NCBI GenBank assembly: GCA_029260555.1
Contig: JAJDCZ010000052.1
Location: 62,001-126,000 of the forward strand
Direction of reading: 5' to 3'
Source: Phycisphaerales bacterium
GTDB lineage: Bacteria; Planctomycetota; Phycisphaerae; Phycisphaerales; UBA1924
DNA length: 64,000 nucleotides
Both the position numbers and the translations under genes were made by a program. Shown piece after piece: positions 1 to 64,000 of this stretch. Positions within the stretch are counted from its first letter, which is position 1, and each line of letters opens with the position of its first letter. The notes under the pieces are model-generated. The model did no database searches. It saw nothing but the letters and a program-made list of their open reading frames with translations, and was not told the origin of the DNA.

Positions 1-786
1 CGATCTGACATCGCTCTCGTGTCTATCTGCACGCACACGCAGACGCATGTCGAACTTGCGATTCAAGCACTTAAAGCGGGCAAGCATGTGCTTGTTGAAA
101 AACCCATCTCGCTCAAACCAGAAGCGGTGCGTTCACTTGCAGACTTTGCAAGTCAGTCACAGCAGGTGTGTGTCCCCGCGATGTGCATGCGGTTCTGGCC
201 CGCGTGGGTCAGAGTCCGCGAGATTATTGAGTCCAAACAATACGGACCTGTTCGCAGTGCGGTATTTCATCGGCTGGGCTCAAGACCGACCTGGGCTGCA
301 GATTTCTATACTGACGACACTCGCACCGGAGGCGTGCTCTATGACCTGCATATCCATGACACTGATTTCATCATTCATTGTTTTGGCACGCCCGACGCGG
401 TCACAACTGCTGGCGACGGCCTTCACCTGAGCACGATCTATCATTACGCGAAAGGCCCTGTTCATGTGCTTGCCCAGGCTGCCTGGGATTATCAACCATC
501 AGCTGGTTTTCAGATGCGATACACGATCGTCTGTGAACAGGCGACTATTGATTTTGATATCAGCCGTGATGATCAACTCATGATTTACCACGGTGATTCA
601 TCGACCCCGGTTGATGTGGGACCACTCACAGGTTACGACGGCGAGATTCGATATGTGCTTGATCTGATCTCGGGTCAACCAGACTGCAACACGACATCCA
701 TGAATGATGCCTCGATGGTTGCATCTGTACTTGATGCACAGCGCAGGAGCATGGAAAAAGGAATCAGGATTTTGCTCAAACAATGA
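1..786 (+). CDS. Gfo/Idh/MocA family oxidoreductase (5' end cut by window)
   Basis: Probable NAD(P)-dependent sugar or cyclitol dehydrogenase. The frame is open from base 1, so the N-terminal Rossmann glycine motif lies outside the window. What is visible starts with the end of the nucleotide-binding fold (SICTHTQTHVELAIQALKAG) and the hallmark EKP motif (HVLVEKPISLKP), whose lysine is the usual catalytic residue. The GVLYDLHIHDTDFIIHCFG stretch matches the conserved G..DlGiH.iD region of the C-terminal domain. It converges on the transporter gene, with only 3 bases between the two stops. Substrate cannot be told from sequence; the neighbours suggest keto-sugar metabolism. Confidence 0.88.
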   Translation, partial: RSDIALVSICTHTQTHVELAIQALKAGKHVLVEKPISLKPEAVRSLADFASQSQQVCVPAMCMRFWPAWVRVREIIESKQYGPVRSAVFHRLGSRPTWAADFYTDDTRTGGVLYDLHIHDTDFIIHCFGTPDAVTTAGDGLHLSTIYHYAKGPVHVLAQAAWDYQPSAGFQMRYTIVCEQATIDFDISRDDQLMIYHGDSSTPVDVGPLTGYDGEIRYVLDLISGQPDCNTTSMNDASMVASVLDAQRRSMEKGIRILLKQ

Positions 787-789
787 GTT

Positions 790-2040
790 TTATTGAGTTT
801 CTGGATCGTTGGCTGTTGTTTTTGATGCAGGGTCTTTGAAGAATGTCACAAACAGGATAAGAATCAACAACGCGAATGCTGCGGGGTAGATCCAGACCTG
901 TTGCCAATCGATGGTGCTTACTTCGTCGATCGTTGTTGTATATTTGGCAACCAGCATGCCAGAAAGCTGGGCACCGATGAGCATTCCAAGCCCTTGTGTG
1001 ATGAGTACGAGGAATCCTTGTGCCTGGCCTCGGATTTTTGTGCCCGATACCTGATCGGTGTAGATCTGCCCGGTGACGAAGAAGAAGTCGTAGCAGATCC
1101 CATGGAGCAGGATGCCACCGAGGACCATCCATTTGATCTGATCGTCAGCTGCACCTGCAAAGAGCCCATACCGGGCGACCCACGCTAACATGCCGATGGC
1201 CAGCATCCATTTCACGCCAAAGCGTGCAAAGAAGAGAGGCATGACCACCATGAACAAAATTTCAGACATCTGACCAGTGGACATGGTGAGTGCAATTCTT
1301 TCGATACCCATGTCGCCTACAAACTGGCCCGCGAAGCTGTAGTAGGCTGCGAGCGGGATGCAGATCAGGAATGAGCAGATTGCAAAGATCGCAAAGGAGC
1401 GATCCTTGAGCAGAGACAAGGCTTCAAGCCCGATGGCATCCTTTGCTGAGAAGGCTTTGCCTTTGGCTGGTGGCGGGGTGTGAGGCAGGAAGAAGCTGTA
1501 AAACCCGAGCAGAATGCCAGCCCCACCCGCGATGTAAAACATATTGGGGGATTTATCAAAGAGCAGCGAAGAGATCATAACATTGGCGACAATCCACCCG
1601 ATTGTGCCAAAGACACGGATCAGTGGGAACTGCTTTTCAGCGTTGGTCATGTTGTGGAGTGCGAGCGAGTTTGTAAGCCCCAGCGTGGGCATATAGCACA
1701 GCATGTGCAGCAAGAGCACACCTATAAAAAATGATGATGATTGTTCTGCAACCAACGGTGCTGCACAAAGAATGATGCCTCCGACGAGATGAAGGATGCC
1801 GAGAATTCGCTCGGTTGCAAAGAACCGGTCTGCGATCAACCCCAGGAAGAACGGCGACGCGATGGCTGCGATCGGGCCGACTGTATACGCTGTGCCGATC
1901 GTTTTGGGTGTCATGCCCAGGTTGGCCATGAATGGACCCATGGTGACATACCACGCACCCCAGAGAAAGAACTGGAGAAACATCATCAAAGAGAGTTTGA
2001 GGCTAACGAATCCGCCAAGGTGGTGATCATTCTGGTCCAT
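790..2040 (-). CDS. MFS transporter, nucleoside:H+ symporter-like
   Basis: Inner-membrane secondary transporter of 416 residues with about twelve hydrophobic segments. The N-terminus (LSLMMFLQFFLWGAWYVTMG) and the following GMTPKTIGTAYTVGPIAAI stretch resemble the NupG/XapB nucleoside:proton symporter branch of the MFS, which in planctomycetes often sits beside sugar-oxidoreductase genes. It is divergent from the sugar isomerase-like gene at 2142, so the 100-base gap should hold both promoters. The real substrate may be a nucleoside or a sugar derivative; the sequence does not decide. Confidence 0.85.
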   Translation of the reverse strand: MDQNDHHLGGFVSLKLSLMMFLQFFLWGAWYVTMGPFMANLGMTPKTIGTAYTVGPIAAIASPFFLGLIADRFFATERILGILHLVGGIILCAAPLVAEQSSSFFIGVLLLHMLCYMPTLGLTNSLALHNMTNAEKQFPLIRVFGTIGWIVANVMISSLLFDKSPNMFYIAGGAGILLGFYSFFLPHTPPPAKGKAFSAKDAIGLEALSLLKDRSFAIFAICSFLICIPLAAYYSFAGQFVGDMGIERIALTMSTGQMSEILFMVVMPLFFARFGVKWMLAIGMLAWVARYGLFAGAADDQIKWMVLGGILLHGICYDFFFVTGQIYTDQVSGTKIRGQAQGFLVLITQGLGMLIGAQLSGMLVAKYTTTIDEVSTIDWQQVWIYPAAFALLILILFVTFFKDPASKTTANDPETQ

Positions 2041-2141
2041 TTGGGTGTATCCTGCAGGTGAGCCAACACGAAATCGCGTTCGTGGAGAGTATCAAATATG
2101 CACATTGTCTGCCACTGGTGCATTGACAAGGAAAGCTGGAA

Positions 2142-3152
2142 ATGACCAAACCCATCACCCTGTTTACCGGCCAGTGGGCAGACATGCCCCTTGAAACACT
2201 TGCAGCCAAAGCGGCAACATGGGGATATGACGGGCTGGAGCTGGCCTGCTGGGGGGATCACTTTGAGGTTGATCGGGCATTGAACGAAGATGGGTATTGC
2301 CAGCACCAGCTAGATATTCTGGAAAAGCACGGGCTGGCGTGCTTTGCGATCTCGAATCATCTGGTTGGGCAAGCTGTCTCTGATCCAGTGGATGATCGAC
2401 ACCGTTCAATCCTGCCCGATCGTATCTGGGGAGATGGAAATCCAGTTGGTATCCAGCAGCGAGCAGCCCAGGAGATGATGGACTCGGCGAGTGCTGCCAA
2501 GACTCTCGGCGTTGGCATCGTCAACGGCTTCACTGGCTCGCCGATCTGGCACAAACTCTATTTTTTCCCGCCTACAACCAGCCAGGAAATTGTTGCTGGA
2601 TATCAACACTTCGCATCCCAGTGGAAACCCATTCTTGATGCATTTACCAAACACGGTGTCAAGTTTGCACTGGAAGTGCATCCTACAGAAATTGCTTACG
2701 ACATCGTGACCTTTGAGCACGCTCTGGATGCTCTGGATGGGCACAAGGCGTTTGGAATCAACTTCGACCCTTCGCATTTGATCTGGCAGGGACTGGACCC
2801 TGTTCAGCTTATCAACCGATTCCCCGATCGGATCTTCCATGTGCATGTCAAGGATGCTGCGACCACACTTGATGGTACAAACTCGATTCTTGGTGGGCAC
2901 CTGGGGTTTGGGGATCATCGCCGAGGATGGGACTTTCGATCGCCGGGGCGCGGCGAAGTTGATTTTGAAGGGATCATCCGGGCGTTGAACCGGATCGGAT
3001 ATGACGGGCCTTTGAGTGTGGAATGGGAAGATAGCGCGATGGATCGAGAACATGGTGCTCAGGAAGCTGCCGAGTTTGTTCGAGATATCGATTTTCCCGT
3101 ATCCGGGCAGGCTTTTGATGCTGCGTTTGACAAGAAAGAGCAATCGTCATGA
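2142..3152 (+). CDS. Sugar phosphate isomerase/epimerase (xylose isomerase-like TIM barrel)
   Basis: Cytoplasmic TIM-barrel protein of 336 residues of the AP endonuclease 2/xylose isomerase-like superfamily. Likely metal ligands can be seen in order: the Glu in FALEVHPTE, Asp and His in GINFDPSHL, the His pair in IFHVHVKD, and the Glu in LSVEWEDS. The family isomerises or epimerises sugars, or acts on keto-sugars. It overlaps the following oxidoreductase gene by four bases (ATGA), so the two are co-transcribed and probably translationally coupled; an isomerase plus dehydrogenase pair is typical of cyclitol or keto-glycoside catabolism. Confidence 0.88.
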
Positions 3153-4294
3153 AAGACCAGCTCACCTACGCCATGATCGGAGGCGGGATCGGGGCATCCA
3201 TCGGACAAGTCCACAGGCGAGCAATCTCGCTCGATGGTCGTGCAACAATTGTCGCGGGGGCTCTCTCATCAACCCCCGAAAAATCGATCAAAAGTGCACA
3301 GGAACTCGGGCTAGACCCTGATCGGTCGTATGCCACCTTTCAAGAGCTCTTTGAGCGCGAAGCATCGCGTGAAGATCGAGTGGATTTCGTTTCGATTGTG
3401 ACGCCTAACGACACGCATTATCCAATCGCCAGGCTGGCACTTGAGCATGGATTCCATGTTGTGCTTGACAAGCCCGCAACACACACATCCATGCAAGCTC
3501 AGGAACTTGAGGAGCTGGCTGCAGCAAAGGGACTGGTTTGTTGCGTAACCTACAACTACACCGGCTATCCGATGATCCGCCAGGCAAGGGCGATGGTTCG
3601 AGACGGGGTGCTGGGAACGATTCGCAAAGTGCTTCTTGAATATCACCAGGGCTGGCTCGCTTCGGATCTTGAATCAACGGGCCACAAACAGGCGAGCTGG
3701 CGTGTTGATCCAGCAAAGGCGGGGCTCGGCGGAGCGCTTGGGGATATCGGGACACACGCAGAAAATCTGATCTCGTTTGTCACCGGGCTCACGATGAAAT
3801 CGGTCTACGCAAACTTGCACGCATTTGTCCCCAACCGACCGCTCGATGATGATGTCAGCGTACTGATCCAGTATCAGGGCGGTGCTCATGGTGTCCTCAC
3901 TGCTTCGCAGATATGTATCGGCGAGACCAACGGCATCTCCATCAGGATCTATGGCGATCAAGGCGGGCTGAGCTGGTACCACGCATCCCCCAATGACCTG
4001 CGCGTGACAATGCTCGATGGGAATGCAACAACTTACACTCGAGGCGAACCGGGTTTGCACGATGATGCAACTTTTTCTTCTCATACGCCGCCGGGACACC
4101 CAGAGGGGTATCTTGAAGCCTTCGCCAACATCTATCGCGGTGCGATTGATGCGATCCTTTTACAAACCAGTGGCAGCGATGAGTCTCAGTTGGCCAGGCT
4201 GACCCCGAGGATTGATGCTGGGCGTCAGGGTGTTCGATTTATTGAAAAGTGCGTCGAAAGCGCACAAAAAAACACTCGGATCAACTGGGTGTGA
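3149..4294 (+). CDS. Gfo/Idh/MocA family oxidoreductase
   Basis: NAD(P)-dependent dehydrogenase of 381 residues, full length for the family. The N-terminal Rossmann fold carries the motif [17 protein letters not shown], followed by [20 protein letters not shown] and the lysine motif [11 protein letters not shown] (EKP in relatives, here DKP). The C-terminal domain contains [14 protein letters not shown], the conserved catalytic histidine region. The start overlaps the stop of the isomerase-like gene (ATGA). Substrate unknown; its partner points to oxidation or reduction of a keto-sugar. Confidence 0.9.
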
Positions 4295-4319
4295 AAGGTA
4301 ACACTTGCTCAGATGATGA

Positions 4320-5525
4320 TTAGTCCAGCTTGATGACCCGGATATCGCGATACTCGATGACATTCCCATCGTGATGGCCTTGAACTGCGAGATGGCCGGA
4401 ATCAAACTCGCTGAGCCTGGTATCGACCATCGGTTGGCCATTGATCCAGGTCTGGATGTGATCGCCCTCAGCCCGCACTCGATAATCAAACCAGGCGCCA
4501 TCACGGGTGATTGGTTTGTGAAACGCTTTGGGCCATGCCTTGTCATAGACGACCCCGGTGAAGTTCTTTGGATCGTGATTATCCACCTGGGCTTCATACC
4601 CGATGGGCCAGGGGTTGCTCGGATCCGGGTTTGGCTTGACGCGGAAGTACATCCCGGAGTTGCCATGGTTGTTGACCTTGACGAGTGCACGCATTTCAAA
4701 GTTGGTATAGGTTGATTTGGTGAACAGATGCCCCGGCCCCTTGCGACCAACCAGCGAACCGTCTTCGTTGGTCCACACAGCGTTGTCTTCTGCAAACCAG
4801 TTTTCCAGATTGTCATCAATCAGCGCGATCATTCCGGTTGGCTCTGGGTCAGGCGACAGATCCCTGATCTTGATATTGCGAAATCTGAACGGGTGGCCGT
4901 GATCTTGTAATGAGATATACCCGGTTGTTGCGCGGGCATTCAGAGGCAGTTTGACATCAGGCGATCTGAAATACCCACGCTCATCAAGCTTTTCATTTTC
5001 GATCACTTTGATGCTGTTGAGCGTGACATCGATCCGGTCTCCAACCACTCGGATGTGATATGTGTTCCATTGTCCAGCAGGATTGACCGCCATTTTGGAC
5101 GCAGCGATCGCTGTATACACGGAACCACATGTGTTGTTTCTGGGTTTTTGGCCTTGGGTATCAAGAATCTGAACCTCGAACCCGGTGAAGGCCGGGTCGC
5201 CGTTGGATGAGCCTCTGATTCCTACGCCGGAGTTGCCGCCTTGGGGCAACCAGAAGTCGAGCATGAGTTCAAAGTCACGATACATCTTCTCGGTTCGAAT
5301 CCACCAGCCTTTGCCGGGTTTGAGCGTGACGAGTTCACCATTGACCACACCCCATGCATCAAGATCAACCAGGGATGTCCAGCCTGAGAGATCCTTGCCA
5401 TTGAATAGATCGACCCAGCCTGTATCTTGAACCGAGCTTTTATTCTCGTCCTGAGCCTTCGACATTGTGTTGCACGCGCTCATGGAAAGACCCGCGATGA
5501 CAATGCTTGAAAATACCAGTCTCAT
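4320..5525 (-). CDS. Lipoprotein with two DUF1080 (3-keto-disaccharide hydrolase-like) domains
   Basis: Exported protein of 401 residues. The N-terminus is a lipoprotein signal ending in a lipobox (LSMSAC, Cys at about residue 18). Two copies of the DUF1080/3-keto-disaccharide hydrolase jelly-roll follow, roughly residues 36-225 (VDLFNGKDLSGW) and 230-400 (ALIDDNLENWF). Each has the GNSGxxxR signature (QGGNSGVGIRG; NHGNSGMYFRV) and a domain-ending strand (FRNIKIRDL; YRDIRVIKL). Known members bind or cleave 3-keto-glycosides. This fits the two neighbouring Gfo/Idh/MocA dehydrogenases and the isomerase-like protein as a keto-glycoside pathway. Confidence 0.88.
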   Translation of the reverse strand: MRLVFSSIVIAGLSMSACNTMSKAQDENKSSVQDTGWVDLFNGKDLSGWTSLVDLDAWGVVNGELVTLKPGKGWWIRTEKMYRDFELMLDFWLPQGGNSGVGIRGSSNGDPAFTGFEVQILDTQGQKPRNNTCGSVYTAIAASKMAVNPAGQWNTYHIRVVGDRIDVTLNSIKVIENEKLDERGYFRSPDVKLPLNARATTGYISLQDHGHPFRFRNIKIRDLSPDPEPTGMIALIDDNLENWFAEDNAVWTNEDGSLVGRKGPGHLFTKSTYTNFEMRALVKVNNHGNSGMYFRVKPNPDPSNPWPIGYEAQVDNHDPKNFTGVVYDKAWPKAFHKPITRDGAWFDYRVRAEGDHIQTWINGQPMVDTRLSEFDSGHLAVQGHHDGNVIEYRDIRVIKLD

Positions 5526-5702
5526 TGATTCGGCTCCCTGTTATAGTTTGGCGGCGACAATTCAGTCTGCGTATTCTACCAAATTCAAGGCGGTGCCATT
5601 GGCGAGCGAATCAAAATATTTGTCTGGATAAGATTTACCCGAAACAGGAATTCCATCCAGTACATTCTTAGGGGCTACATCTTTGGCTTTCACTCTGAGC
5701 GG

Positions 5703-7244
5703 TTATGCCGCTGCGGCTCGCTGAGAATGCCGGGCGATCAGATCGATCAGCATGGCGCGATTGATCGGCTTGTTGGCAAAATCGTCGCATCCTGCTTTGA
5801 TACATTTTTCCCGGTCGCCTGCCATGGCGTGGGCAGTCAATGCGATGATGGGGCCGACATAGTTTGCGTCTCGCAGTTTACTCGTTGCTTCATAGCCGCT
5901 CATGACTGGCATCTGCATATCCATCAGGATGCAATCAAAAGCGTTGCCTTTGTCTCGGGCTGCAAGAGCTGCATCGAGAGCCAGTTTGCCATTCTCCATG
6001 ACCTTGACTATTGCGCCTGCCTTCTCCAAAACGAACGAGATCAGCCGCTGATTGTCCGGTCCATCTTCTGCGAGAAGGATTCTGAGACCCGTCAGATCCG
6101 CCAGGGGAATGCGTGACTCTCGCGCACTTGCCTGAACTGTGATCGACTGAGGATTCTCAATCATCTTCACGCCTTGAATCGAACCAATGGCAACCGTGGC
6201 TCGGAACCGCGTACCCACACCGATCTTCGAGTCAGCAATCGTGATGTCGCCGCCGAGCAATTCTGTAAACCGCTTGCTGATAGTCAGGCCAAGTCCTGTA
6301 CCACCAAACTTGCGAGTAATCGAGTTGTCAGCCTGAGTGAAGGGCTGGAAGAGGCTCGCGATCTGTTCCTCGCTCATGCCGATACCAGTGTCCAGCACAT
6401 CAAACTGCAAGTACGATTCGCCGCCTTCCCGGACAAGACTGGTGATCAGTTTGACAGAGCCTTCTTCAGTAAACTTGATGGCATTTCCAATGAGATTGAT
6501 AAGGATCTGCCTCAGGCGTGTAGGGTCGGTATGAATGGTCTCGGGAATGTCACCAATGTATTCTATTTCAAACGCCAGCCCCTTTGCCCGAGCGCGAATC
6601 TCAACCAAACTTGCAACATCAGCGACAAGGGTACAGGGATTGTGTGGGATTAGTTCCACTTGCATCTTGCCTGCCTCGATCTTTGAGATATCAAGGATGT
6701 CATTGATGATGTTGAGCAGGTGTTCACCGTTTCTTCGAACGGTTGCGATTGCCTCAATGTTCTCAGGCTTTTTGATGTTCTCCGCGATTGTTTCGGCGAA
6801 GCCGAGAATGGCTGTCATCGGCGTGCGAATCTCGTGGCTCATGTTGGCGAGAAACTCGCTCTTGGCCCGGTCGGCTCTCTCAGCAGCTACCTTGGCCTGT
6901 TGAATCGCAAGTTCGGTGTTCTTGCGTTCGGTGATGTCGCGTCCGATCGCGGTGAACATGAGTACATCACCGAATCGTACTTCACTGATCGACAGCTCAA
7001 GTGGGAATGTGCTGCCATCCTTACGCACTCCCTCGACCTCAGTAGGTAGCCCTATGAGCTTCGGCCGACCACCTCCGACAAGGCGAGCGAGCCCATCCTT
7101 GTGCGTATTCCTGTAAGAGGAAGGAATAAGCTCAATAATATTCTGTCCTACAATCTCAATTGCTGCGAAGCCAAAAATGCGCTCTGCACCCGGGTTGTAG
7201 TTTTGTAGGTAGTGGGTCAGTTTGAATCTGTGGTTTCCGTACAT
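5703..7244 (-). CDS. Hybrid sensor histidine kinase, 3' fragment (PAS-HisKA-HATPase-REC) cut off by IS1-family element
   Basis: This 513-codon frame is the C-terminal half of a kinase whose N-terminal half is at 11690-13516. The first 14 codons (to YLQ) lie in the left end of the mobile element and its target duplication, so the ATG at 7244 belongs to the element. Native sequence starts at NYNPGAERIFGF, inside a PAS domain (about residues 15-108). Then come HisKA with phospho-His 137 (FLANMSHEIRTPM), an HATPase domain (DTGIGMS, GGTGLGL) and a C-terminal receiver (about 390-505, phospho-Asp in ILMDMQMP). The kinase core is intact, so a soluble, sensor-less kinase could be made. The passenger gene ending at 7251 is 6 bases upstream, allowing coupled translation. 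Confidence 0.88.
   Translation of the reverse strand: MYGNHRFKLTHYLQNYNPGAERIFGFAAIEIVGQNIIELIPSSYRNTHKDGLARLVGGGRPKLIGLPTEVEGVRKDGSTFPLELSISEVRFGDVLMFTAIGRDITERKNTELAIQQAKVAAERADRAKSEFLANMSHEIRTPMTAILGFAETIAENIKKPENIEAIATVRRNGEHLLNIINDILDISKIEAGKMQVELIPHNPCTLVADVASLVEIRARAKGLAFEIEYIGDIPETIHTDPTRLRQILINLIGNAIKFTEEGSVKLITSLVREGGESYLQFDVLDTGIGMSEEQIASLFQPFTQADNSITRKFGGTGLGLTISKRFTELLGGDITIADSKIGVGTRFRATVAIGSIQGVKMIENPQSITVQASARESRIPLADLTGLRILLAEDGPDNQRLISFVLEKAGAIVKVMENGKLALDAALAARDKGNAFDCILMDMQMPVMSGYEATSKLRDANYVGPIIALTAHAMAGDREKCIKAGCDDFANKPINRAMLIDLIARHSQRAAAA
7200..7207. repeat. Target site duplication, left copy (GTTTTGTA)
   Basis: The 8-bp sequence GTTTTGTA directly precedes the left end of the element and is repeated directly after its right end (11708-11715). 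Removing one copy and the element restores an uninterrupted kinase frame (reverse strand reading GIVQNYNPGAER). Confidence 0.93.
7208..7226 (+). repeat. Left terminal inverted repeat of the IS1-family element
   Basis: GGTAGTGGGTCAGTTTGAA, matching the reverse complement of 11689-11707 at 18 of 19 positions. The GGTAGTG start resembles other IS1-family ends. It encodes part of the new N-terminus (FKLTHYL) of the downstream kinase fragment on the minus strand. Confidence 0.92.
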
Positions 7245-7250
7245 CTTTGT

Positions 7251-7679
7251 TCAGTTGTTCACCAATTCTGCAATCGCTTGGCCATTATCTGTAATAGCCG
7301 ATTTTGCAGCAAGGAAATTTTGGGACAGTTCGGGATCTAACTTGAGCAGAGATTCAAAAACACCAGATACAGAACTGGTGACCTTGAGTACTACTTGGTC
7401 AATGTCGTGAGTATCAACCGAAACTTCAATTTTTTGAATGCGTCCTGTTCGACTCCCCACAAACACTTTAACACTTGGGTCATCATCTTTGACACTCGTA
7501 TCAAGCTCATCATCGCCAATTAAATACTTGAACTCGATAGTCAAAATTCCCAAATCTGAATCGTAGTTGCACTCCAAGAGTTCAGGAAAAAAGTACGGCG
7601 AAACCGCGACCAAAAACTCGATCCCGTTGATCATTTCTCGGTTAGACTCACGCTGCGCAACAATGCGAATCTGCTTCAT
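7251..7679 (-). CDS. Hypothetical passenger protein, second gene of a two-gene module
   Basis: Protein of 142 residues that I do not recognise. No signal peptide or membrane segment. It looks like a compact alpha/beta domain: a strand-rich first half (GILTIEFKYLIG, SVKVFVGSRTG, IQKIEVSVD) and a helical C-terminus. Its start overlaps the stop of the TM-GAF-like gene by four bases (ATGA), so the two are coupled and probably act together. Base composition is visibly richer in A+T than the flanking chromosome, in line with its place inside a mobile element. Confidence 0.75.
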   Translation of the reverse strand: MKQIRIVAQRESNREMINGIEFLVAVSPYFFPELLECNYDSDLGILTIEFKYLIGDDELDTSVKDDDPSVKVFVGSRTGRIQKIEVSVDTHDIDQVVLKVTSSVSGVFESLLKLDPELSQNFLAAKSAITDNGQAIAELVNN

Positions 7680-8476
7680 GGCTTCTTCCCTTCCAGTATT
7701 CGTGAGAGGAGTGAAACTATTCTAATGCCGTGAGAATTAGAGAAACGCTCTACGGACAATCCTTTTGGATCTGGTGAATCGAGCAACAAAACTCCCCATC
7801 TCTTTCGGTCAACATATATACAGATCCCACCAATAGAGCGTGCGTAGTATGATTGGTTTTTTACAGTTTTATAGTCATCGTTTGTCATTACTGCGTATTT
7901 GCGGACTTCTTGATCTGCTATGTGATCATTTGCTTGCAAGTCGGGAAGATTTTCTTTAACCAGAGCTCTGGATCCGTTTGCAAACACTAAGCCGGCGATT
8001 CCCTTGCACAGTTTCTGTTTTTTGTTATGCACATAAAACACCCGGTGAGGATTACTGCTAGAGCTTGGGGCGCGTGCCCTAGGTATAAGTCGATGCGTGC
8101 AAGGATCACGTCGCCACACTTTTCTCAACCAGCATCGCTTTAGCTGAAAAAGCGTCACACGATGCTGCTCCTTGGCCCCGTCTAATTTATCGGGCGTCCT
8201 GTTCCAAATGTCGTGCCCTAATACATCTAGCACGCATTCGATGTACTGTTTCTCCGCGGCACCGATATTATCAAGAACCCGATAAGTCACTGTAGACAAA
8301 ATGCCCAGTATGCCAATAATGATTGCTACAACGATCCACCAATCCATTTCTGGCCTGTCTTTGATCAGAAAAAATGGCATCATTGACAAAACGGCAGTCG
8401 GGACATACTCAAAAACAAAGAATAATAAACGTACCGGTTTGGATAACCGTATTGGATCACGCCAGTTACAACTCAT
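7676..8476 (-). CDS. Passenger membrane protein with two N-terminal TM segments and a GAF-like C-terminal domain
   Basis: Protein of 266 residues. Two hydrophobic segments lie near residues 17-38 and 47-64, followed by a basic middle region (RCWLRKVWRRDP). The C-terminal half (about 150-262) has the pattern of a GAF-type sensory domain: GIAGLVFANGSRALV, then YYARSIGGICIYVDRKRWGV, then LLLDSPDP and a last amphipathic helix. That is the usual layout of a membrane-tethered ligand sensor, but no enzymatic motif is seen. A GGAG lies 11 bases before the ATG. First gene of a coupled pair on the element; an accessory or defence role is possible but is inference only. Confidence 0.75.
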   Translation of the reverse strand: MSCNWRDPIRLSKPVRLLFFVFEYVPTAVLSMMPFFLIKDRPEMDWWIVVAIIIGILGILSTVTYRVLDNIGAAEKQYIECVLDVLGHDIWNRTPDKLDGAKEQHRVTLFQLKRCWLRKVWRRDPCTHRLIPRARAPSSSSNPHRVFYVHNKKQKLCKGIAGLVFANGSRALVKENLPDLQANDHIADQEVRKYAVMTNDDYKTVKNQSYYARSIGGICIYVDRKRWGVLLLDSPDPKGLSVERFSNSHGIRIVSLLSRILEGKKP

Positions 8477-8672
8477 TGTTCAGCAATCTCCAATATCAGT
8501 TGCGTTGTGTGCCCATATGAAAAAGATTACCTTGCGAGTCTCCACATCACAACCCCCCCTTGTCTCAACGACTCAATCAACGCCTTGACCTTCTTGGGTA
8601 GGAACGAAGAAATCAAACGGAGTGTATTCCATGATTTGTCACCAATCAGAATTGTGGCGTATGATGCTACCC

Positions 8673-8936
8673 ATGCAAGACCGCTCAAGCAAGAACAAGA
8701 AATCTCGCCGTGAGGATGCGAACCAGGCTGCTGCACGCGTTCTCCGAGAGGCCACTGGTGAGAGTGAGCCCGAGAAGCCCAACCCGGAGCGCAAGAAAAA
8801 CCCCGCCGCCGTCGAGTTGGGGCGGCGGGGAGGGCTCAAGGGCGGTAAGGCCAGGGCAAAGAAGCTCACCCCGGAGCAGCGGTCAGAGATCGCACGGAAG
8901 GCGGCAAAGGCACGATGGAGCAAGGAGAAGAAGTAG
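8673..8936 (+). CDS. Small basic nucleic-acid-binding-like protein (histone H1-like tail)
   Basis: Protein of 87 residues starting at MQDRSSKNKKSRRED; earlier in-frame ATGs exist from 8622, but the compositional shift favours this one. It is rich in Lys, Arg and Ala, with the motif GRRGGLKGGKARAKKLT followed by EQRSEIARKAAKARW. That block is common in small bacterial proteins likened to histone H1 or to plasmid/phage accessory proteins. Probably binds DNA or RNA non-specifically. It is divergent from the TM-GAF-like gene, so 8477-8672 should hold two promoters. Much more G+C-rich than the neighbouring pair, suggesting a mosaic element. Confidence 0.72.
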   Translation: MQDRSSKNKKSRREDANQAAARVLREATGESEPEKPNPERKKNPAAVELGRRGGLKGGKARAKKLTPEQRSEIARKAAKARWSKEKK

Positions 8937-8938
8937 TG

Positions 8939-9775
8939 TTACTGCGAGAAGCCAACGACTGTGTGCCGGTCATTAAAATACACGAAACTGTTTCGGTCAC
9001 TGCCAGATGCCATAGTTGGCAGCGGTCCTTCGCCAGGAACAACGCCGTAGATCCACATCTCGACTGATGCGCCGATGTATACCGACTGTCGATATGTTGT
9101 AGGTGTTCCCCAACTCGCGACAACTTGGAGTTTACTCATCCCGGTATGAATGCGTTTCGCACGGATATCCTCCTTCGTTTGCTCGGACCACTCGGGGTGT
9201 TTATCCAAGATCGTCTGCCGCACCTGGTTGTAGTATCCGCCGAAGCCGGCCACGCCAAATTTGGCGTAATGAACCTCTTCGTATAGTTGTTGATCCGACA
9301 TCGCATCGAGTTGTGATTGCGATTTCACGCAGCCACCCAAGTTCAATGACAACATGGCGAACGCGAGATAGAGGACCGCGACAGAAGCAGACTTCTTTCC
9401 GACCATGAGTACGATGGGTACTACGATCATCATCACAACTGGCAGAACAACACCAAGAAGTTTCGCGACACCAACATCCATCTCGCCCCGGGCGTAGAGA
9501 CCAATCCCTTCTCCAAACATGTCCGTATTCATCCAGATCGCTCCGCTGCTGCGCTCAAGCGATTCACCGATATTATTGAGGATTTGTTCAAACCCACTGA
9601 GTGTCTCGCTTGACGACAGCGTGCCGCTGGAATCGGACCCGTAATACATCTTGCCGTCAGGACCAATTGTTGACCAGGTGTCTCGCATCTCAAGCGTTCG
9701 CCACTGGCAGAATATGAGATGCAGCAGAATTGAGGATACGACCAAAAACAGTGAGATGGCAGAACGGTTTTTCAT
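8939..9775 (-). CDS. Membrane-anchored protein with SmpA/OmlA-like C-terminal domain
   Basis: Passenger protein of 278 residues. I choose the ATG at 9775 (MKNRSAISLFLVVSSILLH), which has an AAAGGGG ribosome site, over the longer upstream frame that runs through a hairpin array. A first hydrophobic segment at residues 5-22 may be an anchor or signal; a second strongly hydrophobic stretch lies near 105-150 (LLGVVLPVVMMIVVPIVLMV and the next one). The C-terminal part (HTGMSKLQVVASWGTPTTYR ending in a MWIYG strand) has the GMS..V....G.P pattern of the SmpA/OmlA (BamE-like) fold. Convergent with the small basic protein gene, 2 bases between stops. Function unknown. Confidence 0.7.
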   Translation of the reverse strand: MKNRSAISLFLVVSSILLHLIFCQWRTLEMRDTWSTIGPDGKMYYGSDSSGTLSSSETLSGFEQILNNIGESLERSSGAIWMNTDMFGEGIGLYARGEMDVGVAKLLGVVLPVVMMIVVPIVLMVGKKSASVAVLYLAFAMLSLNLGGCVKSQSQLDAMSDQQLYEEVHYAKFGVAGFGGYYNQVRQTILDKHPEWSEQTKEDIRAKRIHTGMSKLQVVASWGTPTTYRQSVYIGASVEMWIYGVVPGEGPLPTMASGSDRNSFVYFNDRHTVVGFSQ

Positions 9776-10150
9776 TGAACACGCCCCTTTCTTTCTGAGT
9801 CTGAAACAAAGAGGGCGCCGAACCACGAGTGCCATCGAGACCCTCGCCAAAGGGCTTTCAGCACAGCACATGGCCGGCGCCCCTTTCGGGGCGCGGCTCG
9901 GGCAGTGCTGCTGAAAACTCAAGAGCCCGATGGGCTCAAGTTGGCGATTCCTCGATGAGCAGACACCCAACGCTCACGCGTTGATCAGTTGTCACCGCGA
10001 TCTATCGCGGCGTCGGTCTCTTAGATTCGGCTCCTCAATCACACCCGCCGATGGTCACACGATCATCTTCAAGCGGAAGTTTTTATAGTCTATCTGAAAG
10101 AATTGTCTTTCGCTAGGCCATTTAGATCATGTGCGCACGTCTAGTAGAGC
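9776..10150. other. Gene-free stretch of the element with three consecutive hairpins
   Basis: This region separates the divergent starts at 9775 (minus) and 10151 (plus). Bases 9852-9928 form a nested stem: outer GGGCT/AGCCC (9852-9856, 9924-9928), middle CAGCACAGCAC/GTGCTGCTG and inner GCGCCCC/GGGGCGC (9877-9883, 9888-9894) with a TTTC loop. Two more hairpins follow: CAACGC/GCGTTG (9968-9983) and CCGCGAT/ATCGCGG (9995-10010). No convincing ORF. It could be a regulatory RNA leader, a recombination or transposition control site, or a small RNA gene. Confidence 0.6.
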
Positions 10151-10432
10151 ATGAAGCGCGATTTTTTAATCAAATCCCGGACGACCCAGCCCGATCAGAT
10201 CCTAATCCCGATCGAGGAGGTAGCCCGACTTTTGGGCTGTTCCAGGGCCAGCATGTTCAAGGCGCATGATGCAGGCATCATCCCTGCGCCGATCCCGCTC
10301 GGACCGAGGATGCTCCGTTGGAGCCGTATTGAACTGGAGATGTGGGCAGCCTCAGGCGGGCCGTCTCGCCATATCTGGATACAGATCAGAGAAAAATGGG
10401 TCAACACCCATTTCCTGGGAGGTGCGCCATGA
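10151..10432 (+). CDS. AlpA/excisionase-like helix-turn-helix protein
   Basis: Protein of 93 residues. After a short basic N-terminus it has a winged-helix MerR/AlpA-type domain: ILIPIEEVARLLGCSRASMF, then IPAPIPLGPRMLRWSRIELE, where the RW....E pattern after the turn is typical of AlpA/Xis helix-17 family proteins. Such proteins act as excisionases or as small transcriptional regulators on mobile elements. It sits between the hairpin array and the transposase gene in the same direction, so it may control the transposase or the passenger genes. Confidence 0.75.
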   Translation: MKRDFLIKSRTTQPDQILIPIEEVARLLGCSRASMFKAHDAGIIPAPIPLGPRMLRWSRIELEMWAASGGPSRHIWIQIREKWVNTHFLGGAP

Positions 10433-10460
10433 CCTCCTGACGCTGAATCGATAACTCTTT

Positions 10461-10490
10461 AAAAAAGCAAGGCCCCGCTGGCGGCGGGGC
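10461..10490 (-). terminator. Terminator-like hairpin on the minus strand
   Basis: GCCCCGC (10472-10478) pairs with GCGGGGC (10484-10490), loop of five bases. On the minus strand the stem is followed by CTTGC and six T (complement of 10461-10466). It would stop transcription entering from the transposase side leftwards. No T-run exists for the plus direction. Confidence 0.5.
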
Positions 10491-10750
10491 GGAGCTTCGT
10501 GCCGGCGAACCGGTGGAACTTATATGTTACATTAGTATCCACCACAACCGGCTTCTTGTCAAGTGCTTTTTTAGCATTTAAGGAGTCGCTATGCGTACTC
10601 AACGAAGATTCGGCAGGCGTTGCCTGCGACCTCACTGGGCTCGGCCCAGTTTCTATGGACGACGGTGGCGCACTTATTGCCGCCCAACTTGGGTGTGATA
10701 CATCCCAGCCCGGTCGAGAAATCAACCGGGTTGAATTTTCAGTTTTAGAC

Positions 10751-10779
10751 TTGACAATGCTTGACCGATCAAGCATAAT
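10751..10779 (+). promoter_or_regulatory. Sigma70-type promoter-like sequence before the transposase
   Basis: TTGACA (10751-10756), a 17-base spacer, then CATAAT (10774-10779). Expected start of transcription would be near 10786, only about four bases before the ATG at 10790 and inside the GGAGG ribosome site. So either the mRNA is nearly leaderless, keeping transposase synthesis low, or the match is fortuitous and transcription comes from further upstream. Confidence 0.45.
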
Positions 10780-10789
10780 GGAGGTTTCA

Positions 10790-11698
10790 ATGAACCGCCT
10801 TAGCAGGAATAAACGAGTTGAGATTGTCCGTGCGCTCGTTGAGGGGTGCTCCGTGCGATCAACATGCCGGATCACTGGCGTTGCCAAAGGCACTGTGCTA
10901 AAGCTCCTGGTGGATCTGGGGCGTGTGTGCGCCGACTTCCACTACGAGACCGTACATGACATTGAATGCAAGCGCGCCCAGTGTGACGAACTCTGGACAT
11001 TCTGCTACGCGAAGGCAAAAACCGTTATCAATCGCGACGACCTTGCAGATCGTGATGGGATCGGTGATGTATGGACATGGACCGGTATGGATGCAGATTC
11101 CAAGTTGATGATCTCCTGGCTCGTGGCTGACAAGGGACCAGAATCAGCACAAGAGTTTATGCTCGACCTCGCAGCACGCGTTCGCTCCAGGATGCAGCTT
11201 ACCACCGATGGGTACCGCAACTATCTGGTCGCTGTCCCCGGCGCCTTCGGGCGGGAGGTCGACTACGGTATGCTCAAGAAGATCTACGGAGATCCTAAAC
11301 CAAATGGGCGAATGGGTACGACACGACGCGTCTGCATCGGCATCATAAAGAAGCGCATCATCGGGAATCCTGCAAAGAAACACATCTCCACCAGCTATGT
11401 TGAGCGACAAAATCTAACTATCCGAATGTGCTCACGCCGCTATACCCGGCTGACCAACGCATTCAGCAAGAAGCTGGAGAACCTGTGCGCCGCGGTCGCC
11501 CTGCACTTTGTTTGGTACAACTTCTGCCGTGTACACCAGACGATCAAGCAGACTCCGGCAATGGCATCAGGTCTGGCGGACCACCAATGGCCGATTGGCG
11601 AACTGATTCAACTCTTGGAGCATGATGAGCGGGTAGCGATTGATGATGGAGAACTGAAGCGAGGTCCTTATGGACCGCGAAACGGGCTTTCAAACTGA
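10790..11698 (+). CDS. IS1-family transposase (DDE)
   Basis: Protein of 302 residues from the ATG at 10790, preceded by GGAGG (10780-10784). The frame is open upstream but lacks family similarity there. N-terminal HTH (residues about 5-45, VRSTCRITGVAKGTVLKLL) corresponds to the InsA DNA-binding part. The catalytic domain shows Asp66 (AQCDELWTF), Asp140 (LTTDGYRNYL) and Glu205 (SYVERQNLTIRM), followed by the RLTNAFSKKLEN and YNFCRVHQTIKQTPAM blocks usual for one-frame members of the family. Unlike classic IS1 (insA-insB with -1 frameshift) it is a single uninterrupted frame. It ends 9 bases before the element's right tip. Confidence 0.9.
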   Translation: MNRLSRNKRVEIVRALVEGCSVRSTCRITGVAKGTVLKLLVDLGRVCADFHYETVHDIECKRAQCDELWTFCYAKAKTVINRDDLADRDGIGDVWTWTGMDADSKLMISWLVADKGPESAQEFMLDLAARVRSRMQLTTDGYRNYLVAVPGAFGREVDYGMLKKIYGDPKPNGRMGTTRRVCIGIIKKRIIGNPAKKHISTSYVERQNLTIRMCSRRYTRLTNAFSKKLENLCAAVALHFVWYNFCRVHQTIKQTPAMASGLADHQWPIGELIQLLEHDERVAIDDGELKRGPYGPRNGLSN

Positions 11699-11707
11699 CC
11701 CACTATC
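11689..11707 (-). repeat. Right terminal inverted repeat of the IS1-family element
   Basis: Reverse complement of the left repeat with one mismatch (GATAGTGGG instead of GGTAGTGGG, minus strand). It overlaps the last codons of the transposase gene and supplies the TGA stop that ends the N-terminal kinase fragment on the other strand. Confidence 0.92.
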
Positions 11708-13516
11708 GTTTTGTACAATCCCATCCGTGTTAATCGTAATAATGGCATCCGCAGCAGCGCTGAGAATCGCGTTGGTTCGTGCCTCGTTTTCGGTAAGGGC
11801 TTCCGTGCGCTCCACAACCTTCCGATCCAGCGATTCTGCAAGCTCGCGAACTTCACGCGCACTGCGCGTTGCTTCTTCCGTGCGCGACTGTAACTGCTCG
11901 ACAAGATTTGAAAATGCCGTCGCAAGATGACCAACCTCGCCGTGACCGATCCTCGCGATCGTAACATCTTGTTCTCCCGCGGAGATTCGGCGTGCCTGAT
12001 TCGTCAGAACCGCGATAGGCTTTGTGAGTTTGCGAACTCCAAACGCACAAAGAAAACAAGCACCCAGAATAGCACCCACCGATACAAACAGCGTTTTGGT
12101 CCGTAGCCCTGCAATGTCTGCGAGCACCTCACCCTCGCGAACAATCAACGCAAGACCCAGGAATCGTCCGTCAGAACGATCTTCAAGGGCGATTTGCCCC
12201 ACCACATGGACCTGTTGGTCATCGGTATCCCAGACGACTTGCCTTCGTCCCGACTGGATGGCCTGCCAGCTATGCGGATATTCCTCAGCATAGCTTATCC
12301 CCGAGCCAAGCTCAAAGCCCCATTCCCTGTCTGAATCAGGGTGGTGAAGAATGCCACCAGTGTTGTTGGTTATAACCAGATTGTCTCCACTTGAATCATG
12401 AAGATCACTCATCAGTATCTGAGCATTGGCGTTAATCACGATGATGCCGAACACTTCTACTGAGCGCTCAGATTCGATGATATCAAGAAATGTATTGAGG
12501 CCCGATTTGTAGACAGCCTTTTGAGTGGTATAGGACTTGGATCGAAGCAGATCGACCGACTCTGCGTGCCGTCCCTGGTGGTTCAGTTCAAACGACCGTT
12601 CTTCCATTTCAATGAGAGCTTGATTGGACTCGGCAACCTTTTCGATTGCGTCTTGACCGTCGCGACCCGTGACCTTCAATGCTCGAGCCAGTGCCTTTTC
12701 AAGCAAGGGAACATGATCGCGGTAGCGCCGCTCCCATTGTGGGTCCTGGGATTGAGCTGCTGAGAGTGCTGACATCGTCAGAACCTCATCGTGGTACCTG
12801 ATGCTGCCTGCAAGTTCCACAGCATTCACAAAAATAGTCGACACCTTGTCAAGCTGTTGCACCTGGCCTGCATCTGAAGCAAAGATTGGCGTGGAAAAAC
12901 GCTGCATGGGTCGCCAAGGCTGCTCGATCACACCTCGTTCGCGATTCAGCGTAATGTCCGAGACATAGACCTGTCCAAGACTCAGTTGAGCAGCTTCTTT
13001 CATATAGTCTCTTCTGCCTTTACGCTGCAGTTCGGACTGTTGACGAATAATGACCTTGCCGCCACCGATATCCGATGCATCCACGCGGACGATCTCTTTG
13101 CCCCCGTCTTCAAGTCCGATGAGACGAACCTGCTCGTAGCCTTTGGATTCAATGAGAACCGCAAACACCGATGCAAGGCGCGCACGCCAGTCGGCTTCGG
13201 TAAGATTCGCCTGTTCATCATAGCCCCCAGCACGACGAGCCCTGATGATCCCCTGAACAGCATCGGACTGGCTGATAAAAAGTGCGTCCTGTTGGACAAG
13301 ATCGATGGCTGCAGTCGCTCGCTCGATCTGCCTCTCCATCGAGTTCTCCATCGACTCAACCTCGCTTCTGAGCAGCAGATCCTCTGAACTCCTGAAGGAC
13401 ATCCACGCAGCTGTCAACACAGCCACGACCGTGGCGAGCGTCGCAATGATAGTCAACCTCATCGCGATCGAAAGCTCGAATCCCCAACCGAGCATCCTGG
13501 GTCTTCGTGGATTCAC
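11690..13516 (-). CDS. Hybrid sensor histidine kinase, 5' fragment (sensor, HAMP, PAS start) truncated by IS1-family element
   Basis: This 608-residue frame holds the native N-terminus and sensory part of the kinase whose core is at 5703-7244. One TM segment near residues 20-42 (LTIIATLATVVAVLTAAWMS), a long periplasmic region with a double-Cache-like layout (QVRLIGLEDGGKEIVRVDAS is typical), a second TM near 482-502, a HAMP-like segment (LTKPIAVLTNQARRISAGEQ), a coiled coil and the first strands of a PAS domain (AIITINTDGIVQ). Native sequence stops there; the last five residues (DSGSV) come from the element. GTG start overlaps the stop of the upstream repeat-protein gene (GTGA). The fragment has no kinase domain, so at most it makes a non-signalling sensor. 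Confidence 0.87.
   Translation of the reverse strand: MNPRRPRMLGWGFELSIAMRLTIIATLATVVAVLTAAWMSFRSSEDLLLRSEVESMENSMERQIERATAAIDLVQQDALFISQSDAVQGIIRARRAGGYDEQANLTEADWRARLASVFAVLIESKGYEQVRLIGLEDGGKEIVRVDASDIGGGKVIIRQQSELQRKGRRDYMKEAAQLSLGQVYVSDITLNRERGVIEQPWRPMQRFSTPIFASDAGQVQQLDKVSTIFVNAVELAGSIRYHDEVLTMSALSAAQSQDPQWERRYRDHVPLLEKALARALKVTGRDGQDAIEKVAESNQALIEMEERSFELNHQGRHAESVDLLRSKSYTTQKAVYKSGLNTFLDIIESERSVEVFGIIVINANAQILMSDLHDSSGDNLVITNNTGGILHHPDSDREWGFELGSGISYAEEYPHSWQAIQSGRRQVVWDTDDQQVHVVGQIALEDRSDGRFLGLALIVREGEVLADIAGLRTKTLFVSVGAILGACFLCAFGVRKLTKPIAVLTNQARRISAGEQDVTIARIGHGEVGHLATAFSNLVEQLQSRTEEATRSAREVRELAESLDRKVVERTEALTENEARTNAILSAAADAIITINTDGIVQNDSGSV
11708..11715. repeat. Target site duplication, right copy (GTTTTGTA)
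   Basis: Identical to 7200-7207. Eight bases is within the range reported for IS1-family target duplications. Confidence 0.93.
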
Positions 13517-15366
13517 GGTCTCTCCTGGGTGATTGTCATGACACTGTTCTTGCCAACAGGGTCGTCTTCCAGTACAGAAATAATGAGCCGATGCGCATAC
13601 TCCATCTTCTGGTATACATGGCTCGAAGTACGATCATCCCGCAATGCGTTACTCACGGTTGTCTGATGCAAATTCAGATGGACCTTGAGCGACACGATTT
13701 CAGCAAGGATCATGCCGACATCGTTGTAGACATCGTTGGGAGTGACCTGCCCAGTAGCCCGCTCCGGTAATACAGCGGGCTGGGACATCCCCGACCGTCG
13801 CTGGGCTTCTATAAGCAGCTTCAAAACGCTGTGCGTCAAGGCAATGACATCGCGAGGCTCCTTACCCGGACTCAGCGATGGAACTTCGACAGGTGCCGTG
13901 ATACCGAGACAGCGGCGGATCACAGAAAACTCATCGACGATCCGTTCTGCCTGTTGATAAACATCGTTCGGTGTGTAGCCTTGCGATCCGAGGATCGTAT
14001 CCAGCGCGTGTGAGTTACGACTCATGATCTCATGCACATCCGTCAGCGTGATCTCACGGCCAGAGAGCTGTGAGATATCCCGCAAGTAAGCTGGGGACAC
14101 GGTCTCGGGAGCGATCATTGCCAACTCCGCATCCAGTCGAACCGCCAGATCAAAGACCTCTACGGGAGTGATCTCCCTGAGTGGAAACTCGGGCACAAAG
14201 GTGCGATCAAGCCCCTTTTGCTCACGCAGACGATTGACCTTCTCCAGACACTCCAGCGTCCTTTGATAGACATGCTTGGGTTGTCGCTCAGGTGCGCGTA
14301 TCGCAAGCCGTGGCTGCACGCGTATACCGCGCTCCTCTCGATACATGACGAGACGATCAGAGATAGACATCGCGATGGCATAGACATCGACTGGGCGTTG
14401 CAGCAGGCTGTTCTGGCCATACTGAACCAGAGGCCGTTTCATCTCGAACCTGGGCAAAAGCAAGCGAGCCCATTGAAGGTTGAAAACTACATCGTCAGGT
14501 GTTCGAGCTGGTTCGACCGGAGGTGTTGTGAATTGTCGATCCACTCCCAGCCGATGCTTGATGCGCTGTTGTTCTGCCAGCACGACTTGCAACAGGTCAT
14601 ACACCTCATTGGGATCAATCTTCCGCTTCGGAACCTGTGGTACGGTGCAGGGAGCAATCCACAAACGCTGCTCCGCCTGGGCAATGTCATCCAGAAGTGC
14701 AACGGCTGCCTGCAGCGCATGGTTGGGATAATTTCCCGCGGTTCTCTGTGGAGGCTCAATATCCATGGGAAGATTCTGTGAAGCACGCAGAAACTTCGCG
14801 TTTTCCAGAACACGGGCGCTTTGGGCATACACATCACCAGGTGTAAAGCCCCGTACGCCGAGTATGGGATCGATCGCAAGAGAGATCCGCGACAGCAAGG
14901 TGTAGTTGTCCTCCACAGCAACCGGGTTGTCCTGCACAAACCTCGAATCATCATGGCTATGGGTACCCTTCCCCAGGATGAGTTCCAGTTCGCCTTGCAA
15001 GCGTTGGGCAGCAATGTACACCTCGTCAGGCGTGATGAGGCGTGATGGATACCGGGGGATTGTGATCGCACCCATGCCTCGAATCTGACGAAGCCGATTG
15101 ATCTTCTCGAGAACCTCAAAGCTTTTTTGAAGCACATGACGAGGTGAACGCTCACCCTCAGTCTCAATCACTGGCCAGGGAGTATCGACTCCTGCTAACT
15201 CCCTGAGTTCCTGGACATGATCGGCTGCGTGCTGCAAGAGAAGATACACATCCGCAGGCGTCACTTCATCCTGGCCACTCGCGATACTCCCAGGAACCAT
15301 CATCAGGAGTGCCGCTACCAGACTGCATATCTGTCGCAAGCCATTCACGAATGATCTGCGCTGCAT
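13513..15366 (-). CDS. Exported helical repeat protein, likely periplasmic partner of the adjacent sensor kinase
   Basis: Protein of 617 residues from the ATG at 15366 (MQRRSFVNGLRQICS); the frame is open to 15459, but this start begins a clear signal peptide (LVAALLMMVPGSIASG). The rest consists of about 15 units of roughly 35 residues, each starting near a TPxDVY-like motif followed by an amphipathic helix (TPADVYLLLQHAADHVQELR; ITPDEVYIAAQRLQGELELI; YTPNDVYQQAERIVDEFSVI). The units form two long blocks that match each other in order. No catalytic motif. It overlaps the start of the kinase N-terminal fragment by four bases, so a joint role in sensing is a fair inference. Confidence 0.8.
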   Translation of the reverse strand: MQRRSFVNGLRQICSLVAALLMMVPGSIASGQDEVTPADVYLLLQHAADHVQELRELAGVDTPWPVIETEGERSPRHVLQKSFEVLEKINRLRQIRGMGAITIPRYPSRLITPDEVYIAAQRLQGELELILGKGTHSHDDSRFVQDNPVAVEDNYTLLSRISLAIDPILGVRGFTPGDVYAQSARVLENAKFLRASQNLPMDIEPPQRTAGNYPNHALQAAVALLDDIAQAEQRLWIAPCTVPQVPKRKIDPNEVYDLLQVVLAEQQRIKHRLGVDRQFTTPPVEPARTPDDVVFNLQWARLLLPRFEMKRPLVQYGQNSLLQRPVDVYAIAMSISDRLVMYREERGIRVQPRLAIRAPERQPKHVYQRTLECLEKVNRLREQKGLDRTFVPEFPLREITPVEVFDLAVRLDAELAMIAPETVSPAYLRDISQLSGREITLTDVHEIMSRNSHALDTILGSQGYTPNDVYQQAERIVDEFSVIRRCLGITAPVEVPSLSPGKEPRDVIALTHSVLKLLIEAQRRSGMSQPAVLPERATGQVTPNDVYNDVGMILAEIVSLKVHLNLHQTTVSNALRDDRTSSHVYQKMEYAHRLIISVLEDDPVGKNSVMTITQERP

Positions 15367-15663
15367 GATCTCAGGTCTCCACAAACAGGTAAGCACCGAA
15401 ACTTTGGGCGAATGCTTGACGCACCGCCTGGAACGGAGCGAACGCCGTGAGATAATCATCGGTGGAATGTTGAAGGTGGTTTCGTGAAAACCAGACTGGT
15501 CGGTAACTTATTGTGGGTGACTCGTCGCCTCTTGTTGCGGTGCGGAAAATGTCACGATCCCAGCGGTTCTTATACCGCACCACCACAACAGGGTGGTCTG
15601 GCCAGTGGACTTCGCGTCCTGCTGGATCTAAGCCAATATCTCAGCATGTGAAACCCTTCCGGG

Positions 15664-16764
15664 TTATGAGGTGGTTGACACTGGAGCACCAGCGTGCGAT
15701 ACCTCATGGTGGAGCAGCCATCGCTTTCGCCAGATGCCACCCCCGTAGCCCACCAATGCACCGTTGCTTCCGATAACGCGATGGCATGGAATCAAGATGG
15801 CGATGCGGTTCTCGCCATTGGCACGACCGACAGCGCGAGCGGCATTAGGACGACCAATCGCCTCGGCCTGCTCGCTGTAACTCCGTGTCTGGCCTGGAGG
15901 AATACTCCTGAGTTGTTCCCATGTATCAATCTGGAACGCAGAACCGACCATGTGAAGCGGCGTGCTAAACCCGAGCATGTCGCCAGCAAAGTACGCTGCG
16001 AGTTCATTCTTGAGTTGATCAAGATGTGGATGCTGCGTCGGTACGATCGTGGAAGCAAAACGCGCCCGCAGCCTTTGAACCTCGCGTTCCAGAGCGCGTC
16101 GGTCGCAGAACTCAAGCAGTACGATTCCCTCATCGTGCGCGATCGACACCATCGGCCCCAGAGGCGTTTCTATCCAACCAACCGACAGTGTTGAAGCCTG
16201 ATCAGCTTGTCCGGGACCGATGCCAAACAACGCTGTGAAAGCATCCGCGAATCCCGATATTGAATCGTACCCTGCCTCATTTGCAGCCTGGAGTGACGAA
16301 CCTGTGGACGATCGCAATAATCTAAACGCCCGGCCGAGCCGTTCTGCTCGTTGATACGCTTGAAATGTCATCCCGATGGAAGCCTTGAACTGCCTTCGAA
16401 CCGTTGAGGGATCCATGGATTCACAGCGCAGATCTGCATCAGTGATCCGATCCAGCGGGGCTGACCGCACACGGGCCATCAGCTTGCGTACCAACTTGTG
16501 TTGTGATTTTAGCCCTGGTTCAAGCGGCGTGCACCGCTGACAAGCACGATACCCAGCTGAGAGTGCCTCGCGTGCGGTGGGAAAGAACTCGACATTCTCC
16601 CGCTTGGGCTTCCGGGCTGAGCAGGTGGGACGACAGAAAATCCCGGTCGTTTTTACACCAACCATGAAGATGCCTTCAAATGCTGCTTCACGATCGATGA
16701 GGGCGCGATACATCCGGTCATCAGTGGGACGGTCATCCATGGTAGAAGTAAAACTCATAACCAC
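15664..16764 (-). CDS. ada: Ada: bifunctional transcriptional activator / O6-methylguanine-DNA methyltransferase
   Basis: Adaptive-response protein of 366 residues, near the 354 of E. coli Ada. The N-terminal Ada domain has the four zinc-binding cysteines (TGIFCRPTCSARKP and RACQRCTP); the first accepts methyl from DNA phosphotriesters. An AraC-type HTH follows (about 95-185; SIGMTFQAYQRAERLGRAF). The C-terminal methyltransferase domain carries the active-site motif IPCHRVIGSNGALVGYGGG, whose Cys takes the methyl from O6-methylguanine. Repairs alkylated DNA and, when methylated, activates its own regulon. A later in-frame ATG (MSFTSTMDD) may be the true start. Confidence 0.95.
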   Translation of the reverse strand: MVMSFTSTMDDRPTDDRMYRALIDREAAFEGIFMVGVKTTGIFCRPTCSARKPKRENVEFFPTAREALSAGYRACQRCTPLEPGLKSQHKLVRKLMARVRSAPLDRITDADLRCESMDPSTVRRQFKASIGMTFQAYQRAERLGRAFRLLRSSTGSSLQAANEAGYDSISGFADAFTALFGIGPGQADQASTLSVGWIETPLGPMVSIAHDEGIVLLEFCDRRALEREVQRLRARFASTIVPTQHPHLDQLKNELAAYFAGDMLGFSTPLHMVGSAFQIDTWEQLRSIPPGQTRSYSEQAEAIGRPNAARAVGRANGENRIAILIPCHRVIGSNGALVGYGGGIWRKRWLLHHEVSHAGAPVSTTS

Positions 16765-17130
16765 AGTGTTCGCTGTGCAGCAAGCAAGCTCAACCGGAAA
16801 ACGCGCATGGATCTCGAATCACCCCCTCCACTCCCACACTTCGGCTATGAGTGTGAAGCACGATCCATTGCTACCAGAGTTGGATGTCCTAACCGAGCAA
16901 CTTGAAAATTGCCTAGGCTTTCGAGTTGATGAGAGCCCGTCGCTTGTGGCTTGCTAATTCTGTCAACAGATCGCCGGAAAAGTGAGGGATTTGGATCGGC
17001 TATGCAGGCATCAGTACAAAAGTATGCCAGAGCGATTCGGGCATACTGGATATCCTGGTAGCCCCGAACCCCTGGTTGACCCGCTCACAGCTGCAATTCC
17101 AGGGATTGTCACGATTTTTCAATCTTTGTC
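16765..17130. other. Intergenic region upstream of ada and of the sdpR-like gene
   Basis: The two genes diverge, so both promoters lie here. I see no RNA gene. A 36-codon plus-strand frame (16847-16957, ending VDESPSLVAC) reads like protein but has no start context and is too short to call. Bases 17131-17166 are described separately. Confidence 0.4.
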
Positions 17131-17166
17131 TTGACAATAGTTAGATGATTGGCTAAACTTCTAACT
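17131..17166 (+). promoter_or_regulatory. Promoter and inverted-repeat operator of the sdpR-like gene
   Basis: TTGACA (17131-17136), 17-base spacer, TAAACT (17154-17159) make a reasonable sigma70 promoter. Inverted repeat AGTTAGA (17139-17145) / TCTAACT (17160-17166) brackets the -10 region, as expected for autorepression by an ArsR-type dimer. Predicted transcription starts at or next to the GTG at 17167, which would give a leaderless mRNA. Confidence 0.55.
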
Positions 17167-17487
17167 GTGAACAGCGTATTCAAAGCATTATCTGATCCAA
17201 CCCGCCGAAAGGTGCTTGGGCTTTTGCGTCAAAGACCCATGACCGCAGGCGAGCTTGCTGAGCATTTCGATGTCTCCAAGCCCACCATGTCTGCCCACTT
17301 CGCGGTCCTGCGAGAAGCCGATCTGATCGAGGCAGATAAAGCTGGGCGGGTGATCACCTACCGCATCAAGATGTCCGTTCTTGAAGAAGCCCTCTTCGGC
17401 TTCGCCCAAGTCTTCGGGCTTGAAGTCAAAGCCACTGACCAACCCAACAAAGATACAGATACGACCACGACGGAGCAACTATCATGA
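17167..17487 (+). CDS. ArsR-family repressor, SdpR-like autorepressor
   Basis: Winged-helix regulator of 106 residues if the GTG at 17167 is used; a TTG at 17149 would add six residues but falls inside the promoter. The N-terminus VFKALSDPTRRKVLGLLRQR is the ArsR/SdpR signature. Recognition helix SKPTMSAHFAVLREADLIE follows, and a long C-terminal helix (LEEALFGFAQVFG). No metal-binding cysteines are present, which argues for SdpR-type autorepression rather than metal sensing. It overlaps the SdpI-like gene by four bases (ATGA), matching the sdpR-sdpI pairing known from Bacillus. Confidence 0.88.
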   Translation: MNSVFKALSDPTRRKVLGLLRQRPMTAGELAEHFDVSKPTMSAHFAVLREADLIEADKAGRVITYRIKMSVLEEALFGFAQVFGLEVKATDQPNKDTDTTTTEQLS

Positions 17488-18104
17488 TGAACCCAAAGAC
17501 ACAAACCATCGTCGCCAGCACCGTCATCGGGCTGACCACAGCCGTCTCGCTCATACTCTTCCCCATGAAACCAGATGGCTCGGCAATCGTGATGGGCATG
17601 ATGGCTACATTCATCATCGTTTGGAACGGCTCGAAGCACCTAGTCAATCGCAAATGTTCCAAAGATGATTGGATCAACTCTAAAGTTCGCCATGAGATCC
17701 TCTTCGCGATTATTCTTGCGAGCTTGCTCTTGCTCGGCTCGATCAGCGCAACCCTCGCCAAAGAACTTGAAATCTTTGATAGCGATCTTGTGAAACGGAT
17801 CGTCGGCATCAATATCGGGCTCATGCTCATAGTCTTGGGAAACTACATGCCCAAGAAGCTCATCGGGCAATCGAGCTCTTGCAGCACCAATGTAGCCAAC
17901 GCGAATGGTGTGCAACGATTCATGGGATGGGTCTTTGTACTCGGCGGATTCCTCTACGGTAGTGCTTGGATCATCCTCGACCTTGACCAAGCGGGCATCG
18001 CGATCTTGTTCGCATTCCCCGCAGCCATCGCGATCATCGTTCTCTCACGCATGGCCTACCTCCGGTTCACGGGGGTGAAAGACATCGCTAATCAATCCGT
18101 ATAA
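17484..18104 (+). CDS. SdpI-like integral membrane protein
   Basis: Membrane protein of 206 residues with about six hydrophobic segments. The middle segment INIGLMLIVLGNYMPKKLIG and the following RFMGWVFVLGGFLYG resemble the SdpI family core (GNYxPK... and R..GW.fv.gG). SdpI gives immunity to the SDP toxin in B. subtilis and works with SdpR as a signal-responding pair. Here the same order, with a four-base overlap, suggests a membrane immunity or sensing protein that sequesters the repressor. The specific ligand is unknown. Confidence 0.75.
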   Translation: MMNPKTQTIVASTVIGLTTAVSLILFPMKPDGSAIVMGMMATFIIVWNGSKHLVNRKCSKDDWINSKVRHEILFAIILASLLLLGSISATLAKELEIFDSDLVKRIVGINIGLMLIVLGNYMPKKLIGQSSSCSTNVANANGVQRFMGWVFVLGGFLYGSAWIILDLDQAGIAILFAFPAAIAIIVLSRMAYLRFTGVKDIANQSV

Positions 18105-18162
18105 CCAATCTCCTTGTCAAACTCATGTCATGCATGTCATACTCTGTTAAGGAATCTCGACG

Positions 18163-19893
18163 GTGAAATTATCAATATTCAAGCTCCTCACCTGCATCCT
18201 CTTAGCTTCAACAACCATACTCGCCACCGCAAGCACAGATTCCGTCGTTGGCAACTGGCACGGCGAAGTCCAAACACCGTCGAGCACACTCTCGCTCGTC
18301 TTTGTGATTGTCCAAGACGAAAATGGTAAACTCAGTGCCCATATGGAGGTCCCGGCCCAGGCGCCGGGGCAGAAAATTCCAATTTCAGACATCTCCGTCG
18401 CCAATGACCATCTCTCGATGCTCATCGCGATGGCTGGGGTGAGCATCGAGGCAGACTGGGATGAAGAGAACCAACAGTGGTCGGGTACATTCTCGGAAAG
18501 TATGGATGTTCCAATCGTGATCACGCGCGGGCTCCCCGACGAAAAACCAATTATCGAAGGGCTCGACGGCGACTGGAAAGCAACCATCAACCGCAACGGA
18601 GTCGATCTGCGATTGATCCTTCACATCAGCACCACAAAGTACGGCACATCGGCAAAGGTTGACGCGCCCGATAGCATGGACATGAATGTCCCGGTCTCTG
18701 AGCTCACCAAAGACGGCGATTCGATCGGATACAAAATCGCGGCTGTCAACGGCGTATTCGCCGGTACGCTCACCCATGCTGACACCATCACCGGGCTCTG
18801 GACAGTACCCAACAAAGATGATATCACCATCACATTTGTGCGTTCAGCCAAGACTGATGCGCCAGCCGAGCATCTCCGCCCGCAGGTGCCCACCGAGCCC
18901 TTCGGGTACTTCGTTGAAGATGTCACCTACGAAAACGCACAAGCCAAGGGCGTGACACTCGCGGGGACGCTGACCTTGCCAGAGGGCGAGGGCCCATTCC
19001 CGGCGGCGATCCTGATCTCGGGCTCTGGGTCACAGGATCGCAACGAAACAGTCTTCGGTCATCAACCCTTCCTGGTGCTCGCCGACCACCTGACCAAGCA
19101 GGGTATCGCGGTGCTGCGTTACGACGACCGGGGCATTGCTGAGTCTACTGGCGATTACTATGCTGCGACCTCCGCGGATTTCGCCACTGACGCCAACGCC
19201 GCCGCGGCCTATCTCATGACCCGCTCCGAGATCAATCACAGCGCAATCGGATTCGTGGGTCATTCCGAGGGCGGGCTCATCGCACCGCTTGCGATCCATG
19301 ACAACAACACGATCGCCTACATGGTCATGCTCGCCGGTCCGGGGACGAGTTCACTTCAGATCGCCCGCTCACAGAATCGGCTCCTCGCCCAGTCTCAAGG
19401 GACATCCGAGGAAGAAATCGCCAAGAGTGAAAAGATCAATACCGCGATTACCAAGGTGATCGCCGAATCGAAAACGACGGAGGAAGCAAAGACCCAAATC
19501 CGTGCGATCCTCACGCCAGAGACCATGGAAACAATGAGCATCAATGAATCTCAGGTCAAGATGATCATCGCCCAGAGCACCACCCCCTGGATCCGATACT
19601 TCATGGGCTATGACCCGGCGAACTTCGTGCCTCAGATCACCATCCCCATCCTCGCGCTTAATGGCGAGCTTGACATGCAGGTTCCCGCAAAGGAAAACCT
19701 CGCCGGGTTGAGTAACCTCCTCAAGAACCACCCCGACGCGACCATCACAGAACTTAAAGGGCTCAACCACCTCTTCCAGCACGCCAAGACCGGCGCAATC
19801 GGTGAATACAACGACATCGAAGAAACTTTCTCACCTGAAGCGATGCAACTCATTGCCGACTGGATTAATGAACGGTTCAACAAGAAGAACTGA
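18163..19893 (+). CDS. Exported alpha/beta hydrolase (serine esterase/peptidase-like)
   Basis: Secreted protein of 576 residues. Signal peptide at 1-24 (LLTCILLASTTILATASTDS). Two similar N-terminal beta-rich modules (about 25-120 and 125-220; VGNWHGEVQTPSSTLSLVF and LDGDWKATINRNGVDLRLIL) are followed by an alpha/beta hydrolase domain. The nucleophile elbow is GFVGHSEGGLIAPL; the oxyanion strand AAILISGSGSQDRNE lies upstream. Acid and base are likely in LNGELDMQVP and GLNHLFQ. Starts 58 bases after the SdpI-like gene and is probably in the same operon. Substrate unknown. Confidence 0.88.
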   Translation: MKLSIFKLLTCILLASTTILATASTDSVVGNWHGEVQTPSSTLSLVFVIVQDENGKLSAHMEVPAQAPGQKIPISDISVANDHLSMLIAMAGVSIEADWDEENQQWSGTFSESMDVPIVITRGLPDEKPIIEGLDGDWKATINRNGVDLRLILHISTTKYGTSAKVDAPDSMDMNVPVSELTKDGDSIGYKIAAVNGVFAGTLTHADTITGLWTVPNKDDITITFVRSAKTDAPAEHLRPQVPTEPFGYFVEDVTYENAQAKGVTLAGTLTLPEGEGPFPAAILISGSGSQDRNETVFGHQPFLVLADHLTKQGIAVLRYDDRGIAESTGDYYAATSADFATDANAAAAYLMTRSEINHSAIGFVGHSEGGLIAPLAIHDNNTIAYMVMLAGPGTSSLQIARSQNRLLAQSQGTSEEEIAKSEKINTAITKVIAESKTTEEAKTQIRAILTPETMETMSINESQVKMIIAQSTTPWIRYFMGYDPANFVPQITIPILALNGELDMQVPAKENLAGLSNLLKNHPDATITELKGLNHLFQHAKTGAIGEYNDIEETFSPEAMQLIADWINERFNKKN

Positions 19894-20021
19894 CCGAGCA
19901 GCATTTCCCAGCTGGGTGCGGCTAATCGCCCGAGGGCGTAATCGTGCTTCTGCACCCACAAGCCAATTGCACTACTGCGCCGAAGACGGCGAGTAGTGGC
20001 ACCCAGAAACGGAAACCTCCC

Positions 20022-20384
20022 ATGCCCGACAAAATCAACCTTGTTAACAAGCTCGCACTCTTTGACGAAACATGGACCCCAAAAATCATCGGTGCCCTCA
20101 ATGGTCAACTCGTCAAGCTCGCCAAACTTCAGGGCGATCTCACCTGGCATACCCATACTGGCGAAGACGAACTCTTTCTTGTCCTCGAAGGATCGTTGAC
20201 AATCCAGTTTCGTGACAGCGAGGTTCATCTTGAACAAGGCGATATGTACATCGTCCCCAAAGGCATCGAACACAACCCGGTTTCTCCTGAGGGGGCATCG
20301 GTGCTGCTATTTGAACCGGAAGCAACTAAACACACCGGCAATCTGATCATTGATCAAACCGTGACAGATCAGCAGTGGATCTAA
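20022..20384 (+). CDS. Cupin-domain protein
   Basis: Small cupin of 120 residues, started at the ATG of MPDKINLVNK; the frame is open upstream but without coding character. Motif 1 is seen in LTWHTHTGEDELFLVLEGSL (His-x-His...Glu) and motif 2 in YIVPKGIEHNPVSPEG. The metal set is therefore His, His, Glu, His. Proteins of this size with this pattern are often annotated as mannose-6-phosphate isomerase-like, but no sugar specificity can be read. Stands alone between convergent neighbours. Confidence 0.88.
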   Translation: MPDKINLVNKLALFDETWTPKIIGALNGQLVKLAKLQGDLTWHTHTGEDELFLVLEGSLTIQFRDSEVHLEQGDMYIVPKGIEHNPVSPEGASVLLFEPEATKHTGNLIIDQTVTDQQWI

Positions 20385-20507
20385 AACGCCCGCAGCGATG
20401 ATGCTGAGGGCGTTGTGTTCATAGGCGGGTTCAGCCAACGGGTAGCCGGAAGGGGCCGCTTGATCCTGATGTTACAAAAGGACTTGTGTGCCGAGCATGT
20501 CCCGGTT

Positions 20508-21665
20508 TTACGCTGCGTTGGCTGCGGGGGATCTGGGCACCAGTACCTGGAATGGTTCCTTGATCCCCACTCCGCTGGCAAAGTTTCTGAGCCTTACAAT
20601 GAGCGGCTGTGTAATCTCATTGCCCCTGGCGACAAGCAGGGTTCCTGATACAGTAAGAATATCCTCGTTTGAGTACATGCCCGGGGCAAGCTGCCAGACG
20701 GTAATGTGCTTTACCGTACCCTTCAGAGCCTCATCGATCTCCGGGATTGATACTCTTTCGAGTATGTCGATCATTTGCGGGTTGTACTCGCCCTCAAATT
20801 CCCTCATTCTCGTGGCGGCAACCTGTTGCCCCAGGCCTTCAGAGAGATACATGTCAAAGTCCATCGCAGCGTGAATGATCTGGGACCCTGTCACAGTTGC
20901 TTCATCTGCTTCGCTCTGTGTGTCATAGCGCTCCAGTTGATGCTCGATCATCTTGGCGCATTGTTCCAGCCTTGGAATGTGGTCAAGCAGTTTGCGGCCG
21001 TTCTGTGGATGAGAAGCGTACATATCCTCTTCCTTCACCGTCAGCTTTTCTCCTGAAAAGACCTTGTCGATGGTCTCTTCCGGCAACACGATGCAGCCGA
21101 TCTGCGAGAGCATCCCCGCGATCTCATATTGCCAGGGATTATCCAGTTGCAGTTCCCGCACCAGCGCTTTCACGATCGGTTTGACCCGGCTACTGCGGGC
21201 AAATGCCTTGGGGTTTACGAGTCCCAGAACATAAGCGAGTGCTTTGATGCTGCCAGTCAGCGTTTTTTGCAAAAGTTCCTTTTCGGCTGTGATCAACCGA
21301 TACTGTTTAATCCCGGCTTCCAGTGCGGAGAACAAGACCTCCTGATGGCAAGGCTTGGTCAGGAATCGAAATATCTGACCCTTGTTAACCGCGTTCATCG
21401 CAGTTTCCTGATCAGAGTTCCCCGTCAACATCATGCACACAGTATCTGGCGACAGCTTGTGTACTGCGCATATAAACTCGATCCCGTCCATTCCCGGCAT
21501 ACGCATATCAGATATGACGACTGCGAATGGGCCTTCCCTGCGCAATATGTCTAGCCCCTCAGCACCACCTGTAGCGGTCGTGATATCGAGTTTCCTTCCC
21601 AGCGATCGCCTGCTCGCTGCCAGAATGTTCGCATCGTCATCTACATAGAGGATTTTGCTGTTCAT
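20508..21665 (-). CDS. Response regulator with degenerate HD-GYP-like output domain
   Basis: Protein of 385 residues; the start is the ATG at 21665 (MNSKILYVDDD). The receiver domain (1-120) has acidic pocket VDDD and phospho-Asp53 (ISDMRMPGMDG). The rest resembles an HD-GYP fold (IAGMLSQIGCIVLPEET, then HPQNGRKLLDHIPRL, then AKMIEHQLERYD), but the HD pair is replaced by SQIG and the GYP motif is missing. Loss of the metal ligands implies it does not cleave cyclic-di-GMP; it may bind it or a partner. Last gene of a five-gene signalling operon, 13 bases after its predecessor. Confidence 0.85.
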   Translation of the reverse strand: MNSKILYVDDDANILAASRRSLGRKLDITTATGGAEGLDILRREGPFAVVISDMRMPGMDGIEFICAVHKLSPDTVCMMLTGNSDQETAMNAVNKGQIFRFLTKPCHQEVLFSALEAGIKQYRLITAEKELLQKTLTGSIKALAYVLGLVNPKAFARSSRVKPIVKALVRELQLDNPWQYEIAGMLSQIGCIVLPEETIDKVFSGEKLTVKEEDMYASHPQNGRKLLDHIPRLEQCAKMIEHQLERYDTQSEADEATVTGSQIIHAAMDFDMYLSEGLGQQVAATRMREFEGEYNPQMIDILERVSIPEIDEALKGTVKHITVWQLAPGMYSNEDILTVSGTLLVARGNEITQPLIVRLRNFASGVGIKEPFQVLVPRSPAANAA

Positions 21666-21678
21666 TTCTGATTCCTTA

Positions 21679-22878
21679 TCATGCAGCGTGCGAGCACGCC
21701 TCCTGCCAGACTGACAATCGATCGACCAGCCCAATGCGATCGAGGTACTCGTAGTCAACATTCAGTTTGTCTGTGTGGTTGTAAGTCGAGTTGTGACGCA
21801 CAATCGCATCGGCGACATGCACCGCTGTCAAGATCGAGAAGCCGCTTCCGCCGTGCCTGTTTGGGCTGTGGTGATAGAGGGCGGCATCGACAATGGGAGA
21901 TTCAAACGCCCAGAGCGTCAGCAGATACGCGCCGATCTCACCGTGTGATGCGCCGATCACACACCGCTCAGCTTCCTCAATGTGGATTTGCTCAGACCTT
22001 GCCATTGCGATAGCGACGGCGTACTGCTCGGGTCGATTCGTCGCATAAACCAGCTTGCCCACATCATGAAGAAGTCCCGCCAGACATGCCACTTCGGCTT
22101 CCTCGTGAGTCAAGCCCTCGGACAACGCGATCTTCTTCGTGACCGTTGCCACCGCAGCGCTGTGCAGAAGCAGTTTGTCCTGAGAGAACCCCCTGATCTC
22201 GTCGGGTGCAATCTGTGAAAAAACCTGCATTGTCGTGACCAGCGATTGGACCGTGTCCATCCCGAGAAGAAGCACTGCTTCTGCGGGGCTGCCGACATGC
22301 CGACGAAGGCCGAAAAACGCCGAGTTCACAAGTTGCAGAATCTTCGCAGTCATGGCCAAATCCCGCCCGATCGATTCGCCAATAAGCTTTGGTGATACCT
22401 CGGGCATCTGGAACTGTGCCATGAGTTCCTGCTGATGCGAGGGAAGGCTGGGCAATGATTCCAACTCCGTCACGATACTCTTGAGACTCTCGTCAGCAAA
22501 CAAATCACCCATCTCAAGCGCACGACTGATCGTGGTCTTGAGAGTCTCCTCATCGCAAGGCTTCTGCATGAACTGATGAATCGGACCAACGCATTTGAGA
22601 ATGCTCTCCTTGTCAGCCTGCCCGGACAACACAAGACGCACTATGCCCGGGTAGCGTCGGCGAACTTTTGCAAGGAGCTGGTCGCCTGACATCCCCGGCA
22701 TTCGCAAATCCGAGACAATAACATCACATGACTGCTCTTTAAGTATCTGGAGGGCTTCTTCACCACCTGAAGCGAAAATCATTTCCCATTCAGACCGCAT
22801 AGAGCGCAACAAACGCCGCAGACCGTCCAGTACCTTCTGCTCGTCATCAACAAAGAGAATCCTTTTCTTGCTCGGCAT
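21679..22878 (-). CDS. Response regulator with HDOD output domain
   Basis: Protein of 399 residues from ATG 22878. Receiver (about 5-125) with phospho-Asp57 (VIVSDLRMPGMSG), then an HDOD domain (about 150-350): FQMPEVSPKLIGESIGRDLA, KILQLVNSAFFGLRRHVGSP, LLGMDTVQSLVTTMQVFSQ, and LAGLLHDVGKLVYAT, where the HD pair is kept. HDOD proteins are signalling adaptors linked to cyclic-di-GMP and motility control and are usually non-catalytic. Its ATG overlaps the stop of the GGDEF gene (TGATG), indicating coupling. Confidence 0.92.
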   Translation of the reverse strand: MPSKKRILFVDDEQKVLDGLRRLLRSMRSEWEMIFASGGEEALQILKEQSCDVIVSDLRMPGMSGDQLLAKVRRRYPGIVRLVLSGQADKESILKCVGPIHQFMQKPCDEETLKTTISRALEMGDLFADESLKSIVTELESLPSLPSHQQELMAQFQMPEVSPKLIGESIGRDLAMTAKILQLVNSAFFGLRRHVGSPAEAVLLLGMDTVQSLVTTMQVFSQIAPDEIRGFSQDKLLLHSAAVATVTKKIALSEGLTHEEAEVACLAGLLHDVGKLVYATNRPEQYAVAIAMARSEQIHIEEAERCVIGASHGEIGAYLLTLWAFESPIVDAALYHHSPNRHGGSGFSILTAVHVADAIVRHNSTYNHTDKLNVDYEYLDRIGLVDRLSVWQEACSHAA

Positions 22879-23903
22879 CACGCGGCTCCGGATCGAGGGA
22901 TGGTGGGCTTGTTGTCGTCCTCGCCAGAACGACCCTGGCTCGTATCCGAGGTACTCACCATGTTTCGGCCGTTTTCCTTCGATGCGTAAAGAGCCTGATC
23001 GGCCTCTTGAACAACACCTTCCCATCTCTGAGCAGAACCAGATGCCACTCCGAGACTCACCGTAATCCTGTCTGCTGTGTCGCTCGCATTGTGCTCAATG
23101 TTCGCAGCCCAGATCGATTCTCGTATGCGTTGTGCCTGCTTCATCGCCCCTTCCAGGCGAGTTCCCGGCGCAAGGATAACAAACTCCTCGCCACCATACC
23201 GACCCGGAATATCTGTAGCGCGAATCACTCCTCGAACGCAATCAGCTACACGCCTAAGAGCTTCGTCACCCTTTGCATGGCCATAGCTGTCGTTGAATGC
23301 CTTGAAATGATCCACATCAAGCATGATGACGCAGTAGCTTTGAGCCTGCGTTGCCAATCGAGCGTGCTCAAGCGTGATGCACTCTTCCCAAGCTCGACGG
23401 TTAAAGAGCCTGGTCAATGGATCAATGCGGCTGAGCTGGGAAAGCTCTACCGTCTGATCGGCCAGTTTCTCGGACATCCTTTCAATGCGTGCGTTCCTCT
23501 CTTGAGAATCTCGATCAAAACTCGCGATCTCGATCGCCTGCTCTATGGCAGTTTGCACTTTCTGAGCCGTCACCGATCCCTTGCAAAGATAGTCGTGAGC
23601 GCCCAGCTTCATGGCTTTCACTGCCACTGATTCGTTTCCCTGGCCGGTCAAAATCACAATCGCCAGCGTGTGCCCTTCATCTCGAATCCTCTTCACGAGT
23701 TCAAGCCCATCCATCCCCGGCATCGCGACATCCGCGATGATGGCATCAAATCTCTGTGCATGAATCAACTCCAGTGCCGCCTGGCCACTGGTCACAAAGA
23801 CCATGTCCCACTCTGACCTCCTGGCTCGGAGTATTCTCCGAAGACCATCAAGCATTTCCTGATCATCATCTACAAAGAGGATTCGTTTCATTTCAATCAT
23901 CAA
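22878..23903 (-). CDS. Response regulator with GGDEF diguanylate cyclase domain
   Basis: PleD/WspR-type protein of 341 residues that makes cyclic-di-GMP from two GTP when phosphorylated. Receiver with phospho-Asp58 ([13 protein letters not shown]), then a GGDEF domain starting at [14 protein letters not shown]. The active site reads [13 protein letters not shown], the allowed GGEEF form. An RxxD product-inhibition site (RATD) lies five residues before it, so feedback control is likely. Overlaps the kinase gene upstream by four bases. It probably receives phosphate from that kinase. Confidence 0.94.
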
Positions 23904-25831
23904 GCAGCCTCCTTGCGTACCGTTGTGGTCGGCACCGCCATTGGCATTCGGATGATAAATGTCGTACCCACGCCCGGATCAACTTCGATCTCAAGCGTCC
24001 CCCCATGCTTGTTAACGATAACATCATGGCTGATCGCAAGACCTTGTCCGGTACCCTTACCAGTTGCCTTGGTCGTGAAGAATGGATCGAACACCTTCTG
24101 CCGGATCTCCTCGGGAATACCTCCACCGGTATCACTTACCCGGATTTCGATGAACTCGTCAACCTGACGCGTGCTCACCTTGATCTGGCCAGTGCCCTCC
24201 CCATCATCTCCGATGTTCTCACTAATTGCATCCGCAGCATTAACCACGATATTCAGGATAACCTGGTTAAACTCCCCCACCAGGCATGGCACCGGGGGCA
24301 AGCCCTTCTCAAAGTCCATCTCAAGAACCGCGACATACTTCCATCGATTGCGACAAACCGTGATGGTGCTCTCGATTGCCTTGTTCAAATCCGTGGGGGT
24401 CTTCTCAGAACTGCCCGGATGCGAGAACTCCTTCATGGCACGAACGATCCTGGCTACGCGTTCCACACCGTCAAGGGTCTGCTCGATAGCCATCGGGATC
24501 TCATCGAGCAGAAACTCGAGGTCAACTTCCTCGACCATCTGTTTGATATCCGCAGCTCGATCCTCCCAGCACCGCTCCTCTGCCTCTGGATCAAGTTGTG
24601 CAGCATACGACTCGACAACGCCCATCAGCGTCACAATGCTGTCACGAACAAACCGTGTGTTGTCGCCAACATACTGTATTGGTGTGTTGATCTCGTGTGC
24701 GATACCCGCTGCAAGAAGCCCCACCGACTCCATTTTCTGAGCATGCAACAGTTGTTCCTGTGTCGCCTTGCGTCGGCTGATGTCTCGAATAAAGGCTGTG
24801 AAAAACGAATCCTTCTGCGTCTCCCAGTTCGAAGCTGCAATCTCAACTGGGAGTTCGGTGCCGTCTTTCCGTATCGCCTGCAGTTCAACCGTACACTCTC
24901 CCCCTTCGGTCGTGCTTGCAGTTGTCTTACAGACAGTTGTGTAGGCAACTCGGGACCACTCTGGCATAACCATTGTGATTGGCTGACCAATGGCTTCTTC
25001 CCAAGTGTAACCAAAGGTCCTTGTCGCAGCCTTGTTCCACGAAACGATATTCTCTTTGTCGTCAGCGGATACGATGGCATCGCTGGCAGCTTCGTGCAAT
25101 GCCTGGAGCCGTTCCCTGGACTCGAATACCTGCATAATCAGGCGTCCCGTAAAACGAGAGACTATCGATGTGCCGAGTATCACGCCAATGATCGCAACAA
25201 TGCTGGAGAGCGCACCAGCGATGATAAAAGGCTCACGAATCTCCGAAAGATCAAGCTTGCTCACCAGGCCAACATTAAGCCCTTCCACTGGTTCAAACGC
25301 TGCAAGCACCGTCTCACCTCGATAGTCCGCCGCGATGCATGTGCCAGAGAGCCCCTGCAAAGCACGGCGCATGGGTTCGGCCTCTTGCGCATCCCAAGCA
25401 ATCGGTGCCTGGCTGTTATCGCCCTCGTATCGGCGCCCAAAGAGAAATACAATCTGATCACTGCGGCGTTCAGCAAGTGTAAACTCGCCCGTCTCACCGA
25501 GTCCGGTTGAGCGGGAATGTGAATCAATAATCTGTTTCAATGTGTTGGTGCGCGCACCTTCTGGTTTTTCAGCCGTGCTGTATTCTGCTTCGTGCCTTGC
25601 AACCGCCTCCATCAGACGCGCCTGACTCCGAACCATGTCATACAGGCGCTCTCGCTGCTGGTCGATTGCTGCACGGTACAGAATCACCGTGGATACGATC
25701 ACAATGGTCAGGGATACTCCCACAAGTGTCACTATGTACGAGAGCAGTATGCGCTGTTGCTGGGTCAATCGTGAACTTCCGTTGCTCCGGGAATGCTGCC
25801 TTTGTCGCTCTGTTTTAGATGGTACATTCAT
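23900..25831 (-). CDS. Membrane sensor histidine kinase (periplasmic sensor-PAS-HisKA-HATPase)
   Basis: Kinase of 643 residues. TM1 at about 30-52, a periplasmic region of about 140 residues (a single-Cache-like layout is plausible), TM2 at about 202-222, then PAS (245-355; [20 protein letters not shown]). Phosphoacceptor His379 lies in [18 protein letters not shown], the variant seen in NtrB/DctB-like kinases. ATP-binding motifs are [30 protein letters not shown] and GTGQGLAIS. No receiver, so the three neighbouring regulators downstream and the one upstream are its obvious targets. Overlaps both neighbours by four bases. Confidence 0.94.
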
Positions 25832-26970
25832 GCTGCGTCAGCTCCAAGAGTCTGAGGCTCGTCTCTCAACTCGAGCCTGATATCCCGGAACTCGTCTGTG
25901 ATGCACTGGAACGCCGCGAACACTTCAGGATCAAAGTGCCAGGGTGCTTCTTCCAGCATGATCGAAAGAACCTGATCTTCCGCATACGCTGGCTTGTAAG
26001 GTCTTGCATGTGAAAGCGCGTCGTACACATCAGCAATCGCAACAATCCGGGCTTCCAGCGGAATTTGTTCACCCTCCAGGCCATGCGGATATCCGCGACC
26101 ACACCATTGCTCGTGATGGGTCAGCGCAATCACCGCAGCTTGCTTCAGAAATGGGTTTTCAATTGAACTCTGAGCTGTCTCGAAATCATCGCCATGCCAT
26201 TGCAGAGATGCCGGCAGCCCTGCAGGATCATGCTGCAAAATCTTGTAACCTATCTCACAATGCTGCCGCATGATTGACCACTCTTCAGGATTGAGCGGAC
26301 CATTCTTGAGCAGCGTTGTATCGGAGATGCCGATCTTTCCAATATCGTGCAATGGGCTGGTCAGAAAGATCATTTCAACAAACTCACTCGACATGCCAAG
26401 TTGTTCAGCCAGAGCTCGGCTGTAGTTACCAACCCGCATCACATGGTTGCCGGTCTGCTCATCGCGGTATTCGCCAGCCTTGGCAAGCCGCCAGATAATC
26501 TCCAGGCGCGATCGATCCAGCTCAAGAGTGCGTTCTCGAACCCTACGCTCCAGGGTTTCGTTGTGATCTTTCAACTCATCCTGGTATGACTTCAGGCGAA
26601 GGACGCTCCGAATACGCGCAATCAGGTCTTCTGCAATGATCGGCTTGTTCAACAGATCAACCGCTCCAAGCTCAAGCGCACGGCGTTTCAGATCTATGTC
26701 AGCAAGCCCGGTGAGAATAATGACGGGAATGTCACATGTGGTTTCCGCATCCTGAAGTGCTGTAAGAAGATCAAGACCATCCCGCTTTGGCATCGTGACA
26801 TCGGTGACGATGGCATCGAAGTCCTTCGTGAGTACCTTCTCCAGTGCTTCATCAACACTCTGGGCATAGGTGATATCCCAGACATCGCGCTGGCTGCGAA
26901 GCGCACGCCGCAATGCTTCAAGAACGCTGACTTCATCATCGACAAAGAGGATTGTGTGCTTCTCTGACAT
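25828..26970 (-). CDS. Response regulator with HD-GYP cyclic-di-GMP phosphodiesterase domain
   Basis: RpfG-type protein of 380 residues, first gene of the operon. Receiver with phospho-Asp57 (AIVTDVTMPKRDG), a coiled-coil linker (130-155), then HD-GYP: GNHVMRVGNYSRALAEQLG, HD pair at 208-209 (PLHDIGKIGISD), HHEQWCGRGYPHG with an intact GYP, and IVAIADVYDALSHARPYK. All expected metal ligands appear present, so hydrolysis of cyclic-di-GMP is likely. Together with the GGDEF regulator under the same kinase it gives opposing outputs. Confidence 0.94.
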   Translation of the reverse strand: MSEKHTILFVDDEVSVLEALRRALRSQRDVWDITYAQSVDEALEKVLTKDFDAIVTDVTMPKRDGLDLLTALQDAETTCDIPVIILTGLADIDLKRRALELGAVDLLNKPIIAEDLIARIRSVLRLKSYQDELKDHNETLERRVRERTLELDRSRLEIIWRLAKAGEYRDEQTGNHVMRVGNYSRALAEQLGMSSEFVEMIFLTSPLHDIGKIGISDTTLLKNGPLNPEEWSIMRQHCEIGYKILQHDPAGLPASLQWHGDDFETAQSSIENPFLKQAAVIALTHHEQWCGRGYPHGLEGEQIPLEARIVAIADVYDALSHARPYKPAYAEDQVLSIMLEEAPWHFDPEVFAAFQCITDEFRDIRLELRDEPQTLGADAA

Positions 26971-27276
26971 CTTCGGTACCTCCGTGTCGCGGTGCGATAT
27001 AAATACGGCTGCTTCAGCCCGCCATTGGACTGGAACATCGCCGCAACGGATCTTCTCTATATGCGAAGACTTCTAGTGGTTACGACGGTGAGTCTCAGTT
27101 GTGTATCGGAATGCAATGGCACAGGCCATGCGGCCGAACCCCGAGCCATTGCATTAATAAGAGCTCCTAAATCCTACAACTGGAACACCCCCAAAGAGGG
27201 GCTGAGACTTCAAGCTTAAAGAACCTGTCCGTTGGCATATACGCAAAGCCCATTATTATCCAAATGTCTTATTTGA
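26971..27276. other. Intergenic region upstream of the signalling operon
   Basis: Should contain the operon promoter (minus strand). On the plus strand a 52-codon frame from the ATG at 27061 has a signal-peptide-like start (MRRLLVVTTVSLSCVS) and ends at 27219. It has no clear ribosome site or relatives I recognise, so I do not call it a gene. Confidence 0.4.
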
Positions 27277-27552
27277 TCAGTCTATTTCATAACAGAGACC
27301 ATCTTCACTCGAGTGGTCTGTCGCTTTGTGTCTCACGCCGTGAAGAAAAACTGTCCTTCCTGAGAGGATGACTCCAGGATAAGTGCCAGGCTGGGCGTAA
27401 TCGCAAATGACCATTTGGAGTAGACTATGGATGATGATTGACCGCACATCACGCCGGGTGGCATAGCCACGGCACCCAAGGATAAAGATTGGGCAATCGG
27501 ATACCCATTCCAGGACATCCATCTTTGGAAATACAACGCTTACAACTAACAT
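27277..27552 (-). CDS. Possible small protein downstream of the sulfotransferase gene
   Basis: Frame of 91 codons that begins 14 bases after the sulfotransferase stop on the same strand. The translation looks folded (hydrophobic strands VLEWVSDCPIFILGCRGYA, then YPGVILSGRTVFLHGVRHK) and codon use is balanced. There is no strong ribosome site, only AGAGC near the ATG, and I know no homologue. It could be a small second gene of a transcription unit or chance. Confidence 0.38.
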   Translation of the reverse strand: MLVVSVVFPKMDVLEWVSDCPIFILGCRGYATRRDVRSIIIHSLLQMVICDYAQPGTYPGVILSGRTVFLHGVRHKATDHSSEDGLCYEID

Positions 27553-27566
27553 AAGCTCTATATTTC

Positions 27567-28367
27567 TTACCTGACCATTTTCTGAACTGATGATTGTTGC
27601 CTAAGCCTATCAAAGAGTGCGAAGTCTTTTGCGTACCGTTTGTGAATATCATTCTTAAGATCAGCAGTATACAACGCTGCAGCTGGAGGAATGATACCCT
27701 GACGCCGAAGATCACCTGATAGGACATCAGTCAATAGACTGCCAGACCATTGGCTTGCCGCTAAGCGTGGCTGGTCTTGTGGCGGCTCCGCGGGAAGTGC
27801 GTATTTTTCTTGTAGAAATGCAAGTGCCTTGTTCAACGATCGCACTTCGCCAATCACTTCAACATCAAGACCTCGAAAGAACGCAGCTTGAGGCCTCCAG
27901 TGGTGATCAATCTGGTCATCTTCCGGATGGGTACTGAGATACCCCACGAACTCACGAAATGAGATGCCCGGATCAGCTCCAGCACCAGAACCATGTACCT
28001 GCTCGAACATGCTGCGATTAAACTCCTCACGCTCAATACGCACGACTCGATCACTGAAGGCCGACGCGATGCGTTCATAGGGGTCTCGAATTATAGTGAG
28101 GATGGGTAGCGTCGTGAGGAGCGAGATGCGGTCCTCTACAGAGAAACGATCAATACCAATTCCGTCGCTGCAAAACTCCTGAAGATCAGAATCTGATATG
28201 TTTGCGTGTGGGATTCCGACGGCATCGAGCAAGAACCGCTTGATTGTCCGATTTGCATTCTTCGGAATCGTGCAGAACACGAAATCAAAACCATCAAGTT
28301 TGAAAAAATGAGCCGCTCGCCATGTACTGGCAATTAGCACAAGATCATAGGATTGTACATTTTGCAT
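27567..28367 (-). CDS. Sulfotransferase family protein (Sulfotransfer_2-like)
   Basis: PAPS-dependent sulfotransferase-like protein of 266 residues. The 5'-phosphosulfate-binding loop is visible near residues 29-45 (FVFCTIPKNANRTIKRFL; the family form is hIPKtGGTsl). The 3'-phosphate-binding motif is RDPYERIASAFSDRV near 92-106. These are the two signatures of carbohydrate sulfotransferases of the HNK-1/Sulfotransfer_2 group. It would sulfate an extracellular or surface polysaccharide, a known marine planctomycete theme. AAAGG lies before the ATG. Locally A+T-rich, so possibly acquired. Confidence 0.82.
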   Translation of the reverse strand: MQNVQSYDLVLIASTWRAAHFFKLDGFDFVFCTIPKNANRTIKRFLLDAVGIPHANISDSDLQEFCSDGIGIDRFSVEDRISLLTTLPILTIIRDPYERIASAFSDRVVRIEREEFNRSMFEQVHGSGAGADPGISFREFVGYLSTHPEDDQIDHHWRPQAAFFRGLDVEVIGEVRSLNKALAFLQEKYALPAEPPQDQPRLAASQWSGSLLTDVLSGDLRRQGIIPPAAALYTADLKNDIHKRYAKDFALFDRLRQQSSVQKMVR

Positions 28368-28505
28368 GAAGGACCTTTCGGCCAGATACAGGCTTGATCA
28401 ACAAAATTGGACTTCAACTTGCTATTTACCCCCCCCTCCTACAATGGGTGTCTTCGTGTAATCTGGTTTTGCTTGATGACAACCGTTCAAAAGGTGTTCT
28501 GCAAA

Positions 28506-29021
28506 ATGAAAGCAACCAAGACCCTTTTCTTACTCACCTCTATCACTTGCATTGGCGGGCTCACTGCCGTCGGGTTCGCGTTGGCGAAAACTCCTCCACC
28601 TGAACTACTGATCCAAGCTGTCGCTGGTGCCTCATGGCGGAACCCCAACGGGCCCTACCCAACCGAAGGCATCCTCGGCATTGGAGTTGGCCCCTTGCAA
28701 TCCGGGTTTGTCTACCTTTCAACCAATGAGATTAACGGCCTGGACTCGGACGGAGATGGATGGAACAATTATATTGCCATCAACCCTGGTCAAATAATCC
28801 TGTCTGGCATCAAAAATGCCACGATAGTTCGCTATGATGGCATTGACTCGCTTAAAGATGAACTCATGGTGACCGTTATCACAACCTCTGGTATCGCCTA
28901 TTACACGCATACCGAGCAACAGCGTACACATAATCCCCTCCGACCCAACGATAACTTTGATTGGCATGACACAGATGGTGATCTTTGGGCTGATTGGATA
29001 ATAGTGGGACCAGCTGAGTAA
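28506..29021 (+). CDS. Small exported protein with calcium-loop-like motifs
   Basis: Protein of 171 residues from the ATG at 28506; an in-frame ATG at 28407 would precede the signal peptide with 33 unlikely residues. Signal peptide MKATKTLFLLTSITCIGGLT ending near ALA. Two acidic loops, DSDGDGWNNY and DTDGDLWADW, look like DxDxDG calcium-binding loops as found in EF-hand or thrombospondin type-3 repeats. I recognise no family. Composition is more A+T-rich than the surroundings. Confidence 0.68.
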   Translation: MKATKTLFLLTSITCIGGLTAVGFALAKTPPPELLIQAVAGASWRNPNGPYPTEGILGIGVGPLQSGFVYLSTNEINGLDSDGDGWNNYIAINPGQIILSGIKNATIVRYDGIDSLKDELMVTVITTSGIAYYTHTEQQRTHNPLRPNDNFDWHDTDGDLWADWIIVGPAE

Positions 29022-29206
29022 TCATAAACAGCAGGACTTATTGGCAATCCGGCCAACATTGTGTCCAAGTTGCCGTGTTGCATGCCGTGAGTTCACTAGG
29101 CGCAAGGCCTTTTTTATACACTGGCATCGCACAGTTGAACAAGGTGGTGATTGAACAATCGGGTGCTGCATCCCCAGCCATCGAAAAAAGATTCGATGCT
29201 TTGGTA

Positions 29207-30139
29207 TTAGTTGACACTTGGCGGGTCATCATCACGGCCGCTGCCATCGAAAAATCGATTGGTTGCCCCGTTGGCGCTATATCGAAAGCTGCCGTCGGCT
29301 TCGCGTACATAGCCCAGATCCTCAGCTTTTCCCGCACTGACATGCCCGTCGAGCCATGCGACATTCGCTTTGCCCATGTGCCGTTCGTCCGGGGCTGATC
29401 GTGTGAACCCATCGCGGTTGCCGTTGCAGTTGTCGCTGTCAGCAGCAAGTCGTGGCGGGTCCAGAGCCCAGCCATGGTTGCAGATCTCGCGTGTGTCCTT
29501 GTTGGGGTGAGGCTTGGGGTTGTAAGGCAGTCGCTCATTTTCTGAAAACGAAGCAGCGGTCCCCAGTGTGTCAGCAAACAGGACAGTCTGTGAGCGGAAC
29601 TGGTGCAGCCGGGCTGGGAACTGCACAAAGCGACCATCGCCGCGCCGCCTGCTGTTGCCTAAAAACTGAAAGTTGTACCCAAGGCTGTAGTTTCGATTGT
29701 TGATGTAGTCAGGCACCGCCGGGTCCACAAAAATATCGTTTTCGAGCAGGCGGTTGTTGTCGTTATCCTTGCTCGGGTCCGTCGAAGGCTCAGCATATGC
29801 ATAAAAACCTGCTCCTGCTCCCATCGAAACCATCCAGCGCGGTCGATAGTGCAGCCCGTTTCCAACATCATAGTGATTGGCAGGATCTGTCGAAGGGTTC
29901 ACCTTGGCAAAGCGGCCCGGAATGCTGATGCCATCAAAATCGTTGGCATAAAGCGCATGCCCTACCGCAAGCTGACGCATGTTTGATGCACACTTGAGCG
30001 ACTGGGCTGACTTGCGAGCACCGCCAAGCGCTGGAAGCAGAATGCCAATCAGCAGTGCAATGATCGAAATCACTACAAGAAGCTCAATCAGCGTAAATGC
30101 AGGGGTGAACCGATGCGTCAAAGTCGTCTGATAACTCAT
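29207..30139 (-). CDS. Type II secretion/pilin-like protein with prepilin N-terminal methylation motif
   Basis: Pseudopilin of 310 residues from ATG 30139 ([11 protein letters not shown]); the open frame further upstream translates a C-tract and is not coding. The class III signal [20 protein letters not shown] gives cleavage before Phe with Glu at +5, followed by the helix end [16 protein letters not shown]. The C-terminal region has the planctomycete pattern of DUF1559-like pilins ending in [11 protein letters not shown]. Many such genes occur in planctomycete genomes, mostly of unknown role in surface structures or secretion. Confidence 0.9.
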
Positions 30140-30180
30140 GGGTATCTCCAATAGCCACGATGATACTGGAAAAGCACAGC

Positions 30181-30240
30181 ACCTGTCACCTCCCCCGCCA
30201 CCTCCCCCACTACCCCCCACCTCATCCCCCCACCGTTGTT
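30181..30240 (-). promoter_or_regulatory. Guanine-run tract in the leader of the pseudopilin gene
   Basis: On the minus strand this stretch has six G-runs of four to six separated by one to five bases, about 45 to 100 bases before the ATG at 30139. It could fold as a G-quadruplex in the mRNA leader or in single-stranded DNA. No function is shown by sequence alone. Confidence 0.4.
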
Positions 30241-30429
30241 TGCTACATGCAGACTTTCTCATGAAAAGAGCAGCCTTGCAATTGCATTTCGTATCGGCAT
30301 CTCGCATCCTGCTAGAATCACCCTTGGACATGCGTTGCCCACAAGCAAAAGAGATCCCCAAAGTTCCAGCCTGGTGGGTTTTGATTGAATACAGTCCCGT
30401 CCTCAATAAACATCTGGCCGGTTATTTAG

Positions 30430-31860
<1,431 letters not shown>

Positions 31861-32160
31861 AAGACTCCATTTTTGAAGTAATTCATATGGAATGGCCATA
31901 ACAGGTGTTCGCCAGGAAAACCCTGCATCTGATTGTTCATCGAGTATACTATCGGACCTGATTTCAACTTATTGCATCTGAGTTCAACGAGATGCTGCGG
32001 ATTTATCTCGGATAAGACCGGCCACAGCAGACGGATAAAGCACAAGAAAGAACAAGAGTCCCCAAGGCCACTTGACATTCACATGAGCGGCCAAATATAC
32101 TCGCCAAAGTAGATCTGGATATCTGGATATACTTCTCCATCCCACATTGGGAGTTTTGTT
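31861..32160. other. Intergenic region upstream of the nos cluster
   Basis: Holds the promoter described at 32072-32101. No clear FNR or CRP palindrome (TTGAT-N4-ATCAA type) was found by eye, and no RNA gene. Confidence 0.45.
32072..32101 (+). promoter_or_regulatory. Promoter-like sequence upstream of the nos cluster
   Basis: TTGACA (32072-32077), an 18-base spacer and TATACT (32096-32101). Transcription would start near 32108, giving a leader of about 50 bases before the cytochrome ATG at 32161. A strong, housekeeping-like match for a gene set that is usually regulated by anoxia. Confidence 0.55.
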
Positions 32161-33012
32161 ATGACAACATCTATGCGTGGACACTCATCAGGTTCTTCCC
32201 AAGGTCAGACCGGACCCAGTGGCCACTCTGCTTCACCAGGCGGAGATCCAAACAAGTGGCAAGCGGTCTGGTTAGGGCTTCTTTTTGCGCTTACGCTGCC
32301 GATCACTTTGTGGTTTGTCATCGCAGCTCAGACTGGTTCTCAAGCAGCCAGTGCAGCGGGGGTTGAAGGCTCTTCAAAGTCGATGTCCCTCGGTCAGCTG
32401 GTTTATGGCAGCAGCTGTGCGGTTTGCCATGGCCCCACAGGCGACGGCATTCCCAGGCTGGGCAAACCCCTGCACAACAGTGCGTTTGTTCAGAGCAGCA
32501 CGGATGACGAGTTGTTTCAGCTCGTTGCCATTGGTCGTCTACCAACTGATGCTGCCAACACCACCGGAGCCGCCATGCCCCCACGGGCAGACAAGCAACT
32601 GAGTGATGCTGAAATCCACAAAGTGATCAGCTACCTGAGAACGCTTCAGGATCCATCACAGCCAACCGCTTCGCTTGATGCCTGGATCCTGCCACCTGCA
32701 GACACATCAGGCGGCGGAGATGCTGGAGGGAATTCTATCCTTGGGCATGATGTCTATGTTGCTTCTTGCTCTGCCTGCCACGGCCTTAATGGCGAGGGCA
32801 TGGAAGGTCTCGGCAAGCCCTTCACAACCAGCGAGTTCATCAAATCCAAGACGGATAAAGAACTCACGACCTTCATCAAAACAGGGCGACCCATGTGGGA
32901 CGCTGAAAACACCACAGGTGTCGACATGCCACCCAAGGGCGGAAACCCTGCACTCAACGATGATCAAATCACGGAAATCATCTCTTATCTTCGGGCAATA
33001 AACAAACTTTAG
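32161..33012 (+). CDS. Membrane-anchored dihaem cytochrome c of the nos cluster
   Basis: Protein of 283 residues. A cytoplasmic Ser/Gly-rich tail is followed by a TM anchor (about 36-55, VWLGLLFALTLPITLWFVIA) and two class I cytochrome c domains. The haem sites are CAVCH (86-90) and CSACH (203-207), with likely Met ligands in AAMPPRA and VDMPPKG. The two domains resemble each other (YGSSC.. and YVASC..), so they arose by duplication. It would carry electrons to the periplasmic N2O reductase encoded next; such cytochromes are typical for clade II nos clusters. Confidence 0.93.
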   Translation: MTTSMRGHSSGSSQGQTGPSGHSASPGGDPNKWQAVWLGLLFALTLPITLWFVIAAQTGSQAASAAGVEGSSKSMSLGQLVYGSSCAVCHGPTGDGIPRLGKPLHNSAFVQSSTDDELFQLVAIGRLPTDAANTTGAAMPPRADKQLSDAEIHKVISYLRTLQDPSQPTASLDAWILPPADTSGGGDAGGNSILGHDVYVASCSACHGLNGEGMEGLGKPFTTSEFIKSKTDKELTTFIKTGRPMWDAENTTGVDMPPKGGNPALNDDQITEIISYLRAINKL

Positions 33013-33084
33013 CAGTAAACCGACCGCCTTGTGTGCGGTCTTCATGTGGATCAGATTCAGGTCATTTATTTGAAAGGAACAACG

Positions 33085-35067
33085 ATGACTTGCACTCGAT
33101 TTGGTTACCGAGCAATGCTTGCAGCTTCGGTGCTTGCCATTGGAACAGCTTCTTCAGCCTGGGCACAATCAATGAACGATGTTCAGAGGGTTGCCAAGGA
33201 GCGAGGATTGTCAACTGCGGATCTTCTGGCAGCTGCCAAGACATTCACGCCTACCGGCAAGATTGATGAATACCTCATCTTTTCATCGGGCGGACACAGT
33301 GGTCAAGTCTTTGTGATCGGCGTGCCCTCTATGAGACTCTTGCGCACGATTGCCGTGTTCACTCCCGAGCCCTGGCAGGGCTGGGGCTATGGCGTTGGAA
33401 ATGAAATTCTTGCTGAAGGCAATGTCAACGGCAAGGAAAACCTCTGGGGCGACACCCATCACCCCGCACTTTCTGAAACCAACGGCGACTATGACGGCGA
33501 ATGGCTCTTTGTCAATGACAAAGCCAATGCCCGTATCGCGGTCATCGATCTGCGTGACTTTGAAACCAAGCAGATTATCAAAAATCCGCTCTTCATCAAT
33601 GATCACGGCGGCACTTTCGTCACACCCAACACTGACTATGTCTTTGAAACCGCACAGTACAATGTGCCTTGGGGAGCTGAGTACGCACCCATCGAGGATT
33701 ACAACGATAGCTACCGCGGTGCAGTTACAATGTGGAAGTTCGATCGCAAAAAGGGACGGATCGACAAAAGCAAATCCTTCGCCATTGAACTGCCACCCTA
33801 CTGGCATGACATCGCCGATGCTGGCAAGCTTGTCAGCGATGGTTACTTTTTCCTCAACTCAATCAACACCGAACTTGCCACCGGCGGTATCGAGGATAAG
33901 AAGCCTCCATTTGAAGCTGGCGTGAGCAAGAACGCGACTGACTACCTGCACATCATCAACTGGAAGAAGGCTGAAAAGATTTTCCAGGCTGGTAATACCA
34001 CGATGATCGAGGGGTTCCCGGTCATTTCTCTTGAGACTTCAATCGCTGAAGGATTGATCTACCTCACGCCTGAACCCCGCAGCCCGCACGGCTCGGATGT
34101 GGCTCCCAAGGGCGATTTCATCGTCGTCTCAGGCAAGCTCGATCCACACACAACCATCTACTCATTTGCAAAGATCCAAAAAGCGATCGCAAACAAAGAT
34201 TTCTCTGGCACCGATGATTATGGCCTGTCCATCCTCAACTTTGACAGCGTCATGGAAGCACAGGTTGAAGTTGGCCTTGGCCCTCTACACACCCAGTTCG
34301 GCCCTGATGGTTATGCCTACACCTCGCTGTTCCTCGACTCAGCTGTCGCTCGCTGGACCCTCGGCGGCTCTTATGGCAAAGGCACACCCGAGCCAGACTG
34401 GACACTCGTTCAGAAAACCCCTGTCCACTATAACATCGGGCACCTTGGCGCAGCTGAGGGTGATACCGTCAGCCCCGATGGCAAGTATCTCGTTGCATTC
34501 AACAAGTGGTCAGTGGATCGTTTCTTCCACACCGGCCCACTTCTTCCCCAGAACTTCCAGCTGCTCGATATCTCCGAGCAAGGCACCGAGATGCCCGTGA
34601 TCTACGACATGCCCATCGGTAATGGTGAACCTCACTATGCCCAGATCGTCAAGGCTGACAAGATCAAGCCATGGTCGGTCTATCCAGAAATCGGCTGGGA
34701 TCCGATGACCCAGGCTGTTGATCCGTGGGCACCACGCCCCGGCACGGAGCGCGTTGAGCGCAAGGCTGATGGCACGGTCGAAATCTATATGACCGCTGTC
34801 CGAAGCCACTTCAACCCAGAGCGCATCACTATTAAACAGGGTGACAAAGTCATCTGGCGCATTACCAACACCGAGCGTGCTGTGGATGCGACCCATGGTT
34901 TTGCGGTTCCGCAATACAACATCAACCTGAGTCTCGAGCCCGGCGAAACCGCCAAGTTTGAGTTCGTTGCTGATATTGCGGGTACCTTCCCTTATTATTG
35001 CACCGAGTTCTGCTCGGCATTGCACCTTGAGATGATGGGCTACTTCCTGGTTGAGCCCAAGGATTAA
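33085..35067 (+). CDS. nosZ: Nitrous oxide reductase NosZ, clade II (Sec-dependent)
   Basis: Periplasmic copper enzyme of 660 residues reducing N2O to N2. Start at ATG 33085 after AAAGGA. The signal peptide (LAASVLAIGTASSAWAQ) is of Sec type without twin arginines, the mark of clade II. A seven-bladed propeller holds CuZ histidines: HHP at 125-126 (WGDTHHPALS), INDHGGTFV, RSPHGSD, LGPLHTQFGPDG, YNIGHLGAAEGD, NGEPHY. The C-terminal cupredoxin domain holds CuA: ATHGFAVP, then YYCTEFCSALHLEMMG (Cys639, Cys643, His647, Met650). All ligands seem present, so the protein should be active. Confidence 0.97.
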   Translation: MTCTRFGYRAMLAASVLAIGTASSAWAQSMNDVQRVAKERGLSTADLLAAAKTFTPTGKIDEYLIFSSGGHSGQVFVIGVPSMRLLRTIAVFTPEPWQGWGYGVGNEILAEGNVNGKENLWGDTHHPALSETNGDYDGEWLFVNDKANARIAVIDLRDFETKQIIKNPLFINDHGGTFVTPNTDYVFETAQYNVPWGAEYAPIEDYNDSYRGAVTMWKFDRKKGRIDKSKSFAIELPPYWHDIADAGKLVSDGYFFLNSINTELATGGIEDKKPPFEAGVSKNATDYLHIINWKKAEKIFQAGNTTMIEGFPVISLETSIAEGLIYLTPEPRSPHGSDVAPKGDFIVVSGKLDPHTTIYSFAKIQKAIANKDFSGTDDYGLSILNFDSVMEAQVEVGLGPLHTQFGPDGYAYTSLFLDSAVARWTLGGSYGKGTPEPDWTLVQKTPVHYNIGHLGAAEGDTVSPDGKYLVAFNKWSVDRFFHTGPLLPQNFQLLDISEQGTEMPVIYDMPIGNGEPHYAQIVKADKIKPWSVYPEIGWDPMTQAVDPWAPRPGTERVERKADGTVEIYMTAVRSHFNPERITIKQGDKVIWRITNTERAVDATHGFAVPQYNINLSLEPGETAKFEFVADIAGTFPYYCTEFCSALHLEMMGYFLVEPKD

Positions 35068-35075
35068 TACTCAAT

Positions 35076-35102
35076 GCCGCACGCGTGAAAGCGCGGCGCG
35101 GC
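35076..35102 (+). promoter_or_regulatory. Hairpin just after nosZ
   Basis: GCCGC-ACGCG pairs with CGCG-GC-GCGGC across a TGAAAG loop and is followed by GTTTT. Placed between nosZ and the rest of the nos genes, it may act as a weak attenuator or a 3'-end stabiliser, leaving more nosZ message than downstream message. Confidence 0.45.
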
Positions 35103-35157
35103 GTTTTAGCCGGCTGGTTTCATTGCCTAAAATCAAACTTTTCAGGAGAGTCTTTTA

Positions 35158-35823
35158 ATGGCCTCACTTATTGATAAAATCATTGGCCCACGCGTTGACC
35201 AGACGGACCTTGCAAAGAATGGGCTGAGATATGGAACTCCAGGCTTCTTGCTGCTCATAGCCCGCGTGCTACTGCTTGTTTCACTCTTTGTACCCTTCTG
35301 GCACATGGAACTTGTCGCGCCACAATATCCAGATAATCTGCACCTTGTTGCATATGTCACTCATCTCTCCGGTGATGTCGCTGAGATCGACAGCCTCAAC
35401 CATTACATCGGAATGAGACCTCTTGAGGAAGCCGCCCAGATCGAACGATCAATCGGGGTCTATGTGATGATCCTGTTTGTGGTATTGCTTGAGTTTGCCA
35501 GCTGGATCCATAGCCGATGGGCGGTGCTGTTTATACTTCCCGTGCTGTTTTTTCCTGCAGTATTTCTGATCGATCTCCACCTTTGGATGAGTCACTTTGG
35601 GCAGAATCTTGATCCGGATGCACCGCTTTCCAACTCAATTGCTCCGTTTGTGCCTCCGGTTCTGGGAACCGGCATGGTCGGGCAGTTCAAGACCGTCGCA
35701 TCTCCGGGGCTTGGGTTGATTCTGTCAACAGTTGCATCGGCAATCATGATCATCGCACTCTTTTTTCATCGCCGGGCATATCTGCCGCTTGTCAAGGCAA
35801 AGAAAAACACTGTACCCTCGTGA
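35158..35823 (+). CDS. Membrane protein of the nos cluster (clade II, NosB-like position)
   Basis: Membrane protein of 221 residues with four hydrophobic segments (about 30-50, 105-123, 128-145, 185-205) and a periplasmic part between the first two (LVAPQYPDNLHLVAYVTHLS). Equivalent small membrane proteins follow nosZ in clade II clusters and are thought to serve electron transfer or maturation. There are no Cys pairs for haem or FeS. It overlaps nosD by four bases. I cannot assign a family name with certainty. Confidence 0.75.
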   Translation: MASLIDKIIGPRVDQTDLAKNGLRYGTPGFLLLIARVLLLVSLFVPFWHMELVAPQYPDNLHLVAYVTHLSGDVAEIDSLNHYIGMRPLEEAAQIERSIGVYVMILFVVLLEFASWIHSRWAVLFILPVLFFPAVFLIDLHLWMSHFGQNLDPDAPLSNSIAPFVPPVLGTGMVGQFKTVASPGLGLILSTVASAIMIIALFFHRRAYLPLVKAKKNTVPS

Positions 35824-37241
35824 ATGCAACGCGCTCCATCCCGGCATTGATCATCCTGCTGGCGATAGCATTCGGTGTCAGCGCAGAAGCACAACACAAA
35901 TCAACCGATGAGATTCTGCGTTTGATCGATGCAGCGGAGCCTCGTGCCGTCGTCGTTGTGCCGCCGGGTGTTTACCAGGGAAATCTTGTACTGGATAAAC
36001 CCATAGAGCTTGACGGCCAGGGGCTTGCCATTCTTGATGGCGGCGGCAAAGGAAATGTCGTCGAACTGCTGGCTGCAAACATCACGATCCGCGGTTTTGT
36101 CATTCGAAACTCAGGCAAAACAGTGAGTGGCGAACCCTGTGGCGTACGCGCCATGGCAGGCCCGATCGTGATCGAAAACAATCGATTTGAAGATGTCCTC
36201 TTTGGCATAGACCTGCGAGAATCACCCGATTCCATCATCCGGGACAATGTCATTCATGGCAAGGATATGGAACTCGGCCGGCGCGGCGATGGCATCCGCC
36301 TCTGGTGGAGCCACAACTGCATCGTCGAGCGAAACGAGGTCAATGGCCTGCGAGATATGGTGTTCTGGTACTCCGAAAACCTGACGATCTCACAAAACCA
36401 TGTCACCAACAGCCGCTACGGCCTGCACTTCATGTACAGCCACAACACCATCCTCAAAGAAAACCAGCTCTCTGCAAACTCCGTCGGAATCTATCTGATG
36501 TACAGCAACAACATCAAGATGGTGCGCAACAGCATCGTCAACAACCGAGGGGCCAGCGGCTACGGCATCGGCCTCAAAGACTGTGATGGAATCATCGTTG
36601 AAAACAACGACCTGCTGGCCAACCGGGTCGGTATCTATCTCGATAACAGCCCCTCTTCGGTCGATTCCACCGGGCTTGTTACAGGAAACATGGTCGCCTT
36701 CAACGAAATCGGCCTCCTGGCAACACCCATCACGCACGACAACACCATCTCACACAATGTCTTCATCGAAAACGAAGAGCAGGTTTCCGCCCATGGCGGA
36801 GGCAAACTCTCACGCAACCACTTTTCAGCTGATGGCATCGGAAACTTCTGGTCAAACTACGCTGGATTTGACAAAGACGACAACGGCATCGGTGATATTG
36901 CCTATGAACCACGCAGCCTCTTTCGAAGCCTGCTCGCTCGCGAACCTAACCTCCGCATCTTTTTGCACAGCCCCGCCCAGCAGGCGATCGAACTGACCGC
37001 CCGTGCATTTCCCGATCTTAGACCAGAACCCATGTTCGTTGATCCCGCTCCATTGACACGACTCCCGCAGCTGGATTTACTTGTGCAGTCAAAAACAGTT
37101 GCCCGAACCCCCATGGCTTTGTTAGCTCTCGGGCTTCTCCTCGGGGCGGGTGCTGGAGGCTGGATGATCGCTCGTCAAAGGACATTGCCAGCCTCGGTGG
37201 GGTCTCCAGCGAACCAGCAAGCTCGAAAGGTTCCGGCATGA
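35820..37241 (+). CDS. nosD: NosD, copper-site maturation protein (periplasmic beta-helix)
   Basis: Protein of 473 residues with a GTG start overlapping the preceding stop (GTGA) and a signal peptide (SIPALIILLAIAFGVSAEA). The body is a right-handed parallel beta-helix of CASH/NosD repeats: IVIENNRFEDVLFGIDLRES, CIVERNEVNGLRDMVFWYSE, LTISQNHVTNSRYGLHFMYS, IVENNDLLANRVGIYLDN. A C-terminal TM (LLALGLLLGAGAGGWMIA) is followed by a short basic tail. NosD works with NosF and NosY to deliver sulfide/copper for CuZ assembly; the next two genes encode those partners. Confidence 0.95.
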   Translation: MNATRSIPALIILLAIAFGVSAEAQHKSTDEILRLIDAAEPRAVVVVPPGVYQGNLVLDKPIELDGQGLAILDGGGKGNVVELLAANITIRGFVIRNSGKTVSGEPCGVRAMAGPIVIENNRFEDVLFGIDLRESPDSIIRDNVIHGKDMELGRRGDGIRLWWSHNCIVERNEVNGLRDMVFWYSENLTISQNHVTNSRYGLHFMYSHNTILKENQLSANSVGIYLMYSNNIKMVRNSIVNNRGASGYGIGLKDCDGIIVENNDLLANRVGIYLDNSPSSVDSTGLVTGNMVAFNEIGLLATPITHDNTISHNVFIENEEQVSAHGGGKLSRNHFSADGIGNFWSNYAGFDKDDNGIGDIAYEPRSLFRSLLAREPNLRIFLHSPAQQAIELTARAFPDLRPEPMFVDPAPLTRLPQLDLLVQSKTVARTPMALLALGLLLGAGAGGWMIARQRTLPASVGSPANQQARKVPA

Positions 37242-38125
37242 TCAAAGTATCGCAAGTAACCAAGCGGTTTGGTCGTGTCGTCGCGGTTGATCAACTCTCC
37301 TTTGAGCTTGACAACGCGGAATCAATCGCTCTCTGGGGCAGTAACGGTGCTGGCAAGACCACACTCATCCGCTGTCTGCTCGGCGTGTTCCCTTTCCATG
37401 GCTCAGTGACAATCAATGGCATTGATGTGGGCAACCATGGAAAACAAACCCGTTCGCTCGTGGGCTATGTCCCCCAGGAACTCGCCTTTCATGATGATGC
37501 CCGCCTGGGTTCTTCCATGCTTTTCTTTGCAGGTCTGCGCAAGGTCGATCGCCACGCAGCAGCCAACTCGCTCTCCATGGTCGGATTGCAAGGCCACGAA
37601 CGCAAACGCGTCCGCGACCTCTCCGGAGGCATGAAACAACGCCTTGCCTTGGCGATCGCATTGCTCGCTGATCCTCCAGTCATCGTCCTTGATGAACCAA
37701 CCTCAAATCTTGATGCCTCAGGCCGCGGTGAAGTTGTCCAGACACTGTGCCGACTCCGCGATGCTGGAAAGACACTTGTCTTTGCATCCCATCGCCCCGA
37801 CGAAGTAATCACACTTGCCAGTCGCGTCCTGGTCATGGAGCACGGCAAACTGCTCAAAAACACAACCCCCACTGAGCTTTGGCCCACCGATGCAGGCATC
37901 CAGACCCTGCGTCTGCACATCAGCATGGGGTCTGATGAAGCCGCTGCCACTATACTCAGAGATGCGGGTCATGTCGTCAATCTCAATGGGCATGGCTTGT
38001 GTGTCTCGGTGCCTCGCAACCGCAAAGCTGAGCCAGTCTCGGTTCTTACCCGGGCATCGATCGAAGTTCGAGACTTTGAGATTCTTGATGACATTCAGCA
38101 AAGCCCTCAGGAGAATCCAGCATGA
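37238..38125 (+). CDS. nosF: NosF, ABC transporter ATPase
   Basis: ATPase of 295 residues. Walker A GSNGAGKTTLIRCLL (about 34-48), Q-loop GYVPQELAF, signature DLSGGMKQRLALAIAL, Walker B PVIVLDEPTSNLD and H-loop FASHRPDE are complete. The extra C-terminal part (about 215-295) is usual for NosF. Hydrolyses ATP in the cytoplasm to drive NosDFY. Overlaps nosD and nosY by four bases each, so the unit is translated as one coupled block. Confidence 0.95.
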   Translation: MIKVSQVTKRFGRVVAVDQLSFELDNAESIALWGSNGAGKTTLIRCLLGVFPFHGSVTINGIDVGNHGKQTRSLVGYVPQELAFHDDARLGSSMLFFAGLRKVDRHAAANSLSMVGLQGHERKRVRDLSGGMKQRLALAIALLADPPVIVLDEPTSNLDASGRGEVVQTLCRLRDAGKTLVFASHRPDEVITLASRVLVMEHGKLLKNTTPTELWPTDAGIQTLRLHISMGSDEAAATILRDAGHVVNLNGHGLCVSVPRNRKAEPVSVLTRASIEVRDFEILDDIQQSPQENPA

Positions 38126-39003
38126 CCACTCTTGCGGGTAAGCCTCATCTAACCCGGGCTGGGTCACATCTATCTCGCACTGGCAGCATCATTTCATTTG
38201 CTCGCCGAGAGTTTCGTGATGCTATTTCCAGCCGATGGTTTCTGCTTTACACCGTCGCGTTTACAGTGCTCGCGGTTGCAGTTTCGTTCATGTCACTTGC
38301 AGGCTCTGGATCCCAAGGCTTTGCGGGGTTTGGGCGCACAACCGCAGGTCTCTTGAATCTCATCATGCTTGTTGTGCCGCTCATGGCACTCATCGCTGGC
38401 GCAGGTTCCCTGGCTGGCGAACGCGAACGCGGAACCTTGCTCTACCTGCTGGCACAACCTGTATCACGCATCGAGGTTCTGCTGGGAAAATACTTCGGCC
38501 TTGCACTCGCCCTTTGTGGCTCAATGTGCATCGGGTTCGGACTCAGCGCAGGTGTGCTGGCATGGCGTGCTGGAAGCGTCGGCCTCAGCGCCTTTGCCAT
38601 GCTCGTCGTCTTTACCTGCGGGCTTGCACTGGCCATGCTCTCGGTTGGCATGTTGCTCTCTGTCGTCTCCAGACGCACAGGCGTGGCGACCGGCCTGAGC
38701 CTCTTTGCATGGCTCGTCTTCGTCTTTCTCAGTGATCTGGGACTCATGGCTGGCACCCTCCTCTTTAAACTCCGCGTGCAGGAAGTCTTCGCGATCGGCA
38801 TCATCAACCCCCTGCAAGCATTCAAAATGGCTGTCATCGTCAACATGAATGCTTCGCTCGATGTGCTCGGCCCCGTCGGCATGTACGCTTCCCAAACCCT
38901 GGGCAACTCACTTCCCTGGCTTCTCGCATTGGTGCTAGCAATCTGGACCATCATCCCGCTACTCATCGCTGTTATTCTTTTCAGTAAACGAGCTTCCGTA
39001 TGA
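38122..39003 (+). CDS. nosY: NosY, ABC transporter permease
   Basis: Membrane permease of 293 residues with six predicted TM helices. The cytoplasmic N-terminus (ISFARREFRDAISSRWFLLY) and the region LAGERERGTLLYLLAQPVSR match ABC-2 type permeases of the NosY kind; the latter is the coupling-helix segment that touches NosF. It forms the membrane part of the NosDFY maturation complex. Overlaps nosF and nosL. Confidence 0.94.
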   Translation: MTTLAGKPHLTRAGSHLSRTGSIISFARREFRDAISSRWFLLYTVAFTVLAVAVSFMSLAGSGSQGFAGFGRTTAGLLNLIMLVVPLMALIAGAGSLAGERERGTLLYLLAQPVSRIEVLLGKYFGLALALCGSMCIGFGLSAGVLAWRAGSVGLSAFAMLVVFTCGLALAMLSVGMLLSVVSRRTGVATGLSLFAWLVFVFLSDLGLMAGTLLFKLRVQEVFAIGIINPLQAFKMAVIVNMNASLDVLGPVGMYASQTLGNSLPWLLALVLAIWTIIPLLIAVILFSKRASV

Positions 39004-39461
39004 GTATCAAAATCCCCATCGCCCTGGGTACCCTCTGCCTCGTGTTCATGCTCACGGGTTGCCGTTCAGATACAGATGGACCGCCAACCATTCGCTATGG
39101 CGATTCCGTCTGCGATGAGTGTGGCATGATCATCAGCGATGAACGCTTTGCAACCACCACCGTCATCCAAGGCGACCGTGGCCCAGAGCCGATGCTCTTT
39201 GATGACTTCAGTTGCCAGTTGAACTACGAAAATAGCCACTCCGACTTAAACATCCTCACCCGCTGGTCCCATGACCACAACTCAAGCCAGTGGCTGTCTA
39301 CCAACGACGCCTTCTTCGTGCGTTCTGATCAACTGCAAACACCCATGGCCTCACACATTGCTGCATTTGGGTCCAGCGCTGAAGCAGATGCCTTTGCCAA
39401 ATCCCTCAACGATGAATCCGTTGAAAGGCTTGAGTTCAAATCGCTCTACACTGACAAGTAA
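39000..39461 (+). CDS. nosL: NosL, copper chaperone lipoprotein
   Basis: Lipoprotein of 153 residues. Lipobox LTGC puts the lipidated Cys at 21. The copper(I)-binding motif is VCDECGMIISDERFATT, with the Cys and Met conserved in NosL. It binds copper at the outer or periplasmic membrane face and hands it to the NosDFY/NosZ assembly path. It closes the overlapping nos block; the next gene starts 265 bases later. Confidence 0.93.
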   Translation: MSIKIPIALGTLCLVFMLTGCRSDTDGPPTIRYGDSVCDECGMIISDERFATTTVIQGDRGPEPMLFDDFSCQLNYENSHSDLNILTRWSHDHNSSQWLSTNDAFFVRSDQLQTPMASHIAAFGSSAEADAFAKSLNDESVERLEFKSLYTDK

Positions 39462-39726
39462 TCCACCAGCAACCCCTCCAAAGTGGATCATCACTTCAGC
39501 TTGTTTCGCAATCCTCCAACTGCCAACCAATTGCCAGACCCCATTCCAGGGCTGGATCGATCAAGTGCATATACATGCAAGCAGATCATGCCCCCTTGCA
39601 ACCACAGCCAATCCCAGCCCATAAACTGCCCTCAGAGGGCTTGAGAACGACCGATAGCCAAAATCCCTTGCCAATCGCATCCGGAGGGAATAAAGTCCAA
39701 GTGGTTCCAGTTTGCACAGGTGACTT

Positions 39727-40191
39727 ATGACACGCCTTGTATCTCCACAACTCCGATGGCTGGTCGCAACCATGATGATGGTTGCTCTGCCCTTGTGCTG
39801 CTGCAATAACCAGTTTCTGTCACAGATACTTTCGCGGATCATCGTCAGCCAAAGTGCTGTGCACGAATCTGACCACCACACTCAAGACACCCAGATGCAG
39901 GTGGCAGGCCATCACCAATCCACACAGGGAAGCTGCTCAACTGATTCTGATGAAAACTCACCCTGCGACGATCAAAGCACCTGTGGCTGTGATCAGTATG
40001 CTCAACTCAAATCCCTGCCTGGTGCCCCACCAACAGTTTTCGCCCCGACAACTCCCATTACGATCCTGCCAACTTTCTCGCTGAAACTTGTAGATAACTC
40101 TCAGCAATTTGAACTGGCCCAGGCAGAAAATCAGGCTGTTCTCAGGCCTGAAATGTCACTGCTGCGCCTGCGTTGTGCGCTGATCATCTAG
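39727..40191 (+). CDS. Exported Cys/His-rich small protein, possible copper binder
   Basis: Protein of 154 residues that I do not recognise. A hydrophobic N-terminus (WLVATMMMVALPLCCCNNQF) reads as a signal or anchor and contains three adjacent cysteines. Then follow a His-rich patch (HESDHHTQDTQMQVAGHH) and a Cys patch (CSTDSDENSPCDDQSTCGCD). Such clusters suggest metal binding. Its place between nosL and the YHS-like protein gene supports a copper role, by inference only. A GGAGG-like site (CGGAGGG) lies about 40 bases upstream, not at ideal distance. Confidence 0.6.
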   Translation: MTRLVSPQLRWLVATMMMVALPLCCCNNQFLSQILSRIIVSQSAVHESDHHTQDTQMQVAGHHQSTQGSCSTDSDENSPCDDQSTCGCDQYAQLKSLPGAPPTVFAPTTPITILPTFSLKLVDNSQQFELAQAENQAVLRPEMSLLRLRCALII

Positions 40192-40213
40192 CAGCTCAAC
40201 CTGACGACCCTTC

Positions 40214-40235
40214 GTGTATGCCCTTTTGTATACAC
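40214..40235. promoter_or_regulatory. Imperfect inverted repeat before the copper-binding protein gene
   Basis: GTGTATG (40214-40220) faces GTATACAC (40228-40235). It lies about 110 bases before the ATG at 40347. It might be an operator for a copper-responsive regulator, but it matches no consensus that I know. Confidence 0.25.
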
Positions 40236-40346
40236 CGATGTCGCAAATCACATCATCTTAAACTTGTTTATTGTCTGTCTGACTGTTTCCCAGTCAGTCC
40301 CCGGTTCATGTTCCCATTGCGCCCACGGCGCATAAAGGAGTTCGAT

Positions 40347-41270
40347 ATGTCACATTCCCGTTTTAGTCACATCGTGGCAGCTTTGGCTGTCTCAGCCATA
40401 AGTTCCGCAGCTTTCGCTCAACACGAAGGTCACCAGCAAAAAAAAGATCCGCCAGCCTCACAACACCAGGCTCACGACAAAAAAATGGCTGACCATCCAG
40501 CTGAGCATGCTCAATCTCAGCGTCCGTCTGATCCGTACCCACTTGGAACCTGCCCCATCTCTGGCGAGCCCCTCGGCGCTATGGGCGAGCCCCTCGTGAA
40601 ATTCTACGATGGTCGCGAAGTGCGCTTCTGTTGCAAAATGTGCACCCCCAAGTTTGAAGCTGCACAGGCTGACAATTTCAAAAAAATCGACCAGCAGATC
40701 ATTGCTCAACAGCTACCATACTACCCCCTGACCACCTGTGCAGTATCCAAAGAGCCACTCGTCGAAGATGGCGAGGACATTGCCATCAACTATGTCTACC
40801 AAAACCGTCTGATCCGTTTCTGCTGCAAAGGCTGCATCAAGGACTTCAAAAAAGATCCTGAAGCGACGCTCAAAAAGCTCGATGCTGCCATCATTGCACA
40901 GCAAAGCAAAAACTACCCACTCAAAACCTGTGTCGTCTCTGGCGAAGAGCTCGGCACCTCAATGGGCGACCCCTTTGATATCGTCATCGGCAATCGCCTC
41001 GTCCGCCTGTGCTGTAAACGCTGCGAAAAGAAAGTTCGCGCAACACCTCTGGCCTATCTGCCCGCTCTTGATGCAGCCTGGAAAGCGCAAGGCTTCCCCT
41101 CGCCAACCAATGTCATCCCCGAAGCCGCAAACAAAGACCATGACAGGAACAAAATGAAGGGGCACGACATGGGTAAAGCCAACAAGGATCATGGTGATCA
41201 CAAGCAAGGCCATGACATGGGCAAAGCCGACAAAGATCACAACGATCATGGCGATCACGACGACGACTGA
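40347..41270 (+). CDS. Periplasmic protein with three YHS/TRASH-like metal-binding repeats and a His/Asp tail
   Basis: Exported protein of 307 residues from ATG 40347 after AAAGGAG; earlier in-frame ATGs lie upstream of that site. Signal peptide to about residue 24 (SAISSAAFAQ). Three copies of a 55-residue module follow (about 64-118, 126-184, 190-244), each with CPISGEPL/CAVSKEPL/CVVSGEEL and then FCCKMC/FCCKGC/LCCKRC. So each has one Cys plus a CCxxC set, like TRASH/YHS domains that bind copper. The tail (265-307) repeats GHDMGKANKDHGDH-like units, rich in His, Asp and Met. Likely a copper buffer or chaperone serving NosZ or efflux. Confidence 0.8.
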   Translation: MSHSRFSHIVAALAVSAISSAAFAQHEGHQQKKDPPASQHQAHDKKMADHPAEHAQSQRPSDPYPLGTCPISGEPLGAMGEPLVKFYDGREVRFCCKMCTPKFEAAQADNFKKIDQQIIAQQLPYYPLTTCAVSKEPLVEDGEDIAINYVYQNRLIRFCCKGCIKDFKKDPEATLKKLDAAIIAQQSKNYPLKTCVVSGEELGTSMGDPFDIVIGNRLVRLCCKRCEKKVRATPLAYLPALDAAWKAQGFPSPTNVIPEAANKDHDRNKMKGHDMGKANKDHGDHKQGHDMGKADKDHNDHGDHDDD

Positions 41271-41302
41271 GTAATTGATTCCCCATGCAGAAGGAGTAAA
41301 CC

Positions 41303-42244
41303 ATGAACGGTATTGCAAATCTTTTCCCCCGTGTCGTAGCTGTGACGATGTCGTTTGTGGTGGTTCTTTCTGCTCAAGGGCAGACCCGGGACACCTCCCC
41401 GGAACCCGCCGGGGAGGTGCAGGGTCCTGTCAACCAGATGTGCCCTGTAAGCCCTGATGAAGAAATCGATCCTCGCTTTGTTGTTGAGTATCAGGGCAAA
41501 AAAGTCGGCTTGTGCTGTCGCAAATGCCGCAGAAAGTTCCAGGAAAATCCTGAAGCATTTATTGCCAACCTTCCCCAGATCAAGACTGTCGCTCTTGAGC
41601 AGGACGCCGCTCCTCAAGAAGATCATGCCTCAGGTGCTGAGCACGATCATCCCCAGAACACCCCCGCTGATGACACCAGCAAACCGGCTGGCCATCAAGA
41701 GCCTGACACCAGTTCACACGAACACACAGATGCAAGCGAAATCTCACCTGACACCGCCGCCGATGCCTCAACAGAGCATGATCACAACAAAGACCATGAC
41801 TCAGATTCGCCTCGGATCTTCTCATGGCTCGGCAAGTTTCATCCACCCACAACACATATCCCCATCGGCATGCTGATCGGTGCTGCCCTGGCTGAGAGTC
41901 TCTTTATCCTTACAAGGCGTGAGTTGTTTCAGCACGCTGCAGCTTTTTGCGTATCAATCGCAGCTGCCGGCGCTCTTGCCGCTGTCACACTCGGCTGGTT
42001 CAACGGCGGGTTCACACTCACCGATGATGACTGGGTCCAGACCCTCCATCGCTGGCTCGGTACCGCCACCGCCACCATGGCTCTGATCACGCTCATGCTG
42101 CTCATTCGGTCTTCCAAAAAAGACTCACCCCCTATGCACAGGCGCTGGTTCCGCGTCGCTCTTTTCTCAACTGCAACTCTGATCGGCATCACCGGATTCT
42201 TCGGCGGCGCCCTGGTCTACGGCCTGAATCACTATGCTTGGTAA
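41303..42244 (+). CDS. Membrane protein: YHS-like domain, His-rich linker, DUF2231-like membrane domain
   Basis: Protein of 313 residues. Signal or first TM (VVAVTMSFVVVLSAQGQT), one YHS/TRASH-like module (MCPVSPDEEIDP...VGLCCRKCRRKFQ) similar to those of the preceding gene, then an acidic and His-rich linker (SSHEHTDASEIS; EHDHNKDHDSD). The C-terminal half has four TM helices beginning FHPPTTHIPIGMLIGAALAE, the mark of DUF2231-like proteins. It starts 32 bases after the triple-repeat gene, so both are probably co-expressed. A role in copper transfer across the membrane is an inference. Confidence 0.8.
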   Translation: MNGIANLFPRVVAVTMSFVVVLSAQGQTRDTSPEPAGEVQGPVNQMCPVSPDEEIDPRFVVEYQGKKVGLCCRKCRRKFQENPEAFIANLPQIKTVALEQDAAPQEDHASGAEHDHPQNTPADDTSKPAGHQEPDTSSHEHTDASEISPDTAADASTEHDHNKDHDSDSPRIFSWLGKFHPPTTHIPIGMLIGAALAESLFILTRRELFQHAAAFCVSIAAAGALAAVTLGWFNGGFTLTDDDWVQTLHRWLGTATATMALITLMLLIRSSKKDSPPMHRRWFRVALFSTATLIGITGFFGGALVYGLNHYAW

Positions 42245-42283
42245 ACAAACCACAAGAGGCACCTGCCTCAACGAGATATCATA

Positions 42284-43741
42284 ATGCCCAGGTCTTTTAT
42301 CCCGAAACTCATCACCCGCTTTCATCGGGCTCGCCTTCGGACGCAACTGCTCCTGGCAATCAATCTGTCAGTTGCAATCGTCATGGCAGGTTTCCTCTAC
42401 TTTGACTATCAGCAAGGCCTTCAATCCAGACTGAGTGAAAAAACCATCGCCCTCAGCGAAGAATCCCGCACCATCCAGGCGGCTGTGCAAGAACTCAAAG
42501 CACTCGGGGCTGACGCTGTCCAACGCCACATCAATACAATCTGCAGCACCATGACTTCGCGTGAATCTCCCGGACACACCATCCAGGTCACACTTGGCGA
42601 TGTCGTTCTCACCGCTGACCCTTCCTCCCATGGCCATGAGCAAAGCACACCATGGTCAGAGTTGGTCTCCGGCTCAGCATCCTCCGGGGAGATCCAGGTC
42701 CGCGTAGGGGAACAACGCCAGCCTGTCATCGCCGCTGCTCGACACGCTGAGCTGGCACGCATCGGTGCTCTTACCGTCGCAGCGTTCTTTGGAGCCATCA
42801 TTCTTAACATCCTGCTCGTCCATCTTGTCACTCGACCACTTGAACGCACAGCACGGGCTGTTCGTGAAGTTGGTTCCGGCAAACTTGGTACGACCGTTCA
42901 TATCAACGCCAACCGCGAGCTCTCAGATCTGGCTGATGATGTATCGCGCATGAGCCGTGAACTGGCAGGCAGAGATGCTGAACGCCATGCTCAGTTTGAC
43001 CGCGCCCGGCGACTGCAATCGCACCTGCTCCCGCGAACCGCCAGCCACCACGGCGCAGGCATCGCCATCGAATATCACCCCGCTGACGAAATCGCAGGCG
43101 ACTTCGTTGATGTCATCGATTGCCCCAACGGCGATACCCTGCTCTGTGTCGCTGATGTCGTAGGCCATGGCATTCACGCAGCTATGGGCTCTGCAGTACT
43201 CAAAGCTCTCCTGCTCGCGACCGATCTGAACGAACCCTCGCCCGCAGCCATGATCGAATCAATCAACCGACGCTACTTTCTCACCAGCCTCCCCGAAGAC
43301 TTCGCTTCCATGATCCTCTTGCGAGTCTCCTCGGATGCAAAGCACGCCATCTACGCCAGCGCCGGGCACGAACTGGGCTACCGACGAAGTGCCCAGGCTT
43401 CTTGCATGGAGATCTCCTCTACAGGACTCATCCTGGGTGTTGACGAGCAGGCTCCCTACACCGATGTCAAACTGCAACTGGACCACGGCGATCTGCTCGT
43501 TCTCCTCTCTGATGGGATCACCGAGTCAGCAAACAGCCAGGGCAAACTCTTCGGCCGACGCACCGTCGCATCCGTTGTCGAGCTCTCCAAACAACCCGAT
43601 GCTGCCAGCCTTGCCCGGGAACTCGTGGCAGCGGCAACTCAACACCGAGGTGATGCCCCCCTGCTTGATGACATGACTGTTCTGGTTCTTGCCGTCTCTC
43701 ATTCTAAAGCAGATATGAAAGCACCACAGTGCACCACATAA
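42284..43741 (+). CDS. Membrane PP2C/SpoIIE-type serine phosphatase with HAMP domain
   Basis: RsbU-like phosphatase of 485 residues. TM1 at about 25-42, a periplasmic sensor part of about 120 residues, TM2 at about 165-185 (TVAAFFGAIILNILLVHLVT), HAMP (RPLERTARAVREVGSG), a short coiled coil, then SpoIIE (about 245-475). Metal-binding motifs can be read: ADEIAGDFVDVI, CVADVVGHGIHAAMGS and LLSDGITESANSQG, plus LDDMTVLVLAV at the end. It would dephosphorylate an anti-anti-sigma factor or similar partner. None is visible nearby. Its site inside a copper cluster suggests metal- or envelope-stress control. Confidence 0.9.
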   Translation: MPRSFIPKLITRFHRARLRTQLLLAINLSVAIVMAGFLYFDYQQGLQSRLSEKTIALSEESRTIQAAVQELKALGADAVQRHINTICSTMTSRESPGHTIQVTLGDVVLTADPSSHGHEQSTPWSELVSGSASSGEIQVRVGEQRQPVIAAARHAELARIGALTVAAFFGAIILNILLVHLVTRPLERTARAVREVGSGKLGTTVHINANRELSDLADDVSRMSRELAGRDAERHAQFDRARRLQSHLLPRTASHHGAGIAIEYHPADEIAGDFVDVIDCPNGDTLLCVADVVGHGIHAAMGSAVLKALLLATDLNEPSPAAMIESINRRYFLTSLPEDFASMILLRVSSDAKHAIYASAGHELGYRRSAQASCMEISSTGLILGVDEQAPYTDVKLQLDHGDLLVLLSDGITESANSQGKLFGRRTVASVVELSKQPDAASLARELVAAATQHRGDAPLLDDMTVLVLAVSHSKADMKAPQCTT

Positions 43742-43801
43742 CCGAATAACACACGCAGCATGATCTTCCAGCCGTCGATGTTTCCAACGGAGCTTCTCCC
43801 C

Positions 43802-46123
43802 ATGCAAGACAACCCTGACCAAAACAACCAGCAAGTCCACGATCCTGTCTGTGGCATGTTGATTGATCCTGAATCCGCAAAACAAACAATCACGCGTGGA
43901 GCTACGGTCTACCACTTCTGTAGTAAAAAGTGTGCCACAAAGTTCAAAGCAGATCCCGATCAATATCTCAAGCCTGCTGAAGACCAACCCGCCAAAGCTG
44001 CACTCAAAGATGCCATCTATACCTGCCCCATGCACCCTGAAATCAGGCAGGTCGGCCCCGGCTCATGCCCCAAGTGTGGCATGAATCTTGAGCCTGTTGA
44101 CGCTGATGCGGAGCAAGACGACACCGAACTTAAAGACATGACAAAACGGTTCATCATCTCCGCCATCCTCACGGTTCCGCTGTTGATTATTTCGATGGGA
44201 AACTATCTCCCCGGCCAGCCCTTTGATCGCCTGCTGGGAGCCGTTGGCGAGCGCTGGGCTGAACTCGTGCTTGCCACACCCGTGGTCTTGTATTGTGCAT
44301 GGCCTTTCTTTGTGCGAGGCGTGCAATCGGTCAAAAATATGAGCCCCAACATGTTCACCCTTGTCGGCATGGGTGTCGGGGTTGCTTATGTATTCAGTGT
44401 CGTCGCCACACTTGCACCGGGCATCTTTCCAGAAGCCTTCCGTGATGAAGCCGGGCAGGTCGCGGTTTATTTTGAAGCCGCAGCCTTTATTATCATGCTC
44501 GTCCTTCTCGGTCAGGTTCTTGAACTCCGCGCCAGATCACAAACCGGCTCTGCCATTCGTGAACTGCTTGAGCTTGCACCTCCCACCGCCATGCTGATCA
44601 ACGCTGACGACACCGATACCGAGGTTCCCGTCGAGCAACTCAAAAAAGGTGATCGCGTCCGCGTTCGTCCCGGCGACAAAGTCCCCATCGATGGCATCGT
44701 TGTGCTAGGTCACAGCACCGTCGATGAATCCATGCTGACCGGCGAGCCTCTTCCTGTCACAAAGGACCAGGACAAGCAGGTCACCGGTGGCACCGTCAAC
44801 CTCACCGGCTCGTTCGTCATGGAAGTCCAGCATGTCGGCTCAGAGACCATGCTCGCGCAGATCGTGCAGATGGTCGCAGATGCCCAGCGATCCCGTGCCC
44901 CGATCCAGAAGCTCGTCGATGCTGTCGCTTCATGGTTCGTTCCCGCGGTCATTCTCATCGCCATCATCTCGTTTATAACCTGGTCACTTGTAGGCCCAGC
45001 ACCCGCCATGGCATACGCCCTCATCGCAGCCATCTCCGTGCTCATCATCGCCTGCCCCTGCGCTCTGGGGCTGGCCACCCCCATGTCCATCATGGTCGCT
45101 GCAGGCAAAGGTGCCCAGAACGGCGTGCTCATCAAGGACGCCCAGGCTCTGGAATCCTTTGAAAAAATCTCAACCATCGTCGTCGACAAAACCGGCACAC
45201 TCACCGAAGGCAAGCCCCGCCTGATCGATGTCCAAACCATTCAAGACATCGACGAACACCACATGCTCTCAATCGTCGCTGCAGCTGAACGCTCCAGCGA
45301 ACACCCCTTAGCCAGCGCGATTGTCCAAGGTGCTGTCGAGCGTGGAATCGACTCCATGCAGGTCGATGACTTCAACTCCGTCACAGGCAAAGGCATTCAG
45401 GCAACCGTCGACTCGATCAAAATGGGTATCGGTTCACCCAAAATGATGCAGACGCTGGGGATTGATCCTTCACCACTGGAGCCTGCTGCCAACAAAGCCA
45501 GGCGTCAGGGTCAAACCGCCATGCTCATCGCCATCCAAGGCAAACTCGCAGGAATGATCACCGTCGCTGATCCCATCAAACAATCAACACCCGATGCCAT
45601 CAAAGCCATGCACCAACTCGGACTCCGCGTGGTCATGCTTACGGGCGACAACTTGATCACCGCCAACGCCATCGCAGCCACACTCGACATCGACGATGTC
45701 ATTGCTGATGTCCTCCCTCAGCAAAAAGCCGATGTCATCAAACAGCTTCAAGCCAAAGGCGAGCTTGTCGCCATGGCTGGCGATGGTGTCAACGATGCCC
45801 CCGCACTCGCCCAGGCAAACATCGGCATCGCCATGGGCACCGGCTCAGGCGTCGCTATCGAAAGCGCAGGCATCACCCTTGTCTCAGGGAATCTCTCGGG
45901 GCTTGTCCGCGCCCGCAAGCTCAGCTCCTCGACCATGCGCAACATCCGCCAGAATCTATTTTTCGCCTTTATCTACAACGCTGCGGGCGTACCCATTGCT
46001 GCGGGCGTGCTCTATCCCGTCTTTGGATTGCTTCTCAGCCCCATCATCGCTGCTGCAGCCATGAGTTTGAGCTCCGTTTCCGTCATCGCCAACTCATTGA
46101 GACTCAAAAGCATCCAACTCTAA
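43802..46123 (+). CDS. copA: Copper-translocating P-type ATPase with N-terminal YHS and heavy-metal-binding domains
   Basis: P1B ATPase of 773 residues using the ATG at 43802 (GGAG nine bases before); an ATG at 43760 would add 14 residues. Instead of the usual HMA domain it has a YHS domain (13-58; [17 protein letters not shown]) and an HMBD (72-100; [22 protein letters not shown]). Core motifs: ML-TGE ([12 protein letters not shown]), the CPC metal site ([13 protein letters not shown]), phosphorylation site [19 protein letters not shown] and [13 protein letters not shown]. The CPC site marks Cu+ (or Ag+) transport. It may efflux copper or feed periplasmic NosZ, as CtpA/CopA2-like pumps do for oxidases. 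Confidence 0.94.
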
Positions 46124-46315
46124 CCCCCTTCCTCACACCCCCTTCCACACCACTCTGATTCTCCATTAGATCCTGCTGATTCAACTCAAAACGCCCTTTC
46201 AATTTTCATCTCTATTAGCTGTAGATCCAGTTAGCGAGGCTACCCTTATCCAAGGCTCCATCGCCGAGCTGTCATCCCGTCCCATCTCATACCCTCCCTC
46301 ATTGCCAGGAATCCC

Positions 46316-48250
46316 ATGGCTCCCAAAGACGCACGAAACAAACCCGATCGCTCTCGCTCAGCCCGCCCCTCGCGACCCGCAGGGGGCAAACGACCAGCAC
46401 CATCGCGATCCTCAGATTCCTCCAGCCCTTCAGGCCCTTCGCGTGGCAAACGCCCCAGTTCAACTCGATCCTCAAACTCTCCCAGATCAGCTGGTCCTCC
46501 TCGATCAAAAGGACCATTCAAACCTCGGTCCGGTTCCAAACCCCCATTCTCTGGTTCACCCCACCGCGCCCACTCAAACCAGCGCGGCCCCTCTACAAAC
46601 CGAGATCGCATCAACACCGGGCGCGTACGGCTCGTCCACGAAGATGAGCAGTTCTTCATTGTCGACAAACCCGCGGGCCTACCCGTCTATGAAGAATCCG
46701 ATGCACCCTGCGTCGTCTCCATCGTCTGCTCCATCCTCAAAAAACAAGGCATCAACCGACCCAATATCCTCGCCTCCAGCCATCTTGACACCGATGCCTC
46801 AGGTCTTGTCCTGCTCTCAAAAAATAAATACATGTTCGAAAAGCTGCGAACCCAAGGCAGCAAAGGCACAATCGACCGCACCTTCATCGCTGTCACTGAA
46901 GGACACATCCCCCCTCCCCCCCCACTCACCCCAGCCACTCCATCAGAAACCGATGATCCTTCACCCATCAGCAAAGCCCAGGCAGACCTGGCCTGTGCAA
47001 CCATCCAGAGTGATCTGGTGATGGACCGCCACGCTAAGGTCTCAACCCTCCCCCCCGGCTCACCTCGCCAGCATCATCGATTCGCTGCAGGCCCCTGGGG
47101 TGCAACAACGCTCTACCGCATCTGCCGATATTCCGACGATGCACCTTCCTCAAGCAAATCCGGTTTAACGCTGGTTCGTCTGACCCCTCGCACCGATGTC
47201 CCTGATCAATTGCGTGTGCACATGGCAGACCTGGGTCATGCCATCATTGGTGATGATCGCTATGGCACCGGCCCTCACACCGCTGAACCCCTGGCTTTGC
47301 ACCTGACTGACCTCTCATTCATTCATCCGAACACCGCCAAACGCGTTCACTACATCAGCAAGCCCCCCAAACAATTCGATGATCTGATCAATAGCCCACC
47401 CCCAGGTTTGCTCAATGAACCTGAAGTTGATCAATCCGCTGAAAAACCCGCTGTCCCCGGCTCGTGGGACAATGTCGCAGACTGGTACGATCGCTACCTC
47501 TCCTCAGATCGATCTGACCACCACGACCAGATCATTCTGCCAGGTGTTGAACAGATGCTCAATCTCAGTGCTGGCAAATGCCTGCTTGATGTCTGTTGTG
47601 GCCAAGGCATTCTCTGCGCACGCCTTTCAACCAAAGGCATCAAAACCGTCGGTGTCGATTCATCTGAACACCTCATCCACTCCGCCAGACAACGCACACC
47701 CGAAGTCACCAATCAGGTCCGTTTCGTCCTTGGCGATGTTCGTGATCTCAACGCGCTGGACCTGGGTTCATTCGATGCTGCTGCCTGCGTACTCGCAATG
47801 ATGAATGTCGATCCCATCAAATCCGTATTCGCTGGTGTAGCTGAACATCTCAAACCCGGCAGCCCGTTTGTCATCGTGCTCATGCACCCGGCGTTTCGAT
47901 CACCTCGCTGCACCTCCTGGGGCTGGAACAACGATGCCACCGGCAAAGTTCGTCAGTTCCGCCGAGTCGATGGCTACCTGTCTGATCGCGCCGAGCCCAT
48001 TGTCATGAACCCCGGCGCAGTTGCACACAACAAACAGGCTGTAACCACAACCACCCACCATCGCCCTATTCACCATTACATCAACGCCCTTGGGGCAACG
48101 GGCTTCATGGTTGATGCCATGGAAGAATGGGCAAGCAAGAGGCGTTCAACCAGTGGTCCCCGTGCTGCTGAAGAAAACCGCGCCCGCGCTGAAATCCCCC
48201 TCTTCCTTGCAATCCGTGCCATCAGAACAAACTCTTCTCATCAAATCTGA
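46316..48250 (+). CDS. Fusion protein: RluA-like pseudouridine synthase plus SAM-dependent methyltransferase
   Basis: Protein of 644 residues with two enzymatic parts. Residues 1-100 are a disordered basic tail rich in Arg, Ser and Pro. About 103-365 is an RluA/RsuA-type synthase: FFIVDKPAGLPVYEE, the catalytic Asp in SSHLDTDASGLVLLSK (family form HRLDxxTSG) and a C-terminal part with LRVHMADLGHAIIGDDRYG. About 385-560 is a class I methyltransferase: NVADWYDRYL, motif I LLDVCCGQGILCARL, acidic loop VGVDSSEHLI and FDAAACVLAMMNV. Both would act on RNA, probably rRNA, but the sites cannot be predicted. Confidence 0.85.
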   Translation: MAPKDARNKPDRSRSARPSRPAGGKRPAPSRSSDSSSPSGPSRGKRPSSTRSSNSPRSAGPPRSKGPFKPRSGSKPPFSGSPHRAHSNQRGPSTNRDRINTGRVRLVHEDEQFFIVDKPAGLPVYEESDAPCVVSIVCSILKKQGINRPNILASSHLDTDASGLVLLSKNKYMFEKLRTQGSKGTIDRTFIAVTEGHIPPPPPLTPATPSETDDPSPISKAQADLACATIQSDLVMDRHAKVSTLPPGSPRQHHRFAAGPWGATTLYRICRYSDDAPSSSKSGLTLVRLTPRTDVPDQLRVHMADLGHAIIGDDRYGTGPHTAEPLALHLTDLSFIHPNTAKRVHYISKPPKQFDDLINSPPPGLLNEPEVDQSAEKPAVPGSWDNVADWYDRYLSSDRSDHHDQIILPGVEQMLNLSAGKCLLDVCCGQGILCARLSTKGIKTVGVDSSEHLIHSARQRTPEVTNQVRFVLGDVRDLNALDLGSFDAAACVLAMMNVDPIKSVFAGVAEHLKPGSPFVIVLMHPAFRSPRCTSWGWNNDATGKVRQFRRVDGYLSDRAEPIVMNPGAVAHNKQAVTTTTHHRPIHHYINALGATGFMVDAMEEWASKRRSTSGPRAAEENRARAEIPLFLAIRAIRTNSSHQI

Positions 48251-48462
48251 ACCGTCTGATTAGTCCTTAGTAACTTTTTATATATGTTCTTGCGCGCGAG
48301 TTCTGCTCCTAACGAAACCCTTGTCGCTGCGCCCAGGCAGAATGTGCCTTGAATACCTGCATTTAGATCAGGGATATTTTTGTCAGTTTTTGCCATATTT
48401 TGATTCCTTTGCGTGATTCATGCAGTTCATTGTCGCCTGTTCCTTGTAAAGTTAATCAGAAT

Positions 48463-48481
48463 CAGCGAGGTTGGCTCGCTG
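48463..48481 (+). promoter_or_regulatory. Leader hairpin upstream of the dockerin-type protein gene
   Basis: CAGCGAG (48463-48469) and CTCGCTG (48475-48481) form a perfect 7-bp stem with loop GTTGG, about 45 bases before the ATG at 48527. It lies just upstream of the CAAGGAG ribosome site and could stabilise or regulate the message. The rest of 48251-48526 shows no gene. Confidence 0.4.
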
Positions 48482-48526
48482 GCAAGAAAAAACTGGCCCT
48501 AATAGCCCCGCAACAAGGAGTTCATC

Positions 48527-49600
48527 ATGAAACAGGCAACCACATCCCGTAAAGCAAGAACCAGCCTCAGTACAAATATCCGCTCACTTTTGAGCCGATC
48601 AGGCAGCAGGAACCTTGCTCTGACACTCTCCCTTACTGCGATGGCCCTGCCCGCTGCTGCTGACATCGTCTTCACCCAGTCCGTCGATAATTTTTGGAGC
48701 AACGAATACACATGGGATGCACAAGTAGAATCCATTACCCGCGCTCGCAGTGCTGATCTTGTAGGCGATGTCATAGACATCTGGGTTCAAGTCGTCCAAA
48801 AAAACGGCTCGGAAGTCGGTACTGAAATCTACTGTACCACCATGACAAAAACAGGTGCAGGTGCATTCACCGACACATGGGATGTTAATGTTCTTGCTGG
48901 CACAATCCGTGACAAAGACTTCTGGGATGCTGACCGTCTCGGTGTCAAACTCGTCAAATGCAAACGCTCCTCGTCCTATGGCATGAACTCATTTCCCACA
49001 CACTATGGCTCACTTCAAGGCTCAGACTACGCCACCGGCGAACTTGACGAAAACCAGAACACCCGGCATGTCAGTATCGATCCCGTCAACTGGGATGATC
49101 AGGCGGTTCGCGATGATGGCTTTGACTTTGCAGTCTATGGCTATATGAATGGACCACTTCCCATTATCCTCAACCATGTCGATGAACTCGGCCTGACAAC
49201 CTTCAGCTATGACCAGACCGATGCCTTTGGAACTGGTCAGCCCTACGACCCCAACCAGCTCGTCATCCTTGGCATTGATCTTGACCCCAGCTGGGACAAC
49301 CTCGCCCTGCAATCCAATGGCTTGAACTTCTTTGACTGGCAAGTCATCCCCAACGGCGGCATGCTCTTCACCGATCAAGGCAACTTCCAGATCCTGCGCA
49401 TTGAGCCCATCATCCCCGGCTGGATGATCATCTGCCCCGCAGATTTGAATCAGGACGGCAATATCGATGTCCTTGACTTCTTCGCATTCATCGGCTTCTT
49501 CAACGCTGGCGACCCCGCAGCCGATCTCAATGACGACGGTGCCATTGATGTCCTTGACTTCTTTGAGTTCATTCTCGTGTTCCAGGCTGGCTGCCCGTAA
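48527..49600 (+). CDS. Exported protein with C-terminal GC-type dockerin-like EF-hand pair
   Basis: Secreted protein of 357 residues. A long basic N-terminus precedes the signal peptide core (LALTLSLTAMALPAAA). The body (about 45-295) is a beta-rich domain I do not recognise. The last 55 residues hold two calcium loops, ADLNQDGNIDVLDFFAFIGF and ADLNDDGAIDVLDFFEFILV, followed by the terminal AGCP. This is the form called GC-type dockerin in Phycisphaerae proteins, thought to anchor proteins to a surface structure. A good terminator follows at 49638. Confidence 0.87.
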   Translation: MKQATTSRKARTSLSTNIRSLLSRSGSRNLALTLSLTAMALPAAADIVFTQSVDNFWSNEYTWDAQVESITRARSADLVGDVIDIWVQVVQKNGSEVGTEIYCTTMTKTGAGAFTDTWDVNVLAGTIRDKDFWDADRLGVKLVKCKRSSSYGMNSFPTHYGSLQGSDYATGELDENQNTRHVSIDPVNWDDQAVRDDGFDFAVYGYMNGPLPIILNHVDELGLTTFSYDQTDAFGTGQPYDPNQLVILGIDLDPSWDNLALQSNGLNFFDWQVIPNGGMLFTDQGNFQILRIEPIIPGWMIICPADLNQDGNIDVLDFFAFIGFFNAGDPAADLNDDGAIDVLDFFEFILVFQAGCP

Positions 49601-49637
49601 AACCATTTCCAGCCGCGAAACCAGACTCTCAAGAAAA

Positions 49638-49677
49638 CCCCCTTGCTCACCTCAGGTCAGCAAAGGGGGCTTTTTTT
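49638..49677 (+). terminator. Rho-independent terminator after the dockerin-type protein gene
   Basis: CCCCCTTGCT (49638-49647) pairs with AGCAAAGGGGG (49659-49669, one bulged A), followed by C and seven T. It stands between two convergent genes. The A-run before the stem would give a short T-run on the other strand, so it may also serve prfB. Confidence 0.88.
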
Positions 49678-49694
49678 CATTTGCATATATCAGA

Positions 49695-50801
49695 TCAAGC
49701 TCGAATAGATCGTTTGCGTTTGAGTTCTGCATCAATGAACCCGCCGAGCTGCCCATCAAGAACCGCTTGCGGATTGCCGATTTCAAAACCCGTTCGATGA
49801 TCCTTCACCCGATTGTCATAGATCACATAGCTTCGGATCTGCGTGCCCCAGCCCCGCCCCACTGCACCACCAGTCGCTTCAGCGATCTCTTTCTCGCGTT
49901 CTTCCTCTGCAAGCTGCTCAAGCTTGGCCTGCAAAATCGACATCGCCTGCCTGCGATTCTGTGGCTGCTCCCGATATGTACTGGAAACAACCATAAACCC
50001 CGTCGGCTTATGCACCAGCCTGATCGCTGACGCCACCTTATTAACATTCTGCCCCCCAGGTCCTGAAGATCGCGCAAACGCTGTAATCTCAAGATCCTTC
50101 TCGGGAATCTCAATGTCCACTTCCTCAAACTCAGGCGTGACATCCACCGTTGCAAAGCTCGTCTGCCTCTTGCCCTGTGCATTAAACGGGCTCACCCTCG
50201 CAAGTCGATGCGTCCCTCGTTCACACGAAAGATATCCAAATACAAAATCACCACGAATCTGTAGCGTCACATGATCAATCCCCACCTCAGTACCAAATGT
50301 CTTGGAAACCTCTGAAACCTTCCACCCCATGTTCTCAAAGTAATACAGATACATCCGCAACAGCATCTCAGCCCAGTCGTTAGCTTCGGTCCCGCCATCA
50401 CCCGCATCAATTGTAAAAAAGCAATCTCGCTGATCATGCTTGCCGTTGAGCAAACTCTGCGTCTCAACTTTCTCCATCTGACGAACCAGCTTGTAAAGAC
50501 TCTCATCTGCATCCCCCAAAAGCTCCTCATCATTCTCTTCTTTGGCCAGCTCATAGGTCAGCTTGACATCCTCAAACCCCTCCATCAGCACCTTCAAAGG
50601 CGAAATCTGGACCTTGATCGACTTTAAACGCCCAACCGTCTCCTGGGCAGCATCAGCATTATCCCAGAAATCCATCGCACCCATCAGCTCATCGATCTCT
50701 GCAAGTTGCTCAATCTTCTGGTCATATCCCAAAGATTCTCGAATTGTCGATATCCGCCGTTCCAGATCATCAATCACAGACTGGTGAGTCTCAAAATGCA
50801 T
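49695..50801 (-). CDS. prfB: Peptide chain release factor 2
   Basis: Class I release factor of 368 residues from ATG 50801, close to the 365 of E. coli RF2. It reads UGA and UAA stop codons. The stop-recognition motif is SPF (LARVSPFNAQGKRQTS), and the catalytic GGQ lies in SSGPGGQNVNKVASAIRLVH. The usual RF2 frameshift site (around RGYLDYD in E. coli) corresponds to TIRESLGYDQKIE here and is read straight through, so there is no programmed +1 frameshift. The frame is open 33 codons further upstream, but that part has no coding character. Confidence 0.96.
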   Translation of the reverse strand: MHFETHQSVIDDLERRISTIRESLGYDQKIEQLAEIDELMGAMDFWDNADAAQETVGRLKSIKVQISPLKVLMEGFEDVKLTYELAKEENDEELLGDADESLYKLVRQMEKVETQSLLNGKHDQRDCFFTIDAGDGGTEANDWAEMLLRMYLYYFENMGWKVSEVSKTFGTEVGIDHVTLQIRGDFVFGYLSCERGTHRLARVSPFNAQGKRQTSFATVDVTPEFEEVDIEIPEKDLEITAFARSSGPGGQNVNKVASAIRLVHKPTGFMVVSSTYREQPQNRRQAMSILQAKLEQLAEEEREKEIAEATGGAVGRGWGTQIRSYVIYDNRVKDHRTGFEIGNPQAVLDGQLGGFIDAELKRKRSIRA

Positions 50802-50929
50802 AGCGTGCTCCGTTCCTGTCAGCCTCAGTGTAGCCCCGCACTGTCCACGAACTCTAAAACACACAGATTCACATCTCACAGCCCGCACCCTGCAGAACAT
50901 CAGAACTCACATCCGCGTATCATTCTCAC

Positions 50930-51235
50930 ATGCTCACGCCCCTTGTCACTCTGGCTCAAACACAATCACAACTCCTCTTTGGCGGTCAGCAGTCCCCTAC
51001 TTCACCACCACCCATCCAGACCATCAGCCCCATCATCATCTTCTTCATCGCCATGGTCGCCGCCCTCGTCGTCATACTCACAGGCCTGCTCGTCATCGGC
51101 GCCAATCGCCGCCGCCGACAACGCCTTGCACACATCAAAACACCCGTCGATCCTCGCGCAAACATTGATCCCTGGGCTGAAGCTGGCAGGCGACTTGAAC
51201 CCGAACCTCGCGAAAACACCGAGCCTGAACCATGA
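50930..51235 (+). CDS. Small single-pass membrane protein
   Basis: Protein of 101 residues of unknown family. The N-terminus LTPLVTLAQTQSQLLFGGQQ lies before one strong TM helix (about 33-57, IIIFFIAMVAALVVILTGLL), followed by a basic cytoplasmic patch (ANRRRRQRLAHI) and a Pro/Glu-rich tail. It overlaps the SDR gene by four bases (ATGA). Divergent from prfB, with the promoters in 50802-50929. Confidence 0.7.
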   Translation: MLTPLVTLAQTQSQLLFGGQQSPTSPPPIQTISPIIIFFIAMVAALVVILTGLLVIGANRRRRQRLAHIKTPVDPRANIDPWAEAGRRLEPEPRENTEPEP

Positions 51236-52020
51236 CCCCCCCTCCCCCCCTCACTCTCCACCCACCCTCTAAACCCCTTGCCCTCATTACAGGCGCAACC
51301 CGACGCATCGGGTTTGCCATCGCCCACGCCCTTGCAAGTGCAGGCTTTGATCTCATCCTCACATACCGTTCCAGCACCGCCGATGCCAACAGCGCCGCAG
51401 CTGAGCTTCACAAGCTCGGCTCCGCTGTCCGCCTCGAACGCCTCGACCTCGCCCAACCCGATCGCGTCAGCGACCTCATCATTCGCCTCACCGATGAACT
51501 TGATCGCCTTGATGTCCTCGTCCACAACGCCTCATCCTACGAACCCACCCATGACACAACACCCCTTGACCTCTCAAGTCACACCCAGCAGCTCATGCAC
51601 ATCAACGCCATCGCACCACTCATGCTCTCGCTGGGCTTGGCTCCGCTTATCAAAAAATCCATCCTCCCCTCCCTGGGCTCCATCGTCGCCCTCAGCGATA
51701 TCCACGCCTTGGGTCACCCGCGCCTCAACCACGCCAGTTACGCCATGTCCAAAGCAGCCCTCACCGAAATGGTCCGCTCTCTTTCTCGCGACCTCGCTCC
51801 TGACATCCGCGCTAACGCCATCGCCCCAGGCGTCGTCGCCTGGCCAACCCAAGGCACCGATGCCGACCCTGACATGCAAAAACGCTACATCCAGCGCATC
51901 CCCCTGAATCGCCCAGGCACACCAGAAGACGCTGCCCAGGTCGTCCGCTGGCTCGCAATGGATGCTGCCTACATCACAGGCCAAATCATCACACTCGATG
52001 GCGGCCGCTCCCTCACCTGA
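51232..52020 (+). CDS. SDR family oxidoreductase, pteridine reductase/FolM-like
   Basis: Short-chain dehydrogenase of 262 residues with a proline-rich start. Cofactor motif ALITGATRRIGFAIAHAL: the Arg pair after TGAT favours NADPH and resembles the TG(A/G)xRRIG of pteridine reductases. LVHNASSYEP is the NNAG variant, and the catalytic YxxxK is in HASYAMSKAALTEMV. The C-terminus ITGQIITLDGGRSLT is usual for SDRs that assemble as tetramers. Possible role in folate/pterin reduction; FabG-like activity is the alternative. Cytoplasmic. Confidence 0.87.
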   Translation: MTPPPPLTLHPPSKPLALITGATRRIGFAIAHALASAGFDLILTYRSSTADANSAAAELHKLGSAVRLERLDLAQPDRVSDLIIRLTDELDRLDVLVHNASSYEPTHDTTPLDLSSHTQQLMHINAIAPLMLSLGLAPLIKKSILPSLGSIVALSDIHALGHPRLNHASYAMSKAALTEMVRSLSRDLAPDIRANAIAPGVVAWPTQGTDADPDMQKRYIQRIPLNRPGTPEDAAQVVRWLAMDAAYITGQIITLDGGRSLT

Positions 52021-52051
52021 CCCCCCCCTCCCTCACCCCCTCCATCCCCAA

Positions 52052-53092
52052 TTAACCATCATCCGTGATGGCTGCGATCAACCTGTCCGCCCCAGCATGC
52101 CCAAGTGACCTTGCTCGCCTTGCAAAGACCATCGCCCGCTCACCCCGCCCCGCCTTTCGGCTCCACACCGCAGCTTCATACGCAAGTTCCGCACTCCCCA
52201 CTCTTGCATCTGATGCCCGCCCCGCCAAATCCGCTGCCTGCTCAACCTCATCCAGCATCCCATACGACTCACAAAGCAGCCTCACCACTGGCAACTCAAA
52301 CAGCTCCGCAGGCTCCACCGCTCCCAATACCAGCACCGCCTCCTTAACCCGCCCCAATCGTTTCAGTGCCCGCGCCTGCACAAGCCTCCAGACCAGCGCC
52401 TCGGGCGCAAGATCCCGCGCCTTTGCCACATGCTGCAGCGCAAGCTCGGATCGGTTCTTCCTCAGCTCAATCTGGCTCAGCGTCCCCCATGCAATCGCAT
52501 AATCCTCATCCAGTTTGATAACCCGCAAGAGTGTCACCGTTGCAGCTTCAAGCTCATCCATCTTGAACTGAATCAATCCATAATAAAGTGCATATTTCGC
52601 ATTGCCAGGCTCAGCTGTTGATGCTGCTGCATAATGCTCAATCGATCGATCAATCTTCCCCGCTGCAGATGCCAGCGTCCCCGCAGAAAACTCAATCGCT
52701 GCCTCTCGAGGTCCAATCACCAGCGCACTCACCTGCTGCTCATACGCCTCATCAAACCGCCCCGCTCCATTCACCCCGGTAGCCAGCGCATTGGCATACG
52801 CCAACCGCAACGCCTGATCCTCCGGATATACCTTCACCGCATCCCCATACATCTCAATCGCCCGCTCAGCATCCCCCATCACAAGCGCAGCCCCAGCCTC
52901 ATCCATTAACTCTTCAAGTGACCGCCCATCAGCCAGCCCGCCCCCACCCACCTCATTGGGCCCATCACCCCCTGTTCCAGACCCATTTGCGAGCCAGATC
53001 ACTCCCCCCGCCACCCCTGCAAGCGCAATCAAAGCCACCCCCACCATCACCCCCCGGGCAATCGAGCCTCGCGATTGTGCATTCATATTCAT
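52052..53092 (-). CDS. Membrane-anchored TPR protein
   Basis: Protein of 346 residues. I use the ATG at 53092 (MNMNAQSRGSIARGV), which has GGGAG six bases upstream; another ATG lies at 53122. One TM helix (about 14-35, VMVGVALIALAGVAGGVIWL), then a Gly-rich linker and about six tetratricopeptide-like units (ALVMGDAERAIEMYGDAVKV; LAYANALATGVNGAGRFDEA; AIAWGTLSQIELRKNRSELA; LVWRLVQARALKRLGRVKEA). TPRs bind proteins; no partner can be deduced. Convergent with the SDR gene. Confidence 0.85.
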   Translation of the reverse strand: MNMNAQSRGSIARGVMVGVALIALAGVAGGVIWLANGSGTGGDGPNEVGGGGLADGRSLEELMDEAGAALVMGDAERAIEMYGDAVKVYPEDQALRLAYANALATGVNGAGRFDEAYEQQVSALVIGPREAAIEFSAGTLASAAGKIDRSIEHYAAASTAEPGNAKYALYYGLIQFKMDELEAATVTLLRVIKLDEDYAIAWGTLSQIELRKNRSELALQHVAKARDLAPEALVWRLVQARALKRLGRVKEAVLVLGAVEPAELFELPVVRLLCESYGMLDEVEQAADLAGRASDARVGSAELAYEAAVWSRKAGRGERAMVFARRARSLGHAGADRLIAAITDDG

Positions 53093-53205
53093 TGCCTGCT
53101 CCCTCAGTTTCGTCTGGATCATTCATCGGCAGGATCGCCTCAGCCTCTCAAACCAGATAAACTCTCATAGTAGTCCATTTCCATTTAACCACCAACAGGT
53201 GTGCC

Positions 53206-56200
53206 ATGCCCAGCCAACTACCCAAAAAGTACATCCCCGAAGATCACGAAGCCCGCATCCGCCAGCAATGGGATGATGCTCAAGCCTTCCACGCTGATCC
53301 CTCCCGCGTGCTCTCGGGTGAAAAACCGCCCTACTGCATCCTCATACCGCCTCCCAATGTCACCGCTGCCCTGCACCTGGGTCATGCTCTGAATAACACG
53401 CTCCAGGATGTACTCATTCGCTCCCACCGCATGATGGGCTACGAAACCCTCTGGATGCCAGGCACCGACCACGCAGGCATCGCCACCCAGACCGTCGTAG
53501 ACAAACGCCTCCAGGCTGAAGGCAAGCCCGCACTGGCAGACTACAAACGCATCGAAGTAAAAGACAGCACAGGCCGCGACCAGTTCATCGCCATCGTCCA
53601 GTCCTGGAAAGACGAATACGAACAACAAATCACCGATCAACTCATCGCGATGGGTTGTTCATGCGACTTTGCCCGTCAGCGCTTCACCATGGACCCCCTC
53701 TGTGCCCGGGCTGTCCGCCAAGCCTTCTTCCAGCTCTTCAAAGCCGACCTGATCTATCGTGGCAAACGCCTTGTCAACTGGGACCCCGCCACCCAGACTG
53801 CCCTCTCAGATGATGAAGTCGAAAATGTTGAAATCCAAGGCCACTTCTACTACCTCCGCTACCCACTCGTCCACAAACCCACCAACCCCGATGATCCCTT
53901 TGACACCGCTCCCGTCACCTGGGATGAACTGGCCACCAGAGGCTACCCCGGCGCCGCTTCCCATGCCCCCAACGAACCCGCATGGGTCACCGTCGCTACC
54001 ACGCGCCCCGAAACCTACCTCGGCGACACCGCTGTCGCGATCAACCCAACAGATCATCGCGCCAAACCTCTCAAAAGTCTCTTTGTTCAGCTGCCACTCG
54101 TGGGTCGTGTCATTCCCATCATCGAAGATTCCTATGTCGTGCTCCCTGATCCCGATTCCAGCGACACCAAAGCAAAGTTCGCCACAGGCTTCCTCAAAGT
54201 CACTCCCGCCCACGACCCCAACGACTGGGAACTGGGCCAACGACACAACCTCCCCATCATCAACATCATGGCTCCCGATGCCTCCATCTCCGCAGACCAT
54301 GGCTGGAATGATTACTCCCCCCACAACGGTGCCCATGTCTTCATTGGTAAATCCCGCGAAGAAGCCCGCAAACTCGTCATCCGCGAGTTCGAAGCACGCC
54401 AGGTCGGGCCAGATTCTTCTGAAACCCTCCTCGAAGACATCCAGCCCCACACCCACAGCGTCGGCCACTCCTACCGCAGCCATGTCGCCATCGAACCCTA
54501 CCTCAGCGATCAGTGGTATGTCAAAGTTACCGACGACCGACTCAAAGGCACCGCCCAACGCGCCCTCAACCTTGATCAGCGAACACAAGCCTCACTCAAC
54601 CAATGGCCAGAATCACACCCAAACAATCCATCTCTTAACGAGCCGCGACCGTCAGGGAGCGGTCTTCATTCCACCAACAAACCTCAACCTTCAGAAAACC
54701 AACCCCTATCTCTTAACGAGCCGCGACCGTCAGGGAGCAGTCTTCATTCCACCAACGAACCTTCATCGTCAGAAACCGGTCCCCGAATCTCCTACCTCAT
54801 CACCTTCACTACCTATGGAACATGGTTACATGGAAACACCAAAGGCTCCGCAGACCGAAACCACAATCTGCCCGGCACCCCATACCTCCCACCAGACACT
54901 GCACAAGAACTCAAAGAAGAACAAACGCTCAAGCACGACCCCGTTGAACTCGACCAGGTCCATCGAAGCACCGTTGCTGATGCGATCCGCGAAGTCTGCG
55001 AGCATCGCAACTGGGAACTGCACGCCTGTAATGTTCGTTCAAATCATGTCCATGTCGTGGTGAGTGCTGACGCGACACCCGAGCGCGTGATGAACGATCT
55101 CAAGTCCTACGCAACACGGGCAATGCGTAACTTGAGCCAGCCCATCACAGCAGAACATGTCTGGACCCGCCACGGCTCAACGCGATACCTCAACACACCC
55201 AACGCATTCAATCACGCAATCAAGTACACACTCGAAGAACAAGGTGAAGACCTTGGCGGTGTCATCCGAGGCACAACAGAAGTTTCAAGACCGCTCCCTC
55301 ACGGTCGCGGCTCGTTCAGAGAAGACTCTCTCAACGATAGCTCCCTCTCGTTCCACCCCCCCCGTTATGCCAAAACCTACGAATCATGGCACGACAACCT
55401 CCAGAACTGGTGCATCAGTAGGCAACTCTGGTGGGGACACAGAATCCCTGTATGGGCTCTTGATAACGAAAACCACAATCATCATCCGGATGTTGAAGCA
55501 GAACTAAGAACAGAAGATTGGGAGCAAACAAAATTCGCCCACTGGGAGAAACAAAATCGCATCAGCATACATCGAAGAGGTAACGCTGGCGGTGTCGATC
55601 GCAATAAATTATTTAGTGGAATTGGTTTCAAACACCATCTGTTTATTTGTGTTCGAGATATCAATGATTCAGAGATCATAGATTTCATTGAGCAAAACAA
55701 CACCTTCGTCAGAGACCCCGATGTCCTCGACACCTGGTTCTCCTCCGCCCTCTGGCCTCTAAGTACACTTGGTTGGCCCGATGTTGATTCTGCAGCAAAA
55801 ATCACCGGGCTTGACGACTTCCCCCAGATGCTCAAAGCCTTCAACCCCTCTACTGTCCTTTGCACAGCTCGTGAGATCATCACGCTCTGGGTTTCTCGCA
55901 TGGTCATGTTCAACCGGTTCTTCCTGGGTGAGCAAGAAAGTACACATCCCACAGAACGAGCCGCGACCGTGAGGGAGCGGTCTTCCTCTTCCACGAATCA
56001 ATCGACAGAACTCCAAGGCCCCGCCCCATTCCGCGATGTCTTCATCCACGCCATGATCCAGGATGGTCAAGGCCGAAAGATGTCCAAATCCCTCGGCAAC
56101 GGCGTAGACCCGCGCGACATCATCCACTCCCATGGCACCGACGCCATGCGCTACACACTCTGCCAGATGACCACCCAAACCCAGGATGTCCGCCTGCCCG

Positions 56201-57192
56201 TCTCCACCGACCCGGAATCCGGCAAAAACACCAGCCCCAAGTTCGACATCGGCAGAAACTTCTGCAACAAACTCTGGAACGCTGCCCGCTTCACACTCAG
56301 CATCCTCACCAACGAAAACAACACCAGCGAAAAAGCTGCTGACCAAACAGCCCTTATAGATCAATGGATGGCTTCTCGCGTTCGCCGTACATCCCAGCGT
56401 GTGCGCGATCATCTCAGCGCCTACAACTTCAACCAGATTTCCGAAGAGCTGTACGACCTGCTCTGGCGCGATTTCTGCGACTGGTACCTCGAAGGCATCA
56501 AATCAACCGTCAGTTCCAACCCTAACCAGCGCGCAATGCTCCGCACCGTGCTCGAAACCATCATCCGACTGCTCCACCCCATCTGCCCCTTCATCACCGA
56601 AGCCATCCATGAACAACTCCGCCAGATCCCCGTTGAAGATGTGCCCGGCTTCACACTTGGCTCTTCTAATCTGCTGGCAACCGCCCCCTGGCCCGAACTT
56701 GCAGATACATTAGACAACCCCCAGGCAGAATCAGCCTTCATCCGACTCCAGGAACTGGTCACAGCCATACGCGAAGTCCGCGCACAACATCAGGTTCCTC
56801 CCAAGCGCAAAATATCACTGCATGTTTCCAGCGTCAGTGCCCAGGAAATCCAGGCTGCTGATCCCGTTGCCCAACTGCTCGCTGGTCTTGATCAGGTCAC
56901 CACCGAGTCCCCCCCTTCAGATGCAGTAGCCTTCGTGTTTGATTCCGCTCAACTCCACTTGAGCAATCTCGCTGATCAGATCGATGCCAACGCAGAGCGT
57001 CAAAGGCTCGACAGCAAGATCCAGGATCTTGATCAATCCATCAGTGCATTAGAAGCCCGCCTTGCCAATCCGGGTTATTCTCAGCGCGCCCCTGCTCATC
57101 TTGTCGAACAAACCCGTGAACAACTCGCCCGTGCCCAGGCCGATCGCAAAACCGCTGTAACAACCCTCGAATCCCTCGAGACCCCAGCGTGA
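53206..57192 (+). CDS. valS: Valyl-tRNA synthetase carrying an internal REP-associated tyrosine transposase domain
   Basis: One frame of 1328 codons; bacterial ValRS usually has about 880-950. It charges tRNA-Val. Core motifs are complete: HIGH-type HLGH (57-60), WMPGTDHAGIATQ, the editing domain (about 255-430), WCISRQLWWGHRIP (735-748), DVLDTWFSSALWPLSTLGWP, KMSKS (958-962) and the C-terminal coiled coil. Extra parts: residues 466-714 hold two 26-residue REP-encoded repeats, a Y1 transposase (about 527-690; HUH at 614-616 in SNHVHVVVS, candidate Tyr674 in AIKYTLEEQG) and an inverted REP. Residues 751-834 are long and A+T-rich in codons. Residues 911-932 are encoded by a fourth REP. The frame is kept throughout, so the synthetase is probably functional. 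Confidence 0.95.
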   Translation: MPSQLPKKYIPEDHEARIRQQWDDAQAFHADPSRVLSGEKPPYCILIPPPNVTAALHLGHALNNTLQDVLIRSHRMMGYETLWMPGTDHAGIATQTVVDKRLQAEGKPALADYKRIEVKDSTGRDQFIAIVQSWKDEYEQQITDQLIAMGCSCDFARQRFTMDPLCARAVRQAFFQLFKADLIYRGKRLVNWDPATQTALSDDEVENVEIQGHFYYLRYPLVHKPTNPDDPFDTAPVTWDELATRGYPGAASHAPNEPAWVTVATTRPETYLGDTAVAINPTDHRAKPLKSLFVQLPLVGRVIPIIEDSYVVLPDPDSSDTKAKFATGFLKVTPAHDPNDWELGQRHNLPIINIMAPDASISADHGWNDYSPHNGAHVFIGKSREEARKLVIREFEARQVGPDSSETLLEDIQPHTHSVGHSYRSHVAIEPYLSDQWYVKVTDDRLKGTAQRALNLDQRTQASLNQWPESHPNNPSLNEPRPSGSGLHSTNKPQPSENQPLSLNEPRPSGSSLHSTNEPSSSETGPRISYLITFTTYGTWLHGNTKGSADRNHNLPGTPYLPPDTAQELKEEQTLKHDPVELDQVHRSTVADAIREVCEHRNWELHACNVRSNHVHVVVSADATPERVMNDLKSYATRAMRNLSQPITAEHVWTRHGSTRYLNTPNAFNHAIKYTLEEQGEDLGGVIRGTTEVSRPLPHGRGSFREDSLNDSSLSFHPPRYAKTYESWHDNLQNWCISRQLWWGHRIPVWALDNENHNHHPDVEAELRTEDWEQTKFAHWEKQNRISIHRRGNAGGVDRNKLFSGIGFKHHLFICVRDINDSEIIDFIEQNNTFVRDPDVLDTWFSSALWPLSTLGWPDVDSAAKITGLDDFPQMLKAFNPSTVLCTAREIITLWVSRMVMFNRFFLGEQESTHPTERAATVRERSSSSTNQSTELQGPAPFRDVFIHAMIQDGQGRKMSKSLGNGVDPRDIIHSHGTDAMRYTLCQMTTQTQDVRLPVSTDPESGKNTSPKFDIGRNFCNKLWNAARFTLSILTNENNTSEKAADQTALIDQWMASRVRRTSQRVRDHLSAYNFNQISEELYDLLWRDFCDWYLEGIKSTVSSNPNQRAMLRTVLETIIRLLHPICPFITEAIHEQLRQIPVEDVPGFTLGSSNLLATAPWPELADTLDNPQAESAFIRLQELVTAIREVRAQHQVPPKRKISLHVSSVSAQEIQAADPVAQLLAGLDQVTTESPPSDAVAFVFDSAQLHLSNLADQIDANAERQRLDSKIQDLDQSISALEARLANPGYSQRAPAHLVEQTREQLARAQADRKTAVTTLESLETPA
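54631..54678 (+). repeat. REP copy 1 in valS (direct)
   Basis: Contains AACGAGCCGCGACCGTCAGG and continues GAGCGGTCTTCATTCCACC. Palindromic core GACCG...CGGTC with an eight-base loop, as in REP elements associated with RAYT transposases. Translated in frame as NEPRPSGSGLHSTN. First half of a 78-bp tandem duplication. Confidence 0.88.
54709..54756 (+). repeat. REP copy 2 in valS (direct)
   Basis: Identical to copy 1 over 48 bases except one G-to-A change (GAGCAGTC for GAGCGGTC), which breaks one pair of the REP stem. Spacing of 78 bases from copy 1 keeps the frame (26 codons). Confidence 0.88.
54784..55275 (+). mobile_element. RAYT-like (Y1/HUH) transposase domain embedded in the valS frame
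   Basis: Encodes residues 527-690 of the synthetase. The beginning ISYLITFTTYGTWLHGNTKG, the middle WELHACNVRSNHVHVVVSA with the HUH histidines, VMNDLKSYATRAMR, HVWTRHGSTRYL and the end AIKYTLEEQGE with a tyrosine match stand-alone Y1/REP-associated tyrosine transposases of planctomycetes, which are about this long. It has no start or stop codon of its own; translation depends on valS. Flanked by REP sequences: two direct on the left, one inverted on the right. Confidence 0.88.
55289..55316 (-). repeat. REP copy 3 in valS (inverted)
   Basis: Reverse complement of the REP core (GACCGCTCCCTCACGGTCGC, then GGCTCGTT), right of the transposase domain. Read in frame as RPLPHGRGSF. Together with copies 1 and 2 it frames the transposase in the REP - RAYT - inverted REP order. 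Confidence 0.88.
55955..55984 (+). repeat. REP copy 4 in valS (direct, separate site)
   Basis: AACGAGCCGCGACCGTGAGG followed by GAGCGGTCTT. Lies 640 bp right of copy 3, in the segment between FNRFFLGEQ and FRDVFIHAMIQDG. Translated in a different frame of the REP than copies 1-3, as ERAATVRERSS. Confidence 0.87.
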
Positions 57193-58328
57193 TTGCATCT
57201 GGTCGTCAAAGTTTTCAGCCGCATCACAAACCAAAGCACCGTTGCGCACTCACATGCACAATCCTGCTCATCTCTTCAAGTTTGAGCACCGTCAGCTGCA
57301 CTTCCCAACCCCAACATTCCAATACCCTCACTCAGCAGGCACAACACAAACTTCCCTCCCACGAACCACTCATCGATGTTCAACCCGTCCAGCTCGCAGG
57401 CAGTCCGGGCCAAGCCATCAGCACACCCAGTTGGATCATCCGCACCACCGTCACCAGAAAAAATCTCCTGGACCGCCTGCCTCTGTTTCTTGAAGCGGCT
57501 CACGACAACTACTCATCATCACTTGCCATCCTCCCCAAGCCAGACCATCCACTTGAGCTCTATCTTCTCCAGACCCGTTCTCAGTGGGCATTGCTCACCC
57601 GTCTCCTGCTAGGAGACCGGGCTGACCGTTTCCTCCGTATAGACCGTGGAGGCTTCACCACCGCAGGCCGAGCTGTCCTCTTCAATATTGGCGCCCACGA
57701 CACCTTCGCCCTCACCGCCCACGAAGGCTGGCATCTTTACTCTCAATCCATCCTGAAGCCAGGCACCCTCCCCGTCTGGCTCGAAGAAGGCATCGCAACA
57801 CTCATGGAAGGCTTCCGCTGGTCCGCTGCCAACCCCATGCGGGCTTCCTTCAGCCCCTGGGCCAACCCCGAACGCTTTGATCAACTCCGTGATGCCTACG
57901 CCCGCAAAAATCTGCTCTCACTCACCCAGCTACTTGACGCATCCCCAGCCACACTCATCGACACATCTTCCATCAGCACACTCGACTACTACGCCCAGGT
58001 CTGGGCACTAACACTTTTCCTGAGTGAAGGCGACAGCCGGGCTTATCGCAACGATCTTGAACGCCTGCTCACCGATGCTGCTGCAGGAAGCATCAATCGC
58101 CAGATGGTTCGCGCCATCGGCATCCAGGCCAGCCGTAAAGCCCTCCGCTCACGCAAAGGTCCGGGCATCTTCCACACCTACTTCTCCACTGATCTCAATC
58201 AGATGAACGCCCGCTATCAGCACTTCATCAAGCAGCTCGTCAAAACTGGCTCCCGCGATGCCATCATCCAAGGCCGTTCGCCCTTTTATCAATCGCCTCG
58301 CCCCGCTTCAACTGATACCAGCGACTGA
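57189..58328 (+). CDS. Lipoprotein with gluzincin-like metallopeptidase motif
   Basis: Protein of 379 residues with a GTG start overlapping the valS stop (GTGA). Signal with lipobox (SSSLSTVSC, Cys at about 37). The central part reads FALTAHEGWHLYSQSILKPG followed by LPVWLEEGIATLMEGFRW. This is an HExxH-type motif (HEGWH) with a downstream Glu, the pattern of gluzincin peptidases of the DUF1570-like kind. The C-terminal third is helical. Its last 40 bases overlap the end of the penicillin-binding protein gene on the other strand. Substrate unknown. Confidence 0.8.
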   Translation: MIASGRQSFQPHHKPKHRCALTCTILLISSSLSTVSCTSQPQHSNTLTQQAQHKLPSHEPLIDVQPVQLAGSPGQAISTPSWIIRTTVTRKNLLDRLPLFLEAAHDNYSSSLAILPKPDHPLELYLLQTRSQWALLTRLLLGDRADRFLRIDRGGFTTAGRAVLFNIGAHDTFALTAHEGWHLYSQSILKPGTLPVWLEEGIATLMEGFRWSAANPMRASFSPWANPERFDQLRDAYARKNLLSLTQLLDASPATLIDTSSISTLDYYAQVWALTLFLSEGDSRAYRNDLERLLTDAAAGSINRQMVRAIGIQASRKALRSRKGPGIFHTYFSTDLNQMNARYQHFIKQLVKTGSRDAIIQGRSPFYQSPRPASTDTSD

Positions 58329-60262
58329 TCCCGTGCTGTTGCCCCCACCCCCATGTACGCAAGCGACCGCTCCATCACCCGGCGAACAATTGGCCCCGCT
58401 GTTCCAGATCCATAATGCCGACGCTGTGAAATAAACTCATGCCCCGGATCATCCACCACCACCAGACACACAAGCTTCGGAGCTTCCATAGGCCCCGCTG
58501 CAATATAGTTTGGTCGATACTGACCCTCAAAGTACCCGCTCCAGCCCCGAGGCCGACGCTTCCCCTTTGGTGCATTTGACACCGGAATCTCAGGCGTTCC
58601 CGACTTGCCAAAAAGCTCATAACGCCACCCCGCCTCAGACGGATCCCGGCGCTTCATCGCCTTCTCCACCCGCTCCATCACCTCATGCATCGGCGCACGC
58701 ACCAGCCTTGCCACCTCAGGCGATACCACCCTCTGAATAATCCGCGATTCCCCAAGGCTCTCATCAACCGCTGTCAACAACACCGGAGGCAGCGTCCCCG
58801 CTCTATCACCCTCCCGGGCAAACGCACAAAACGCCCGCAACATCTGAGGCATCGTCACTGCCACCTCATCTCCAAACGCCACCGATGTCTGTGAATATTT
58901 GCTCCACCTCTTTTGCGATGTCACCAACCCCGATGCCTCGCCCGCAAGCCCCGTCCCCACCGGCGCACCAAACCCAAAGCTCAACACCGCATTGCGAAGC
59001 TCATCAAAGCTCAACCTCGATGTCACCTTCACCATCCCGATATTCGATGAGTTGGTCAACACCTGCGACCATGTCATCTCAGGCCGCTTGGTCACATCCT
59101 CAATATACCTCCCGTAAGGCGTCCGCCATCGCCCACCCTCGGTATCAATCATCTCATCAGGCGTCGCCTTGCCCAGCTCCGTTACCGCAGACCACACGAT
59201 CACCTTAAAAGTCGAACCCGGCTCATACACATCCTCAACACATCGATTGTGCCCAAGCGATGGATGAATCTCCCTCATCGCATCTGGCTCCACCGTGCGA
59301 TACCGCGGACGATCCTTCCCCATCGGCTCGGTCAACCTCGCATCACCCCGCTTGCCCGCTTCAAAATCTTCCCACGGATACTCCTCCAGCCCCGGTACAT
59401 CACGCACCAGATCCACCATCGCCAGAACCTCGCCCGTCTCCGGGTCCATCATCATCAATCGACCCGCAACCGCATCCGCTTCCTCAATCCCCCGCTTGAG
59501 TTCCTCAATCGCGATCCGTTGCAGCTCAAGATCGATCGACAACCGAACCCGCTCGCCATGCCTGGCAGGAACCCATGACCCCGGCTCTGTCCACAGCGCA
59601 CGCCCCCGAGCATCCGTCACAAAACGCGCCGACCCGTCCGCAGCCACAAGCTCACCCTCATACGCAAGCTCTACCCCGCCCATCCCCCGCTGCTCAAACC
59701 CCACCTTCCCCACGATCGAATCCGCCAACCCCTCCGCTGGATACTCCCGCACCGACACCCGCTCAAGAAACACACCCTTGATCCCCGCACTCGCCACCGC
59801 TTCAACCCGGTCATCATCCAAAACCCCGCCCACAGGCACATACCGAATCAAAGGCTTGCTCTTGCTCCCCGCAGCCTTGAGCACCTTTCGTTCCTGATTC
59901 AACATCAGCTTGGGAACAATTCGTCCCCCGACTTCATCCGCACCGATCCCCATCGCCTCTGCCAGCTTCACAATCGCCTCATCCGGAGGCTCAGCAAACC
60001 GCAGCGGATCGACTATCACCCTCTTGGCAAACCGCGTCACCGCAATCGTGCGACCCCGCCTGTCAACCACCGGTCCTCGCAACCCGGGCTCTGTCGTCGC
60101 CATCACCCGCCGACCACCAGGCACACCCAGCCCCACCTGTAAATACACCACCCTCCCCAGCACCCCAGCCATGATCAGCATGATCAAAACCAGCACCAAA
60201 CTGACCATCCGATCAGTCTTCACCCCCACCCCCTCAACCTGACCACGCTCATGACTCATCAA
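58289..60262 (-). CDS. ftsI: Class B penicillin-binding protein (FtsI/PBP2-like transpeptidase)
   Basis: Peptidoglycan transpeptidase of 657 residues. TM anchor at about 20-42 (VSLVLVLIMLIMAGVLGRVV), dimerisation domain starting GLRGPVVDRRGRTIAVTRFA, and a transpeptidase domain with SxxK in YEPGSTFKVIVWSA, SxN in SNIGMVKV context (TNSSNIG) and KSGT in LFGKSGTPEIP. All catalytic residues are present. Gene order rsmH - LysM gene - ftsL-like - ftsI follows the dcw cluster, so FtsI is the best name. Overlaps the ftsL-like gene by four bases. Confidence 0.92.
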   Translation of the reverse strand: MMSHERGQVEGVGVKTDRMVSLVLVLIMLIMAGVLGRVVYLQVGLGVPGGRRVMATTEPGLRGPVVDRRGRTIAVTRFAKRVIVDPLRFAEPPDEAIVKLAEAMGIGADEVGGRIVPKLMLNQERKVLKAAGSKSKPLIRYVPVGGVLDDDRVEAVASAGIKGVFLERVSVREYPAEGLADSIVGKVGFEQRGMGGVELAYEGELVAADGSARFVTDARGRALWTEPGSWVPARHGERVRLSIDLELQRIAIEELKRGIEEADAVAGRLMMMDPETGEVLAMVDLVRDVPGLEEYPWEDFEAGKRGDARLTEPMGKDRPRYRTVEPDAMREIHPSLGHNRCVEDVYEPGSTFKVIVWSAVTELGKATPDEMIDTEGGRWRTPYGRYIEDVTKRPEMTWSQVLTNSSNIGMVKVTSRLSFDELRNAVLSFGFGAPVGTGLAGEASGLVTSQKRWSKYSQTSVAFGDEVAVTMPQMLRAFCAFAREGDRAGTLPPVLLTAVDESLGESRIIQRVVSPEVARLVRAPMHEVMERVEKAMKRRDPSEAGWRYELFGKSGTPEIPVSNAPKGKRRPRGWSGYFEGQYRPNYIAAGPMEAPKLVCLVVVDDPGHEFISQRRHYGSGTAGPIVRRVMERSLAYMGVGATARDQSLVSVEAGRGD

Positions 60263-60597
60263 GGCCCATCCATGACACCCCCAACCCCCACATCAACCTC
60301 CGACGAATCCTGCACCAACTGCTCCAGCCGCTCAGGCACACCAGGTTCCATCGGCCCAAGTGACTCAATCAACTCGCCCAGATGCCCAGGTGTGACCTGC
60401 TCTGCGATCTTCGCGCGAATCATAAAAAGCTCAGCATCCCGCTGCACGACCCGGCCCCGCGCCTCTGCCATTTCATGAATCGCCTGAATCCGCAGCTGCC
60501 TCAGCCCCAGAAGCGCACTGCCACACAACCAGACGAAAATCACCATCACAAACAGTTTGATAAAAATCACCCGATTGATCGCATCCGGCTTTGTCAT
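60259..60597 (-). CDS. FtsL-like small bitopic membrane protein
   Basis: Protein of 112 residues: short cytoplasmic N-terminus, one TM helix (about 10-30, VIFIKLFVMVIFVWLCGSAL), then a heptad-like helix (LRQLRIQAIHEMAEARGRVV) and a tail (LGELIESLGPMEPG). Sequence similarity to FtsL cannot be claimed, but size, topology and place directly before ftsI are those of FtsL, the division protein that forms a complex with FtsI. Overlaps ftsI and follows the LysM gene by three bases. Confidence 0.7.
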   Translation of the reverse strand: MTKPDAINRVIFIKLFVMVIFVWLCGSALLGLRQLRIQAIHEMAEARGRVVQRDAELFMIRAKIAEQVTPGHLGELIESLGPMEPGVPERLEQLVQDSSEVDVGVGGVMDGP

Positions 60598-60600
60598 GGA

Positions 60601-61593
60601 TCAATCCGCAGGCACTCGAAGCTTCAATCCCACATAAATCTCGTCAGCATCGCTGATCACGCTTTTATTCAGCGAAATCAGATCGGTCAGCTTCCGCGAC
60701 GACCCCAGCAATCGCTGGGCAATCTCACCCAGCGTGTCACCCTTTTTCACCGTATAAGTTGCATACCGCGTGGGCTGACTTGATGACCCACGCCCGGGTC
60801 TGTTTCGTTGCTGGCTGGGCTGAGCTGCAGGCTTGACTGGTTGAATCGCTTTGCCCGCGCTCTTGAACGCAGGAATCCGCAACGCCAGCCCCACATTCAA
60901 CCGATTCCTGTCAGGCACACGGTCCTTGTTGGCAAGATACAGCTGATGCCACAGCGAACCGTCCCCATAGTACTGTCTGGCGATCGATGTCAGTGTCTCA
61001 CCCTTGCGAACATGATGCACGAGCGTCCTGCCAGTCTGCTGTGCATTTCTATTTTGCAAACTTGTGCTGTTTTTGACATTCGGGTTACGCGTTTTGCCTG
61101 TCTGGGCCAATGCTGTGCCGGGGTTGAGCCTGTCTGTGCCCCAGGATGCCAGTTTCTGTTCAGTTCCGCCACGCTGCGTACCCATGCTGCCCTGTCGCGT
61201 GGCAGGTGACTGGTTCAGGCTGTAAAACAACTCCGGCTCACGAGAATCCTTCTGGTCAGTGGCTCTCGAATCCGCATTCCTTTGCGCAACCGTTCTCGAT
61301 TCCTGCGCATTTGCATTGCTGTTTTCAGCAGTCACAGGTCCAGCCTGCCTGACTGGCATCTCGCCCGCAAGCGGGTCTTTTAGCTCAAAGACGGGCCGGG
61401 CTTTTTCTCCGCCAGAGCTCGCCATCTCGCCATAGCGCGTTTCACGCCCTGCCTGCGAAAAATGGTCGCTGATGAGCACACCCACCACCAGTACAACCGC
61501 AAAACCAATAATCAATGCCAGCTTGTGTTCCCGAGTCACTTGTTTCCGCGTCCTTGCGTCTTTAAAAACCTTCGTCTCACATACCGTATCCAT
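60601..61593 (-). CDS. Membrane-anchored protein with two LysM domains
   Basis: Protein of 330 residues from ATG 61593 (MDTVCETKVFKDART), 22 bases after the rsmH stop; the frame continues upstream into rsmH and those ATGs lack ribosome sites. One TM helix (about 27-45, LALIIGFAVVLVVGVLISDH), a disordered Gln/Arg/Ser-rich linker, then two LysM domains (about 190-240, HVRKGETLTSIARQYYGDGS; 280-328, YTVKKGDTLGEIAQRLLGSS). LysM binds N-acetylglucosamine in peptidoglycan, so it links membrane to wall. No enzymatic domain. Its position inside the cell-division block suggests a division or wall-tethering role. Confidence 0.85.
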   Translation of the reverse strand: MDTVCETKVFKDARTRKQVTREHKLALIIGFAVVLVVGVLISDHFSQAGRETRYGEMASSGGEKARPVFELKDPLAGEMPVRQAGPVTAENSNANAQESRTVAQRNADSRATDQKDSREPELFYSLNQSPATRQGSMGTQRGGTEQKLASWGTDRLNPGTALAQTGKTRNPNVKNSTSLQNRNAQQTGRTLVHHVRKGETLTSIARQYYGDGSLWHQLYLANKDRVPDRNRLNVGLALRIPAFKSAGKAIQPVKPAAQPSQQRNRPGRGSSSQPTRYATYTVKKGDTLGEIAQRLLGSSRKLTDLISLNKSVISDADEIYVGLKLRVPAD

Positions 61594-61615
61594 CTTCGAC
61601 CCAATCCGTGGATCT

Positions 61616-62644
61616 TTAAGCAACGCCCCCTTCCCCCCCGCTCTCGTTGACATGAAGCACGCGCAGCTTAGCAGATCTCGCCCGAGGATTGGCAGAAAGT
61701 TCCGTTTCTTCTGCAACAATCGGCTTGCGAGAACAACTCCTGGCCAATCCCTCCTGCACCAGCTTTGAAAAACACTGCTTCACCGGCCGATCCTCCAGCG
61801 AATGAAACGAAATAATCCCAACTCGAGCGCCTGCTGCCAGCCAACCCGTACTGCCCTGAACAACCGCCTGAGCTCCACGACGGATCTCAGCCATCAACCC
61901 CTCCAAGTGTCCCAGCTCATCGTTCACCGCAATGCGCAACGCTTGAAATGTGCGCGTCGCTGGATCGATCCGGGTCCTGCCAAAGGAAACCGATCGCACG
62001 AGCTGAGCCAACTCGCCTGTCGTTTGTATCGGCGATTCCTGGCGCGCTTGGACAAGTTTTCGTGCGATCCGTCGCGACTGCCTTTCCTCGCCATATTCAT
62101 ACAAAATCCGGGCCAACTCTTCCTCAGGAGCCTCTGCGATCAGATCCGCTGCGGTCATCCCCACACTTCGGTTCAGCCTCATGTCCAGTGGGCCATCATT
62201 GCGAAACGAAAGCCCCCGCGCAGCCTCAGCGACCTGATTTGAGCAAAACCCAAGATCCGCCAGCACCATATCTGCACGAATCCCCCGCTCTCGCAATGTC
62301 CGAGGCAGTGCTGCAAACGAACCATGAACCCCCACCACCTCCACCCCTTCAGCTTCATTCCTCAGCAGGCGCTCTGATTCGTGCAGATTCTCCTCATCCA
62401 GATCGTTCAACACAATCATTCCCCCTGGCTTGACATGCTCTGCTAACACAATCGCATGGCCACCCAACCCCGCAGTGCAATCCACAAATACCCCCCCAGG
62501 CTCTGGAGCCAGCTCAGCAAGCACCCGCTCAGTCAAAACCGGCACATGCCCCCCCCTCCCTACCCCCCGCCCAATCCCCTGCCCCATTTCCCTTACATCC
62601 CCCTTCACATCATTTTGTCGTTCTGGATCTTTCATCACATTCAT
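61616..62644 (-). CDS. rsmH: 16S rRNA (cytosine-1402-N4) methyltransferase RsmH
   Basis: SAM-dependent methyltransferase of 342 residues. The family start HVPVLTERVLAEL, SAM motif FVDCTAGLGGHAIVLAEHV, ADMVLADLGFCSNQVAEAAR, the block FRNDGPLDMRLNRSVGMTAA and the end IISFHSLEDRPVKQCFSKL are all characteristic. It methylates N4 of C1402 in the ribosomal P site. First gene of the wall/division block. The ATG used here has upstream alternatives only eight bases from the divergent peptidase gene. Confidence 0.96.
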   Translation of the reverse strand: MNVMKDPERQNDVKGDVREMGQGIGRGVGRGGHVPVLTERVLAELAPEPGGVFVDCTAGLGGHAIVLAEHVKPGGMIVLNDLDEENLHESERLLRNEAEGVEVVGVHGSFAALPRTLRERGIRADMVLADLGFCSNQVAEAARGLSFRNDGPLDMRLNRSVGMTAADLIAEAPEEELARILYEYGEERQSRRIARKLVQARQESPIQTTGELAQLVRSVSFGRTRIDPATRTFQALRIAVNDELGHLEGLMAEIRRGAQAVVQGSTGWLAAGARVGIISFHSLEDRPVKQCFSKLVQEGLARSCSRKPIVAEETELSANPRARSAKLRVLHVNESGGEGGVA

Positions 62645-62652
62645 TTATACTC

Positions 62653-63672
62653 ATGACCATGAACCAACACCGGCTCTCAACCATAATCATCGCGCTCTTT
62701 TCAGTTTTCTGTCTGCTTGCAAGCCTGGGCTGTACACCCGTTACCGTTTCGTTCACACTTGGCGAGAAGCACGCACTCAAACCTGCACTTGTCATGGGCG
62801 ATAAAGGCGCACAATCCAAAATTGCACTCATCCAGGTCCGAGGCCTCATCTCAGACACACCAAAGCCAGGTCTCATCTCGTCATCACCAAGCGTCATCCA
62901 CCAAATCGTCGCCAGACTCCGACAGGCAGAGCACGATCCCAGCGTCAAAGCTGTCATTCTCCGCATCAACTCACCCGGAGGCACCGTCGCAGGCAGCGAA
63001 ACCCTCTATCACGAACTCCAACACTTTCGCCAAACCACAAACAAGCCCATCGTCGCATCCATGGGCGAAGTCGCAGCCAGCGGCGGCTACTACATCGCCC
63101 TCGCCGCTGATCGCATCATTGTCCAGCCCACCACACTCACCGCCTCCATCGGCGTCATCTTTCCGACCATCAATGTCTCAAAGGGGCTCAACAAACTGGG
63201 AATCCACTCCCGAGCTGTCACATCAGGGCCAAATAAGGACATGGGGAACCCGCTTGAACCCATGAATGATGCCCACTATGCACTGATTCAACAGATCGTC
63301 GACGAGTTCTACACCAGTTTCAAAGAGCTTGTGATCCAACGCAGACCAAATCTTCCCAAAGCCATGCAGGATCTTGCAACTGATGGCCGAATCATGACCG
63401 GTGTGCAAGCTCACGAGCTCAAGCTTGTTGATGACCTGGGCACACTCCGCGATGCCTTTGCTATCGCCAAAGATCTGGCTGACCTGACCTCTGCACAACT
63501 GGTCTCGTACACCGCTACGCCTGCAAAATCACGAACTGCCTACGAACAATCCGAACTCGCTGTTCCCAGTTCGTCCGTTGAGATGAATCTGCTCAAAATT
63601 GATGCTCTGAGTTCATGGAATCAACTATCCACTCCCGGGGCATACTACCTCTGGCTGCCTCCAACACCCTGA
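62653..63672 (+). CDS. S49-family (SppA-like) signal peptide peptidase, lipoprotein
   Basis: Protein of 339 residues. Signal with lipobox (LLASLGC). The S49 domain shows INSPGGTVAGSETLYHEL, the Ser nucleophile in GEVAASGGYYIALAADRI, TASIGVIFPTINVSKGLNKL and the likely catalytic Lys in SRAVTSGPNKDMGNPLEP. Short, one-domain SppA forms of this size degrade cleaved signal peptides as oligomers. Divergent from rsmH with only eight bases between the starts, so both promoters overlap the coding starts or use leaderless messages. Confidence 0.9.
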   Translation: MTMNQHRLSTIIIALFSVFCLLASLGCTPVTVSFTLGEKHALKPALVMGDKGAQSKIALIQVRGLISDTPKPGLISSSPSVIHQIVARLRQAEHDPSVKAVILRINSPGGTVAGSETLYHELQHFRQTTNKPIVASMGEVAASGGYYIALAADRIIVQPTTLTASIGVIFPTINVSKGLNKLGIHSRAVTSGPNKDMGNPLEPMNDAHYALIQQIVDEFYTSFKELVIQRRPNLPKAMQDLATDGRIMTGVQAHELKLVDDLGTLRDAFAIAKDLADLTSAQLVSYTATPAKSRTAYEQSELAVPSSSVEMNLLKIDALSSWNQLSTPGAYYLWLPPTP

Positions 63673-63833
63673 GCATGATGATGCACGCAATGGTTCATCG
63701 CCTGGCATTCTCTGCTGAGATTGGGATATTTTTGTCACAATCCTGCGTAAATCGGGTGTGGGCGGATCAATCAATGCCTCAGATGGCTTCCTTTGCATGA
63801 TCTTCACACTCAACCCGGTACAATCGCTCCGCC
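63673..63833. other. Intergenic region before the sigma factor gene
   Basis: A 15-base string GGGATATTTTTGTCA at 63723-63737 also occurs in the upstream region of the dockerin-type protein gene (48372-48386). It could be a shared promoter element or chance. No gene seen. Confidence 0.35.
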
Positions 63834-64000
63834 ATGCCTACGCGATGGAAAAATCTGGGTAACGCTGAACTGGTCCAGGCCTGTCTCAGCGATGAACCCT
63901 TCGCATGGGATGCGTTTGTTGAACGCTTCCAGGGGCTTGTCTACTCGGTTGCCAAAACTCGAGGCCTCCGCCCTGATCAACGCGAGGATGCAATGCAGGT
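63834..64000 (+). CDS. RNA polymerase sigma factor, N-terminal part (3' end cut by window)
   Basis: Frame starts at ATG 63834 and runs off the window. The first 55 residues read as sigma region 1.2-2: NAELVQACLSDEPFAWDAFV, ERFQGLVYSVAKTRGL, then RPDQREDAMQ, the usual D-x-x-D-x-x-Q pattern of region 2.2. This looks like a sigma70-family (ECF type) factor. Its regulator and target genes are outside the window. Confidence 0.8.
   Translation, partial: MPTRWKNLGNAELVQACLSDEPFAWDAFVERFQGLVYSVAKTRGLRPDQREDAMQ

Follow-up and report, generated by a model that had tools for sequence, protein, structure and literature searches.

The window analysed here is a 64,000-nucleotide stretch of DNA from a Phycisphaerales bacterium. 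On its forward strand, at 53206..57192, it carries valS with a nested unit, a reading frame of 1328 residues without a stop or frameshift that profile and structure alignment identified as valyl-tRNA synthetase (ValRS). The product scored 772 bits against TIGR00422 (cut-off 612) and also passed the cut-off of NF004349, and the T. thermophilus ValRS structure 1GAX aligned with it on either side of an insert (within residues 4-355 and 710-1308). This insert lies between the ValRS editing domain and the strand preceding WCISRQLWW. It consists, in frame, of a REP, a second REP, a Y1/HUH RAYT domain and an inverted REP, and covers about residues 477-705. An earlier note on this DNA had described a complete HUH domain with its REP ends in frame in ValRS, with the synthetase motifs intact on both sides, and the open frame, the profile matches, the 1GAX alignment and the location of three REPs bear this out. 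The site that it proposed, a variable loop after the editing domain, also proved right, as empty ValRS of relatives align there; occupied and empty loops are both present among relatives, at one place. The limits that it gave, residues 466-714, have to be narrowed slightly, because comparison with empty relatives puts the start after 'WPES..' (about residue 472-477) and the end at about residue 705.

The RAYT domain, a TnpAY1 class 3-like HUH domain by profiles, motif alignment and a structure model, occupies residues 527-690 (54784..55275, forward strand). Y1_Tnp (PF01797) matched residues 586-655 in the ValRS frame with an E-value of 4e-9. In the motif alignment, His614 and His616 of the HUH motif His-Val-His (residues 614-616, 55045..55053, forward) and the candidate catalytic tyrosine Tyr674 in the motif YTLEEQ (55225..55227, forward), both already singled out in the earlier note, fall on the catalytic positions known from other RAYTs. 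The domain therefore has the HUH motif, the single downstream tyrosine and the Y1 fold of a RAYT (TnpA_REP), and the unit has flanking REPs with many genomic copies. Against NF047646 (REP_Tyr_transpos) the domain scored 26.5-28.9 bits, below the curated cut-off of 80, and so we placed it in the TnpAY1/RAYT superfamily and not in that equivalog; it also stayed below the IS200 equivalog cut-off (35.6-37.3 bits against 55). TnpAY1 class 3, reported mainly from Planctomycetes, is marked by an NHVH plus Y----Q signature and a CnGA foot (PMC6006769). The window domain has NHVH and YTLEEQ (Y----Q), a class call made by signature alone, and the foot tetranucleotides of the unit are CTGA ahead of the 3' REP and CTTA ahead of the 5' REP.

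A sequence search of solved structures with the window RAYT returned weak matches to transposases and nothing stronger. When the RAYT was modelled alone with AlphaFold (186 aa, 7 sequences, mean pLDDT 67.7), the best Foldseek match was TnpA_REP 4ER8, with Z scores of 10-12.6 to Y1 transposases. In a model of residues 1-1010 of the window protein, the synthetase was folded (against 1GAX: Z 27.7, rmsd 5.9, 548 residues) and the HUH core was confident, with blocks at pLDDT 86-92, and the REP-encoded tethers at 474-525 and 690-707 were of low confidence (disordered). The fold prediction that had been suggested for the fusion thus shows both ValRS and the HUH domain as folded, with disordered tethers joining them. 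Such a passenger domain on flexible tethers could explain how ValRS tolerates the RAYT.

Pattern searches checked against shuffled sequence located four REPs in the valS frame, at 54637-54667, 54715-54745, 55287-55317 and 55954-55984, where none is expected by chance (0 of 100 shuffles); the limits given below are slightly wider. REP 1 (type A, 54631..54667, forward), read as NEPRPSGSG, forms the 5' end of the nested unit; REP 2 (type A, 54709..54745, forward) is the second direct copy in a 77-nt repeat; and REP 3 (55287..55322, reverse), an inverted copy read as RPLPHGRGSF, closes the unit. The arms of the inverted REPs are 94% complementary over 36 nt. Both 5' REPs carry the C variant (TCA); in their frame, the G variant would read as the stop codon TGA. 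REP 4 (55954..55985, forward) stands alone and in frame in a second variable loop of ValRS (ERAATVRERSS), outside the nested unit, indicating that ValRS takes up lone REPs too. A second highly variable ValRS region was seen at about 55470-55790, after WWGHRIPVW; it diverges even between sister species (L078 and L082), in which the remaining ValRS is more than 90% identical. In two other nested RAYTs (L086:6255-6869 and L075:6360-6965), a type A REP lies in frame within the RAYT itself, just before WTRHGSTRYL, and reads KRAATVRERS and QRAATVRERT, respectively. Type A REPs fold weakly, in line with the 'atypical' REP structures described for class 3 (PMC6006769).

The nested unit is far from confined to the window. 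In all, a nested RAYT was found in 45 distinct ValRS, always at the one loop, and these RAYTs comprise at least four types with type-specific REP borders: type A (n=16, class 3-like, marker YLITFTTYGTWLHGD), type B (n=24, marker LPHWQxGGSTYFVTFR), type C (n=4) and type D (n=1). Among 212 sampled genomes of the order with the ValRS site, a nested RAYT was verified by sequence in 30, spanning families f1, f2, f4, f5 and f6. Loop lengths were bimodal, at 47-150 aa versus about 246-335 aa. More than 20 of 80 related ValRS loci in named genomes had a loop of about 245-300 residues, all with a RAYT, and empty loops measured 47-103. Within genus g84 alone the loop holds type A, type B, type D or is empty, the last shown by an unbroken match. 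Other material also occurs at this site: the loop of L141 contains a REP-like peptide pair (LRARSASEDG and SLARASGS) without a RAYT, resembling a REPIN, and three loci of family f6 (L194, L195, L196) have medium-sized non-RAYT inserts in loops of 135-150 aa.

RAYTs are nested in other enzymes as well. With a type B (class-2-like) query against 81 relatives at E<=1e-10, 24 of 27 matches lay in frame in ValRS, LeuRS, RdgB (HAM1) or MiaA, and the other 3 read as free RAYTs. A type C query against 221 genomes gave 36 matches, about 31 of them in the same four hosts, with several host calls carried over from earlier sequences and one match left unread. Sampling across the phylum widened the range of hosts to FabZ (six loci), PurH, an Eco57I-type methylase, a DUF1156 methylase and a helicase. 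In LeuRS, MiaA, RdgB and PurH, Pfam placed the host family in two stretches or flanking Y1_Tnp; in the remaining hosts, the host family and Y1_Tnp were found in one frame. In one genome (G025), ValRS, LeuRS and RdgB each have a nested RAYT. The nesting reported in the earlier note is thus real, and its apparent uniqueness did not stand, as nesting recurs across the order and the phylum in many hosts. Two cases differ in form: the LeuRS RAYT of L265 (G048) sits at a later site, before GVDLYVGG, with the other LeuRS cases at the start of the editing domain, and a MoeA case (L307), read by eye alone, is an N-terminal fusion. RAYT matches in long frames such as L155-L163 looked like fusions but were rejected and left uncounted, since they read as free RAYTs with a frame that extends across unrelated sequence.

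We found that the nested copies are well conserved. By alignment, the first catalytic His was present in 70 of 70 copies and the second His and the Tyr in 69 of 70 each; catalytic His and Tyr were both kept in 68 of 70, with a residue lost in L080 and L081. In 56 of the 70, the sequences on the two sides of the domain contain an exact inverted repeat of 14-38 nt, compared with 1 in shuffled controls, and the REPs of types B-D are clean hairpins with GTAG or GTGG feet facing outward. Pairwise dN/dS of the nested RAYTs was mostly 0.1-0.35, like that of the flanking ValRS, with dS near saturation in many pairs. Judged by these ratios, the nested RAYTs are under purifying selection, and they are very probably catalytically competent. 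An own ATG within 30 codons upstream was found in 1 of 16 nested type A RAYTs versus 13 of 18 free ones (Fisher p 1e-4), suggesting that nested type A RAYTs can hardly be made alone, in agreement with the earlier proposal that the transposase is made solely as part of ValRS. The deficit of own starts was less clear in types B-D.

The history of the RAYTs was then compared with that of their hosts. Host labels changed twice on the type A RAYT tree (13.2 in shuffled labels) and 14 times on the tree of types B-D (40.6 when shuffled), with FabZ, RdgB and LeuRS-MiaA groups. On a ValRS tree of 106 tips, built with the loop left out, occupied and empty states changed 33 times, compared with 34.3 in shuffled labels. 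For type A, RAYT distances showed no correlation with ValRS distances (Mantel r 0.04, p 0.41); for type B the correlation was weak (r 0.29, p 0.008), and part of the history may be vertical there. By these measures the two histories are decoupled, fully for type A and largely for type B. One ancient insertion inherited vertically is ruled out by the scattered occupancy and the type A Mantel result. Single pairs of loci point the same way. L078 and L082 have ValRS 91-96% identical outside the second variable region and RAYTs only 47% identical; between L072 and L078, RAYT identity is 84% and ValRS stretches are 48-83% identical (most 65-83%); and the sister species L185 (type D) and L189 (type B) contain different units, with closely similar bases on either side. 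This amounts to exchange or re-acquisition at one fixed place, and the loop very often gains, loses or exchanges its occupant. One free type A RAYT (L043, genome G010) branches within the ValRS-nested clade with weak support, and the ValRS loop of that genome is without a RAYT; L043 is possibly an escape from ValRS.

Type A REPs occur throughout the window's genome (64-82 copies; control pattern 0). The ValRS copy is the sole close RAYT of its type found in this genome and in G074, and a search of the window's genome gave no close second copy of its RAYT. At least 24 REP-A copies were found in 7 of 7 genomes with a ValRS-nested type A RAYT versus 5 of 74 others (Fisher p 2e-7, kinship ignored), and fewer copies were present where all type A RAYTs of a genome are free (p 2e-4, kinship ignored). 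This is a correlation. REP-A copies are numerous in four genomes that lack a nested type A RAYT (G063, G064, G008, G013), which shows that the REPs are not strictly dependent on it, and strict dependence was rejected for this reason.

We consider that the findings are best explained by a complete REPtron (REP - RAYT - inverted REP) that is translated within an essential enzyme and folds there as a passenger domain, in a surface loop permissive to insertion, a reading that as a whole we regard as likely. ValRS and RAYT would form one polypeptide with flexible REP-encoded tethers, both halves would be functional, and the embedded RAYT would serve the genome's REP population. That the fusion is translated seems close to certain. 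Units would be transferred horizontally from one valS allele to another and settle in the same loop again, through the action of the RAYT or through recombination at the conserved flanks. Horizontal re-occupation of the ValRS loop is highly probable; for catalysis of entry by the RAYT itself the case falls a little short of even, and homing driven by the transposase is a weak inference, as ordinary recombination between valS alleles would yield much of the same pattern. Such a life history would resemble that of inteins but involve no splicing of protein or RNA. We also considered a class of homing elements in which the RAYT targets one loop of an essential enzyme, is always translated within it, drives the genome's REPs and re-enters empty or occupied sites between species, an intein cycle run by a Y1 transposase without splicing. 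This can be put forward tentatively, and we think it somewhat improbable.

The same scatter might arise if REPtrons inserted everywhere and essential genes kept only the in-frame cases in permissive loops, with loss and valS recombination doing the rest and with neither site preference nor benefit to the element. The occupied sites are variable loops, REP-only and non-RAYT inserts are found at the ValRS loop too (L141, L194-L196), and lone REPs in ORFs are known in other phyla (PMC3733652). Neutral tolerance of this kind is nevertheless unlikely, given that the class-2-like RAYTs of the 81 relatives are concentrated in just four housekeeping genes with few free or in dispensable genes, that RAYT lineages cluster by host and that nested copies keep their active sites. 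It is very unlikely that the RAYT has been domesticated, that is, kept because it is useful to the synthetase or the cell, for example in nucleic-acid binding or regulation. Purifying selection, presence in one enzyme across an order and the REP counts that go with nested type A RAYTs would suit such a role; the unrelated hosts (LeuRS, RdgB, FabZ, PurH, MiaA, methylases), the mixture of types and empty loops within one genus, and unit ends that stay element-like do not. Removal of the insert by protein or RNA splicing or by proteolysis before the enzyme functions, suggested by the size of the insert in an essential enzyme, as with inteins, is scarcely credible. Scans of the fusion against Pfam and NCBIfam at E 1e-3 gave no intein/Hint family. 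Likewise, Rfam gave no intron family at E<=1 and the ORF is continuous through both ends, ruling out a self-splicing intron or IStron; the linkers, REPs included, are in frame and stop-free in the cases read, and the modelled ValRS fold appears intact with the insert present. Two doubts concerned the data themselves. A second valS, named earlier as a possible refutation, was rejected because a search of the window's genome (92.9% complete) found one valS and no other. An assembly or binning artefact, including the joining of separate frames that had been raised as an objection, can practically be dismissed even though nearly all named genomes are MAGs, because dozens of independent assemblies have precise in-frame junctions and three single-contig genomes with a nested ValRS RAYT (G074, G102, G108) show the same arrangement, which argues against an assembly join.

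The REPtron reading can be set against known systems. Inteins with homing endonucleases are site-specific, lie in frame in essential conserved proteins and show patchy occupancy that is decoupled from host phylogeny. Nested RAYTs share all of this, but the unit has a Y1 transposase instead of a homing endonuclease, occupies a variable surface loop and not an active site, and has no splicing domain that we could find, and the host fold apparently tolerates it. We file it as a REPtron with an intein-like habitat, not as an intein. The earlier comparison with inteins as elements protected from loss holds for the essential host and the specific site and fails for stable retention, given the 33 changes on the ValRS tree. 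REPtrons and RAYTs of TnpAY1 classes 2 and 3 have in common with the nested unit the HUH motif with a single Tyr, inverted REPs, GTAG/GTGG or CnGA-like feet and many genomic REPs. The RAYTs described so far are free-standing genes that have a start codon of their own and, in REPtrons, inverted REPs on their flanks; the 2018 TnpAY1 survey set aside unexpectedly long fusion proteins (PMC6006769). In contrast, the unit here forms part of the reading frame of essential enzymes, and type A mostly has no start of its own. Rickettsia palindromic elements and intragenic REPs lie in frame in protein genes, including those of tRNA synthetases (PMC3733652), but they are short non-coding repeats, whereas a whole transposase gene with both ends is found here. 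IS200/IS605 TnpA shares the Y1 HUH fold; no IS ends or tnpB were seen in the nested unit, which has REPs instead and scores below the IS200 equivalog cut-off.

In agreement with the earlier statement that no such case is described, a search confined to the open-access literature gave no account of RAYTs that are nested in frame within essential enzymes. RAYTs, REPtrons, REPs within ORFs and the Planctomycetes class 3 were known already; nesting in essential enzymes appears to be new. Together the cases amount to a series of naturally occurring insertions of a domain into tRNA synthetases. In G074 and in the window's genome no RAYT of that type other than the nested copy was found, so mobilisation of REPs by RAYTs becomes testable there. 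A transposase would be carried as a folded passenger in essential enzymes, repeatedly and across a phylum, and the persistence of a single-copy RAYT may come from its expression and retention being tied to an essential gene.
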